From the NCBI GenBank assembly GCA_015493635.1, contig WGCU01000030.1, positions 1 to 49,792 of the forward strand: DNA of 49,792 nt, written 5' to 3'. The notes under the pieces are model-generated. The model worked only from the letters and a program-made list of their open reading frames with translations. It made no database searches and was not told the DNA's origin. This DNA comes from Spirochaetaceae bacterium (GTDB taxonomy: Bacteria; Spirochaetota; Spirochaetia; B11-G9). Shown piece after piece: positions 1 through 49,792 of the stretch (position 1 is its first letter; each line of letters starts with the position of its first letter). The translations under genes and the position numbers were made by a program.

Positions 1-455
1 CCTTTTTTGTGGGGTAAATATTACAAATTTTTGGCTTTTAGATGCTCTAAAGCCTCTTCAGGGCATTCTCTCGGGGTAAAATATTTTTGACCCCTTTGTT
101 ATTTTCTCTCAGTATAGTAAGTTGGGGTACTTCGCAAAAAGCTCAAAAATATAAGGGGAGCATGATGCTAATCTTTCGAAGTTAACCCTGTCAGAGCCAC
201 TTTATTTGGATAGGGAAAACTGTTTACTGCCCACTTAAGAGCAGAGCGGCCATCTTGTTTTGTAAGAAGCGGAGAGAGCTCCTTACACTTTTTTAGAAAT
301 TCCAGGAGAAAACTGCTTTGAAGGAGGGGATTTTTTTTGTATTTCCATCTCAAAAAATAAAGATAAAAATCTACCTAAAATAGAATTAAAATACAATATT
401 TCAATTGAATTCTCTCTTACTATATTTAAAGACAATAAGGTAAGAGGGGTAATAA
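1..455. other. AT-rich gene-free stretch upstream of the metF-etfB gene
   Basis: No gene could be supported here. The short open frames on the minus strand have no recognisable protein family, no ribosome binding site and poor coding character. Two things are visible. A near-palindrome with GGGGT at 73-77 and ACCCC at 90-94, separated by an A/T-rich middle, could fold on either strand. The 22-bp repeat at 123-144 is listed separately. A weak promoter for the next gene may lie at 399-426 (TTTCAA, 16 nt, TATATT), but its -35 box is poor. Confidence 0.5.
123..144 (+). repeat. Left copy of a 22-bp inverted repeat shared with 49647-49668
   Basis: The sequence from TGGGGTACTTCG to AAAGCTC is repeated exactly, in opposite orientation, near the right end of the window. 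The flanking bases of the two copies differ, so the shared unit stops sharply at 22 bp. Such a short, exact, intergenic repeat suggests a dispersed REP-like or MITE-like element or the end of a mobile element, but no transposase is present beside it. Confidence 0.6.
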
Positions 456-2033
456 ATGAGTCATTATCATGTGGAAGTCCTTCCGCCGCGGCAGGACGTT
501 GAGAATCTTGAAGAAAGGTTTGAAAAGTTTTCAATAAAGTATAAACGGGTAATTGATGCAGGATATACTGTTTGTATTACTGACAATGCCATGGGAAATC
601 TTTCTTTTCAGGGTACAGAGATCATTGAAGAATACTCACTCCCTGTGCTGCCTGGAAAGGTATCAATTCATCTTAATACGTTTCATACAAAAAAAGAACT
701 TGATATAATTTTAAGTACTTGCATCAGTCTTGGAATAAATGATCTTCTTGTTATTTCCGGAGACGGAAGTATCCGGCTGCCGAAACTCACTCCCGGTGAT
801 CTGGGAATTACCGGAGTAAATGCCGTTACCTCCGTTGAGCTTATCGGATACATTAATTCAGAATATCCAGGAGTATTCCATATCGGTGCTGCCTTTAATC
901 CGTATGAACCGGAGGAAGAGGAGTTTGAAAAGCTGGACAGAAAAATTAAAGCAGGGGCGGCGTACATTATTACCCAGCCGGTAATAGAAAAGAATGCTGT
1001 TGTTGATAAGCTGATAAAAAACTATGACATACCGGTTGTTGTGGAAAACTGGATGAGTAAAAAACTTCATCTTCTTTCGGATTGTGTCGGTTATGAAATA
1101 CCTGAAGAAACCATCTATGATCCGGTGGAGGCTTTAAAAAAACTCCATGGGAATTATCCCGGAAGTGAAGTTTACCTTGCCATGATGAACTACCGCAGAC
1201 AGTTTGATCTGCTTGCAGATATTGAACGTAAATTTTACGGCGGATTGAAAATTGTTGTCTGTGTAAAACAGGTTCCCGGAACAACAAATGTCAAGATAGA
1301 TCCTGAAACAAAACGCCTTGTAAGAGACGGTGTTGAAATCATGATGAACCCCTTTGATACGTATGCTCTGGAGGAGGGGCTCCTCCTGCGCGAGAAACAC
1401 GGCGGAGAGGTTGTTGTTCTTTCCATGGGGCCATCAAGAGCAGATTTAACATTACGTGAAGCAGTTGCCTGCGGTGCAGATAAAGCTGTTCTGCTAAGCG
1501 GCCGAGCCTTTGGCGGTTCGGATACCTACGCAACAAGTTATGTTTTATCTAAAGGAATTGAAAAGATAGGGGATGTTGATCTTGTTATCTGCGGGAAACA
1601 GGCCGTAGACGGTGATACAGCACAGGTTGGGCCTGGGATAGCAGCACACCTCGGTTGGTCCCAGGCTACCTACGTATCAAAGCTGGTCGAATCAGGGTCA
1701 ACCTCTCTTACCGTAGAGAGAATGCATGAAACAGGAAACGATATCTGTGCAGTGCATCTTCCAGCAGTGCTTACTGTTTTGAAGGATATAAATACTCCAA
1801 GAATTCCAACATTAAAAGGAAGACTTGCCTCCCGGAAAACTGAAGTCCCTGTATGGGGAGTGGATGAGGTACAGGCTGATGAAGAAAAAATTGGATTGAA
1901 TGGTTCCCCGACAAGAGTGGTTAGTACAAGAAAACCTGATGCCCGGGACAAACACACCGTCGTTCTGAATAAACCTCCTGCTGAATCAGCGCAGGAACTT
2001 GTTGCCATTCTTAAATCGAAAGTAAAATTATAG
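456..2033 (+). CDS. Fusion of a MetF-like methylenetetrahydrofolate reductase domain with electron-transfer flavoprotein beta subunit
   Basis: One 525-residue reading frame carries two complete domains. Residues 1-262 resemble the MetF TIM barrel. The VEVLPPR segment (5-11) matches the family's FEFFPPR, with E7 at the catalytic glutamate position. LLVISGD (97-103) matches the LRGD region, GAAFNP (144-149) the mid-barrel loop, and GAAYIITQPV (167-176) the GAxYxxTQ motif. Residues 264-525 are a full EtfB, starting LKIVVCVKQVPGT and including the DGDTAQVGP nucleotide-binding motif; clostridial bifurcating EtfB proteins resemble it. Almost no linker separates the two. The start at 456 follows an AGAGGGG ribosome site at 443-449. 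etfA follows after 9 nt. MetF enzymes interconvert methylene- and methyl-THF using FAD, so the fusion suggests direct electron exchange between the pterin and ETF. That coupling, and any electron bifurcation, is inference. Confidence 0.85.
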   Translation: MSHYHVEVLPPRQDVENLEERFEKFSIKYKRVIDAGYTVCITDNAMGNLSFQGTEIIEEYSLPVLPGKVSIHLNTFHTKKELDIILSTCISLGINDLLVISGDGSIRLPKLTPGDLGITGVNAVTSVELIGYINSEYPGVFHIGAAFNPYEPEEEEFEKLDRKIKAGAAYIITQPVIEKNAVVDKLIKNYDIPVVVENWMSKKLHLLSDCVGYEIPEETIYDPVEALKKLHGNYPGSEVYLAMMNYRRQFDLLADIERKFYGGLKIVVCVKQVPGTTNVKIDPETKRLVRDGVEIMMNPFDTYALEEGLLLREKHGGEVVVLSMGPSRADLTLREAVACGADKAVLLSGRAFGGSDTYATSYVLSKGIEKIGDVDLVICGKQAVDGDTAQVGPGIAAHLGWSQATYVSKLVESGSTSLTVERMHETGNDICAVHLPAVLTVLKDINTPRIPTLKGRLASRKTEVPVWGVDEVQADEEKIGLNGSPTRVVSTRKPDARDKHTVVLNKPPAESAQELVAILKSKVKL

Positions 2034-2042
2034 GAGCATACA

Positions 2043-3071
2043 ATGAAGTTAACCGAAACAGTAACCGCAGATAATTTTAATGATGTATGGGTGCTTGCGG
2101 AAATTACGGAAGGCAAACTGCACAAAGTAACACAAGAACTTCTTGGCGTTGCAAGAAAGCTTGCTGATGATCTTTCAAAGCGGAAAAAGAGTGAAGTTGT
2201 CTGTCTTATTCTTGGAAAAGACCTAAAGAATAGTGTTGAAGAGAGTTTCCATTTGCGCGCGGATAAAGTGCTGATGATAGATGATCCTTCGCTGGAGTTT
2301 TTTAATGATGAAATCCATGGTGCGGTTATATCAAGGCTTATAGCCGGCTACAAACCTGAAATCCTTCTTTCTGGTGCAACAAGCAGAGGCCGGAGTATAA
2401 TGCCCCGTGTTGCCGTTCTATCGGAATGCGGTCTTACGGCTGACTGCACGGATCTTGCAATTGACAGTGAAACTGGACTCCTTCTCCAAACAAGAGCTGC
2501 CTACGGAGGTAATATTATCGCAACCATAAAATGTGAGGATTACCGTCCTCAGATGAGCACAGTACGGCAGGGGGTTTTTAAAGTACCAAAGAAAGACGGG
2601 GAGAGAAGTGGAGAAATAATAGTAGAAAAACTTCTTGAAAGTGAGAAAGAAGTATCGCTGACAGTACTGTCAGAAGAAAAAAACAGTGATGTAAAAGTGG
2701 ATCTCCATGAAGCAGATATCATTGTATCGGGAGGGAGGGGAGTACAGAGTTCTGAAGGTTTTGAAATTCTCAGAGAATTTGCTTCTCTTGTCGGCGGTGC
2801 TGTCGGTGCTAGCAGAGCAACTATCGATTCAGGATGGATTGCGTACCCCCACCAGGTCGGTCAGACAGGACAGACTGTTCAGCCTAAAATTTATATTGCC
2901 TGCGGTATCTCCGGACAAATCCAGCATCTTGTGGGAATGCAGTCCAGTAACTTTATAGTGGCAATAAACAAGGATCCTGATGCACCCATTATGCAGCTTG
3001 CCGATGTTGCTGTTGTCGGTGACCTTTTCGAGGTCGTTCCTGAAATTATTAAACTGTTAAAAGCAGGGTGA
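2043..3071 (+). CDS. etfA: Electron-transfer flavoprotein alpha subunit
   Basis: A 342-residue EtfA of normal length. The N-terminal domain contains the family signature around ATSRGR and LTADCTD. The C-terminal FAD domain contains GGRGVQS, the DSGW-YPHQVGQTG stretch and GISGQIQHLVGM, which bind FAD in this family. No extra ferredoxin domain is present. It starts 9 nt after the metF-etfB stop; the ribosome site (TAGGAG) overlaps that stop, so the two are co-transcribed and probably form one heterodimer. EtfA and EtfB normally pass electrons between a dehydrogenase and a quinone reductase or ferredoxin. Here the obvious dehydrogenase partner is the MetF domain fused to EtfB. The final electron acceptor cannot be read from the window. 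Confidence 0.95.
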   Translation: MKLTETVTADNFNDVWVLAEITEGKLHKVTQELLGVARKLADDLSKRKKSEVVCLILGKDLKNSVEESFHLRADKVLMIDDPSLEFFNDEIHGAVISRLIAGYKPEILLSGATSRGRSIMPRVAVLSECGLTADCTDLAIDSETGLLLQTRAAYGGNIIATIKCEDYRPQMSTVRQGVFKVPKKDGERSGEIIVEKLLESEKEVSLTVLSEEKNSDVKVDLHEADIIVSGGRGVQSSEGFEILREFASLVGGAVGASRATIDSGWIAYPHQVGQTGQTVQPKIYIACGISGQIQHLVGMQSSNFIVAINKDPDAPIMQLADVAVVGDLFEVVPEIIKLLKAG

Positions 3072-3095
3072 ATCAGAACGGATACAGGTACACAG

Positions 3096-3133
3096 AAAAA
3101 AATACCTCCCCGGTGAAGGGAGGTATTTTTTTT
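3096..3133. terminator. Bidirectional rho-independent terminator between etfA and the corrinoid protein gene
   Basis: A perfect 10-bp stem pairs AATACCTCCC at 3101-3110 with 3118-3127 around a 7-nt loop. It is flanked by A's on the left and a run of eight T's on the right, so it can end transcription from both converging genes. Confidence 0.9.
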
Positions 3134-3160
3134 GTCTTGGGAAACTCAAATTAAACGATA

Positions 3161-3796
3161 TTATTTTTCAAATACAGTTACAGCCGCCTCTGCTGCTGAT
3201 GCCGCGTCTGCAGAGTAGAGATCAGCACCGATGCTGTCGCAGTATTTCTGTGTAACCGGGGCACCCCCTATCATAATGGTAACATCATTTCTGATTCCGG
3301 CATCTTCAAAACCTTTTACAACTTTTTCCATCTGGGTCATGGTTGTCGTAAGAAGTGCGGAACAGCCTACAATTTTTGCATCATTTTCTTTTACAGCTTC
3401 GATAAACTTTTCTGCTGAAACATCGGTACCGACATCTATAACTTCGATCCCTTTCCCTTCCATCATCATACGGAGAAGGTTCTTGCCGATATCATGCAGA
3501 TCTCCCTTAACAGTTCCAATAACAGCCTTGCCTTTAGGTTCCGCTCCTTCTTCCACAAGAAGAGGTTTTAACAGGGCTGCTCCCATGTTCATGGCCCGTG
3601 CAGCAATCAGAACCTCAGGGACAAAAACCTCATTGTTTTTGAATTTAACACCAACGATGTCCATTCCGGGCATAAGTGCCTGTTCAAGAATGGACTGTGC
3701 ATCCATCCCTTCATCAATTGCCTGCTGAACAATTTCCACAACTTCCTGTGCTCTTCCTTTCTGAAGGGCTTCGGAACATTTTTCAAAATCTGCCAT
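3161..3796 (-). CDS. Methyltransferase-associated corrinoid (B12-binding) protein
   Basis: A 211-residue protein of the MtgC/MtmC/MttC family: a helical cap (about 1-88) followed by a Rossmann-like B12 domain. The cobalt-ligand motif DxHxxG is present as D99-L-H101-D-I-G104. The later conserved stretches GCSALLTTTM and IMIGGAPVT, which bind the nucleotide tail, are also present. Such proteins accept a methyl group on Co(I) from a donor-specific methyltransferase and hand it to a pterin methyltransferase, most likely the one at 5532. The start has a GGGAG ribosome site just upstream. A cobalamin riboswitch precedes it. The donor methyltransferase usually found beside such genes is absent here. 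Confidence 0.93.
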   Translation of the reverse strand: MADFEKCSEALQKGRAQEVVEIVQQAIDEGMDAQSILEQALMPGMDIVGVKFKNNEVFVPEVLIAARAMNMGAALLKPLLVEEGAEPKGKAVIGTVKGDLHDIGKNLLRMMMEGKGIEVIDVGTDVSAEKFIEAVKENDAKIVGCSALLTTTMTQMEKVVKGFEDAGIRNDVTIMIGGAPVTQKYCDSIGADLYSADAASAAEAAVTVFEK

Positions 3797-3850
3797 AAAG
3801 ACTCCCTTTAAAGTTTTTTTCAGACCTTAACCACGAAGTCATCTCTTGCC

Positions 3851-3990
3851 GGTGTACCAAAGTTTCCTGGCTTTCGGATCTACCACCCCCGTTCCTTCCC
3901 GGCTTACTGCCAGTGGTATCAACGGGTTTGTCCTCGATTACAGTGACGGGCTCGCAGAGGAATTTCACCTCGTTTCCTTTGAAATACACT
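3851..3990 (-). promoter_or_regulatory. Cobalamin riboswitch in the 5' leader of the corrinoid protein gene
   Basis: Read on the minus strand, the leader carries the hallmarks of the cobalamin aptamer in the right order: a GAGGTGAAATTCCTC arm, the AGCCCGTCACTGTA core, CCACTGGCAGTAAGCCGGGA, and the B12 box GAAAGCCAGGAAAC (3862-3875). Closing stem P1 forms between GUGUA (3985-3989) and UACAC (3852-3856). About 55 nt separate the aptamer from the start codon. I see no U-tract terminator there, so control is probably at translation. The ligand form (adenosyl-, methyl- or hydroxocobalamin) cannot be told by eye. Confidence 0.9.
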
Positions 3991-4068
3991 CTTTTACCAT
4001 GAACAGTATACGGCGGAATATGATGAGAGTATTTGATTTTTTTTTAATTTTTGTACTTATTTACCTTT

Positions 4069-5394
4069 TCATTTTTCGTGTATTTCCTGATTATCCGGAG
4101 GAACATAACCCCTTGTATCACGGTATTTCCCCGGTGTACTTCCTGTCACTTTTTTAAAAACCTTGGAGAAATAACTTTGGTCCTCATATCCTACCATACC
4201 GGCTATGTCAACAAGAGGTATGCTGCTGTTTCGAAGGAGAGTTTTACTTTCTTCAATTCTTAACCGGTTGAGATACTGGGTAAAACTGCTTCCTGTCTGT
4301 TCTTTGAAAACCTTGCTGAAATATGCAGGGCTCAAGTATACAGCTTCCGCAACATTATCCAGGGTTATTTTTTTTGTAAAGTTACTGTTAATAAAATCTA
4401 TTGCCTTGTAGATGATATCTGCATGTTTAACGGATTTTAACGTGAATACGAGATCTGTAAAACGTACTATTATCCTGGATAACCAGTATGCCAGTTCATC
4501 AACAGTGGAAAAGCTGTGGATTTTGTTGATATACTGATAGTTTAAACCGAAGATCTGTTCAACATCCGCCCCGCCTTCTAAAGCAGCCCGGGAAAGAAGA
4601 ACAATAAGCTCCAGAATACGGGACTTAACGATTTCGAAATCCTTGTTACTTGAAAAAAAGACACTGCCGAGCAGTTCATTTAATGTTTCTCTGGCCCCTG
4701 AAGCATCCGCCCGGGCAATCTGTTTGAGGAGTATCTTCTCTTTTTCCAGAGGATAACGGTGCCCCTCCATGAGGGATCCCTCCATAGTTTCGATATACTT
4801 GATATATTCACTGATTTTAAACTGCTGATTCAGAATTGCATCTTCGTGAGCAGATTGATCTTCTTCATCTTCATGCTCCAGGGTGGAAAGATACCGGGAG
4901 TTTATAAAAAGTAATTCTGCAAGACTGTTTACCCTGTCAGGAGAAACATAGGGGACAGTATCAAGAAGCTTATGAAAAATTTTTTCCTGCTGAGGAAGTA
5001 ATGTCTTTTCAAGCGACAGCCCTTTCATATCGAAATCCTTAGGATCGTAGGTAAAAACGGGTCCCCCTATAAGAGCTCCCTTTTTAAGACCATCATGGAA
5101 GATTGGAGATGTCCAATGCATCAATGACATGGGGCAAAAATATATATATTTTCCGCCGAAACGTTCGGCCTGGTACCCTGCATACAGATGTGCTTTTTTA
5201 CAATAATCCGGGAAGGTTTTTTCTTTTGAAACAGACGCACAGAAAGTACACAGTGTATGAGGGGAAGATCCCTCGACGATAAATCCGCTGGAATCAATAA
5301 CAGTACACTGAATATTTGTTGCTTTCTGATAGTTTTCTGCTGCTTTTATTTCTTTATCAAAAGTATACTCAGGTTCGAGGTTGTGATCGTTCAT
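4069..5394 (-). CDS. PocR-domain AraC-family transcription regulator
   Basis: A 441-residue regulator. Residues about 15-125 form a PocR sensory domain with clustered cysteines (C49-x2-C52, C65, C87) and a GALIGGPVF motif. The middle is helical. The C-terminal 100 residues are a double helix-turn-helix AraC domain, with two matching units around LSPAYFSKVFK and EDQSYFSKVFK. PocR/AraC proteins commonly sit beside corrinoid methyltransferase genes and sense small organic substrates. Here it is divergent from the methyltransferase operon at 5532 and upstream of the corrinoid gene, so both are likely targets. No Shine-Dalgarno sequence precedes the ATG; a -10 box lies 7 nt before it. Confidence 0.9.
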   Translation of the reverse strand: MNDHNLEPEYTFDKEIKAAENYQKATNIQCTVIDSSGFIVEGSSPHTLCTFCASVSKEKTFPDYCKKAHLYAGYQAERFGGKYIYFCPMSLMHWTSPIFHDGLKKGALIGGPVFTYDPKDFDMKGLSLEKTLLPQQEKIFHKLLDTVPYVSPDRVNSLAELLFINSRYLSTLEHEDEEDQSAHEDAILNQQFKISEYIKYIETMEGSLMEGHRYPLEKEKILLKQIARADASGARETLNELLGSVFFSSNKDFEIVKSRILELIVLLSRAALEGGADVEQIFGLNYQYINKIHSFSTVDELAYWLSRIIVRFTDLVFTLKSVKHADIIYKAIDFINSNFTKKITLDNVAEAVYLSPAYFSKVFKEQTGSSFTQYLNRLRIEESKTLLRNSSIPLVDIAGMVGYEDQSYFSKVFKKVTGSTPGKYRDTRGYVPPDNQEIHEK

Positions 5395-5401
5395 GAGCGT
5401 A

Positions 5402-5407
5402 AGTATA
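5402..5407 (-). promoter_or_regulatory. -10 box TATACT, 7 nt before the PocR regulator start
   Basis: On the minus strand TATACT is followed by seven bases and then ATG, which puts transcription start at or next to the start codon. The -35 region is poor. The same arrangement recurs at five other genes in this window (10064, 12233, 21156, 25292, 25366). Confidence 0.5.
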
Positions 5408-5452
5408 TCATAGAACCAGTGAGGAGCAATATCTTTTATCTTCAGTCAGGTT

Positions 5453-5480
5453 TTTACAAAAAAAAACTTAAAAGTACAAT
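5453..5480 (+). promoter_or_regulatory. Sigma-70-type promoter for the methyltransferase/RACo operon
   Basis: TTTACA (5453-5458) and TACAAT (5475-5480) are separated by 16 nt, giving a leader of about 45 nt before the ATG at 5532. GTAC occurs three times between 5474 and 5502, which might be part of a regulator site, but this is not a clear operator. Confidence 0.5.
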
Positions 5481-5531
5481 ATTATTGCGTACGACAGGAG
5501 TACATTTTTTAAAAAGATAAAGGGGTGATCC

Positions 5532-6401
5532 ATGGGTGATTTTGATTTAAAAATTATTGCAGAAAAAATAAACGATTCTGTTCCTTCAACACACAAACTT
5601 TTTGAAGCAGGTGATTTTGATGGTATTATTCAACTCGCGAAAAAGCAGGCTGATGAGGGAGCTGCATACATTGATGTAAATATTGGTCTAAGGGACCCCA
5701 GCCTTATGGGAGACCTTGTACGGAAAATTCAGGATGTTGTTTCAGTTCCACTGTGTATAGATTCACCGGACTTTGCAATTCAAAAGGCCGGACTTGAAGC
5801 GTACCTTCCCGAGAAAGCGGGAGGGCAGATGCCGCTGATAAACTCAATTTCAGAACTAAGACTGGATTTTGTTGATCTTGCAAAAGTACAACCGGCAAAA
5901 TTTATTGTTCTTTGTACAGAGAGTTCCATAAACGGAGACTTAAAACCTAATGAAACCGGAGAAGAGATTTTTAAAGCAGCTTTGAGGGTCCGTGAGGAAA
6001 TTATAAAAAATTGCAATTATATAACAAACGATGATTTATTTTTTGATCCCGGTATGGGACCGATTGGTGCGGATATGAACGGTCTGACAAACGCCACGAT
6101 TGACGGAGTAAAACTTATTCATGCATCAAAGGAGCTTAAAGGCTGCCATATGTCCGTTGGGCTGTCGAACTTCTCTGTTCAGCTGCCACCACGGACTGCT
6201 TCCGGAGCATTGATACGGACACCCCTGGAATCTGCTTTTTTGACATTGACAAACCCCCTGGGAATGGATCATGTTATCGGAAGTACAAAGAAGAAGTATA
6301 AAAAACTGGATCCTGATCATCCGGCAATGAAAGCAGTTACTGATATCCTGAAACTTACAGGGTTTGACAGGCTGACAAGGCTGCAGGAATTCTATATGTA
6401 A
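5532..6401 (+). CDS. Methylcorrinoid:tetrahydrofolate methyltransferase (pterin-binding, MtgA/AcsE/MtrH-like)
   Basis: A 289-residue TIM-barrel pterin-binding protein. The residues that hold the pterin in AcsE appear to be conserved: D77 in CIDSPD, N104 in LINSIS, D162 in FDPGMGP and N203 in GLSNFS. YIDVN (46-50) follows the usual first strand. Family members move a methyl group between methyl-THF and a corrinoid protein. With the corrinoid protein at 3161 and the activator just downstream, the likely direction is from methyl-corrinoid to THF, but the reverse is possible. The ribosome site AAAGGGGTG is well placed. It is the first gene of a three-gene run (5532-8611). Confidence 0.92.
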   Translation: MGDFDLKIIAEKINDSVPSTHKLFEAGDFDGIIQLAKKQADEGAAYIDVNIGLRDPSLMGDLVRKIQDVVSVPLCIDSPDFAIQKAGLEAYLPEKAGGQMPLINSISELRLDFVDLAKVQPAKFIVLCTESSINGDLKPNETGEEIFKAALRVREEIIKNCNYITNDDLFFDPGMGPIGADMNGLTNATIDGVKLIHASKELKGCHMSVGLSNFSVQLPPRTASGALIRTPLESAFLTLTNPLGMDHVIGSTKKKYKKLDPDHPAMKAVTDILKLTGFDRLTRLQEFYM

Positions 6402-6424
6402 CATTAAGGGAAGGAACTTTACTT

Positions 6425-8275
6425 ATGGATAATGCAGATGTCCTTGTAACAGTTAAAACTGATACAAAAAATATACCGATAGAAACCAAAACAGGAAAAA
6501 ATCTTCTTGATGTTTTATCCGGAGTGTACGATTTTCATATCGATGCTTCCTGCGGCGGGAAAGGAACATGCGGGAAGTGCAGGGTTTTTATTTCTGAAGG
6601 AAACAGTGCGGAAGTTCAGGAAGCGGAAAAAAGATTCCTGTCGCCTGCTGAAATGAAGAAAGGGATCCGTCTTGCCTGCCAGTTTACGATAGGTGAAAAC
6701 ATTACCGTCGAACTTGACGGAGCAAACCGAAGGGCTCAGATCAGGGAAGATCATACGAGCGTATTATTTGATTTTGATCCTGTTGTAAAAAAAAGATATC
6801 TGTCCCTTACTGAGCCTACTATTACGGATCAGCGTGATGATCTGACACGTCTATGTGATATGCTTAATATTAAAGATCTCTACATCCCTCTTTCAGTTAA
6901 ACGGGAACTGCCTTCTCTTCTGAGAAATTCTGATTTCAGTGTTACCGCTGTATATTCAGGAAGCCGTCTTATTGCAGTTGAAAAAGGTGACACAACGGAT
7001 ACCAATTACGGAATTGCGGTGGATGTCGGGACAACAACTGTTGTTGCTCATCTCCTCGATTTCACAAAGGGAAAGGTGATTGATACTGTTTCCGGGTTAA
7101 ACAGGCAGAAGGTAATGGGAGCAGATGTAATCTCCCGCATTGATTACTGTATAAAAAATTCCGATGGTCTTGAAAAATTACAGAATAAAATTTTGAACCA
7201 AATCGGGGAAATGTCTTTAACGCTTCTTGACAGAAACGGGATTGACAAAACCGATTTGTATTCGATTGTGTTTGCGGGGAATACCACCATGCTGCATCTC
7301 CTCGCAGCTATAAATCCCGCAGGAATTGCAGAAGCCCCATTCATTCCCGGTTTTTTGGGAAAGATGACCCATCTGTCAAAGGAAGTGGGCGATTTCCCTT
7401 TAAACTGTATGTTCTCTTTTATCCCTTCCATTTCTGGTTATGTCGGTGGAGATATTGTTGCAGGTATTCTTGCTTCAAAAATGTATGAGAGGGAGGAACT
7501 TTCCATCCTGATTGATGTTGGAACGAACGGAGAGATTGTTCTTGGAAATCGTGAGAAGCTTTACTACTGTTCAACCGCTGCCGGCCCTGCTTTTGAGGGT
7601 GCACATATTTCATGCGGAATGGGAGGCGTGGAAGGGGCCCTTGATACTGTCAGAATAGATGAGGGAGTTGTTCATTGTACAACAATAGGTAACGGTAAAC
7701 CGGCAGGAATCTGCGGTTCCGGAATTATTGATGCTGCCGCTGCTTTACGTACATCAGGCGTAGTAGATTTTACCGGCAGAATAAGTACTGCTGATGAAGT
7801 TGAAACAGAATCTACGAAACGGCTCCTGGAAACGAGGCTTGTTGATAAAGACGGGCCTGCTATTCTTCTTATTGACGCTGATAAAAGCGGGACAGGTGAA
7901 GCAATAGTATTTACTCAGCGGGATGTTCGGGAGGTTCAGCTTGCAAAGGCTGCAATAGCTGCCGGAGCTGCAACGCTTCTGCATGAATCAGGGAAGACCT
8001 TTGATGATATAGCACATCTGTTTATCGCGGGAGGATTCGGAAGCTACATCTCAGGAGAGAGTGCAGCTGCTATCGGTCTTATTCCTGCTGCTCTTCTGGA
8101 CCGGACTGAGTTTATCGGTAATACATCCGGTCAGGGTGCTGTAGCGTGCTCGTTTTCACAGAAGCAGTTTGATCAGTGTAAGAACATTGTTGCCCTGGCA
8201 ACGTACGTTGAACTTTCTTCAAATACGTTTTTCCAGGGAAAATATATGGATGATATGATTTTTCCTGAAGTGTAG
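6425..8275 (+). CDS. RACo-type reductive activator of corrinoid proteins (2Fe-2S ferredoxin plus ASKHA ATPase)
   Basis: A 616-residue protein. The N-terminal ferredoxin domain has the four cluster cysteines C43, C49, C52 and C85 in the C-x5-C-x2-C-x32-C spacing typical of RACo. A linker follows. The C-terminal ASKHA-fold ATPase starts near residue 197 at GIAVDVGTTT, and also contains VFAGNTTMLH, LIDVGTNGE and IAGGFG. RACo proteins use ATP to drive an electron into accidentally oxidised Co(II) corrinoid, restoring Co(I). The obvious client is the corrinoid protein at 3161. It starts 23 nt after the methyltransferase, with an AAGGGAAGG ribosome site, so the two are co-transcribed. Confidence 0.95.
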   Translation: MDNADVLVTVKTDTKNIPIETKTGKNLLDVLSGVYDFHIDASCGGKGTCGKCRVFISEGNSAEVQEAEKRFLSPAEMKKGIRLACQFTIGENITVELDGANRRAQIREDHTSVLFDFDPVVKKRYLSLTEPTITDQRDDLTRLCDMLNIKDLYIPLSVKRELPSLLRNSDFSVTAVYSGSRLIAVEKGDTTDTNYGIAVDVGTTTVVAHLLDFTKGKVIDTVSGLNRQKVMGADVISRIDYCIKNSDGLEKLQNKILNQIGEMSLTLLDRNGIDKTDLYSIVFAGNTTMLHLLAAINPAGIAEAPFIPGFLGKMTHLSKEVGDFPLNCMFSFIPSISGYVGGDIVAGILASKMYEREELSILIDVGTNGEIVLGNREKLYYCSTAAGPAFEGAHISCGMGGVEGALDTVRIDEGVVHCTTIGNGKPAGICGSGIIDAAAALRTSGVVDFTGRISTADEVETESTKRLLETRLVDKDGPAILLIDADKSGTGEAIVFTQRDVREVQLAKAAIAAGAATLLHESGKTFDDIAHLFIAGGFGSYISGESAAAIGLIPAALLDRTEFIGNTSGQGAVACSFSQKQFDQCKNIVALATYVELSSNTFFQGKYMDDMIFPEV

Positions 8276-8284
8276 GGGGAAAGT

Positions 8285-8611
8285 ATGAGTGTTGTAGAAG
8301 TGCAGGTGGACCCTGGAATATGTGGTCTTAAAAGCAGCATTACCGTTGAATCCAGCGACATGATGTCCGCAAAGGTATCTATCGAATCCGACTGTCCTGA
8401 TATACGGCAGATAGGTGAACATATCCAGGAGATTGATTCCATGAAGGATGTCTTTGCAAAACTGGGAGATTCCTCTGTGTACAAACTTGGCAAGGAGTTC
8501 TGTAGTCATGGAACGTGCCCTGTCCCCGGTGCCATTTTAAAAGGGGTGGAAGCTGCATGTGGGCTGGCTTTACCAAAGGACGTTTCCATACACATAGAGA
8601 AAAAGGATTAA
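8285..8611 (+). CDS. Small conserved protein of corrinoid methyltransferase clusters
   Basis: A 108-residue soluble protein, 9 nt after the RACo gene with a GGGGAAAG ribosome site, so it belongs to the same operon. It begins with a PGICGL segment and has several cysteines, including a C-SHGTC-PVPGAI stretch near residues 78-88 and another Cys near 95. I recall uncharacterised proteins like this next to corrinoid methyltransferase genes (DUF6951-like), but no reaction is known to me. A metal- or cluster-binding or corrinoid-handling helper is plausible from the cysteines and the position. Its stop overlaps the stop of the convergent permease gene by 3 nt. Confidence 0.75.
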   Translation: MSVVEVQVDPGICGLKSSITVESSDMMSAKVSIESDCPDIRQIGEHIQEIDSMKDVFAKLGDSSVYKLGKEFCSHGTCPVPGAILKGVEAACGLALPKDVSIHIEKKD

Positions 8612-9711
8612 ACCATAAAAGTCAGCAGAAGAAATCCGATACCTGCGGACAAGAACAGATAAAGAAAGGAATATTTATGGAACCGGATAAATGTTTTTTT
8701 CGAATTGACAAGCCTGAGAGCTATAAGACTGGCAAGAGATCCGGTGACAATTCCGGTACCGCCTATGTTTACCGCGTACGCAAGAGGAATCCAGTCTGCG
8801 CTGTACTGTGAAAGCAGCAATGCGGCAGGAACGTTACTTATCATCTGGGACAATAAAATCCCTGAAAAATACAGATTGGTAACATTGTTCAGTTTAAGGA
8901 AATGTAATACTTTGTTTATTAAAGATAAATCTGATAACATATGGATGTCTATAAATAACACTCCAAATAAAATAATCAGTGTCCAGTTTGTTTTTTTTAA
9001 GACCTTACGGAATAAAGCGAGATATACTAAAAAAATGACCGGGAGAACATATAAAGCGGCATTCAGCTCTTCAGAAATAATAAATAAAAAAAATGAAATA
9101 CTGGAAACAAACAGAAGCATTTTATCTGTTTCTCTCTTATTGTTTTTCGTTTGAAATGATAGAGAAATCTTTTTTGACATAACAAAAGAAAAAATAATGA
9201 GAAGGAGAAACAATACAGCAAAAAGTGGAAACATTTTTAGAATAAACTTGAAAAAAGGAATATGTCCATTATGCCAGATATAAATATTTTGGGGATTTCC
9301 TATAGGCGAAAGGAGAGACCCTGTGTTTACTGCAATAATCTCAAATATTATCAATTTCCCAGTATCGTTTTTAATAACCTCAGACAGGCTTAACGTAAGC
9401 GGAACAATAATAAGAATACTTATATCATTTGTTAGAACCATTGAAAAAAGGGCAGATAACGAAATAAGGAGAAAGGAGAGGGCCCTCTCATCCCGTACCT
9501 TCTTTACCATTTTTCTTGAAACAGAATAAAAGAAATTGCTCATTTTTAATCCAGTCGTTATTATAAAAAGTCCTGTAAGAAGACTTATGGTTCTCCATCC
9601 TATGAAGCTTGGATATTCTTTTATTTTATTCGGTTCGAATACTGAAAATGCAATTAATATACTTATGGATATCAAAAAAAAATAGTCTATTTTCCCCCGT
9701 ATTTTTATCAT
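8608..9711 (-). CDS. ArsB/NhaD/SLC13-type ion transporter
   Basis: A 367-residue, highly hydrophobic membrane protein with about ten predicted helices. Two hairpin-like signatures mark the ion-transporter superfamily: LTNDISILIIVPL in the first half and NTGSLLSPIGNPQN near residues 128-142. Family members exchange sodium and protons or carry arsenite or dicarboxylates; the substrate cannot be told from sequence. It lies 8 nt after the small Pro/His protein gene and downstream of a two-component system, so it is probably the output of that regulator. At 367 residues it is shorter than the usual 420-450. Confidence 0.8.
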   Translation of the reverse strand: MIKIRGKIDYFFLISISILIAFSVFEPNKIKEYPSFIGWRTISLLTGLFIITTGLKMSNFFYSVSRKMVKKVRDERALSFLLISLSALFSMVLTNDISILIIVPLTLSLSEVIKNDTGKLIIFEIIAVNTGSLLSPIGNPQNIYIWHNGHIPFFKFILKMFPLFAVLFLLLIIFSFVMSKKISLSFQTKNNKRETDKMLLFVSSISFFLFIISEELNAALYVLPVIFLVYLALFRKVLKKTNWTLIILFGVLFIDIHMLSDLSLINKVLHFLKLNNVTNLYFSGILLSQMISNVPAALLLSQYSADWIPLAYAVNIGGTGIVTGSLASLIALRLVNSKKTFIRFHKYSFLYLFLSAGIGFLLLTFMV

Positions 9712-9719
9712 GATGTCCT

Positions 9720-10064
9720 TTATAATTTTTTTTGCTCTCTATCAGGATAAAACTTGTCTATCCCTCTCATCAGATCTTTTACAGAAACAGAAAACTCCGA
9801 CGCTTTAAAAAAAGAATTGTTTTGAAAATTTTCAATTGCGGATTGATAAATATCAGAAGCTGTCTCCAGTATTTTCCTGCCAAAAACTGCTTCCTTACTA
9901 TCAGGCAGATAGGTTTCTATCTGTTGTACTGTTAATTCTCCTCTTCGTAGTTCCCGGTATGCGCTGTCAAGTTCAAAGCGTGCACGGCGTTTCTCATCCT
10001 GAGGCACTGGATGATGATGCGGGGGAGGCGGCGGATTATTAAAATTCTTGTCATAACTGTGCAT
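9720..10064 (-). CDS. Small Pro/His-rich protein of unknown function
   Basis: About 114 residues from the ATG at 10064. I prefer this to the ATG at 10079, because a -10-like box and regulator repeats lie immediately upstream of it and would overlap the longer start. The N-terminus has a PPPPPHHHP tract that could bind metal. The rest is charged and helical, with DSAYRELRRGELT and a conserved-looking KDLMRGIDKFYPD end. There is no signal peptide and no known domain. It sits between a two-component system and a cation-type permease, all in one direction, which suggests a role in the same ion or metal response. Function unknown. Confidence 0.6.
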   Translation of the reverse strand: MHSYDKNFNNPPPPPHHHPVPQDEKRRARFELDSAYRELRRGELTVQQIETYLPDSKEAVFGRKILETASDIYQSAIENFQNNSFFKASEFSVSVKDLMRGIDKFYPDREQKKL

Positions 10065-10070
10065 ACCTAA

Positions 10071-10125
10071 AATGTACAATCAACTTGTGAAGAAGTGTTA
10101 AAGAAATTATTAAGATTTCATTAAG
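10071..10125 (-). promoter_or_regulatory. Four contiguous 11-bp direct repeats plus -10 box: OmpR/PhoB-type operator
   Basis: Four 11-bp units run without gaps at 10082-10092, 10093-10103, 10104-10114 and 10115-10125. On the plus strand every unit ends in AAG and three end in TTAAG, TAAAG or TGAAG. An 11-bp period of same-direction half sites is the signature of winged-helix response regulators such as PhoB, which often replaces the -35 box. On the minus strand the last unit is followed by TACATT (-10, 10071-10076), then six bases, then the ATG at 10064. The regulator encoded just upstream (11541-12233) is the natural candidate. Confidence 0.7.
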
Positions 10126-10126
10126 A

Positions 10127-11536
10127 TCAGGTAGATGGGAATGAAAAAGTGATGACCGTTTTTTTAAGTAGAATACTTTCAGCTTTTATATGTCCGCCGT
10201 TGGCTTCTACAAGATTTTTTACAATTGCCAGTCCCAGCCCGGTCCCGCCCGATCTTCTTGACCGGGAAGGATCTCCCCTGTAGAAAGGTTCGAATATATG
10301 GGGTAAATCTTCAGGCGATATTCCGCAGCCGTTATCTGAAACACTAAAGATAATTCCGGATTCCGATTGTTTCCAGGTAAATGTTATCATTTCATTTTGT
10401 TCTGTGTGCTGTACGGCATTATCAGTAAGATTAAATAGTATCTGTTTGAGAAAATCAGGGTTTCCGGTAAAAACAAGTCCGGAACTTCCGTTAATAACTA
10501 TTTTTCTGCCTTCAGCCATTATTTCAGCATAGTGCAGAAATTCATTAAAAAGACTTTTAATGTTTATTTTTTCTTTGTGTATATCTGTTGATTTTGTTAT
10601 ACGTGTTAAATCAAGAAGCTGCTCACACATCCTTGTAAGCCGTGTTATTTCTCTGTACATCCCCTGGGTCAGCCTGCGGGAAGCCTGCGGATCATCCTGG
10701 GCACCCCGCATCAATACTTCCAGAGAGCCTTGAAGTGCCGACAGCGGTGTTCTGAGTTCATGAGCTGCATTTGCAACAAAGCGGGCCTGTGTTTCAAAAA
10801 GTTCTTCTATACGTTTGATCATATTATTAAAAGCATCCGCTAATTGCCCGATTTCATCTGTCCTTCTGGGAAGGTTTATACGCTTGCTCAAGTTTCCTGC
10901 TGCGATCTGATTGCATGTTTCTACCATGCCGGTTAATTCTTTGAGAGAAACATACGTGATCCAGAATCCGATTAAGGCTCCTGCGGTAAGTATTAAAAGA
11001 ATCCCGAGGATAAGTCTTGTTTTCTGCCTGTTAAGGAATCCGTTAAGAGGGGAAAGAGATGTACTCAATTGAACAATCCCTACAACCTTTGACGGGTCAG
11101 AAGCTTTCCTCAGTGGTATAAGAGTTACAAGAAACATTTCATCTTTTTCTTTTGTGATATAGGTTATCTCATTTTCTCCGGAAAGACTTTTGCTGAAGTA
11201 AGACGGATTCGGAGGGGCCGGTACCGGTTCGGAAGGTAATCTCTTTCCTTTGGCAAGAATAACTCCTGCTTTATCCATTACCAGTGCGGCGGTATCCCGG
11301 GAAGTAAGATCAACTGCCAGCAAGGAGGCTTCCTTTGATAAGGAGCTGGAATCCTTTATACTTCCATTCATCCATCTGTCAATGACCGGTTTTGCCTGTG
11401 CCCTTAGTCTTACCGCGGTATTCTGTATCAGGAAATTCCTAGTACCGGTAAAAATTCCATAACTGAAAATAGAGAGTAGTATCATAAGCAGCAGCAAATG
11501 CAGCAGTGAAAGTCTCATTTTAAGGGAAATAGTCAT
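10127..11536 (-). CDS. Two-component sensor histidine kinase
   Basis: A 469-residue membrane kinase. TM1 spans about 9-30, a periplasmic sensor domain of about 140 residues follows, and TM2 spans about 174-196. Then come a HAMP domain, a HisKA domain with phospho-acceptor H259 in AAHELRTP, and a HATPase domain with N-box, DNGCGI and GGTGLGL motifs. It starts 4 nt after the response regulator gene, so the two form one transcript. The sensed signal is unknown; the downstream permease and Pro/His protein suggest an ion or metal. Confidence 0.95.
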   Translation of the reverse strand: MTISLKMRLSLLHLLLLMILLSIFSYGIFTGTRNFLIQNTAVRLRAQAKPVIDRWMNGSIKDSSSLSKEASLLAVDLTSRDTAALVMDKAGVILAKGKRLPSEPVPAPPNPSYFSKSLSGENEITYITKEKDEMFLVTLIPLRKASDPSKVVGIVQLSTSLSPLNGFLNRQKTRLILGILLILTAGALIGFWITYVSLKELTGMVETCNQIAAGNLSKRINLPRRTDEIGQLADAFNNMIKRIEELFETQARFVANAAHELRTPLSALQGSLEVLMRGAQDDPQASRRLTQGMYREITRLTRMCEQLLDLTRITKSTDIHKEKINIKSLFNEFLHYAEIMAEGRKIVINGSSGLVFTGNPDFLKQILFNLTDNAVQHTEQNEMITFTWKQSESGIIFSVSDNGCGISPEDLPHIFEPFYRGDPSRSRRSGGTGLGLAIVKNLVEANGGHIKAESILLKKTVITFSFPST

Positions 11537-11540
11537 AAGG

Positions 11541-12233
11541 CTATTCCTTATCTCTGTTCAGTGAATAACCGCTTCCGTAAATGGTTCGTATAAGGCGGGG
11601 AGGTTTATCCTGGATTTTATCCCGCAGATGACTGATATGTACATCTACAATGTTGGTATCACCGGAAAAATCATAACCGAAAATCCGGTTAAGTAATGTT
11701 TCCCGGGTAAATACCCTTTTGGGATGCCGCATGAAAAGCTCCAATAATGAAAACTCGGTGGGAGTGAGATGAATTGTTTCCCCATTTTTTTTCACTTCCA
11801 TACTGGAGGTATCAAGGGTAATGTCTTCTATTTCCAGCAGGGCTGTTTCGGTCTTATGACCCGATCTGCGGAGGAGCGCACGAATACGTGCAACAAGTTC
11901 ATCAAAGCTGAAGGGTTTTGTAATATAATCATCAGCCCCTGTATCCAGCCCTGAAACCTTGTCCTCTACACTGGTTTTTGCTGTAAGCATAATAACAGGG
12001 ACATTGTTCCCTTCCATTCTGAGTTTTTTACAAATTTTTATCCCATCGATATCAGGAAGCATCAGATCGAGAATAATAAGATCCGGATTTCCTTTTTCTG
12101 CCAGATCCAGTCCCCTTTTTCCCTCCGGAGCTATGATAACCTCGTACCCTTCGTACTTTAATCCGGTACGGAGGAACTCTATAATGGTAGGTTCGTCCTC
12201 TATTACTAATATCCGGGCTTGGTTTTCTGTCAT
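11541..12233 (-). CDS. OmpR/PhoB-family response regulator
   Basis: A 230-residue protein with a receiver domain (phospho-acceptor D56 in LIILDLMLP, acidic pair E12/D13, K in TKPF) and a C-terminal winged-helix DNA-binding domain ending VRTIYGSGY-like. Partner of the kinase at 10127. Its start has no Shine-Dalgarno sequence; TATAGT lies 6 nt before the ATG. It probably binds the 11-bp repeats at 10082-10125. Confidence 0.95.
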   Translation of the reverse strand: MTENQARILVIEDEPTIIEFLRTGLKYEGYEVIIAPEGKRGLDLAEKGNPDLIILDLMLPDIDGIKICKKLRMEGNNVPVIMLTAKTSVEDKVSGLDTGADDYITKPFSFDELVARIRALLRRSGHKTETALLEIEDITLDTSSMEVKKNGETIHLTPTEFSLLELFMRHPKRVFTRETLLNRIFGYDFSGDTNIVDVHISHLRDKIQDKPPRLIRTIYGSGYSLNRDKE

Positions 12234-12239
12234 ACTGGT

Positions 12240-12245
12240 ACTATA
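12240..12245 (-). promoter_or_regulatory. -10 box TATAGT, 6 nt before the response regulator start
   Basis: On the minus strand TATAGT, six bases, then ATG. A TTTAAA hexamer about 17 nt further upstream is a possible -35 box. The spacing implies a leaderless or nearly leaderless mRNA. Confidence 0.5.
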
Positions 12246-12273
12246 GCAATAAGAAAGATCATTTTAAAGAGCA

Positions 12274-12867
12274 TCAGGAAGCGTCATTAAACCCCACCAG
12301 AATGGTAGCAAGCTGATTATCTTTTGACAGTTTGTATTTATCCCGTAGATAATCATCTGAAAGTGATGAGGGACTGGCGGAAATAACATCGGTAATATCA
12401 AGGTCTTTATTTTCCAGTTCCGGAAATGCTACGGAGGGCATAAGAAAGTATGATGGAATGTGTTCCCTGTTTTCCCGCCGCTCCGGGAATAATACAAATC
12501 CGCTGCTGATGAATATATGTTCTTCCTGAAAAGAAACATTCCGGTTGAAAATCTCTTCTCCTACAATCCGGTACCATTTCCCGTCAAGGAATTTAACATT
12601 ATCATGAACTGCATCTGTCCCTTCCACTTCTTCAACCATCAGCACCGTTGGTGACGGAGGGGTCCTGAAGCTGGTATCTTTAAGGAGGGCAAGCACGCTG
12701 TTGCGGCGGAGTACATTTTTTACACCGGAGTTTATCAATTTTATGCTCTGCGAATGTTCATAGGATTCTTCAAGAGCAAGAATATCATTCTTGTTCTGTG
12801 CGGTTAACGGGACAACATCAATAACTCCCTTCAAGCTCGAAACAAGCGATTTGACCGTATCAGTCAT
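12274..12867 (-). CDS. Conserved-looking protein of unknown function, coupled to homocysteine methyltransferase
   Basis: A 197-residue soluble protein I do not recognise. There is no signal peptide, membrane segment or cofactor motif. It is rich in charged residues, with a mixed helix/strand character and a C-terminus rich in Ser and Asp. Its start codon lies 8 nt inside the end of the homocysteine S-methyltransferase gene, so translation is coupled and a role in the same pathway, such as methyl-group or B12 handling, is likely but unproven. Confidence 0.6.
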   Translation of the reverse strand: MTDTVKSLVSSLKGVIDVVPLTAQNKNDILALEESYEHSQSIKLINSGVKNVLRRNSVLALLKDTSFRTPPSPTVLMVEEVEGTDAVHDNVKFLDGKWYRIVGEEIFNRNVSFQEEHIFISSGFVLFPERRENREHIPSYFLMPSVAFPELENKDLDITDVISASPSSLSDDYLRDKYKLSKDNQLATILVGFNDAS

Positions 12868-13762
12868 GTTTTACCAGGGAGTCTACTGCCGTACGGATTG
12901 CCCGGATATGTTTGTCTGTTGTACCGCAGCATCCGCCGATGATGTTTACTCCTGCCTTAATCCAATAGGGATTCTGCTCTGCCATTTCTTCCGGAGTAGC
13001 GGGGAATACCGATATTCCGTCAACAAGTTCAGGAAGCCCGGCATTTGCCTGAATAATAACGGGAATGCCGGGAAGGATAGCTTTAATTTCTTTAATAATA
13101 TCTGTCATTCCCTCATATCCTTTTCCGCAGTTTGCCCCGACAATGTCTGCTCCTGCCTCCACCGCAGCAGCCGCGGCCTCCGACGGTCCGACTCCCATCA
13201 TTGTTTTAAATGGTCCCTGTACTGTCGGTTCATAGGTAAAGGTACTGATTATCTCGAGGTTTGTATTTTCTTTTACCGCCCGGATGGCTGCCAGGGCTTC
13301 GTCCAGGGCACTCATGGTTTCTATAACTGCCGCGTCTGCTCCCCCTTCTTCGAGGGCGATTGCCTGTTCTTTGAAAACCCGGTAGAAATCCTCTTCGGTA
13401 ACGTCTCCCATGAGGATCATTTTCCCGGTAGGTCCCATGGAACCTATAACCCAGTTATTCTCTCCGGCTGCTTCTCGGGAAATTTGTACCCCTGCTTTGT
13501 TTAATTCAGATACCCTGCCTCCGAGTCCGTAATATTCAAGTTTGTATCTGTTCCCTCCGAAGGTATTAGTTTCTATGATATTTGAACCTGCCTGTATGTA
13601 TGACAGCGCAACGTCGCGTACCAGATCCGGGTGTTCAACGTTCCATAGTTCAGGACATTCTCCCCCCTTTAATCCCCGTGATTGCAGGGCCGTTCCCCAT
13701 GCGCCGTCGGCAACAAGTACCGTACCTTTTTTAACCGCTTCAGCTATTCTGACTCTTGCCAT
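12860..13762 (-). CDS. Homocysteine S-methyltransferase-family protein (BHMT/MetH N-domain type)
   Basis: A 300-residue protein matching the Hcy-binding barrel of MetH and betaine-homocysteine methyltransferase. It has DGAWGTALQSRG at the N-terminus, ETNTFGGNRYKL, and the zinc-binding cysteines C212 (GANCGKG) and C278/C279 (GGCCGTT). These ligands hold zinc and homocysteine thiolate in the family. There is no folate, B12 or activation domain, so the methyl donor must be a free compound or a separate methyl-carrier protein. The corrinoid protein at 3161 is a candidate partner but is not in the same operon. RBS AGGAGC precedes the start. Confidence 0.9.
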   Translation of the reverse strand: MARVRIAEAVKKGTVLVADGAWGTALQSRGLKGGECPELWNVEHPDLVRDVALSYIQAGSNIIETNTFGGNRYKLEYYGLGGRVSELNKAGVQISREAAGENNWVIGSMGPTGKMILMGDVTEEDFYRVFKEQAIALEEGGADAAVIETMSALDEALAAIRAVKENTNLEIISTFTYEPTVQGPFKTMMGVGPSEAAAAAVEAGADIVGANCGKGYEGMTDIIKEIKAILPGIPVIIQANAGLPELVDGISVFPATPEEMAEQNPYWIKAGVNIIGGCCGTTDKHIRAIRTAVDSLVKHD

Positions 13763-13885
13763 GTATTGCTCCTGTAGAAAAAAGAAATACCAGACTATAC
13801 CATATCATTTGGAAAAGGTCATCCTTCTGTTACTGTTAAACGGGATGGTGCCGATAGTAAAAAAGATAGTTTAAGAGGTGTAGAA

Positions 13886-14473
13886 ATGAAAAAAGCTGCT
13901 GCCCTATGGATATTGATTCTCTGTGTTTTTCCCCTGTTTGCTGAAAATACCGGTTCAGGAATAATCAAAAAGGCTGAATCGCTTATTGGTACCCCTTACC
14001 GCTACGGCGGAACGACACCGGAGGGTTTCGACTGCAGCGGCTTTATTACGTACCTTTATAAAAAGTGTGTCCCTTCGCTGCCGCGCATTTCCCGGGACAT
14101 GGCCCGGTCCGGCAGGAGGATTTCCCGTTCACAGCTTGCTCCGGGAGATCTTGTATTTTTTGCAACCGGTACATCACGGAATGTTATTACCCACGTGGCT
14201 CTTTTTATAGGAAATAATTTCATCATCCATGCCGTCTCCGGGGGGCCTGAAACCGGAGTTATCAAAACCAATCTCAATACCCGTTACTGGAGCAGACGGT
14301 ATGCGGGAGCGGCCCGGGTTTTACGTAAACCGCTGCCGGCAGTGCCCCTGGCCTCAAAAAAACCGGAAGTAAAGTCTCCGTGGAACACCTTTAACGGATT
14401 TTTAGAGGGGGACTTTAATCTTTACCGGAAGAATGAGCAGGATGCTTTCGAAAAGTGGAAAAAGGATAATTAG
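13886..14473 (+). CDS. NlpC/P60-family cell-wall peptidase
   Basis: A 195-residue secreted protein. A signal peptide covers about residues 1-19 (ends LFAE). The NlpC/P60 domain follows with catalytic Cys50 in FDCSGF, His103 in ITHVALF and His115 in IIHA; these cut peptide stems in peptidoglycan. The C-terminal 50 residues are a charged tail. The start has a AGAGGTG ribosome site. Its last 59 nt overlap the 3' end of the convergent helicase gene. Confidence 0.93.
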   Translation: MKKAAALWILILCVFPLFAENTGSGIIKKAESLIGTPYRYGGTTPEGFDCSGFITYLYKKCVPSLPRISRDMARSGRRISRSQLAPGDLVFFATGTSRNVITHVALFIGNNFIIHAVSGGPETGVIKTNLNTRYWSRRYAGAARVLRKPLPAVPLASKKPEVKSPWNTFNGFLEGDFNLYRKNEQDAFEKWKKDN

Positions 14474-16016
14474 CTTTCGGCGGATGTTTGTATACCAGTT
14501 TTCTTCTGTACGGCCCCCGTCCTGGAATAGCAATACATCCCATTGTTTTTAATGCTGTAAGGGCTTCTTTTATTTCCGGAAGCGTCCATTCCTCCAGTGC
14601 CCTGTAATAGGGGGACCGGTAATACTGTTCTGCATAAACCTCCGGGTACTGCTTCCCTCCAAGGGTAAGAAGAGCCTCTCTTACCGAGCTCTTCCGGTTA
14701 CGGCTTTTTACGTATCCGGTAATTTCATCGATTCCCGACATGGATGTAATAACAGTTCTGCTGCATACATCACAGCCGCTGCAGCTGTCATTGTCTGCTC
14801 CCAGCAGTTTGAGGAGCGATTGTCTCCGGCAGTGAGTATCGTCAGTAACAGCATGAAGGAAGTTCAGGTATCTTTCTTTTAAGATGGTATTTTTTATTGC
14901 ATAACCGCTTAGAAAATCTTTTTCCGAAACAAGGAGGATGGCATCCGCTTCCTTTCTGTCTCTTCCTGCTCTACCCGATTCCTGGAGATAAGCTTCTACT
15001 GAGGGAGGAGGGTCAAGATGTATCACCGTTCTTATGTTGCTTTTATCAACCCCCAGACCATAGGCACAGGTGGCGGTAAGAATTCCTTTTTTTGAATGGA
15101 GGAACCAGCTTTCAATCTTTTTCTTTTCTTCAGATGAGAGTCCTGCGTGATAGAAATAGATGTCATTTTCATTCAGTACTTTTCCAAGATACCGGGCTGT
15201 TAGTTCTGCACCGGTTCTGCTTCGGTTAAAGACAAGCACCGGCCGTTCCGCTCTGTGTATAAGCGCGGCAAGATCATGATTTTTTGAGAGTGAACGGATA
15301 ACACGGTAACGGATATTGGGGCGGTCGGGATCTGCCGGGATAATAGCCGGTGAGAGGCCGAGAAACAGGATCTCTTTAACCCGTGACAGAATAACCGGAG
15401 AGGCAGTTGCCGTAAAAGCGGTTATAACAGCAATGTCCACCGCTTTATATACTTCTTTTATTTTAAGATATGAAGGGCGGAAGGTGTCTCCCCATTCAGA
15501 AACGATATGCATTTCATCTATGACAAGATGGCTTATTTTTGCTGTCTTTATGCGGGAAAGAATCTCCGGCCGCAGTATGGTTTCAGGATTTGAAAGAATG
15601 ATTTTTGTCTTCCCCTTTTTAATAGTACGCCATATTTCTTCCCGTTCGGTACTGTGCTGCCCGCCCTTAAGCACTGCGGGATGGAACCCTGCTTTCAAAA
15701 GCCTCCGCGCCTGATCTGTAATAAGAGAGAGGAGGGGGAAAATAACAAGTGTTGCCCCCGGCAGAAGTGCTGCCGGGAGCATGTAACAGAGCGATTTTCC
15801 CGATCCTGTGGGAAGAATAACAATCTGAACCGGTCTTGTATCGTACATCTCCCACTCTCCGGTAACGGGATTCCTTTCAGGTTCCCGTTTGAATCCGTCG
15901 ATACCTGCCGCTTCAAGGATATTTGTAATAACAAGGCGCTGGTAAGGAAACAGATAGTGTATGTTAAAATGTTCCAGCGCCTTTTTGTTTAAAAAATCAT
16001 TATTCTTTTCATCCAT
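14415..16016 (-). CDS. recQ: RecQ-family ATP-dependent DNA helicase
   Basis: A 533-residue helicase. The first RecA domain has Walker A LPTGSGKS, and the DEMH form of the DEAH box with the following SEWGDTFRPSY. The second RecA domain includes GILTATCAYGLGVDKSNIR and QESGRAGRD. The RecQ zinc-binding region follows, with Cys residues in CRRQ and CSGCDVC. The HRDC domain is missing, so this is a short RecQ. RecQ unwinds DNA 3' to 5' in repair and recombination. A perfect 8-bp inverted repeat sits 1 nt upstream of its start codon. Confidence 0.9.
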   Translation of the reverse strand: MDEKNNDFLNKKALEHFNIHYLFPYQRLVITNILEAAGIDGFKREPERNPVTGEWEMYDTRPVQIVILPTGSGKSLCYMLPAALLPGATLVIFPLLSLITDQARRLLKAGFHPAVLKGGQHSTEREEIWRTIKKGKTKIILSNPETILRPEILSRIKTAKISHLVIDEMHIVSEWGDTFRPSYLKIKEVYKAVDIAVITAFTATASPVILSRVKEILFLGLSPAIIPADPDRPNIRYRVIRSLSKNHDLAALIHRAERPVLVFNRSRTGAELTARYLGKVLNENDIYFYHAGLSSEEKKKIESWFLHSKKGILTATCAYGLGVDKSNIRTVIHLDPPPSVEAYLQESGRAGRDRKEADAILLVSEKDFLSGYAIKNTILKERYLNFLHAVTDDTHCRRQSLLKLLGADNDSCSGCDVCSRTVITSMSGIDEITGYVKSRNRKSSVREALLTLGGKQYPEVYAEQYYRSPYYRALEEWTLPEIKEALTALKTMGCIAIPGRGPYRRKLVYKHPPKANYPFSTFRKHPAHSSGKD

Positions 16017-16017
16017 A

Positions 16018-16039
16018 CTTGTTACTACCAGGTAACAAG
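16018..16039. repeat. Perfect 8-bp inverted repeat immediately upstream of recQ
   Basis: CTTGTTAC (16018-16025), six bases, GTAACAAG (16032-16039). It ends 1 nt before the helicase start codon where a ribosome site should be. It could be a protein operator (it resembles no site I know) or an RNA hairpin hiding the start. Confidence 0.6.
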
Positions 16040-16070
16040 AGCTGCTGCTTTAAAAGAATCAACAGATGGA

Positions 16071-16577
16071 TCATTTTCCCAGTTTTTTCGAAGCATATTC
16101 AAAGAACGCTTCAAAATCTTTACCAATGGTTTTTGCCGGATCACTCATGGGATTAAAAGCGCCCCCTGCAATATAGGTTGTTATCTGACCACCGCCGCCT
16201 CCGCCGGATCCTGACCCTGAGGTGCGGGCAGCCATCTTCTCTATTGCCAGCTGATCGGTGTACATGAGCTGGTCAGGAGTAAGGATCTCATCCTCCATGG
16301 CTGTAATCATTGTGTCGGCATTTTCACTTTCCATCCTTTTGGTCTGTTTAATGGTAACCATAATTTTGTATATTCTTTCAAGCTGATCCTGTGTAAGAGC
16401 AAGACTTTTCTCTTCCTTCTCCATCGTATTCAGATAACCGAATAGTCTTCCCAGGTCGAAAACAACTGCTGTTTCCTCTTTTGCCTTGATAATCGCCGGA
16501 TCATCCGGTGAGCTCTGTGCCATAACCGCTGACAAAGGCAGCAGTACCATTAATGTGATAATAAAAAATTTCTTCAT
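16071..16577 (-). CDS. Small secreted protein of the efflux operon
   Basis: 168 residues from the ATG at 16577, chosen because it begins a clear signal peptide (MKKFFIITLMVLLPLSAVMA) and follows an AGAGGAGAGAG ribosome site. The longer upstream frame overlaps the permease gene and lacks these. The mature part is helical and charged, with LALTQDQLERIYKIM and EILTPDQLMYTDQLA segments that recall Spy/CpxP-like LTxxQ repeats, then a GSGSGGGGGG linker and a short tail. It lies 19 nt after the permease gene, last in the TolC-MacA-ABC operon. It may be a periplasmic partner or sensor for the pump. Function unknown. Confidence 0.75.
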   Translation of the reverse strand: MKKFFIITLMVLLPLSAVMAQSSPDDPAIIKAKEETAVVFDLGRLFGYLNTMEKEEKSLALTQDQLERIYKIMVTIKQTKRMESENADTMITAMEDEILTPDQLMYTDQLAIEKMAARTSGSGSGGGGGGQITTYIAGGAFNPMSDPAKTIGKDFEAFFEYASKKLGK

Positions 16578-16596
16578 TTCTCTCTCCTCTGTATTT

Positions 16597-17832
16597 TCAT
16601 TCGTAGCGTAATGCTTCAATCGGGTCCAGTTTTGATGCCTGATACGCGGGGTAACCGCCGAAAAATAATCCGGTAACCACCGCAAAGCCAAAGGCAACAA
16701 AAACAGACTGAACAGATATTACCGAAGCCATACCGCCGAACCGGCTGGCTCCGTAGGATGTCAACACCCCTATAATTATTCCAATGAGACCTCCCCCTAC
16801 CGACAGGATAATTGCCTCTGTAAGAAACTGACTTAAAATGTCCTTTGACTTGGCTCCCAGTGCCATACGTATTCCGATTTCCCTCGTTCTTTCGGTAACA
16901 GCAACGAGCATAATGTTCATAATTCCAATACCGCCTACAAGAAGACTGATGGCCGCTATACTGGCAAGAAGCAGAGTGAACGTACTGGTAACCCCCTCCA
17001 TGGTGTTTAACAAATCCAGCTGATTTGCTATATAAAAATCAGCAGAGTCCATGCCCGGAAGCCGGTGCAGATGGAGCAGCTCCCCTTCAATAAACTTCTG
17101 AAGGTCCCTCATGGTATCCATGTTGGCTGCCTGAATATTTATCAAAGCATACTTGTCAGATCCGGATATATACTTTTGAAAGGTAGTGATGGGTATGAAT
17201 ATCTGTGCGTCGGTCATTGATGATCCCTTTTCTTCCATGATCCCCTTAACGGTAAAAGCAATCCCGTTGATACGTATCTTCTGGCCCACAGGATCAAACC
17301 CTTCATTAAAAAGGTCCTTGTATACCTGGGCTCCAATAACAGCAACCGGCTTTCTTGAATTAAGTTCTTCTTCTGTAAAAAAAGCACCATAGACCGGATG
17401 AAAATTACGAATTGAAGGATACTCAAGATTGGTCCCCACAACTGTTCCCCCTGTGTTCGTATTTCCAAACTTAATCTGCGCGGATACAGAAGACTCGGGT
17501 GCGGCATGAAGGACCATATTCTTGGGCAGATTACTTAAAAAGTTCAGGTCTTCATCTGTCAGGGATGGCGCTATATTGGTTGTATTTTTGCGGACCAGAC
17601 TCGGACCCTTGGGCTGCCCGGAATAGACAATCAGCAGGTTGTATCCTAGAGACTGCAGGCTTGCTTCAACGGATTTCTGTGATCCGTTTCCCAGCGCAAC
17701 AAGAGCTATAACGGCTGCAACACCAATCATGACCCCCAGGGCGGTAAGGAACGACCGTATCTTGTTTGACGCGATACTTCGTAAGGACATTTTTACTGAT
17801 TCAGTAAACTTGAAGGTTTTCATCTTTTCCAC
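16597..17832 (-). CDS. MacB-type ABC transporter permease
   Basis: A 411-residue membrane protein with the MacB/FtsX layout. One N-terminal TM lies near 23-48, a large periplasmic domain covers about 50-280, and three C-terminal TMs surround IGIMNIMLVAVTERTREIGIRMALGAK, the family's coupling motif. The ATPase is encoded separately upstream (13-nt overlap) instead of being fused as in E. coli MacB. With MacA and TolC it should form a tripartite efflux pump for drugs, peptides or lipids. The substrate is not visible. Confidence 0.92.
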   Translation of the reverse strand: MEKMKTFKFTESVKMSLRSIASNKIRSFLTALGVMIGVAAVIALVALGNGSQKSVEASLQSLGYNLLIVYSGQPKGPSLVRKNTTNIAPSLTDEDLNFLSNLPKNMVLHAAPESSVSAQIKFGNTNTGGTVVGTNLEYPSIRNFHPVYGAFFTEEELNSRKPVAVIGAQVYKDLFNEGFDPVGQKIRINGIAFTVKGIMEEKGSSMTDAQIFIPITTFQKYISGSDKYALINIQAANMDTMRDLQKFIEGELLHLHRLPGMDSADFYIANQLDLLNTMEGVTSTFTLLLASIAAISLLVGGIGIMNIMLVAVTERTREIGIRMALGAKSKDILSQFLTEAIILSVGGGLIGIIIGVLTSYGASRFGGMASVISVQSVFVAFGFAVVTGLFFGGYPAYQASKLDPIEALRYE

Positions 17833-18509
17833 TCCTGTACCGGAACATCCACAAGGATCTGTCCATCCCGTATCTCCACAATTCTTTTTCCCTGGGCAGC
17901 GACATCCCTGTCATGGGTTACCATAATAAGGGTAACCCCTTCAGCTTGAAGTTCTCTGAACAACTCCATTATCTGGGCTCCTGTTTTTGTGTCCAGAGCA
18001 CCGGTGGGTTCATCAGCCAGAAGAATCTTGGGCCTGACTGCCAGGGCTCTTGCAATGGCAACTCTCTGACGCTGCCCCCCTGACAACTCATTGGGAAGAT
18101 GATACTCTCTCCCTTCAAGGTCAACACGTTTTAGAATTTCCAGGGCCCTCTGCCTCCGGTCCTTCGGCGGTACTCCGGCATAGATAAGGGGCAGCTCCAC
18201 ATTCTCCACGGCACTTTCACGGGGCAGAAGATTAAAACTCTGAAAGACAAACCCGATATGACGGTTTCTTATTTCTGCCAGCTGATCTTTATTCAAAGCT
18301 GCAGTTTGTTCCCCTGCCAGGCTGTAGGTACCGGTAGTAGGACTGTCAAGGCATCCTACAATATTCATCAGTGTGGACTTTCCTGAACCGCTGGGACCAA
18401 TTATGGAGACGAACTCGCCGCCCTCTATGGACAGGTTAATACCGTCTATGGCCTTAACGGTGGTGGGCCCCATTTTATAGTACCGGGACAGATTCTCTAT
18501 TTTTATCAT
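17820..18509 (-). CDS. ABC transporter ATP-binding protein (MacB/LolD type)
   Basis: A 229-residue ATPase with Walker A GPSGSGKST, signature LSGGQRQRVA, Walker B ILLADEPTGALD and the switch His in MVTHD. Length and motifs match LolD/MacB ATPases. It overlaps the MacA-like gene by 4 nt and the permease by 13 nt, so the three products are made together. Confidence 0.95.
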   Translation of the reverse strand: MIKIENLSRYYKMGPTTVKAIDGINLSIEGGEFVSIIGPSGSGKSTLMNIVGCLDSPTTGTYSLAGEQTAALNKDQLAEIRNRHIGFVFQSFNLLPRESAVENVELPLIYAGVPPKDRRQRALEILKRVDLEGREYHLPNELSGGQRQRVAIARALAVRPKILLADEPTGALDTKTGAQIMELFRELQAEGVTLIMVTHDRDVAAQGKRIVEIRDGQILVDVPVQEWKR

Positions 18510-19675
18510 TTCCGTACTCCGGGAATTGAAATGGGAATAACAGAATTACCGGTACTGTCAGCGGTACTTCCGAGTGAAAAACCTGCCGGCTGTTCAAATA
18601 CAACAACATCTCCCTCGCTTAAGCCGTCAAGTACCACTATGTTTATTCCGTTGTCCGCGCCGGTTGTAATTTTCTTTGTTTTTACTTCGTTGTTTTCTAG
18701 AACCTTGATGTAGCTTCGGGTGCGTATATGGGATACAGCCTTGCTCGGAACGATAAGCCCCTTGTCACTTTTTATCAGTATGGAAATATCAGCGCTCATA
18801 CCCGGTTTCAGAATACCGGAAGTATTACCGATAACTGCTGAAACCTTGAAAATGGATATATTGTTGACAACTTCAGCAGCAGGACTTATGGAATCAACCT
18901 TTGATGTCAGTATTTTATCACCAAGAGAATCACTGGTGATGGATACCCGCTGGCCTTTTTCCACCTTGCCGATATCAAATTCATCCACCTCCGCGGTAAG
19001 CCTGATGCGGGAAATATCAGCGATAGTAACGAGGGGAGCTCCCTTGCTTACCATATCGCCGGGAACAAGTTCTCCGTTTATCACCACGCCGGAAAACGGC
19101 GCGCGAATTTTTGTACTGTTCAGATCCTTTTTTGCCAGCTCCAGAGCAAGCCGGGCCTGTGAAAGATCAAGTTCAGCCGATTTCAGGAGATATTCAGCAT
19201 TATCCGCTGCTGCCTGGGCTTCATCAACCTGGTCTTCCGAAAGAGCTCCCTCTGTAAAAAGCTTCTTTTTCCCTTCGAGAGAGACAAGGGCTTTCTGTAA
19301 GAGATCCTTACTCTTATCCCGGTTTAGCTGTGCTTTTGAAAGATTTATTTCCGACTGCTGCAGAGAAATTCTTTTATCACTTTCATCAAGCGTTACAAGA
19401 ATGTCATCTTTTTCGACAGTTTCTCCTTCTCCCCTTGAGAAGGTAACAACACCCTCTATGGCGGAGCGGATAGTCTGTGTCCGGTACGGTTCAGCAACGG
19501 AAGGGCCTTCCACCTTGATAGCCACCGATCCGGGAACAGCTTTTACTCCCTGGAGATTCACTGCTGCCTCTACGGCCCCGGTTGTACCGGCCCCCTTAAA
19601 AACAAATACCCACAGCAGCACCAGTACCGCTGCCGTTGTAATGCCTGTTCCGATAAAAATTTTCTTTTTAGTCAT
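18506..19675 (-). CDS. MacA/HlyD-type periplasmic adaptor (membrane fusion protein)
   Basis: 389 residues from the ATG at 19675, which has a GGGAGA ribosome site and leads into the membrane anchor (about 7-25, rich in V and L). The lipoyl halves flank a long coiled-coil hairpin (about 95-190) rich in Gln, Lys, Glu and Leu. The beta-barrel part contains IRAPFSGVV and the usual membrane-proximal domain follows. A longer in-frame start at 19795 lies inside the TolC-like gene and is less likely. It links the inner-membrane pump to the outer-membrane channel. Confidence 0.92.
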   Translation of the reverse strand: MTKKKIFIGTGITTAAVLVLLWVFVFKGAGTTGAVEAAVNLQGVKAVPGSVAIKVEGPSVAEPYRTQTIRSAIEGVVTFSRGEGETVEKDDILVTLDESDKRISLQQSEINLSKAQLNRDKSKDLLQKALVSLEGKKKLFTEGALSEDQVDEAQAAADNAEYLLKSAELDLSQARLALELAKKDLNSTKIRAPFSGVVINGELVPGDMVSKGAPLVTIADISRIRLTAEVDEFDIGKVEKGQRVSITSDSLGDKILTSKVDSISPAAEVVNNISIFKVSAVIGNTSGILKPGMSADISILIKSDKGLIVPSKAVSHIRTRSYIKVLENNEVKTKKITTGADNGINIVVLDGLSEGDVVVFEQPAGFSLGSTADSTGNSVIPISIPGVRK

Positions 19676-19676
19676 A

Positions 19677-20966
19677 TTAATTCTCCCATGATGCTGTAAC
19701 AGCAGTATTAAGATATGCTTTTTCAACGTCGATTCTGGCACTTTCAACCTTCCACTGTGCCCGTAAAACGGCTGCCTGTGCTTCCTTCTGTTCATACTCA
19801 GCTGCTTGACCGAGGGCAGCTTTGGTCTCTACTATTTTTTTGTTATCCATACTCCGTTCGAGATCTTTTTTAGCCTGTCCAAGAAGATCTTCAGCTTTAA
19901 GATACTGCTGATAGGCAGTACGGATCCGCAGGCTAAGCAGGTCATGCATATAATCCAGCCGTGCGGTTTCCTGCTCGACGGTCATTTCCAGGAGCGATAC
20001 GTTCTGCGCGTCGCTTTTCCCGCCGGTATATGCAAGACCGAACGTAATACCGCCGCTCCATGTGCTTCCTGCCGTTCCTCCCTGGGAAGCAGCATACGCG
20101 TAAGAAGCGGAAATTGCAGGATTACTTGTTGTGTATTCCATGGAAACCGAGTGGTCTCCCATTCCCGCAAAGGGTTTTATACTGAGAGATATATTGGCCG
20201 TTTTAAGACGGGCTATTGTCTGCCGCAGCTGAGCTATTTTTAACTGCTGGGACTTAATGTCCGGATCAGTATCATAAGCGGACAGAGACAGTTCGGGCGG
20301 TGTCGGAAGTTCTTTCATGGGCAGTTCATACCTCTCAAGTACGTCCTCCCTGATAGCTCTGTTTACCGTGAAAGAAAGTTCATACCATGAAATCCGCTGT
20401 TTCATCAGTTCCTGGGAAGAGGTTATCTCCCTTTCCTGAAGATCATTCTGAGCCGCGGTTAGATCCGTCAGTGATACACTGCCGTTTTTATAATGGGATT
20501 CAAAGACTGCTGCTTTGGCCTTCGCCGCTTCAAGCTCCGCAGTCAGGACACGCTCTTCTTCCTGCAGAAGCCATGCTTCCTGGTACAGTGAATAAAGTGT
20601 AGAAAATGATTTTCTTTTCGCAGTATCCACTGATATCTCGGCCATGGTGTACGCGTCCCTGGAAACGTTCAGCTTTTCCTTTTCCGCAGGAGAAAGCCCC
20701 AGAGGAACTTTAACGGTAAGCGATCCGGTAATTTCAGTTTTATCCGTAATTTTAATACCGGGATTAAGTGAGACCGCCCAGTCTTCCGGATTTTTAAGTA
20801 CTTCGATGTTCTTTCCCGCGCTGGCAAGCTGCATTTCAGCACTTTTAACAGTATAGAGATCCGTAAGCCCGGATGCCAAATCATTAAAAGTGACTGCAGC
20901 TAATCCGCCGGCACTTATGATACCCATCACGGTAAGAACCATCCCCTTTTTTAATAGTTTACTCAT
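19677..20966 (-). CDS. TolC-type outer-membrane efflux protein
   Basis: 429 residues. A signal-like hydrophobic N-terminus (about 8-28) is followed by two halves of long alpha-helical coiled coil, each with the alternating Ala/Leu/Gln pattern of outer-membrane efflux proteins (for example the EAAKAKAAVFESHY and TDLTAAQNDLQERE region, and the C-terminal EQKEAQAAVLRAQWKVES region). First gene of the efflux operon, with an AAGGATGG ribosome site, divergent from the two-component system at 21156. Confidence 0.88.
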   Translation of the reverse strand: MSKLLKKGMVLTVMGIISAGGLAAVTFNDLASGLTDLYTVKSAEMQLASAGKNIEVLKNPEDWAVSLNPGIKITDKTEITGSLTVKVPLGLSPAEKEKLNVSRDAYTMAEISVDTAKRKSFSTLYSLYQEAWLLQEEERVLTAELEAAKAKAAVFESHYKNGSVSLTDLTAAQNDLQEREITSSQELMKQRISWYELSFTVNRAIREDVLERYELPMKELPTPPELSLSAYDTDPDIKSQQLKIAQLRQTIARLKTANISLSIKPFAGMGDHSVSMEYTTSNPAISASYAYAASQGGTAGSTWSGGITFGLAYTGGKSDAQNVSLLEMTVEQETARLDYMHDLLSLRIRTAYQQYLKAEDLLGQAKKDLERSMDNKKIVETKAALGQAAEYEQKEAQAAVLRAQWKVESARIDVEKAYLNTAVTASWEN

Positions 20967-20997
20967 TATCCATCCTTTTTTAGGTTTTGTTACAGGA

Positions 20998-21030
20998 AAG
21001 GTAACGGTAAAGTATGAAGGAAGTGTGAAG
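20998..21030. promoter_or_regulatory. 11-bp direct repeats upstream of the efflux operon
   Basis: AAAGTATGAAG (21009-21019) and GAAGTGTGAAG (21020-21030) are adjacent 11-bp units in the same frame. A weaker unit (20998-21008) precedes them. They resemble the repeats at 10082-10125. A TATAAT-like box lies just beyond them (minus strand, about 21033-21039). The regulator encoded at 21156 or that at 11541 may bind here. Confidence 0.5.
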
Positions 21031-21143
21031 AAATTATAGGGATATTATGAGAAGCTGTGCTGGTTACTTGTCCTGTTTTTGGGGAAATACAAAATAGTGG
21101 TTCGCCATAGTTTGAAATTCATAGAATATTCACATTTTCTGTG

Positions 21144-21149
21144 TATACT
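21144..21149 (+). promoter_or_regulatory. -10 box TATACT, 6 nt before the response regulator start
   Basis: TATACT, then six bases, then ATG at 21156. No Shine-Dalgarno sequence and no good -35 box are visible. Confidence 0.5.
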
Positions 21150-21155
21150 GAAATT

Positions 21156-21854
21156 ATGGAAAGAATACTTGTTGTAGATGATGAAGTTAAAATCCTGAAA
21201 ATGGTCAGTGATTACCTTACTGCAGTAGGGTTTGAAGTAACCGGTGCTTCTGACGGAATCGAAGCTTTGAAGAAGTTTAACGAGGGGGATTTTGACCTTC
21301 TTGTTCTGGATTACATGCTTCCGGGGATAGATGGTATTGATATTATACGTAAAATACGGAACTCGGGAAACGAGTCTTCATCAATCCCTGTTGTCATGCT
21401 TACTGCCCGGGCTGAAGAAGCGGATAAACTCATGGGACTTGAAATAGGTGCTGATGATTACATGGTAAAGCCCTTCAGCCTGAAGGAGCTGGCGGCCCGT
21501 ATCCGTGCGGTACTCCGCCGTTCAGGGAAGGGAGATTCCGGCATTGCCGGCGGTAAGGAAAAACTTGGTTATAAAGATATTGAAATGGATGTACGGGCAC
21601 GGGAAGTCCGGAGGGGAGGGGTGCCGCTTCAGCTTACCATGGTTCAGTTTGAGCTATTGCGGGTGTTTCTTGCCAATCCCGGAAGGGTCTTTACCAGGGG
21701 TGATCTCCTTAGTGTTCTTCAGGAAGTATCCTATGAAATATATGAGCGCACCATCGATGTACATATAAAAAATATCCGGAAGGTTCTTGAGCCGGTTCCG
21801 TCAAAACCGGAATACATTGTGACTGTCTGGGGTGTAGGGTACAAACTTGCATAA
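21156..21854 (+). CDS. OmpR-family response regulator
   Basis: 232 residues starting MERILVVDDE. The receiver domain has the acidic pair D8/D9, phospho-acceptor D52 in LLVLDYMLPG and K in VKPFS. A winged-helix DNA-binding domain follows, ending TVWGVGYKLA. A GTG 15 nt upstream is also in frame, but the ATG gives the normal N-terminus. It is divergent from the efflux operon and overlaps the kinase gene. The layout is typical of regulators that switch on an efflux pump. Confidence 0.93.
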   Translation: MERILVVDDEVKILKMVSDYLTAVGFEVTGASDGIEALKKFNEGDFDLLVLDYMLPGIDGIDIIRKIRNSGNESSSIPVVMLTARAEEADKLMGLEIGADDYMVKPFSLKELAARIRAVLRRSGKGDSGIAGGKEKLGYKDIEMDVRAREVRRGGVPLQLTMVQFELLRVFLANPGRVFTRGDLLSVLQEVSYEIYERTIDVHIKNIRKVLEPVPSKPEYIVTVWGVGYKLA

Positions 21855-23256
21855 AATACGGATTTGGCACAAACTCATGATCAGTTTTGCTCTTGTCATC
21901 GGTCTGGGCGGAATTATTGTGGCCTTTACCGTTAACAGAGCCACGTATACCGCCTTCAGCAAGATGGTGCGGGAAGGGGATATAGCGGTAGCGAAAGAAC
22001 TGGCGGCTACCCTCGGCTCCTATTATGAAAAACAGAATTCATGGACGGGGGCTGAAACGCTTATAATTAAACCGTACCAGCATATCTATCTTCAGGGAAT
22101 GCAACCGGGGACTATGGGGCGGATGGCAGACCGTTTCGGAGGAGGCAGACAGAATCAGGGAATTCACGTTATTGTAACTGACAGGGAGGGCGATGTCGTT
22201 ATATCCGCGGGGGAACCTTTTAACACGGTGGAACTGCCGAAAGGTAAGGGTGTTCCCGTTCTTGCAGACTCAAGAACGGTTGGATACGTATATGTGGGAT
22301 CAATGATAGGATCAGGATTTCTGCCGTTCCAGAATGAGTTCCTTAAAAGCTCTGCCCGTGCCATCTTTTTATCTCTTTTCAGCATGATAGCAGCCGCAAG
22401 TATTGTAGGCTTTTTTCTGATCCGCCACATTACCCAGCCTGTCAAGAAACTTACCCTTGCATCCCAGGAAATAGCGAAAGGAAATTTACATGCTTCTGTT
22501 GATATAACGCAGAGTGATGAACTAGGGGAACTTGCGGGAAGCTTTAACGCCATGGCCGGTTCACTCCGGGAAGCTGAAGCATGGAAACGGAGGATTATAG
22601 CAGATGCTGCCCATGAACTCCGCACTCCGTTAAGCCTTATTCAGGGACGGCTGGAAATGATGCTTGAGGGGATATACAAAACCGATAAAGCGGGGATTGA
22701 GCTTGTTTATAACGAGACACTCATGCTTACAAAACTTATTGAGGAACTTTCTGATCTCTCAAACGCGGAAGCAGGGACAGTTCATCTGTCCTTTGAACGT
22801 CAGAATGTAAAGGATCTTCTTGAGTTCGCCGCGGCGGCCTTTCTGCCTGAGCTGAAGGACAAGAATATAACAATGCCTCTTACCATTGAGGAGAACCTGC
22901 CGGAGATATCTGCTGATTTCCAGAAGATTAATCAGGTTCTTGGAAATCTTGTTTCCAATGCCCTCCGGTATACCCCGGAAGGGGGGACTATTTCCCTTTC
23001 CGCATGGTATGAAGGCAGCAGTGTGTGTATATCTGTGGAAGACAGCGGCCCCGGAATTCCTGAATCTGACAGGGAAAAGGTATTTGACCGTTTCTACCGG
23101 GTAGACGGCCACCGGAACAGGGCTTCAGGGGGTTCTGGCCTCGGTCTTGCAATAAGTAAGGAAATTATTCATCTCCATAAAGGTGCCATTCGTGCGGAGG
23201 AACCTCTGTCCGGGCATGGCACCAGGATTGTAATTTCTTTACCTGCCGTTACTTGA
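21847..23256 (+). CDS. Two-component sensor histidine kinase
   Basis: A 469-residue membrane kinase starting at a TTG that overlaps the regulator's stop by 8 nt; an ATG at 21877 is an alternative. TM1 is about 10-29, TM2 about 172-193, with a periplasmic sensor of about 140 residues containing a Gly/Arg-rich stretch. HAMP, HisKA (H256 in AAHELRTP) and HATPase (DSGPGIP, GGSGLGLA) domains follow. Probably senses the substrate or envelope stress linked to the adjacent efflux pump. Confidence 0.93.
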   Translation: MHKIRIWHKLMISFALVIGLGGIIVAFTVNRATYTAFSKMVREGDIAVAKELAATLGSYYEKQNSWTGAETLIIKPYQHIYLQGMQPGTMGRMADRFGGGRQNQGIHVIVTDREGDVVISAGEPFNTVELPKGKGVPVLADSRTVGYVYVGSMIGSGFLPFQNEFLKSSARAIFLSLFSMIAAASIVGFFLIRHITQPVKKLTLASQEIAKGNLHASVDITQSDELGELAGSFNAMAGSLREAEAWKRRIIADAAHELRTPLSLIQGRLEMMLEGIYKTDKAGIELVYNETLMLTKLIEELSDLSNAEAGTVHLSFERQNVKDLLEFAAAAFLPELKDKNITMPLTIEENLPEISADFQKINQVLGNLVSNALRYTPEGGTISLSAWYEGSSVCISVEDSGPGIPESDREKVFDRFYRVDGHRNRASGGSGLGLAISKEIIHLHKGAIRAEEPLSGHGTRIVISLPAVT

Positions 23257-23326
23257 CCTCTTGACCTTTACAGGGAATATGTATTAAAACAGATAATCTT
23301 ATTAAAATTACAAAGCAGGAAAAAAT

Positions 23327-24505
23327 ATGAAAGAAGAATTATCGTACGTACTTGTTACCCCGTATACTATCAGCAAGAGCCGGACAGGTGGAGTTATTTC
23401 CCGGCTTCTGTCCCGTGTAGATCTTGAGTTTGTCGGAGCACAGATATTTGATCCCTCTAAGGAACTTGCCGAACAGTATGCAGCCTCCCTGAAACGCACC
23501 GTTTCTCCTGATGATGAAAAAGCAGGAAAACTTTTAAGTGATTACGTTCTTAACTGTTTTGTTCCTTCCAATACCAGGAAGCCGAGGGTTCTTATGCTCC
23601 TTTTCAGAGGGAAGGATGCCTGCAGAAAGCTGTCTGATATTACCGGAGCCATTCATAAAGAGAACATGGGGCTTGAATCGATTACCGGGGAAACAATCCG
23701 TGATACCTACGCGGACATCATCATGTCAAAGGATGATCCCGAGAAGGTACAGCATTTTGAACCGGCGGTTTTAACTCCGAGAAATCAGAAAGATGCCGAT
23801 TTTAATATGAAACTATTTGCTGATTATCTTAAAACGCAGTCTCCTGTTATTAATAATCTGAAATATAAAAATCAGGATAAGGTTGAACGGACACTTGTTA
23901 TTATAAAACCTGATAACTGGATGTACGCAAGCTCTCGGCCCGGAACCATTATTGACATGTTTTCACGAACGGGTCTCAGGATTATCAGTACAAAGGTTCA
24001 GCAGATGTCTGTAGCCCAAGCCCTTGAGTTTTACGGACCGGTAAAAGATGTTCTGAAAGAGAAACTTGCCCCTGTTTTCGGAAAAAAGGCAAAAGAAACA
24101 CTGGAAGAGAAGTTTTCTATTGTGTTGTCGGATAAAACACTTAAAAGTCTCAGTGATTCGTTCGGTGTAGAGTACGCTGTTGACCAGTTTAACCAGATAG
24201 TGGAGTTTATGTCAGGATCGAATCCCGATAAATGCCCTCTGGAGGAACTGGATAATCCGGGGAAGGTAAAAAGTATGGTCCTTATATATGAAGGTGAAAA
24301 CGCCGTCAGCAAAATAAGGGATGTACTCGGCCCGACAGACCCGACAAAGGCTCCGGGAGGCACCATACGCAGGGAATTCGGAAGCAACATTATGGTTAAT
24401 ACTGCACACGCATCCGATTCTCCCGAAAACGCGAAACGGGAAATGGGAATTATCCGGATTGAAGAAAACAACTGCTACAACCTTATCAGCAGCTATTTGA
24501 AATAA
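23327..24505 (+). CDS. Tandem nucleoside diphosphate kinase-like protein
   Basis: 392 residues made of two NDK-like units. The second (about 186-392) has VERTLVIIKPD, YEGENAVSKIRDVLGPTDP, GTIRREFG and catalytic His361 in NTAHASDSPENA, so it may be active. It carries an insertion of about 50 residues (about 240-300) relative to the usual 140-residue enzyme. The first unit (about 5-165) keeps YVLVTPYTISKSRTGGVISRL and LLFRGKDACRKL, but the region that should hold the catalytic His reads DTYADIIMSKDDPE, without His. NDK balances nucleoside triphosphate pools. The N-terminal half may be structural or regulatory. RBS GCAGGA is weak. Confidence 0.82.
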   Translation: MKEELSYVLVTPYTISKSRTGGVISRLLSRVDLEFVGAQIFDPSKELAEQYAASLKRTVSPDDEKAGKLLSDYVLNCFVPSNTRKPRVLMLLFRGKDACRKLSDITGAIHKENMGLESITGETIRDTYADIIMSKDDPEKVQHFEPAVLTPRNQKDADFNMKLFADYLKTQSPVINNLKYKNQDKVERTLVIIKPDNWMYASSRPGTIIDMFSRTGLRIISTKVQQMSVAQALEFYGPVKDVLKEKLAPVFGKKAKETLEEKFSIVLSDKTLKSLSDSFGVEYAVDQFNQIVEFMSGSNPDKCPLEELDNPGKVKSMVLIYEGENAVSKIRDVLGPTDPTKAPGGTIRREFGSNIMVNTAHASDSPENAKREMGIIRIEENNCYNLISSYLK

Positions 24506-24515
24506 CATCTGTAAG

Positions 24516-24561
24516 GTGCTCCCCCTCTCCCCGGACCATTTCCCCGGGGAAAGGGGGGCAC
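24516..24561. terminator. Long GC-rich hairpin after the NDK gene
   Basis: Arms 24516-24534 and 24544-24561 form an imperfect stem of about 18 bp (one C/A mismatch, one bulged T). A short T-containing tail (CAAGTATTTT) follows on the plus strand. Likely the NDK terminator, though the U-tract is weak. Confidence 0.6.
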
Positions 24562-24591
24562 AAGTATTTTCAATGCTATAGTGGTATTCTG

Positions 24592-24693
24592 TTATAGGTT
24601 TAAACGGTCTACGACTGCTTTATAATCGGCTTTTTTCTCTTTCAATTCTCTTTCGATACGAGCTGTTTCCACGGAATCGTTTATTTCAAATAC
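24592..24693 (-). pseudogene. Possible remnant of a small or truncated gene
   Basis: An open frame of 33 codons reads FEINDSVETARIERELKEKK and ends near VVDRLNL, a plausible charged helix. It lacks a start codon and is preceded directly by a stop. An ATG (minus strand, about 24698) sits one frame off, so a single base loss would explain it. No family recognised. Confidence 0.3.
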
Positions 24694-24737
24694 TCATAAA
24701 AATGTAAAAAAGCAATGGAGAGCATTGAAACCTGCGG

Positions 24738-25292
24738 CTACTGGTCCCTGAAACTGAATTCACAGCCGCAGTAATTCTGCCGGTAAAGGTTGTACTTTTT
24801 ACTCAGTTCTATGCTGCGCAGGAATCCGTTTTTCTTTTTGAAATTGTATTCGATAAATCCGGGGAACTTTTCGGCTATTTCAAATATCATTCTGGAGTTT
24901 TTATACGGACCCAACGTCAGGGTAGTGGTGTAGTAGGGGAATCCGAGGTCCTGTGCTTTCTGCGCTGTCCTGTGCAGGTTAAACTCAAAACATTTTGCAC
25001 AACGTTTACCCCCTTCCGGTTCTTTTTCCAGCCCTTTAACAAAGTCCAGCCATTCCCTGTGATCCCACGAATCCTCCAGTATCGGAACGCCCCAGATTTC
25101 AGCAAGCCGTCTCGCTTCATCGCGTCTTTTTTGGTATTCTTTTTCAGGATAGATGTTGGAGTTTGAATAAAAGAGGGTAATGTCATACCCATCCTCTATC
25201 ATCCTTTCCCCTGAAGGAGCGCAGCAGGGAGCGCAGCACGTATGCAGAAGAACCTTTTCACCTTTCCCGGGTTTTACTTTAATGTTGCTCAT
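24738..25292 (-). CDS. queH: Epoxyqueuosine reductase QueH
   Basis: 184 residues from the ATG at 25292. QueH signatures are present: the HTCCAPCCAP cysteine cluster at 17-26, EKEYQKRRDEARRLAE, the CAKCFEFNLHRTA pair, TTTLTLGPYKN and the C-terminal YRQNYCGCEF. QueH reduces epoxyqueuosine to queuosine in tRNA anticodons, using iron-sulphur chemistry. An upstream in-frame ATG at 25328 would add 12 hydrophobic residues not expected in the family. The start at 25292 has no ribosome site but has TATACT 7 nt before it. Confidence 0.9.
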   Translation of the reverse strand: MSNIKVKPGKGEKVLLHTCCAPCCAPSGERMIEDGYDITLFYSNSNIYPEKEYQKRRDEARRLAEIWGVPILEDSWDHREWLDFVKGLEKEPEGGKRCAKCFEFNLHRTAQKAQDLGFPYYTTTLTLGPYKNSRMIFEIAEKFPGFIEYNFKKKNGFLRSIELSKKYNLYRQNYCGCEFSFRDQ

Positions 25293-25299
25293 GAATAAC

Positions 25300-25305
25300 A
25301 GTATA
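25300..25305 (-). promoter_or_regulatory. -10 box TATACT, 7 nt before queH
   Basis: Minus strand: TATACT, seven bases, ATG. The -35 region is a pyrimidine-rich tract with no consensus. If used, it fixes the start at 25292. Confidence 0.45.
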
Positions 25306-25327
25306 ACCGGAAAAAGGAAAAAAATCA

Positions 25328-25356
25328 TTGACTATTCATGCCTCTCCCATTAAACT
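25328..25356 (+). promoter_or_regulatory. Promoter of the ilvBN leader
   Basis: TTGACT (25328-25333), 17-nt spacer, TAAACT (25351-25356). The predicted start falls at about 25363-25366, next to the leader peptide's ATG. Confidence 0.65.
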
Positions 25357-25365
25357 GTCTGAAAC

Positions 25366-25467
25366 ATGAAGATTTCACGTCAGTTATGTACAGTCAATAC
25401 AGTTTCTCTTTCTCTGGTCGTCCTACTTGTCAATGTCGATGGTTTATCCATGTGCCGCGGCGGCTAG
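25366..25467 (+). CDS. ilvB leader peptide (attenuator)
   Basis: A 33-codon frame upstream of ilvB. It is packed with regulatory codons: 7 Val and 6 Leu among 33 residues, concentrated as SLSLVVLLVNV at residues 14-24. It ends at TAG 25465-25467, followed by a terminator (25491-25527) before ilvB. This is the classic arrangement for transcription attenuation by charged branched-chain tRNA. It has no Shine-Dalgarno site and begins right at the predicted transcription start, as reported for leaderless ilv leader peptides in actinobacteria. Confidence 0.85.
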   Translation: MKISRQLCTVNTVSLSLVVLLVNVDGLSMCRGG

Positions 25468-25490
25468 ATAAGAAACTTTTGTAAGTTTTT

Positions 25491-25527
25491 AAACCTGTTG
25501 CCGTTGCGCAGCAGGTTTTTTGTTTTT
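25491..25527 (+). terminator. Attenuator terminator upstream of ilvB
   Basis: An 11-bp stem pairs AAACCUGUUGC (25491-25501) with 25508-25518, with one G-U pair and a 6-nt loop, followed by a T-rich run to 25527. A competing pairing is available: GGUUUA (25441-25446, within the leader peptide) with UAAACC (25490-25495), which would open the terminator when a ribosome stalls at the Val/Leu codons. Confidence 0.85.
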
Positions 25528-25539
25528 TAAGGAGGAAGT

Positions 25540-27201
25540 ATGAAAAGAGGACGGATAACAGGAGCAAAGGCTCTTATCAAGACCCTCGAATCGCTGGGAG
25601 TCGATGTTATTTTCGGATATCCGGGAGGAGCGAACCTGCCCATCTATAAGGCTTTAAGGGGTTCCTCAATCAGGCATATTCTGGCGCATCATGAGCAGGG
25701 TGCAGCCCACATGGCGGACGGCTATGCACGGGTAACGGGAAAGGTAGGTGTCTGTCTTGCTACAAGCGGACCGGGAGCAACCAATCTTGTTACAGGAATT
25801 GCAACTGCCTACATGGATTCTTCACCCATTGTAGCCATAACCGGACAGGTCCCTACGACCATGATAGGTAATGACGCCTTTCAGGAAGTGGACACCACCG
25901 GAATAACCATTCCGGTAACCAAGCATAACTATCTTGTCCAGGAAGCCGCGGAAATTGTCCCTGTGGTACGGGAAGCGTTCTTTCTTGCTTCTACCGGGAG
26001 AAAAGGTCCTGTTCTTATCGATATTCCGAAAGATGTCCAGAACGGGGAAATATCAGTGGGTAATGAAAAGAAGTTCAGTCTTGAGGGGTACAATCCTACT
26101 ATTGCGGGACACCCCGGACAGATAAAAAAAGCTGCCGCACTCTTAAACAGGGCGGAAAAACCTCTTATAATTGCCGGCGGCGGAATATTTCACTCCGATG
26201 CTTTTGAAGAGCTGGCTGATTTTGTGAAAGCTTCAGATATTCCGCTTGTTCATACCCTTATGGGCAAATCGGCTTTTTCCAATGATGATCCCCTCAACTT
26301 CGGTATGTTCGGTTATCACGGGAAAGTCGCTGCAAATACCGCGGTAACAGAGGCTGACTGTATTCTCGCGGTAGGAACACGGTTTGGAGACCGCTCAACC
26401 TGGTCACTTTCTACCTTTGCGCCTCACGCGAAGCTGATTCACGTGGATATTGATCCGGCGGAGATAAGTAAAAATGTGGAGGCATATCTTCCCATTGTGG
26501 GAGACGCCAAAAATATACTTCCGAAGCTTACTGCCAGTATAAAGAAGAAAAATGTCCGTACATGGGTAGAACATCTTCGTCAGATTGCCGATAGCCATCC
26601 TTTGCGTGCTTCTGGTTCTGATCTGTCAGTGCCGGGAATATTGGGAATTGTTGATGCAGTTATTCCGGAACATGTTCTTGTAACGGATGTCGGAAGGCAT
26701 CAGATGTTTGCAGCCCTGTACTCGTCTGTACCTGCCGGCAGAACCTTTGTAACCTCCGGCGGTTTAGGCACCATGGGATTCGGTCTTCCCGCGGCAGTCG
26801 GTGCTAAAGCAGGTGTTCCGGATAAGGCGGTTGTTCTCATAGCAGGAGACGGTTCTTTTACCATGACGAACCAGGAGATTGCCACTGCTGTTTCAGCTGA
26901 TCTTCCCGTTATAGCCCTTGTTATGAATGATGCCAGCCTTGGTATGATTAAGCAGCTGCAGGATGAGTTTTACGACAAAAGTTTTGATGCCTCATTGTTT
27001 GATACGTTTATAAGGTACGACATGCTGTCGCAGAGCCTTGGAGGTATGGGATACAGGGTTGAGACTGCTGACGAGCTGAAAGCTGCTTTGGGCAAAGCTC
27101 TGCAGAATAAAAAGATAACGGTTATTGACTGTATTATAAAAGATGACGCTCATGTATATCCCATGGTAACGGGAGATACGCTTCTGGATCAGGTAAAGTA
27201 G
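25540..27201 (+). CDS. ilvB: Acetolactate synthase large subunit
   Basis: A 553-residue thiamine-diphosphate enzyme. The N-terminal PYR domain has catalytic E52 in HHEQGAAH. The central domain, which binds FAD in this family, has LIIAGGGI and VGTRFGDRSTW. The C-terminal PP domain has the ThDP motif GDGSFTMTNQEIATAV ending in NDAS. It joins two pyruvates to acetolactate, or pyruvate with 2-oxobutyrate, as the first step of Val, Leu and Ile synthesis. RBS AAGGAGG (25529-25535). Controlled by the leader peptide and terminator upstream. Followed by ilvN after 8 nt. Confidence 0.96.
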   Translation: MKRGRITGAKALIKTLESLGVDVIFGYPGGANLPIYKALRGSSIRHILAHHEQGAAHMADGYARVTGKVGVCLATSGPGATNLVTGIATAYMDSSPIVAITGQVPTTMIGNDAFQEVDTTGITIPVTKHNYLVQEAAEIVPVVREAFFLASTGRKGPVLIDIPKDVQNGEISVGNEKKFSLEGYNPTIAGHPGQIKKAAALLNRAEKPLIIAGGGIFHSDAFEELADFVKASDIPLVHTLMGKSAFSNDDPLNFGMFGYHGKVAANTAVTEADCILAVGTRFGDRSTWSLSTFAPHAKLIHVDIDPAEISKNVEAYLPIVGDAKNILPKLTASIKKKNVRTWVEHLRQIADSHPLRASGSDLSVPGILGIVDAVIPEHVLVTDVGRHQMFAALYSSVPAGRTFVTSGGLGTMGFGLPAAVGAKAGVPDKAVVLIAGDGSFTMTNQEIATAVSADLPVIALVMNDASLGMIKQLQDEFYDKSFDASLFDTFIRYDMLSQSLGGMGYRVETADELKAALGKALQNKKITVIDCIIKDDAHVYPMVTGDTLLDQVK

Positions 27202-27209
27202 GAGGAGAG

Positions 27210-27701
27210 ATGAAACATACAATATCAATTCTTTGTGACAACACCGCGGGGGTCATGACCAGAATTTCAGGACTTTTTTCCCGGCGCGGATTCAACATAG
27301 AAAGTCTTTCAGTGGGGACAACGGAGCAGCCGGGTAAAAGCAGGTTTACTATCGTTGTGCAGGGTGATGACGGAGTTTTGGAGCAGGTGCGGAAACAGCT
27401 GCAGAAGCTTGTCCATGTGATAAAGGTCTGGGACATAAAGTCTGAAAATATTATAGAGCGGGAACACGCGCTCATAAAGATAGCGGTTACCGCGGAAAAG
27501 AGAAATGAAGTACTGCAGATTCTGAATGTTGTTGATGCCAGAATTCTGGACTCATCAGCAGACATCTGGACCCTTGAGGTAACGGGAAATACAAATGCAG
27601 TGGACAGTGCCATCAACCTTCTGAAACCCTACAGTATTCTTGAATCAATCCGGACAGGAAGAATCGCTCTGGAGCGGGGGCTCAGCAGGAACGGGAAATG
27701 A
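27210..27701 (+). CDS. ilvN: Acetolactate synthase small (regulatory) subunit
   Basis: 163 residues with an N-terminal ACT domain (HTISILCDNTAGVMTRISGLFSRRGFNIESL) that binds valine for feedback inhibition, followed by the typical small-subunit C-terminal domain. Length is normal. Co-transcribed with ilvB; RBS GGAGGAG. Confidence 0.96.
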   Translation: MKHTISILCDNTAGVMTRISGLFSRRGFNIESLSVGTTEQPGKSRFTIVVQGDDGVLEQVRKQLQKLVHVIKVWDIKSENIIEREHALIKIAVTAEKRNEVLQILNVVDARILDSSADIWTLEVTGNTNAVDSAINLLKPYSILESIRTGRIALERGLSRNGK

Positions 27702-27706
27702 TGTAC

Positions 27707-27735
27707 TTGACTATCGAAAAGTTCACTTTTATGAT
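27707..27735 (+). promoter_or_regulatory. Strong sigma-70-type promoter for the PfkB kinase gene
   Basis: TTGACT (27707-27712), exactly 17 nt, TATGAT (27730-27735). The ATG at 27765 has a GGAGG ribosome site, so the kinase gene has its own promoter despite following ilvN closely. Confidence 0.75.
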
Positions 27736-27764
27736 GAAGCAACGTTCATTTTGGAGGTCCTTTC

Positions 27765-28694
27765 ATGATCCATGTCTGCGGTGAGGCTTTAATAGATATG
27801 CTTCCGGGTAAAACAGAATCAGGGAATGATTCCTTTGTACCCCATACCGGCGGTTCTCCCTTTAATACCTGTATTGCTGCCGCACGGCTGGGGGTTGAGA
27901 CTGGATTTCTCGGCCGTATTTCAACGGATTTTTTCGGGCAGATGCTTTTTCATGAACTCAAGCGGAACAATGTTGATCTCTCTTCCGCGCAGCGAGGCAG
28001 TGAACCTACCACCCTTGGTTTTGTTAAGGTGGAACAGGGGAAAGATCCTGAGTATGCCTTCTATACTGAAGGAACTGCTGACTGCAGTTTAAATGAAAAA
28101 GAGTTTCCGGCTGTTTTGCCGGATTCTGTCAATGCTCTTGTTTTTGGATCGATCTCCCTGCTTATGGAACCGGGAGGGTCCGTGATAGCGGCCCTTGCAG
28201 AAAGAGAACATGGCCGGCGGGTTCTTTCCTTTGATCCCAATATCCGGCCTGTCCTTATAAAGGACAGCGGGGCATTCCGCGGCCGCTGTGAGCATCTCTT
28301 TTCACTCTCGACCATTGTGAAGGTAAGCGATGTGGATCTGCAGTGGCTCTATCCCCGTCTGTCTCTTGAAAAGGCGGCAGAGAAGATTAAACAATTCGGC
28401 CCCGCTGTTGTTGCGGTTACAAAAGGGGCTGACGGTTCTTTTGTCCTTAAAGACAGCATCCGGGCAGAAGCACGGGCAGGAAAGATTAACGTAGCTGATA
28501 CCGTCGGTGCCGGCGACACGTTTCATGCAGGGTTCCTTGCCTGGCTGGAAAAAAACAGCCTTTTGAATATACATTCCCTGCAGGAAATTACGCAGGAAGA
28601 TCTTGCACAGGCACTAGATTTTGCCAGCCGGTGTGCTGATATCACCTGCTCCCGTCAGGGGGCAGACCCTCCCTATGCGGACGAAGTAAAGTGA
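27765..28694 (+). CDS. PfkB-family sugar kinase (fructokinase-like)
   Basis: A 309-residue ribokinase-fold protein: GGSPFNTCIAAARLG with FLGRISTDFFG near the N-terminus (sugar binding) and DTVGAGDTFHAGFLAW near the C-terminus, the PfkB signature with the catalytic Asp in GAGD. The first 30 residues (CGEALIDMLP) resemble fructokinases. It phosphorylates a sugar using ATP; fructose is the best guess, but the substrate is not proven. Its stop lies 18 nt from that of the convergent omptin-like gene. Confidence 0.9.
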   Translation: MIHVCGEALIDMLPGKTESGNDSFVPHTGGSPFNTCIAAARLGVETGFLGRISTDFFGQMLFHELKRNNVDLSSAQRGSEPTTLGFVKVEQGKDPEYAFYTEGTADCSLNEKEFPAVLPDSVNALVFGSISLLMEPGGSVIAALAEREHGRRVLSFDPNIRPVLIKDSGAFRGRCEHLFSLSTIVKVSDVDLQWLYPRLSLEKAAEKIKQFGPAVVAVTKGADGSFVLKDSIRAEARAGKINVADTVGAGDTFHAGFLAWLEKNSLLNIHSLQEITQEDLAQALDFASRCADITCSRQGADPPYADEVK

Positions 28695-28712
28695 CGGATT
28701 TACCGGAAGAGT

Positions 28713-29693
28713 CTAAAACCGGTAGGTATACCCGATACTGATGGAAAGGATTTTAGATGCGAGCCCTGCTCCATCTTTATATGTTCCTGCATATTTACCA
28801 ATTTTTGATGGATCGGAAGAGTCTTCGTCATAAACTGCAACATCTCCAGTTACTTCAGGCAGTTCCTCAAAACCTGCTTCAAGAGCAAGTGTCCCCTTAT
28901 GTTTGAACATATATGCCGCTGAAGCTTTCAATCGGTACCAGATATGTGAAGTAAAACTGTCGATATAGAAGGTTCCGCTCCCGTCTTGATTATTCATTAA
29001 ATGATGATCCAGATCCCATGCGAATATGAGCGGGGAGTACGAGATGTTTAAGCTGCCTGTGAACGGCCCTTTAGCATACTGAATACCGGAAGTAAGAAAA
29101 AGAATGTTCTGGGCAAAGGTGTAATTGATACCGGCTACACCACCAAAGTCACCTGCATGAACACTTGAATAATAATTATTGTTTTTAAAATCCCAGAAGT
29201 AAATATACTTACCTGCTTTATCACTCCAGTTGAGGTAGTTCAGCTTGTAGCCGATTCCTGCTGGAATGGTAAAGGCAGTATCAGGTTTAATGCTGTACGT
29301 TAACGATGCATCAAGAAGAAAGGATTTATCAAGAAAAATATCGCTGTTGGACCAGTTTGTCCAATGAGTAATTGTACTGTCCCCCCAGTCGTAATCATCC
29401 ATCTGGCCGGTTCCCTTGTTCAGGGCGGTACTTCCGGAGACATGTAGGGAAAAATTGTTAAGCGAAGCTGCAAAACGGCCGGTCAGCATGGCGATATTGT
29501 CAATCTGCCAGAGGAGTTCACTCAGGTATTGATTTGTCCATCCGGAATCAGGATAGACAATTTCCCGTACCTGTCCGGTATAGTAATCGGTTGAGGCTCC
29601 GGCCGAGAATTCGATATCCTTCCATGAAAGAGAAAATACACAGGCTGAAACAAGCACAAATGCAACGGCAAAAAATACTGTTTTTTTAACCAT
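28713..29693 (-). CDS. Omptin-like outer-membrane protease
   Basis: 326 residues: a signal peptide (about 1-21) and alternating-strand beta-barrel sequence ending in YTYRF, an outer-membrane C-terminal signature. It appears to match the omptin family (OmpT, Pla). D100-x-D102-W in MDDYDWGD sits where omptins have the catalytic DxDW, D229-x-H231 in WDLDHHL matches the Asp/His pair, and the last 45 residues follow the omptin ending (YDEDSSD...GAGL...GYTYRF). Omptins cut proteins between basic residues at the cell surface and need LPS; spirochaetes often lack LPS, so activity is uncertain. No clear Shine-Dalgarno site. A cleaved porin-like barrel is the alternative. Confidence 0.75.
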   Translation of the reverse strand: MVKKTVFFAVAFVLVSACVFSLSWKDIEFSAGASTDYYTGQVREIVYPDSGWTNQYLSELLWQIDNIAMLTGRFAASLNNFSLHVSGSTALNKGTGQMDDYDWGDSTITHWTNWSNSDIFLDKSFLLDASLTYSIKPDTAFTIPAGIGYKLNYLNWSDKAGKYIYFWDFKNNNYYSSVHAGDFGGVAGINYTFAQNILFLTSGIQYAKGPFTGSLNISYSPLIFAWDLDHHLMNNQDGSGTFYIDSFTSHIWYRLKASAAYMFKHKGTLALEAGFEELPEVTGDVAVYDEDSSDPSKIGKYAGTYKDGAGLASKILSISIGYTYRF

Positions 29694-29948
29694 GTGTAAA
29701 CTTATCTCAATAATTACCGGAGGTCAAGGATGAGGTTAACAGGTATCAATAATACGGGACTTGTGTTTTGTAGTGTCCAGTAATCAGGGGCAAGGAAAAA
29801 TAGAGAGGGATAAAAAGTTTGAAGATTCTGAGTAAAGTACTAACTATCATGGAAATATTAGAGATATTAGATATGATTGAACAGTAAAAGCACTGAAATT
29901 TTCAAAAATAGCTTTCATATAAGCATAAAATAAATTAAAGTACAGAAT

Positions 29949-30299
29949 ATGAATAGAGAGTCAATAAGCAATTATTTAGACGTAATTGTTAAGAAAATAA
30001 AAGAACACAATGCCTATGAAATAATTCTATTTGGATCAGTTAGTAGTGATGAATTTGATGAAGGAAGTGATATAGATCTTTTTGTTATTTTAGATATAGA
30101 TAAAATTCCTGAAACATATGAAGAAAAGATGAAATTAAAACTTGGTATAAGAAAATCGTTAAGAGAAATAAATAAAAAAATATCCTTGGACTTATTGATT
30201 TACACAAAAAAAGAATATGATATAATGAAAGATGAAAAAAGTTCATTCTTTGAAGAAATAATTAAAACTGGTAAAACGTTATATGAAAAAGCGGGTTAA
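29949..30299 (+). CDS. MNT-type nucleotidyltransferase (HEPN/MNT antitoxin)
   Basis: 116 residues with the minimal nucleotidyltransferase motif G29-S30-x10-D41-x-D43 (GSVSSDEFDEGSDID) and a downstream Asp in ISLDLLIY. In HEPN/MNT pairs the MNT protein AMPylates and silences its HEPN partner. The gene overlaps the HEPN gene by 17 nt. Base composition is clearly more AT-rich than that of its neighbours, which suggests recent transfer. No Shine-Dalgarno site was seen. Confidence 0.9.
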   Translation: MNRESISNYLDVIVKKIKEHNAYEIILFGSVSSDEFDEGSDIDLFVILDIDKIPETYEEKMKLKLGIRKSLREINKKISLDLLIYTKKEYDIMKDEKSSFFEEIIKTGKTLYEKAG

Positions 30300-30693
30300 A
30301 GAGTGGATTAAATATTCAAAGTTGGACTTAGACTCAGCTTTGAAATTGTTGGAGAATCCCGAACTTACTCAAAGTGCTGCATTTCATTGTCAGCAGTCAA
30401 TAGAAAAATCATTAAAAGCAATAATTGAAGAGAAGATAAGAAAAGTCCCAAGAACTCATGATCTCATTAAATTAAATGGTTTAATTGAAGAGTGTGGAAT
30501 AAAATTATCAATAAACGAAGATGTTTTGGACCAGGTTAATGATGTGTATATAGAAACAAGATACCCATCAGATTTAGGGTTAATCCCAGAAGGAATACCA
30601 AAAGTGGAAACCATTAAATATTTTTATGATCTTTCAGAATCGATACACAAGCAAGTAATTGAAGTATTAAATATACGAGAAAAGAATTGTTGA
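30283..30693 (+). CDS. HEPN-domain protein (putative RNase toxin)
   Basis: 136 residues, all helical, with SAAFHCQQSIEKSLKAII typical of HEPN domains. R53 and H59 (RKVPRTH) give an R-x5-H spacing compatible with the catalytic Rx4-6H motif of HEPN ribonucleases. It starts 17 nt inside the MNT gene. Known pairs of this kind act as toxin-antitoxin systems; some members lack toxicity. Confidence 0.9.
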   Translation: MKKRVKEWIKYSKLDLDSALKLLENPELTQSAAFHCQQSIEKSLKAIIEEKIRKVPRTHDLIKLNGLIEECGIKLSINEDVLDQVNDVYIETRYPSDLGLIPEGIPKVETIKYFYDLSESIHKQVIEVLNIREKNC

Positions 30694-30823
30694 AATAAAA
30701 GTAAAGATAGAAAAAAGTGATTTCCTGAAATATCATTATATAGTTTCCAGGATTCCCGGTAGAAAGTCAGGCAACAAAGAAAAACGTCGTATGGTCCTGG
30801 GACGGTATCAGATACATTTTTGA
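30688..30823 (+). pseudogene. Possible short coding remnant downstream of the HEPN gene
   Basis: In a frame different from the HEPN gene, about 44 codons stay open to a TGA at 30821-30823. A basic stretch reads SRIPGRKSGNKEKRRMVLG, reminiscent of the N-terminus of some IS transposases. There is no start codon of its own. It may mark the edge of the AT-rich insert. Confidence 0.25.
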
Positions 30824-31581
30824 GGGTTTGCTTCCCGTATAAGTGCTCGGGCTAGTGCGAGCATTGGATCAATGAGCGGTACTCCAAAGAGTTCTTCTTC
30901 CGGCAGCGCCAAAGGGATCTCGGTACATCCGAGGATGACAGCTTCTGCGCCTTTCTCTATTAGTTTACGGAGAAAACGCTCAAACTTATTTCTTATCCGG
31001 AGAGATATCTGTGATACTGCTTTTATACCCCAGGTATGGTTATAAATTGCTTCATGCAGCTCTTTCTGATCATTTTCATCAATCTCAACCAGAGAGAACC
31101 CCAAGGGTTCGAGCATGTCATGGTAAACACCGGCCTTCCTTGTTCCTGTTGTTGACATGATGCCGAGGGTACGGATGGAAGGATATCTGGTTGTGATAAA
31201 AGCTGCTGTCTCTTCCAGCATGTTAAGGGCAGGCAGGGTGAGACCGGCTTCTGAAACAAGCCGGGTAAAGCGGGTAAATATGGCCGGAGCATGGAACGTG
31301 TTGCAGGGGATACCTCCGACACCCCGTTTGCCGGCAGTTTTCAGAGCAGTGTCGGCTATTTTAAATGTGCGGAACATCCCCTCTGCCGGCAGTTCCGGTT
31401 TCCCGGCAAGAAGGGCATCTGTTCTGTCGGGAATATCACCGGATCTGGAAAGATGATAGATTTCAAAATGATCCTGATCCGTTCCGTCAGTCTTTGTATT
31501 TTCAATGATAAGCTGATGTAGTTTTACTCCCGCTAAAGGGCCGACACCGCCGCCGATAACAATTACTTTTCCGTTATTCAT
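30808..31581 (-). CDS. Aspartate/glutamate racemase-family protein
   Basis: 257 residues with the two catalytic cysteines of PLP-independent Asp/Glu racemases: C93 in GIPCNTFHAP and C219 in ILGCTEIPL, each in its usual context. GGGVGPLAG at the N-terminus and the conserved LGIMSTTGT half support the family. Substrate could be Asp, Glu or another amino acid. The start overlaps the threonine synthase-like gene by 8 nt, so the two act together. Confidence 0.88.
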   Translation of the reverse strand: MNNGKVIVIGGGVGPLAGVKLHQLIIENTKTDGTDQDHFEIYHLSRSGDIPDRTDALLAGKPELPAEGMFRTFKIADTALKTAGKRGVGGIPCNTFHAPAIFTRFTRLVSEAGLTLPALNMLEETAAFITTRYPSIRTLGIMSTTGTRKAGVYHDMLEPLGFSLVEIDENDQKELHEAIYNHTWGIKAVSQISLRIRNKFERFLRKLIEKGAEAVILGCTEIPLALPEEELFGVPLIDPMLALARALIREANPQKCI

Positions 31582-32686
31582 GATACACCTTCCCCCCGCT
31601 TTTTAATCCGTGTCCGGTAAAAACGGAAACAATAACTTCATCTTTTTCTGCTGTTTCAAGATACTTTTTTATTCCGGCAACAGCGGCACCTGAAGTGGGT
31701 TCTATGTAGAATCCTGATTTATACATCTGAGAGAGACCTGTAAGGATTTCCTCTTCCCGTACTGCAACAATTGATCCCCCTGTTTTCCGTACTGCATTTA
31801 AAATCTGTTTCCCCCGTACAGGGTTTGCAATGGCAATCCCTTCAGCAGCAGTTCTCTCCGGTTTAATTGCTATAGGGATGTCTTTTTTCTGCCTGTATCC
31901 TTCAAAAAGCGGAGCGCAGGCGGCACTCTGTACACCGACCATTTTCGGTATTGCATCAAGTATGCCGCGCTTCTGCAGCTCCCTGAACCCAATGTAGGCT
32001 CCCAGAAAGAGGGTTCCGTTTCCCACCGGCAGAATAACGGTATCGGGGGCCTTCCACCCCAGCTGCTCGCAGACCTCATAGGAGAAGGTTTTTGTCCCCT
32101 GGAAGAAATAGGGATTCCAGCTGTGGCTTGCGTAGAAGGTGTTTTCGGCTGCTTGCAACACCGCAGCTGCTGTATCTTCCCTTGTCCCCGGTATTTTGTA
32201 CAGATGCGCACCGTAACTCTGAATCTGGATAAGTTTTCCCGGTGAAGTTTTTTCCGGGACATAGATATCACATGCAATGGAAGCGTGGGCGCAGTATGCC
32301 GCTGCTGCTGCTCCGGCGTTGCCTGAAGAATCTTCCACAACATGATGTATTCCCAGCTCCTTAATCTTGCTTACAAGTACGGAGGCTCCCCGGTCTTTGT
32401 ATGATCCCGAAGGGAAAAGATGGTCCTGCTTTATAAAAATTTTCCGTGTTCCGAAAAGTACCTTTAAAAGAGGAGTGAATCCCTCCTGGAAGCTTACAAT
32501 ATTTTCATCCCTGTCAATGGGGAGTACTTCCCGGTACCGCCACATATTGAATGCCCTGTTTTTTAACAACCTTGGTTCAAGGGAGTTTAAAAAGGACAGG
32601 TCCAGCAGTCCTCCACATTCACATTTCCACCGCGGTAAAGATGGATCATACTCTCTGCCGCATTCACTGCACAATAAAACCGGCAT
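31574..32686 (-). CDS. thrC: Threonine synthase-like PLP enzyme
   Basis: 370 residues from the ATG at 32686, chosen for its GGAGGT ribosome site. An N-terminal zinc-ribbon-like segment has C6, C9, C22 and C24. The PLP fold has the Schiff-base lysine K97 in GSYKDRGA, EDSSGNAGAAAA, and PVGNGTLFLG, the usual phosphate-binding glycine turn. Family members make threonine from phosphohomoserine; some relatives make cysteate or act on other serine/threonine derivatives. Its partnership with a racemase and with a nearby amino-acid/dicarboxylate symporter is unusual for the pathway enzyme, so the substrate deserves caution. Confidence 0.8.
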   Translation of the reverse strand: MPVLLCSECGREYDPSLPRWKCECGGLLDLSFLNSLEPRLLKNRAFNMWRYREVLPIDRDENIVSFQEGFTPLLKVLFGTRKIFIKQDHLFPSGSYKDRGASVLVSKIKELGIHHVVEDSSGNAGAAAAAYCAHASIACDIYVPEKTSPGKLIQIQSYGAHLYKIPGTREDTAAAVLQAAENTFYASHSWNPYFFQGTKTFSYEVCEQLGWKAPDTVILPVGNGTLFLGAYIGFRELQKRGILDAIPKMVGVQSAACAPLFEGYRQKKDIPIAIKPERTAAEGIAIANPVRGKQILNAVRKTGGSIVAVREEEILTGLSQMYKSGFYIEPTSGAAVAGIKKYLETAEKDEVIVSVFTGHGLKSGGKVYHE

Positions 32687-32714
32687 TTGAAATACCTCCA
32701 TAAACTTCAAAGAA

Positions 32715-32747
32715 AAAGAGAGGAAGAAACAACATCTTCCCCTCTTT
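32715..32747 (-). terminator. Terminator after the dicarboxylate symporter gene
   Basis: Arms 32715-32727 and 32735-32747 pair over 13 bp with one mismatch and a 7-nt loop. On the minus strand a U-rich tail (TTTTTCTTT) follows. It separates the symporter gene from the threonine synthase-like gene. Confidence 0.8.
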
Positions 32748-32777
32748 CATTTTAATACATCGTTTTATTAAATAAAA

Positions 32778-34067
32778 TCAAGCACTCCATTTCGTCATGT
32801 CAACTTCTTTTTCACTCTTTGCAACAAGGAGCGTACCAGTCATATCGCCAGTTACATTAACGCTTGTCCTTCCCATGTCCAGGATAGCGTCAATTCCAAG
32901 AATCATTGCATATGCAGCGGCAACAGGGGTTCCAGCCTCAACAGGAAGTCCGACACTGTTCAGTACCATCAGAAGCATAATTGCTCCCGCGCCCGGAACA
33001 CCGGCAGTACCGATAGAAGCAAGAACTGCGGTTATGATAACGGTCATCTGCTGTGCAAAGGAAAGAGGCATACCGATGGCAAAACCGATAAACAACGCAC
33101 AGACACCCTGATATATGGCTGTTCCATCCATGTTGATGGTCGCGCCGAGGGGAAGGGTAAACGAGTAGACTTTTTTTGATACGCCAAGGTTTTCATCTGC
33201 CGTACTCATGGTGACAGGAAGCGTACCGCTGCTGCTTCTTGTAACAAATGCGGTAACCATTGGAGTCTGGGCTTTTTTAAAGAATTTAATCGGGTTAAAT
33301 TTGTTCAGGATCAATAACCCGCCGTATATGATAAGAACATGAATAATATAGCCAAGATATGAAGCAAGAGTTACAATACCCAGAGGGCCGACAGCTTTGG
33401 GCCCCTGTTTGGCAAAAACAACGGCGATCAAAGCAAATACACCAATAGGTGCGTACTGGAGAACACCGCGGACAACCATGTACATAACTTCCGCTGTTCC
33501 GTCAAAAACATCAAAAAGAACATTTCCTACTTTTTTTAATCTGTCGACGGTACTGACTTTTAGGTAGGAAATACCAATTCCGAATATTATTGCAAAGAAA
33601 ATAGTCGGAAGTACGGCCCCTGAAGATAACGCCCCAAAGGGATTCTTCGGAACAATTGCAAGCAGGGTGTCGATAAACTTAGGCTGTTTAAGCACTCTTC
33701 CGGCTGCATCAGCAGCAGTTCCAAGGGCAAGACCCATTCCCGGTTTAAAAAGGTTCCCCATAAGAAGACCTACAGCTACTGCAAAGGCGGATGTAAGAAG
33801 ATAGTAGAGAATAATTTTTACACCTACTTTTCCCAATTCCGCAGGGCTGATACTTGCAGATCCCACAACAAGTGAAGCGAGAACAACAGGCATTACAATC
33901 ATTTTTAAAAGCCTGATAAATAATGCACCAAACGGATTAACCCAGTAGATTGATGGTCCTGCTATAATGCCGACGATGGCTCCTAAAACCAGTCCCAACA
34001 AAATACGGATGAGAAGGTTTGACTTGAAGTACCAGTCAAACCAACCCTTTTTCGTGTCTGTACTCAT
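32778..34067 (-). CDS. Sodium/proton-coupled dicarboxylate or amino-acid symporter (DAACS family)
   Basis: 429 residues from the ATG at 34067, which follows GGAGGATATT. About eight membrane helices and the two re-entrant hairpins are evident: a serine-rich HP1 ([11 protein letters not shown]), the NMDGTAI motif of TM7, GVPGAG in HP2 and [13 protein letters not shown] in TM8. These bind substrate and Na+ in GltPh, GltP and DctA. The substrate is Asp, Glu, succinate or a related acid. A perfect 7-2-7 palindrome lies 114 nt upstream and a NarL-type two-component system beyond it, which probably controls this gene. Confidence 0.93.
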
Positions 34068-34180
34068 AATATCCTCCATACTCATTTTTCTTGTTATAAG
34101 TAGACACCTTGGTATACCTCAGCGGTAGTACCTTAAATGAGAACTTTTCATCTGTTTAGAAGGATAGTCAGGAGCGTATC

Positions 34181-34196
34181 TACACCATTTGGTGTA
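34181..34196. promoter_or_regulatory. Perfect NarL-type 7-2-7 palindrome
   Basis: TACACCA, TT, TGGTGTA: two inverted heptamers that begin TAC and end GTA, spaced 2 nt, as in NarL/NarP sites. It sits between the end of the NarL-family regulator gene and the symporter gene and points to direct control of the symporter (or of the regulator's own operon end). Confidence 0.7.
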
Positions 34197-34207
34197 TAAA
34201 AATAGTG

Positions 34208-34846
34208 CTATACAAGATTTTCATCCATAACTTTTTTTATAAACTCAACTTTTGAGTTAACTTCAAGCTTGCGGTAGATATGGAGGATGTGTTTTTTTAC
34301 GGTAGAAGATGCGATACTGTGTTTCATGCTGATCTCTCTGTATGTAAGCCCTTCAACAATAGACCGAAGAATTTCTTTCTCCCGGTTTGTCAGATTATAC
34401 TCCTTTTTCTCAATTGTTTTTGTTTCTTTTCTGAACTCGTCCAGTATCTTTCTTGCTATCTGGGGGCTTATGGGTGACCCTCCGGAATAAATGCTTTTAA
34501 TCTGGGAAACAAGATCTCCCGGTCTTGTATTTTTTAGAATGTACCCCGTTGCACCTGCTTGTATGGCATTGAGAATTTTTTTTTCTTCTTCAAAAATGGT
34601 GAGTATCAGAATGTCAATATCCGGATACGCTTTTTTAATTATCCGGGTTGCTTCAATTCCACTCATTCCCGGTAGTCCGATATCCATGAGGATGATATCC
34701 GGTGTAGTAAAAAGGGGGAAAGAGTCGATAAAGTTTTCCGCTTTACTGTAGGTTTTTAATACCTGGATATCGGGATCTGCACCAATAAGGTATTTTAGAC
34801 CCTGCCTGACCTCATCAATATCTTCAATGATAGATAATTTAATCAT
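34208..34846 (-). CDS. NarL/LuxR-family response regulator
   Basis: 212 residues: receiver domain with acidic residues E8/D9, D55 (ILMDIGLPG) and T/K in the usual places, then a four-helix HTH domain (about 148-210) containing LTNREKEILRSI and HSIASSTVKKHI. It overlaps the kinase gene by 4 nt. Confidence 0.95.
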   Translation of the reverse strand: MIKLSIIEDIDEVRQGLKYLIGADPDIQVLKTYSKAENFIDSFPLFTTPDIILMDIGLPGMSGIEATRIIKKAYPDIDILILTIFEEEKKILNAIQAGATGYILKNTRPGDLVSQIKSIYSGGSPISPQIARKILDEFRKETKTIEKKEYNLTNREKEILRSIVEGLTYREISMKHSIASSTVKKHILHIYRKLEVNSKVEFIKKVMDENLV

Positions 34847-36624
34847 GGTTCCTGTTCCTTTACAGGAATACTGATAACATATTTTGTTCCACTGTTTTTT
34901 CCTGTTTTTAATTTCATGGTTCCATGTAACGAAAGTATACGATCCTGAATACTTTTAAGACCAAAACCCGAATTTTTTTCTGTATCTTTATTGAATCCTA
35001 TCCCATTATCTTTAAATGAAGAGATAAACCAGCTGTCAGTCGCACGGATATCAACCGTTACCGCTGTTGCTTTTGAATGTTTGAGAACGTTTGTTACAAG
35101 CTCCTGAAGAATCTTTTCTATCTCAAAACGGATATTTCTAGGAATTGCATTTATTATTTCCCTGTTTTTAATTTTATATTTCAAATCAATATTCCTCAGT
35201 TCCAGTCTGTTCCGGATATTTACAATAAAAAAATGGGTGAAATCCATAATTGCCCGATCTCCGCTGTGATCAAAAATAATTTCTTTCAGATCCTGTATAG
35301 CCGCTTCGGCGTTTTTATCTATGCGGTCGAGCATATTGTCAAGAAGGGCAGGATCTGACACTGAAACGGAACGGGCGACATTGTTACTGATAAAGATGTT
35401 GGTTAGCCGGGCTCCGAGAGAATCATGGAGATTCCGAAAGATTCTTTCTTTTTCTTCCAGGACCCGAAGCCGGGTATTTTCTTTCTGAAGATTTGTTACT
35501 TCTTCTGTCCGTTTTTTTACCTCTTCTTCCATTCTGTAGGTGTACTTTTCCCTTATTTCAGCAAGATGATTAAACAGGTTCCCTATTTCTGAAAATTCAT
35601 CATTTCCTGATACAGGCACACGGGCATGAAGTTCTCCACTGCTGATTTTATTCATGACTGCAGCCATATTTTCCAGATGCCCTGTAATAATTTTTCTCAT
35701 AAGAAAGTTTATAACGATGACAAGAATAAAAATCAGAAAAATATCAGTAAGAAAAATAATTTCTATGGTATTGTTGGAAAACTCCATGATGGTATGATAC
35801 GGAAGAGCAGTGAGCAGAATCCAGCCGGTAGCTTCGTTTCGTATGTACGATACAAACATCTTTTCAACCTTTATGGTATCAATAAAGTATCCCCGTCTGC
35901 CAATAATTTTTTTAGAAGCATTATATTTCTTAAGATGTATAATATTCCCGGAGGAGGCTTCAAACTGACTGGTAAGAATCTGATACTTTCTGTTAAGAAG
36001 AATAATTTTGCTTTTATGCTGGGTATTAATATCCCTCATTACTGTCTGAAGCCCTTGGAGGATGATATCTATACCAAGTACACCGCTGAACTTTCCAGCA
36101 GACGAGTAGACGGGAATAACACCGGTTATACCGATAGCTTTTACACTTGCATAGATGTAGGGTTCAGAAATTGAGAATTTTCCCTCTTTAACTGCTGTTC
36201 TATACCATGGCCTTGACCGTGGATCATAACCAGGTGGGAATACTGGTTTATTGCGGATAAATCCTTCTCCAAATCCCCATTCATACATCTTTCCGGTTTC
36301 AGTTCCAAGGTAGATGGCACGTAGATAGTTTTTGCGGGCATCTACAGTTGAAAGAAAGATATTTCTCATGGCTTCTGTGTCAACCTCCCGGACGGCACTG
36401 TAATGAGAAAGAGACTGAGCAAGGCTTTCTATTTCAGTGAAAAAAAGGTTTATCTTTGAATTTGTCTCGTTGAGAATTGCAGAAGCGTACTCTTTTGATT
36501 TATCTATTGAATAGTTTTTAAAGTAGGTAAAGCTGATTAAGAGAAGTACCGTAAAAAAAAGAAGTACGGTAAAAGAAATAGCAAGAGTAAACTTTGCCTG
36601 TACGCTTGATGAAATATATTTCAC
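34843..36624 (-). CDS. Cache-domain sensor histidine kinase (NarX/HisKA_3 type)
   Basis: 593 residues. TM1 is about 12-34, a double-Cache sensor (about 40-280) carries the YDPRSRPWYR signature (133-142), TM2 is about 288-310, then a HAMP domain, a coiled coil (370-390), HisKA_3 with H400 in NLHDSLGARL, and a HATPase domain. Cache sensors of this class bind amino acids or carboxylates, which fits control of the adjacent symporter. Confidence 0.95.
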   Translation of the reverse strand: MKYISSSVQAKFTLAISFTVLLFFTVLLLISFTYFKNYSIDKSKEYASAILNETNSKINLFFTEIESLAQSLSHYSAVREVDTEAMRNIFLSTVDARKNYLRAIYLGTETGKMYEWGFGEGFIRNKPVFPPGYDPRSRPWYRTAVKEGKFSISEPYIYASVKAIGITGVIPVYSSAGKFSGVLGIDIILQGLQTVMRDINTQHKSKIILLNRKYQILTSQFEASSGNIIHLKKYNASKKIIGRRGYFIDTIKVEKMFVSYIRNEATGWILLTALPYHTIMEFSNNTIEIIFLTDIFLIFILVIVINFLMRKIITGHLENMAAVMNKISSGELHARVPVSGNDEFSEIGNLFNHLAEIREKYTYRMEEEVKKRTEEVTNLQKENTRLRVLEEKERIFRNLHDSLGARLTNIFISNNVARSVSVSDPALLDNMLDRIDKNAEAAIQDLKEIIFDHSGDRAIMDFTHFFIVNIRNRLELRNIDLKYKIKNREIINAIPRNIRFEIEKILQELVTNVLKHSKATAVTVDIRATDSWFISSFKDNGIGFNKDTEKNSGFGLKSIQDRILSLHGTMKLKTGKNSGTKYVISIPVKEQEP

Positions 36625-36729
36625 CTGTATATAGTAACGGGTAAAAGCGGAATGTACAATATTATCCTTGTTTAATGTTTGGCTTTGTATTAAAGTATTT
36701 AGAGTTAATAGCTTAATTGGAGGAAGTTA

Positions 36730-37461
36730 ATGAAGCTGACAGTTGTAGGATTCTGGGGAGCATACCCTGGTAAAACAGGAGCAACCTCTGGATATCTGGT
36801 GCAGTCAGATAACTATAATACGCTTCTTGACTGCGGTTCTGCTGTCCTCTCCAAACTTCATGGATACATTGATATCAACGAGCTTGAAAGTGTCGTTCTC
36901 TCTCATTATCATCCTGATCATACTGCGGATGTCGGGGTTCTTCAGCATGCGGTTATTGTACAGAAGGCTCTGAAAAACCGGGCTAAACCGCTTACCTTTT
37001 ATGGACATACTGAGGATCCTGCTTTTAAAACCCTTGCTTTGCCAAACTACACTTCTTTTACCGAGTACAAGGAAGGAGAAAAATACCCGGTGGGGCCTTT
37101 TACTTTTACCTTTATTAAAACCCCCCATCCTGTAACAGCTTTTTCCATGCGAATCGATTATCATGGAAAATCCATTGGATACACCGGGGATACCCAATGG
37201 AATGACTACCTGCCCGCCTTTTTCAGGAATGTGGATATCCTCCTTTGTGAAGCGAGTCTTTTTTCGAAATTTAAAGGAGCAGTACCCGGACACCTTACCG
37301 CGTCAGAAGCCGGGAAACTGGCAGCGAAAGCCTCCGCTGAACGTCTCATCCTTACGCATCTACCCCATTACGGGAATCATGAAGATCTGCTTACTGAAGC
37401 TTCAGCAGTGTACAGCGGTCCTGTTGAACTGGCTTCCGAAGGAAAATCCTGGGAGATATAG
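36730..37461 (+). CDS. Metallo-beta-lactamase-fold hydrolase
   Basis: 243 residues with the MBL metal motif H59-x-H61-x-D63-H64 (SHYHPDHTAD). Later metal ligands appear in TPHPVTAF, GYTGDT and LTHLPHYG. The layout resembles the RNase Z/arylsulfatase-like branch of small MBL hydrolases. GGAGG ribosome site. It is 56 nt upstream of a dihydropyrimidinase gene, so it may act in the same catabolic route, for example opening a cyclic amide. Confidence 0.88.
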   Translation: MKLTVVGFWGAYPGKTGATSGYLVQSDNYNTLLDCGSAVLSKLHGYIDINELESVVLSHYHPDHTADVGVLQHAVIVQKALKNRAKPLTFYGHTEDPAFKTLALPNYTSFTEYKEGEKYPVGPFTFTFIKTPHPVTAFSMRIDYHGKSIGYTGDTQWNDYLPAFFRNVDILLCEASLFSKFKGAVPGHLTASEAGKLAAKASAERLILTHLPHYGNHEDLLTEASAVYSGPVELASEGKSWEI

Positions 37462-37517
37462 GGATATTTTATGTTTTCCTTCTTGATTTAGACTCCTCAT
37501 AGATGAGAATATACCCT

Positions 37518-38903
37518 ATGAATATTCTTATTAAAAACGGTACCCTTGTTACTGAAAAAGAACAAGTGCGGAAAGATCTCCTTATACAGGGAGAAAAGAT
37601 AAAAGCCATTGAAGAAACCTTTGCACAGGAAGAGCTTCCCCCGGAACTTAAAGTGATAGATGCCTCGGGTAAATATGTTTTCCCCGGATTTATTGATGCC
37701 CACACACATTACCAGCTGGTATCCCGGGGAACGGTAACCGCGGACAAGTTTTTTGATGGAAGCGTTCTTGCTGCATTCGGAGGAGTAACGACGGTTATTG
37801 ATTTCTCCGATCATCTGCCTGGGAAAAAAATTGTCGAAGGAGCTCATTTCAGGAATGACGAAGCAGCGGGTGAGATGGCCATAGACTGGGCACTCCATCA
37901 GGTTGTTACCAGTGTACAAGATGATTCTTCCATGGAATTGAAGGAACTGAAGGATCTGGGCGTATCTGCTATAAAGATTTTCACTACCTATAAAAGTGCC
38001 GGTTATTTTATTGAAAAGGAAGATGTTTCCAAGCTCTTTAAAATGTGCAGAGACCTGGATATTATGGTAACTATTCACGCTGAGGATGATGACCTTATAG
38101 AACAAAAAACTGCTGAACTTACGTCCGATGGATATCCGCCAAAGCTGCTCCCTCTTGTCCGTACGGCAGAGGCTGAATATAAAGCCATTATGGATTATGG
38201 GAAACTTGCCGGTTCGTTGAATATGCCGGTTTACATAGTACATCTTTCTTCGTCCAGAGGTCTTGACGCTGTACGGGAACTGAAAAAGGCCGGAGTGCGT
38301 ATTTACGCGGAAACGACGCCGACGTATCTTCATCTGACTGATGAGCTTCTCTCCGGAGAAATGCCCCAGCGGTTTGTCATGACTCCCCCCTTAAGGAAAA
38401 AACAGGACAACAAAGCTCTCTGGGACGGGCTTACCTGCGGAGATATTCAGCTTGTTGCTACAGATCACTGCACTTTCACTTTGGAACAAAAGCTGCTCTC
38501 AAATGACTGCAGAACGATATACCCGGGGGTACCGGGGACAGAAGAGATGCTTCAGCTTATATTTACCAACGGTGTAAAAAAGGGGTTGTTCCCCGTTACA
38601 AAACTTGTCTCTCTGCTGGCTGAATCCCCCGCCCGGATGTTCGGATTATATCCTGAAAAGGGCAGTCTCGCAGAGGGAACCGATGCTGATATTGTTATTT
38701 TTGATCCGGACGCAGAGACCATCTTTACGAATGAGAACCGCCACACAAAAGCAGGCTATACGCCCTACAACGGGATGAAAGTCTTCGGAAAGGTCGAAAT
38801 GACACTCCTCCGGGGACGTATTATCGTCGAGGGTGATGCTTTTTCAGGCACCAGAGGAAAGGGACGGTTCCTCCCTGCAGGTACTCCCGGCATTTACCGG
38901 TAG
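37518..38903 (+). CDS. Dihydropyrimidinase/hydantoinase
   Basis: 461 residues starting MNILIKNGTLV (an in-frame ATG at 37503 would add five residues). Amidohydrolase barrel with H62-x-H64 in DAHTHYQ, the carboxylated lysine K153 in AIKIFTTYKS, a histidine in HLSSSRG context and D in ATDHCTF. It opens dihydropyrimidine or hydantoin rings. No Shine-Dalgarno site at either start. The preceding MBL gene and this one suggest a pyrimidine or cyclic-imide degradation pair. Confidence 0.9.
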   Translation: MNILIKNGTLVTEKEQVRKDLLIQGEKIKAIEETFAQEELPPELKVIDASGKYVFPGFIDAHTHYQLVSRGTVTADKFFDGSVLAAFGGVTTVIDFSDHLPGKKIVEGAHFRNDEAAGEMAIDWALHQVVTSVQDDSSMELKELKDLGVSAIKIFTTYKSAGYFIEKEDVSKLFKMCRDLDIMVTIHAEDDDLIEQKTAELTSDGYPPKLLPLVRTAEAEYKAIMDYGKLAGSLNMPVYIVHLSSSRGLDAVRELKKAGVRIYAETTPTYLHLTDELLSGEMPQRFVMTPPLRKKQDNKALWDGLTCGDIQLVATDHCTFTLEQKLLSNDCRTIYPGVPGTEEMLQLIFTNGVKKGLFPVTKLVSLLAESPARMFGLYPEKGSLAEGTDADIVIFDPDAETIFTNENRHTKAGYTPYNGMKVFGKVEMTLLRGRIIVEGDAFSGTRGKGRFLPAGTPGIYR

Positions 38904-38914
38904 TCGGTTAAAAT

Positions 38915-38993
38915 GTATCAATACCCCGCGGCGTGCCGCGGAATAAGCCGCGGCAGCGGCTCAGGGAAAGGGTTTACCTTGGGGTATTGATAC
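38915..38993. repeat. Structured inverted-repeat element between converging genes
   Basis: A perfect 13-bp inverted repeat (38915-38927 and 38981-38993) encloses 53 nt holding a second perfect 7-bp GC-rich palindrome (CCGCGGC at 38926-38932, GCCGCGG at 38935-38941) and a further GCCGCGGC (38947-38954). It could end transcription from both converging genes, but the nested palindromes and lack of a T-run look more like a dispersed REP/MITE-type element. The two ends of the bigger repeat read GTATCAATACCCC. Confidence 0.65.
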
Positions 38994-38996
38994 CTT

Positions 38997-41261
38997 TCAT
39001 TCAGTTTTAAACTTGTCCGTTTCCTCTTTTAATTTGGAGGAAACACTGGATAACAGATCTACGGCTTCTGATATTTTCTCCACAACCTTGCTGATTTCTA
39101 CCGCTCCCGTATCAATTTCGTTCATGGAGCCTGAAACCTCTATGGAAATTCTATCAACCTGGGAGACAGTTTCTTCCAGTTCCTCTACGTTTGCTGTAAT
39201 ATTTCCGGAGCTGCTTTTCACTTTTTCACTGACCGAATTGAGAACTCCTACAGATTCAAGGATCTGTGTTCCTCCTTCTGCCAGCTCCTTTGTTGTGGAA
39301 AGAATTTCAGAAAATGCGTCGTACACACTTTTGACTTCGGTACTTATTTCCGAGAAGCTTCTGCTTGTTTTATCTCCCTCCCGGACGGCTTCCTGTATCC
39401 TTTCAATAACCGCCTTTATTTCTGTTTTTATATCTTTGGCGCTGGATGCGGCATTTTCAGCAAGGGTTCGAATTTCATCTGCCACAACAGCAAAACCTCT
39501 TCCAGCATCTCCTGCGTGGGCCGCTTCTATTGCAGCGTTCATGGCAAGAAGATTTGTCTGGGCGGATATATTGTTTATAATGGTAACTGCTCCGGATATA
39601 CTTTCAATATTTTCTTCTATGGCGCTTATGGCTTTGATGGTTGAGGCAATAACCATCTCGCCTTTGTTTGTATTGTTGAGCAGATTTCCTGTCGTTTCCT
39701 GTTTTCCTGCAGTAATCGATGAAACATTATGTATGGAAGCAACCATCTCATTTACAGCGGCACTGGAGTTTTCAATGGCCTGTAATTGTTTCTGTATGGT
39801 ACTGTCCAACTCTGTAATCTCATTCCTGATATCCCGGGAGTTTGCTGCCGACGTAGCAATTATTGTCTTGAGTGATTCCATTGATTTAATGGTACTTGCA
39901 ATGCTGGCGGTAATCTCGGTAACTGATGACGTTGTATTCTCAACCTGATGATTGAGGGTCCCTTTAACATCAACAGCGGCAGTTATAGTATGTTTTATGG
40001 TGGTAATCATGGTATTCAGTGTTGCTATGAAAGCATTGAATGATTGGGCGAGCGTTCCCACTTCATCAGAAGATACTATTTCAAGTCTTGAAGTCAGGTC
40101 ACCGCCTTCTTCAGCGATCTCCGCAAGGGTCTCGTTTACTGTTTTAAGAGGCCGTGTAATAGCTTTAACGATAAAGAAACTGATAGTAAGGCTGGCGGCT
40201 GCAACAATGATGAGTACAAGAAAGAAAAATTCAGTGAACGTTATAAAGGATTTGTGCATGGATTCTTTTATCGTTACTTTGGTAGTGAGGGCCTTGGATA
40301 TATTCTGGGCGGTGAAGATAACTCCGACGTTTTTATCTGCGAAATCTTTTATGGGGAAAACAGTTACCGCATAGTTTCGAATAATATCCCGGTAAACTGT
40401 TTTTGATCCCATGTCCAAAAGTGAACTGCTGATAAGGGTATTGGTAATATCGGGGTCCGGTGCATCGGTTAATACATATTTATTATCGATAACCGGGTAC
40501 CTGACGGGGTCGTTAAGGGATTTTGCAATGGTCAGATTGTCAGCGTTCATGTATGCGGCATAGTAAGTTCTGTTGCTGGTTCCAAGATTGTTAAAAACTT
40601 CGGAAAAAGGGAAAAGAACTTCCACCGATCCCATGTGCTTCCCTGACGGGGTCTCAACAGAGGTGATCCCCCGTATGGCAAATCCTCCTCTGCCGATTTC
40701 AATACCGGTGATAGGTTTATAGGGTTTTTTATTTATTTTAAGGACGGTTTTTCTGAAAGAACTGATGTCATCGGAAATATCCACCTTTTTCCCATCTATC
40801 TTTGTCTGATATCCGTTTCTCCAGAGCCGGACAAGACTACGGCCGTTTGGGAGGTGAAAATGAAGTTTAAGAACCATTCCCTGAGTATTTTTCGTATAGC
40901 CTGACAGAGCAAACTGTAAGTTCTTTCTCAGGTAGTCCCGTGCTTTCTGGGATTCGGGAGAGCGGGGATCGTTGATGTTTCCCGACAGAGCAATAGTATA
41001 AGCTTTGATGATAGCAGGATCTTCACTGAAAAGGGCTGCTATGGTAAGGGCCTTGTTTCCTATCAAGTCTATCTGCTTTGCAACAGAAGCACGGATGTTG
41101 TTACTTGCCGTTTCAATGTCGGTATCAATGAGATTGTTTATCATTTTTGTATGAGTGCTGTTTATATTGTTTAACAGATACACCGTGATGATAAACGCCG
41201 CGGAGCCGAGAACAACAATAATGCTTAAAATTATTACACTTATTTTATTCCTTATTTTCAT
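38997..41261 (-). CDS. Methyl-accepting chemotaxis protein
   Basis: 754 residues. TM1 is about 8-29, a large periplasmic sensor (about 40-335, double-Cache-like) follows, TM2 is about 345-367, then HAMP, and a long cytoplasmic coiled coil with the invariant hairpin tip (about [26 protein letters not shown]). The signalling domain is complete. The sensor's ligand is unknown. Its stop lies 4 nt from the inverted-repeat element. Confidence 0.95.
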
Positions 41262-41326
41262 ACCATTACTCCTGCATTAATTGTATTAAAAGAACAACCG
41301 GAATGCAAGAAAAGAAACAAAAAAGT

Positions 41327-42148
41327 TCATTCTTTTACAGATCCCGAGAGAAGCCCCTTAATAAAATATTTCCCTAGAAAGATGTAGATCAGAAGAACAG
41401 GCAATGCCGCGAGAAAAGCTCCCGCCATGGGAATATTCCAGCTTACTGCCTGGCCTCCTGCAAGCTGGGACAATCCGACGGTAATGGGATTCGCGGAGGG
41501 TTTTGTCAGGGTGATACCCCAGAGGAACTCATTCCATATCTGGGTGAACTGCCAAATACCCACGACAACAAACCCGGGAATGGAAAGGGGAAGGATAAGC
41601 CGTGTGTAGAGGCCGAAGTACCCGGCTCCGTCAAGACGGCCGGATTCCATAATTGATCCGGGGATCTGGTCATAAAAGTTTCTAAAGAGAAGGGTAACGA
41701 TAGGAATACCGTAGATAACATGAGCAACAACAAGTCCTCCCAGGGATCCGTACAGCCCTATACTTTTCAGCACCTGAAAGAGCGGAATAAGAATAATCTG
41801 ATAGGGTATGAACATACCGAAAAGGAGCAGGGTGAAAACAATTTCACTTCCCCTGAACTTGTTCTTTGAAAAGACATATCCGTTAATGGAGCCGATAAAA
41901 GACGAAAGTACCGTTGCGGAAATCGCAAGAATCAGGCTGTTTGAAACGTCCGTCTTCAATAGTTTAAAAGCACGGCTGTAACTTCCAAAGTTTAATTTTG
42001 CCGGAAATGACCAGGATGTAAGAAGATTGATTTTGGAAGGCTCTTTTAAGGAAGTGATAAGTGCCATATACATGGGCACAAGGTATATCCCTATGAGAAG
42101 TACAAGGAATATATAAAAAATAATTCTTTTTACGTTTTGAGTTTTCAT
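41327..42148 (-). CDS. ABC sugar transporter permease (MalG type)
   Basis: 273 residues, six membrane helices, with the EAA loop (ESGRLDGAGYFGLYTRLILPLSIPG) that docks the ATPase. The start codon overlaps the upstream permease stop (TGATG). The ATPase gene is absent from this operon; such systems often use a shared one such as MsmK/UgpC. Confidence 0.93.
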   Translation of the reverse strand: MKTQNVKRIIFYIFLVLLIGIYLVPMYMALITSLKEPSKINLLTSWSFPAKLNFGSYSRAFKLLKTDVSNSLILAISATVLSSFIGSINGYVFSKNKFRGSEIVFTLLLFGMFIPYQIILIPLFQVLKSIGLYGSLGGLVVAHVIYGIPIVTLLFRNFYDQIPGSIMESGRLDGAGYFGLYTRLILPLSIPGFVVVGIWQFTQIWNEFLWGITLTKPSANPITVGLSQLAGGQAVSWNIPMAGAFLAALPVLLIYIFLGKYFIKGLLSGSVKE

Positions 42149-43278
42149 CAGTACTTCCTCTCTCTGTGGGAGTGAATCATGTAGGGAATAATAAAAAGGG
42201 CGGCCAGTACAAAGAGAATAACTGCCATTGAAGCCCCTGAGGCAAACTGGTTTGCTCTAAAGGTTGTCAGATACATGTTAATAGCCGGATGTCCCGTATT
42301 GATATTGTCAGCCCCGGCTAGAGCATAGATGAGATCAAAGAGCTTTAAGGAGATGTGGGCAAGGATTATAACAGCACTGAGTGTTATGGGTTTCACATTG
42401 GGGATGGCAATCTTCCAGTAGTACTGAAACTCATTTGCTCCATCCAGCCGCGCTGCTTCTTTCATTGATTCAGACAATCCCCTGAGCCCTGCTAGGTACA
42501 GCGCCATGGTATATCCCGAATATTGCCAGATACCAGCCATTATTATGCCGAGAGTAGCCAGGTTGAGACCGTGCTTTTCCTTGAAGGGAAGGATCGGGGG
42601 TATGATGTTTCTGAGTACCGTTATGTACAGCAGGAGAAGCAGTGTAATAATCCCATAGACAATTCCCCTGGTCATTTTGTTCTTTCGTATGTTACGAAAA
42701 GTAAGGAAAAGTGTCAGCAGCCCCAGAGGGATAAACAGTATTGTTGGAAGATTCTGCCAGTTGAAAGTCAGGATGGAGGTTCTGCTGCTGATCCATAAAA
42801 AATTACTCTTTGGTAAGCCGAAAGCTGTAGGAATAAGATTGATTCCTCCATTGGGAGAGAGAAGCCAGCGCCAGATTGTCCCGGTTACGATAAAGGAGAG
42901 AGACATCGGGTAAAGAAAAATGGTACGGAAAAGCCCTTCATATTTTACCGCTCTGTCTAGCAGAATAGCGAGAAACAAACCGAGAGCAAGGGTTCCTGCA
43001 AGCAGAAACAGGGAGTAGAAGATGGTGTTGGTAACATCCTGTCTGAACCTGCTGTGAATAAAACCTGTAAAAAGGTCTTTGTAATTACCCAGACCGATAA
43101 AATGTTTTACAGGATTCAGCGCAAGTCCGGCGCTTTTTCCCCAGTCTGTCAGGGATGTATATATCGTTGTACCGATAAATCCGTAGATAAATATTCCAAC
43201 AAGAATGATAGAGGGAAGTATAATAAATATTGATGTCAGTTTATCTCTCTGTCTCGTTTTTGATATTGTAGCTGCCAT
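42148..43278 (-). CDS. ABC sugar transporter permease (MalF type) with an extra membrane segment
   Basis: 376 residues, about 70 more than usual for this family. The EAA loop is intact (EAARLDGANEFQYYWKIAIPN). The extra length lies near residues 185-250, a stretch with an added membrane pair (around TRGIVYGIITLLLLLYITVL) and a charged loop. Partners are the MalG-like permease and the binding protein at 43338. Confidence 0.92.
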   Translation of the reverse strand: MAATISKTRQRDKLTSIFIILPSIILVGIFIYGFIGTTIYTSLTDWGKSAGLALNPVKHFIGLGNYKDLFTGFIHSRFRQDVTNTIFYSLFLLAGTLALGLFLAILLDRAVKYEGLFRTIFLYPMSLSFIVTGTIWRWLLSPNGGINLIPTAFGLPKSNFLWISSRTSILTFNWQNLPTILFIPLGLLTLFLTFRNIRKNKMTRGIVYGIITLLLLLYITVLRNIIPPILPFKEKHGLNLATLGIIMAGIWQYSGYTMALYLAGLRGLSESMKEAARLDGANEFQYYWKIAIPNVKPITLSAVIILAHISLKLFDLIYALAGADNINTGHPAINMYLTTFRANQFASGASMAVILFVLAALFIIPYMIHSHRERKY

Positions 43279-43299
43279 AGGCTCCCTTTAATAGAAAAC

Positions 43300-43325
43300 G
43301 CTGGCCCTCTGCAGTGAGGGCCAGC
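43300..43325 (-). terminator. Intergenic hairpin between binding protein and permease genes
   Basis: GCTGGCCCTC (43300-43309), six bases, then GAGGGCCAGC (43316-43325): a perfect 10-bp stem just after the binding-protein stop, followed on the minus strand by GTTTTCTATT. Such hairpins act as partial terminators or 3' mRNA stabilisers and let the binding protein be made in excess. Confidence 0.75.
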
Positions 43326-43337
43326 ATTCAGAAATTT

Positions 43338-44669
43338 TTATTTACCGATTCCGTTTTGTATAGCTATAGCCTGGCATGCGTTGGCAGCCTGCTGTGCGTC
43401 TCTGTTGTTCATAAACATTTCCATTACTGATGAGAAATCATTCATGAAACCTTCATTGGCAACAACACCATGGGTCAGACTACCCACTATACGGTTGCTT
43501 GCCCAGTCTTTTGCTGCGGACTGGGAGTAAACATTGTAAAGCGACAAATCTGAATCTGTTCTTGCAGAGATGGATCCCTTAAGGGGATTAAATGCGTCCT
43601 GTCCTTTTTTTGATCCGCATGTTTTAAGCCATGCAACGGTGGCATCCGGGTTTTTAGCTCCTACAGGAAGTCCGAAACTGTCAGCCAGGAAGATGAAAGT
43701 GCCATTTGTCCCGGGTGAAGGAGACCATCCGTAATCTTTCTTGGGTGTAAGTTTAAGGGTTGTTGACATGTAGCCGGAAGCCCAGTCGCCCATGATATTG
43801 AAAGCAGCCTGACCGTGAACAACCATGTCAGTTGCCTGCTGCCATGACAGGGATGCGGCATCCTTGTTGGTGTATTTCAATACCTTGTCCATGGTTTTCC
43901 AGACATTTACAACTTTTGGATCAGTCCATGAAAGTTTTCCCTTCCAGAGTGCGTCATAATCATCGGCGCCGAGAACACCGAGAGCAACACTTTCCCACAG
44001 GTGGTTTACCGTCCACGCCTGGCCGAGAGCGAGGGGGATGATCCCCTGTGCTTTAAGCTTGTCAGCGGTGGTAAAGAATTCATCCCAGGATTTTGGAGCG
44101 GTAACTCCCCACTTTTTCAGATTGGCAGGAACGTACCACATAACATTTGAACGGTGAATATTTACTGGTACCGACCATATTCCGTCTTTTGTGCCGATAA
44201 GGTTAAGGAGATCTTTCGGGAATACCTTCAGCCATCCTTCTTCCTTGAACAGGGGAGTAAGATCAACCATTCTGTTTGCGATAACCCATGTACCAATTAA
44301 TTCCTGACCCGCGTGAACCTGGAAGGAATCAGGCGGTGAGCCGCCGAGCATACGCGTTTTCAAGACTGCTTTAGCATTGACGCCGGAACCCCCGGTTATT
44401 GTTGCATTGATAACATTAACACCGGGATAGTTTGCTTTAAAAACCTTAATAAGTGCTGCAAGGGCGGGGCCTTCATCTCCTGCCCACCAAGAGAATATTT
44501 CCAGATCGCCTCCAGGTGTTTTATTGTCGAGGACAACCTGCTGTACGTTTGCCTTTGCTGCCGCAGGGGCCGCTGCTTTTTCCTGCGTCCCGTTTGCAAA
44601 GACTCCACTGCCTGCAGTAAGCAGTGAAACAATGAGTGCCAGAAACAGAACTTTTCTTCGTTTCATCAT
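43338..44669 (-). CDS. Extracellular sugar-binding protein of the ABC transporter
   Basis: 443 residues: signal peptide (about 1-25), then a type I/II solute-binding fold with [20 protein letters not shown] and [15 protein letters not shown]. The family carries sugars or oligosaccharides. The start at 44669 follows AAGGAG with 5-nt spacing. It has its own strong promoter (44787-44815) and is followed by a hairpin and the two permease genes. Confidence 0.92.
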
Positions 44670-44786
44670 GTGAACTCCTTAAAATAATTTTGTTCTCCAT
44701 GGCGGCGGTAAAGTTCTTGATCGGATGGTACCTGAAAAAGAAACCAATTACCCGAAAAAATAACCTAACTCATTACCATGTATAGA

Positions 44787-44815
44787 ATTATGCACCCATA
44801 TTGGATATTTGTCAA
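44787..44815 (-). promoter_or_regulatory. Near-consensus sigma-70-type promoter for the sugar ABC operon
   Basis: Minus strand: TTGACA (44810-44815), exactly 17 nt, CATAAT (44787-44792). The transcript would have a leader of about 110 nt before the binding-protein ATG. The promoter starts only 3 nt after the yesN-like stop. Confidence 0.75.
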
Positions 44816-44818
44816 ATT

Positions 44819-46363
44819 TTATTTATATTTTTCTCTGTAACGGGTAGGTGTATCTCCTGTAAGCTTTTTAAAAACGACAGCAAACTGGTCATAGGATTTA
44901 AATCCTGTTTGTTTAGCTATTTCAGTGATGGTGAGTGAAGCATTCAGGAGCAGTTTTTCGGCTTTTTTGATCCGGACATCCTGAATATATTCATAGCAGG
45001 TACGGCCGGTTTCTTTTTTAAACAACCTGCTGAGATAGACTTTATGAAGACCTGCTTTTTCAGCAAGGGTTTCAAGGGATAAATCTTCGGAGTATCCGGA
45101 TTGTATGGCTGCGATAATTTCTCTGATATGGTAACTGCGTATATCAGTGATATGGTTTCCCAGGGTAAGAGAAAAAACTTCGGTAAACTGTTTTTTGAAC
45201 CAGCGGTATATATCAGTAATTGATTCAAGCGCATGGACAGTGTGGAGATTAAGGATATCAATGGAAAAATTATCAGATAATCGAAGATGATGTGTATCAA
45301 TGTAGGTGAGCAGAAGAGAGAGCAGACTGATATTCACGTATTCCATGTAGTTGTACTGAATCATGCCGGAAATTTCTACTTTAAAGAGGTTTTCCAGGGT
45401 TTTAAAAAAAGTACTGCTGTTATTCTGTATTACAGCTTGTTTCAGGGTTTTAAGATTACGTTCTGTTATCTCAGGATCCATCCATGTTATGTTTTTGATG
45501 TGAGCCGGAGTAATAACCCGCCGTTGACCAAGAAAAATTCTATACTTAAGCAGGTCTTCTGTTAATGAATAAACGTTTTGAATATCAGACAGATTGGTAA
45601 AAGAATCTGCTGCAGCGATAGTAAGTGAAATATTACAATGATGTCCTACGAAATCTATAATTCTGTCGGGTATATCAGAAACAGGATTTTCTTCTTCAGG
45701 GGTAAGAAGAACCGCTATGAATCCATTACCTCTGTACGAAATAACACTGTCGCAATCAGACTGCAGTTCTTCCTCTAAACTTGATATCACAGCGCTTACA
45801 TCAGTTTTATCATGATTGAAAGCGTCAATATGCATAAGAAGCAGAGAAAAATACTGTTTATCTGAAAAGAAAGGTTTAAACGTTTCATTGATTTCCGTTT
45901 CCGCGTTCATCGGAAGAGAGAAGAGATCAGCTGTTTTCTCTACTCTGAAACGGGATTCTCTGTTTCTTTTAAGGGTACCGGAATACTTTTTCCCTGCTGC
46001 ATGTATCAATGCAGATCTGAGAACTTCGGGTTCAAGAAAGTCTTTAATAAGATAATCCTGTACCCCAAGCTGTATTGCTTTCTGAGCGTATGAAAAACTT
46101 TCGTAACAACTGAGAATTATAATCGGGATGTCTGTATTTTCTTTTCTTACCGCATTAATGAAATCGAGGCCGTCCATTATGGGCATTTCGATATCAGTTA
46201 TAATTATGTCGGGATGTACCGTATGGTAGAGCCGAAGCCCCTCTTTGCCGTTGTTCGCTGATCCGCACAGGGTGTACTCCCCGCTCTTCCATATTTCCAT
46301 GGCTTCAAGACGATCTCTGGCAGCTTTTTCATCTTCCACAATGATAATCTTAAACATCTTCAT
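44819..46363 (-). CDS. YesN-type response regulator with AraC DNA-binding domain
   Basis: 514 residues: receiver domain (phospho-Asp in DIIITDIEMP), a long middle region (about 125-400), and a C-terminal AraC double HTH (LSLETLAEKAGLHKVYLSRLFKKETG and ITEIAKQTGFKSYDQFAVVFKK). It overlaps the kinase gene by 14 nt. Regulators of this type usually switch on the adjacent sugar transporter operon. Confidence 0.94.
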   Translation of the reverse strand: MKMFKIIIVEDEKAARDRLEAMEIWKSGEYTLCGSANNGKEGLRLYHTVHPDIIITDIEMPIMDGLDFINAVRKENTDIPIIILSCYESFSYAQKAIQLGVQDYLIKDFLEPEVLRSALIHAAGKKYSGTLKRNRESRFRVEKTADLFSLPMNAETEINETFKPFFSDKQYFSLLLMHIDAFNHDKTDVSAVISSLEEELQSDCDSVISYRGNGFIAVLLTPEEENPVSDIPDRIIDFVGHHCNISLTIAAADSFTNLSDIQNVYSLTEDLLKYRIFLGQRRVITPAHIKNITWMDPEITERNLKTLKQAVIQNNSSTFFKTLENLFKVEISGMIQYNYMEYVNISLLSLLLTYIDTHHLRLSDNFSIDILNLHTVHALESITDIYRWFKKQFTEVFSLTLGNHITDIRSYHIREIIAAIQSGYSEDLSLETLAEKAGLHKVYLSRLFKKETGRTCYEYIQDVRIKKAEKLLLNASLTITEIAKQTGFKSYDQFAVVFKKLTGDTPTRYREKYK

Positions 46364-48110
46364 CTTCCGCTAGAGGGAGGAGAATACGGGCTGTTGTACC
46401 TTTATCCTCTTTACTATTGATTGTTAAGCCGTAGTGAGGGCCGAACAATATTTTTATCCGTTCATCAACGTTCTGCAGGCCAATTCTGTTAAACTTTCTA
46501 CGGGTTGTTTCTGGAGACGAATTCATCCCTACTCCGTTATCTGAGACTTCAAGAATGAGATGGTCTGCTTCTTGTTTTGCAGTGATGGTGATGCTGCCTT
46601 CTCTTTCAGACGGTTCAATTCCGTGGAAAATGGCATTTTCCACAAGAGGCTGCAGGATAAGCTTCGGTACTTTTTCATACTCAACATCAGGATCAACTCT
46701 GTAGAAAATTTTAAAAGTTGTTCCATACCGGAGCCTCTGTATCTGAATAAAATTTTCTATGAGAATGAGCTCCTGCTTTACTGTTACAAGGCTTTCTGTT
46801 CCGGAAATAGCGGCTCTTAAAAGTATATTAAATGATTTTAAGCTTTCAAAAACAAGTTTGTTTCCGTCTTTTTCTGCCTGATAGCCTATTGCATTCAGGG
46901 TATTATGGATAAAGTGGGGATTTATCTGGGCCTGCAGGAAATCAAGTTCGTATTTGATGGATTTTATTTCAGCAGCATGTTTTTCTTCCTGCTCCTTATA
47001 GATATTGGCAATAAAACTGTTTATCTGTAATACAAGTTTATTGTATACCTCTCCCATATATTTTAGTTCACCGGAAGTTTTTATATGAATTGTTTCGAGG
47101 CTGCCTGTCTGTTCATACGAGTGCATAGCCGAGGTTATTTTCAGTATCGGTTTTGTAATAGTGCGGGCAATAAGGAAACCTATTATACCTGTTACAAGGG
47201 TAAACAATATCCCAATGAGGAAAATAAGCTTGAGCGCAATATTCAGGTTTTTCAATATTGCTGAATATGGAATGATACCCGTAACAAACCAGTTTACTGA
47301 CGGCAACAGTTTTACAAGGATAAGACATTTCTGTGAATCAACAACGGCATTCAGGGAAATGTTGCCGGTAAGCTTACTAAAGTCAAGATTACTGCTTATT
47401 TTTTCAGGAGAAAAATCCTTGCCGTTTTTAAAGAGAAGCTCGTTCCGTTCGTTGAAAATGTAAATACCGGAAAAAAATTGATCTCTATCACTGTTCCAGA
47501 TACTGCTGAAGAGCATCTGCCGGTTTAGGACTGCAATTTGATATCCCATAAGCCAGTAATTTTCATCCAGGAGCCGTTGATAGAGAGCGATGGTTAAGTT
47601 GTTCCTCTTTTCCCCTTTCTTGTAATCAATGGGAAATGTGCCGGGTTTTGCAAAATAGAAAAAATATTTTTTCTGAAGGAATTCTGTAAAATCATCGTCT
47701 CCGAGGATGGCAGAACTGTATAGGGACCGGGCATAAACGGGATCGAGAATTTCAAGATTGTGGTTAATAAGGATGACGCGTTCAATCAAGGGTGTTCTTC
47801 TTTCTGTCGATGTAATTTTAGAACGGAGTTCTTTCATATATGCCACGTTCCTGCCTGCTCCGGCAGTATTCAGGGAATGGAGAATCTCATGATTTTCAGA
47901 TACTTCTTCAGTTATTTTTATGACATTAAGCAGTTGATCTTCAATCTCTTTTGATATTTTTGAAATTCTAAGGTTCAGCTGTTTTTTGCTGCTTTCAGTA
48001 AGCTGGGTTGAAAAAATAATGGAAATAATAATGCTGATGGTAAGGACAGTGCCAAGAATGATGATAATGTAACTGACCGTTAGTTTACGGTTTATATTGA
48101 ACGATTTCAC
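46350..48110 (-). CDS. YesM-type sensor histidine kinase
   Basis: 586 residues. TM1 is about 11-34, an extracytoplasmic sensor follows, TM2 is about 292-317, then HAMP, and a His_kinase domain with H399 in LQAQINPHFIHNTLNA followed by HATPase motifs (VENAIFHGI, DNGVGM). It overlaps both its neighbours, so it is co-translated with the YesN-like regulator and the periplasmic protein. Confidence 0.94.
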   Translation of the reverse strand: MKSFNINRKLTVSYIIIILGTVLTISIIISIIFSTQLTESSKKQLNLRISKISKEIEDQLLNVIKITEEVSENHEILHSLNTAGAGRNVAYMKELRSKITSTERRTPLIERVILINHNLEILDPVYARSLYSSAILGDDDFTEFLQKKYFFYFAKPGTFPIDYKKGEKRNNLTIALYQRLLDENYWLMGYQIAVLNRQMLFSSIWNSDRDQFFSGIYIFNERNELLFKNGKDFSPEKISSNLDFSKLTGNISLNAVVDSQKCLILVKLLPSVNWFVTGIIPYSAILKNLNIALKLIFLIGILFTLVTGIIGFLIARTITKPILKITSAMHSYEQTGSLETIHIKTSGELKYMGEVYNKLVLQINSFIANIYKEQEEKHAAEIKSIKYELDFLQAQINPHFIHNTLNAIGYQAEKDGNKLVFESLKSFNILLRAAISGTESLVTVKQELILIENFIQIQRLRYGTTFKIFYRVDPDVEYEKVPKLILQPLVENAIFHGIEPSEREGSITITAKQEADHLILEVSDNGVGMNSSPETTRRKFNRIGLQNVDERIKILFGPHYGLTINSKEDKGTTARILLPLAEDEDV

Positions 48111-49072
48111 GGTGAAATCCTGTAGGGAGATAACGATACCGGAGGTATGGGAATCCCGGATGTAACGTACCGGTATAAGAGATCTGCTGCCTGCCTGCCC
48201 TGGGTGTAGGTATCTACAAAGAGAACCGCTTCTTGCGGAGAAGAGGGAACTGACTCTTTCTCCGGATCTTTTATACTTTCAATACTCAAAGCACATGAAT
48301 ACTGTTTCATTCCTATCTGATCAAGTGCCCTGAGAGCTCCCTCCATTTCATCACTGCTTCCCGCATAGATTATCCAGTGGGTCACATCCGGATGGGCTGC
48401 GAGCAGTTCCTGCATGGCAATCATTGCCCCTGCTGCATCATTTGGAGGAGAGTTGACCGTGTAGAAAATCTCTTTCGGTATATGGGGTATCCGTTTTATG
48501 AGTTCTTTTCTAATGGTTTCTGTCCACTGGGTAATTTCCATAACGGACGGTGAGGTCAGCTGTGCAATACCGGGAGAAATTGACGGGTTTTCTATAAGTG
48601 AGCACTCCTCTATTTTTTTTGCCAGCCATCCGGCGGCGGTTTCTGCAGATGCCTTGTAATCTATTCCGATATGGGGAGCAAGCTGTCTTCCCTGTTTATC
48701 AATAAGCTTGTAATTGAGAGAAAGGAGAGGTATTCCCGCTTCAAAAATTCTGTTAACCACCAGGGAGCTCATTTTTTGATTTGTAACGGCAATTGCAACA
48801 CCGTCTACCTTTCTATTGATAAGGGTATCGATATTTGCAAGAGTCAGGTTGGAATCCATCTTGTTGTCAAGAATAAAAAAGTGAACGCCCAGCTGCGAGC
48901 ATCTATTTTCGAAACCTTTGATCTGCTTTTTATACCACTGTATGTCAGATCTCTTAACCATGAGCGCAAGTTTAATTTCTGAAGCGGGAGTATGGGTAAT
49001 TTCATTCCTCTGACAGGAGAAAACGGTAAGGGATACATAGAGAATGACAAGGGTCAGAAGACGTGTATTCAC
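48107..49072 (-). CDS. Periplasmic sugar-binding lipoprotein, sensory partner of the YesMN system
   Basis: 321 residues with a lipobox (TVFSC, Cys about 20) and a Peripla_BP_4-type fold (LANIDTLINRKVDGVAIAVTN, LSLNYKL, IIYAGSSDEMEGALRAL). In three-component systems such a protein binds the sugar and signals to the YesM kinase. It overlaps the kinase gene by 4 nt and the upstream carbonic-anhydrase-like gene by 4 nt. Confidence 0.88.
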   Translation of the reverse strand: MNTRLLTLVILYVSLTVFSCQRNEITHTPASEIKLALMVKRSDIQWYKKQIKGFENRCSQLGVHFFILDNKMDSNLTLANIDTLINRKVDGVAIAVTNQKMSSLVVNRIFEAGIPLLSLNYKLIDKQGRQLAPHIGIDYKASAETAAGWLAKKIEECSLIENPSISPGIAQLTSPSVMEITQWTETIRKELIKRIPHIPKEIFYTVNSPPNDAAGAMIAMQELLAAHPDVTHWIIYAGSSDEMEGALRALDQIGMKQYSCALSIESIKDPEKESVPSSPQEAVLFVDTYTQGRQAADLLYRYVTSGIPIPPVSLSPYRISP

Positions 49073-49572
49073 ATACGGTATTCCTGCGATATATCAACAT
49101 AGGATTGAACATTGTCCCGGATTCCCTGAATTTCCTCCGGTGTCAGTTCCCGGATAAAACGGGCGGGAGAACCCATAATAAGGGAACGCGGCGGGAATGT
49201 TTTTCCTTTTGTTACGAGAGAACCGGCGCCGACAATACTTTCTTCTTCAATAACAGCGTAATCGAGAATAATGGCGCCCATACCAATAAGGGAGTTATCT
49301 TTTATGGTACATGCGTGAATAATGACATTATGCCCGACCGTAACATTGTTACCTATTACCGCCGGTACATCATGTCCTACATGTACCACTGAATTATCCT
49401 GAACATTACTGTTTTTCCCGATGATAACCGGAGCAATATCACCTCTGAGGGTGACATTGTACCAGACTGAACTGTTTTCTCCTACCGTTACCGCCCCAAC
49501 AAGGTCTGCGCTTGGAGCAATAAAAGCTGATACGGCAACATCCGGTTTCATATCCTTGAAGTTGTAAATCAT
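49069..49572 (-). CDS. Gamma-carbonic-anhydrase-like hexapeptide-repeat protein
   Basis: 167 residues of left-handed beta-helix repeats, with the metal-binding histidines H64 (VVHVG), H81 (GHNV) and H86 (IIHACT) of gamma-carbonic anhydrases and YrdA/PaaY-like relatives, and the usual C-terminal helix. A GGAGA ribosome site is visible, and two TATACT boxes (minus strand, 49592-49597 and 49604-49609) lie upstream. Being the first gene of the sensor operon is unexpected; carbonic anhydrase activity is not proven for many relatives. Confidence 0.88.
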   Translation of the reverse strand: MIYNFKDMKPDVAVSAFIAPSADLVGAVTVGENSSVWYNVTLRGDIAPVIIGKNSNVQDNSVVHVGHDVPAVIGNNVTVGHNVIIHACTIKDNSLIGMGAIILDYAVIEEESIVGAGSLVTKGKTFPPRSLIMGSPARFIRELTPEEIQGIRDNVQSYVDISQEYRM

Positions 49573-49646
49573 TACGTTCTCCTTATCCCACAGTATAACT
49601 GCAAGTATAGGGGAAATTGGTATTTTGATCTACCTCTTCCATTGAC

Positions 49647-49668
49647 GAGCTTTTTGCGAAGTACCCCA
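49647..49668 (-). repeat. Right copy of the 22-bp inverted repeat shared with 123-144
   Basis: GAGCTTTTTGCG to GTACCCCA is the exact reverse complement of 123-144. It lies in a gene-free tail after the gamma-carbonic anhydrase gene (49573-49792), which shows no other features. Confidence 0.6.
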
Positions 49669-49792
49669 TTTTAGCGAAATAATACATGACAATATTTATA
49701 ATAGAATGTCCGTTGTATCAAGATGACCTCTATTTTATTGAATTTCCTCTTCTCAAAGGTAAAATCAGTACTTTTTTTGTGATTTTAGGCTC

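Follow-up and report, generated by a model that had tools for sequence, protein, structure and literature searches.

A question of long standing is how cells link methylene-THF reduction, or methyl-THF oxidation, to the conservation of energy. The CH2-/CH3-THF couple has an E0' of about -200 mV against -320 mV for NAD+, and methyl oxidation with NAD+ is therefore endergonic (+23 kJ/mol; PMC13391211). Four (or five) types of methylene-THF reductase (MTHFR) have been listed, none of them with an ETF (PMC8760232, PMC8515935, PMC13391211); of these, types I and III do not bifurcate, the ferredoxin use of type II costs energy, and for type IV the second acceptor has not been established (PMC8760232, PMC13391211). 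Because the bifurcating CH2-THF reaction lies near equilibrium (-12 to +2 kJ/mol; PMC6895022), it could run in either direction. Searches for a bifurcating MTHFR in C. ljungdahlii, M. thermoacetica and T. phaeum turned up other types instead (PMC8515935, PMC6895022), and a coupling of EtfAB to MTHFR, proposed for acetogens, was judged unlikely in C. ljungdahlii, which has no free etfAB (PMC8515935). For Hakuba Actinobacteria, NPL-UPA2 and T. phaeum the published enzymes are of MetVF/Hdr type and differ from the one discussed here.

The closest described system on the ETF side is Ldh-EtfAB (LctBCD) of A. woodii, in which the same uphill problem is solved for lactate by the parallel oxidation of ferredoxin (PMC9232219). 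Mutagenesis of this complex showed that the EtfB motifs DGDTAQVGP (beta-FAD), RxFxG (NAD+) and SPT, together with R205 of EtfA, are needed for confurcation, and DGDTAQVGP is reported to be missing from non-bifurcating ETFs (PMC9232219).

The window analyzed here, a stretch of 49,792 nucleotides from a Spirochaetaceae bacterium, contains an ORF at 456-2033 (+ strand) that begins with ATG, has no internal stops and encodes 525 amino acids. It joins a MetF barrel to an EtfB and is followed by etfA:

456..1241 (+): MetF-type methylene-THF reductase domain, TIM barrel, residues 1-262
1242..1247 (+): fusion junction GGA TTG, the former EtfB start region with no Shine-Dalgarno sequence left, residues 263-264
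1245..2033 (+): EtfB domain with bifurcating-type beta-FAD and NAD motifs, residues 264-525
2043..3071 (+): EtfA, 342 amino acids, with ETF and ETF_alpha domains; D134/R151 correspond to LctC D189/R205

The sequence-only reading had described a complete MetF-like barrel with three quoted motifs, running with essentially no linker at about residue 262 into a complete EtfB, with EtfA downstream. All three motifs are present, the junction reads ERKFYGG/LKIVVCVKQ at residues 262-264, and EtfA follows as described. The N-terminal half matches Pfam MTHFR (PF02219) over residues 4-179 with 39.8 bits (cut-off 24) and the C-terminal half matches Pfam ETF (PF01012) over residues 288-471 with 147 bits. 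An AF2 model of the fusion as a single chain (73-row alignment, mean pLDDT 88.7, pTM 0.67) shows an eight-strand barrel whose last helix (246-261) leads straight into beta-1 of EtfB. In Foldseek searches each half finds its own matches: MTHFRs for the barrel (7th5 from T. thermophilus with E 2e-10 and TMt 0.64) and, for the EtfB half, LctB of Ldh-EtfAB from A. woodii (E 4e-26).

The MetF half retains its catalytic and flavin-site residues (a loss of FAD-binding residues had been named as a possible objection): E7, T42, H72, D103, K163 and Q174 correspond to E28, T59, H88, D120, K172 and Q183 of E. coli MTHFR and are invariant in 38 MetFs, with the equivalence of T42 and H72 placed by motif because the automatic alignment is weak there. 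The E. coli sequence in this alignment was checked by the known numbering of its E28 and Q183. R118 of the E. coli enzyme is replaced, D165 is changed to E, and the F223/Q219 segment (NADH/folate stacking) is shortened in a part where the alignment is weak. The cassette MetF reaches none of the NCBIfam MTHFR equivalog cut-offs (type I, TIGR00676, 31.7 bits vs 293.7), and of the MetVF-type MetFs of three host genomes, one aligns with it over part of the length at about 28% identity while the other two give no detectable match. The same reaction is expected as for MTHFR types I-IV and X, whose catalytic residues it shares, but the partner differs, being an ETF and not MetV, RnfC2, HdrABC-MvhD or a NuoEFG-like protein (PMC8760232, PMC8515935). 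The list of known MetF partners given earlier (MetV, RnfC2, HdrABC-MvhD) agrees with these papers, and the statement that no MetF-ETF fusion had been described holds for the openly licensed papers searched up to July 2026, in which we found no description of either the fusion or the cassette discussed below. The best reading is that MetF-EtfBA falls outside the four or five published types.

The ETF half carries the published bifurcation motifs. The window EtfB contains RAFGG (350-354), DGDTAQVGP (385-393) and SPT (484-486), and EtfA has R151 in QTRAAYGGN at the position of LctC R205, which contacts N5 of beta-FAD. The window EtfBA thus keeps every residue that mutagenesis ties to bifurcation in Ldh-EtfAB, which lends support to the earlier suggestion of a bifurcating complex. 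Among the cassette EtfBs of relatives, DGDTAQVGP occurs in 63 of 67, RxFxG in 55 and GSPT in 53; the EtfA Arg motif is present in 64 of 66 cassettes, and the two without it (L068, L049) both end inside etfA. Bifurcating complexes account for all of the top five PDB matches, for EtfB as well as for EtfA. Ldh-EtfAB shares with the cassette the beta-FAD, NAD and SPT motifs, the EtfA Arg and a dedicated flavoenzyme partner encoded next door (PMC9232219), and the EtfB half finds its best match in LctB, both in sequence and in fold. The substrate couples are also of nearly the same potential, with CH3-THF at -200 mV. The lactate couple lies at about -190 mV. In contrast to Ldh-EtfAB, the partner in the window is a MetF barrel in place of an Ldh of the FAD-oxidase type and is fused to EtfB, and EtfA, which aligns only from LctC residue 71 on, has no counterpart of the N-terminal ferredoxin domain.

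The association of MetF with EtfB is widespread. Scanning the genome collection with a profile brought up 164 relatives, of which the best 80 were kept. In 72 of these etfB directly follows metF, with a gap of no more than 133 nt, an overlap or a fusion, an association beyond chance; etfA normally comes next where the contig continues. These cassettes are found in Spirochaetota, Bacillota, Atribacterota, Planctomycetota, Actinomycetota and other phyla. Within the phylum of the window the distribution is patchy, since a strict search of 393 genomes (E 1e-50) returned only the window's own genome and one other. Viral contigs yielded no relatives, and plasmids only distant homocysteine methyltransferase-MTHFRs. 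In one locus (L036 10332-11354, - strand; the same locus as L039) MetF has an Ala/Ser/Lys-rich repetitive C-terminal tail of about 70 residues that ends in a 4-nt overlap with etfB, and in several spirochaete cassettes (L031 6454-8637, also L064, L069 and L082) a hydantoinase/oxoprolinase-like protein of about 700 amino acids is encoded directly after etfA.

All 67 cassette EtfBs form one clade (support 0.96-0.97) in a tree with 23 other EtfBs from the window's own genome and other genomes of the class and three PDB bifurcators; T. maritima EtfABCX is the nearest reference. The cassette EtfBA belongs to the same class as Bcd-EtfAB, CarCDE, EtfABCX and other bifurcating ETFs, which differ in having another high-potential partner. 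Tree distances of MetF, EtfB and EtfA correlate with r of 0.82-0.85, to which shared host ancestry contributes. Eight of the best 80 relatives are without EtfB, one of them at a contig edge. The other seven (L100, L107, L110, L112, L113, L115 and L116) are mostly of PVC type, and in six of them MetF adjoins Fhs or FolD. These ETF-less members are not one group in the MetF tree and most branch towards the outgroup side; tentatively, the association with ETF seems to have arisen within the MetF family (FastTree trees with limited outgroups). Because PVC-type relatives keep MetF without ETF, a cassette-type MetF can work with another partner. In L037, also of the mostly PVC-type set without EtfBA, HydAB-like NADH-linked hydrogenase subunits are encoded near MetF, as they are at a distance in L112, which suggests another electron partner there.

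Beyond etfA the window carries further features, among them a set for corrinoid methyl transfer:

3161..3796 (-): MtgC/MtbC-like corrinoid protein (B12-binding cap and B12-binding domains)
3843..4021 (-): cobalamin riboswitch (RF00174, 78.4 bits) ahead of the corrinoid-protein gene
4069..5394 (-): PocR-domain AraC-type regulator
5532..6401 (+): pterin-binding methyltransferase of the methyl-THF:corrinoid kind, below the NCBIfam cut-off
6425..8275 (+): RACo-type reductive activator of corrinoid proteins
8285..8611 (+): DUF6951 small protein, directly after RACo
12860-13762: homocysteine S-methyltransferase (S-methyl_trans)

The corrinoid protein is probably the methyl carrier of the same pathway as MetF-EtfBA. 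Of the 72 loci, 56 have a methyltransferase of the methyl-THF:corrinoid type within 6 kb of the cassette, as do 22 of the 23 that are full-length; two of these locus methyltransferases pass the curated NF005719 cut-off (341 and 367 vs 259). Other neighbours across the 72 loci are Fhs (24), MtgC (12) and FolD (8). A cobalamin riboswitch ahead of the MtgC-like gene also occurs in L041 (9401-9583, - strand), at the same place as in the window. The set resembles MtgBC/MtaBC-type systems in that an MtgC-like protein, a methyl-THF:corrinoid-type methyltransferase and RACo adjoin the cassette, but neither MttB nor MtgB was found in the window's own genome, which is 98% complete. The only URO-D protein of this genome (L128 7001-8200, - strand), considered as the methyl-donor enzyme and rejected, sits in a sugar/amino-sugar catabolic cluster, an odd setting for the family.

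The own genome contains Fhs, a full rnf cluster and a separate 620-residue homocysteine methyltransferase-MTHFR (for methionine); searches for CODH/ACS and for MetV (PF12225) found neither, and MetV is likewise absent from the cassette loci. Two other etf pairs have an LDH-type oxidase and an acyl-CoA dehydrogenase as partners, and as each thus has a partner of its own, MetF is left for the cassette ETF. The LDH-type pair (C38; L123 4205-7441, - strand) adjoins an FAD-oxidase-type dehydrogenase, and its EtfB has DGDTGQVGP. Among 50 cassette hosts tested, six have CODH/ACS and 13 MttB, while MetV scored above the cut-off in three, with one further sub-cut-off match, so that at least 46 are without it. 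Four CODH/ACS-bearing hosts carry the cassette and no detectable MetV, absences that are provisional in MAGs: L079/L136, L084/L137, L097/L135 and L051, from Peptococcaceae, Actinomycetota, Treponema and one labelled Akkermansia. The Wood-Ljungdahl clusters of L079 and L084 have acs and fhs and no metVF.

We consider it probable that MetF-EtfB and EtfA form a methylene-THF reductase that couples the CH2-/CH3-THF pair to NAD+ and ferredoxin by bifurcation or confurcation. The MetF barrel would interconvert methyl-THF and methylene-THF, and electrons would move between its flavin and the alpha-FAD of an ETF of bifurcating type, in the manner of Ldh in the A. woodii complex. During methyl oxidation, electrons would leave MetF by way of the mobile alpha-FAD and reach the beta-FAD of EtfB, where they would be joined with electrons from reduced ferredoxin to form NADH; in reverse, electrons from NADH would be split between methylene-THF and ferredoxin. 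The fusion would hold MetF and EtfB at 1:1, and most relatives would build the same complex from separate adjacent genes. In the own genome the more likely direction is the oxidation of methyl groups arriving as methyl-THF, since CODH/ACS is lacking and Fhs, Rnf and an adjacent corrinoid methyl-transfer set are present; Rnf and other enzymes would balance ferredoxin and NADH. In the few CODH/ACS hosts without MetV, the complex could serve acetogenesis. What speaks against this proposal is that a methyl-donor methyltransferase was not found in the own genome, that RxFxG and SPT vary in some relatives, that PVC-type relatives have this MetF but no ETF, and that the bifurcating MTHFR sought in C. 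ljungdahlii, M. thermoacetica and T. phaeum did not turn up.

The sequence-only reading had put the MetF-EtfB fusion at the centre. That the window encodes both in one frame holds, but the fusion is a late detail of a widespread metF-etfB-etfA cassette and not its essence. Genomes of the same family carry metF and etfB as two genes that overlap by 4 nt or are set apart by a short spacer, and every close relative is unfused. One could thus suspect that the single frame is a sequencing or assembly error, the more so as a one-base change in the AAATTTT stretch upstream of the junction would bring a TGA across the TTG, over the EtfB start, like the 4-nt overlaps of relatives. However, comparison of the junction with unfused neighbours, as had been proposed, showed that the 72 EtfB starts at other loci are ATG (69) or GTG (3), all with anti-Shine-Dalgarno pairing of -5 kcal/mol or stronger, whereas the window has TTG, no Shine-Dalgarno sequence and -1.7 kcal/mol. 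That the EtfB start signal has decayed speaks for a genuine fusion. The other fusion, L076 from a Bacillota MAG (535 amino acids), retains no EtfB start codon at all and sits elsewhere in the MetF tree; the two are independent fusions of metF and etfB. An error at the window junction is therefore quite unlikely, and the interpretation of the cassette is independent of whether the fusion is real.

A MetF-ETF complex in which the ETF is a plain, non-bifurcating carrier to quinone, ferredoxin, flavodoxin or another redox partner would suit methyl-THF oxidation at -200 mV, for which quinone or another mid-potential acceptor is adequate; the motif variation in relatives fits it too, as does the position of T. 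maritima EtfABCX, a quinone-linked bifurcating complex, as nearest reference. We regard it as rather unlikely, because DGDTAQVGP, which non-bifurcating ETFs are reported to lack, and the EtfA Arg that contacts N5 of beta-FAD are invariant or nearly so, and because no EtfCX or ETF-QO genes lie beside the window cassette and none were recognized among the recurrent neighbour families, as judged from sequence starts only. That the barrel acts on another substrate, or serves ordinary methionine synthesis, is very unlikely: its distance from known MTHFRs (low Pfam score, far under the equivalog cut-offs) and the homocysteine S-methyltransferase at 12860-13762 would fit, but the catalytic and flavin residues are kept, the strongest linkage is to the methyl-THF:corrinoid-type methyltransferase, joined in some loci by Fhs and FolD, and a separate 620-residue enzyme for methionine is present in the genome. 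A split methionine synthase made of the corrinoid protein, the pterin methyltransferase and the S-methyl_trans protein is kept only as a rival: in relatives the cassette is paired with the methyl-THF:corrinoid-type methyltransferase, and at some loci with Fhs/FolD, and this pairing and the genome's own homocysteine methyltransferase-MTHFR count against it.

Returning to the coupled methylene-THF reductase, what is new is a combination of known modules, with a function that would answer the open question. The cassette resembles the electron-bifurcating MTHFR proposed in acetogen research, an enzyme that was never found. We lean slightly towards MetF-EtfBA being a further MTHFR type, the bifurcating one called for in acetogen energetics, reversible and widespread in uncultivated anaerobes, and a candidate MTHFR in the CODH/ACS genomes without MetV (L051, L079, L084, L097), with the reaction CH2-THF + 2 NADH + 2 Fd(ox) = CH3-THF + 2 NAD+ + 2 Fd(red). 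A conserved three-gene cassette, twice fused, makes the hypothesis of an ETF-coupled MTHFR testable. If true, it would explain how methyl groups are handled without MetV in many uncultivated anaerobes, including Treponema and Atribacterota MAGs.
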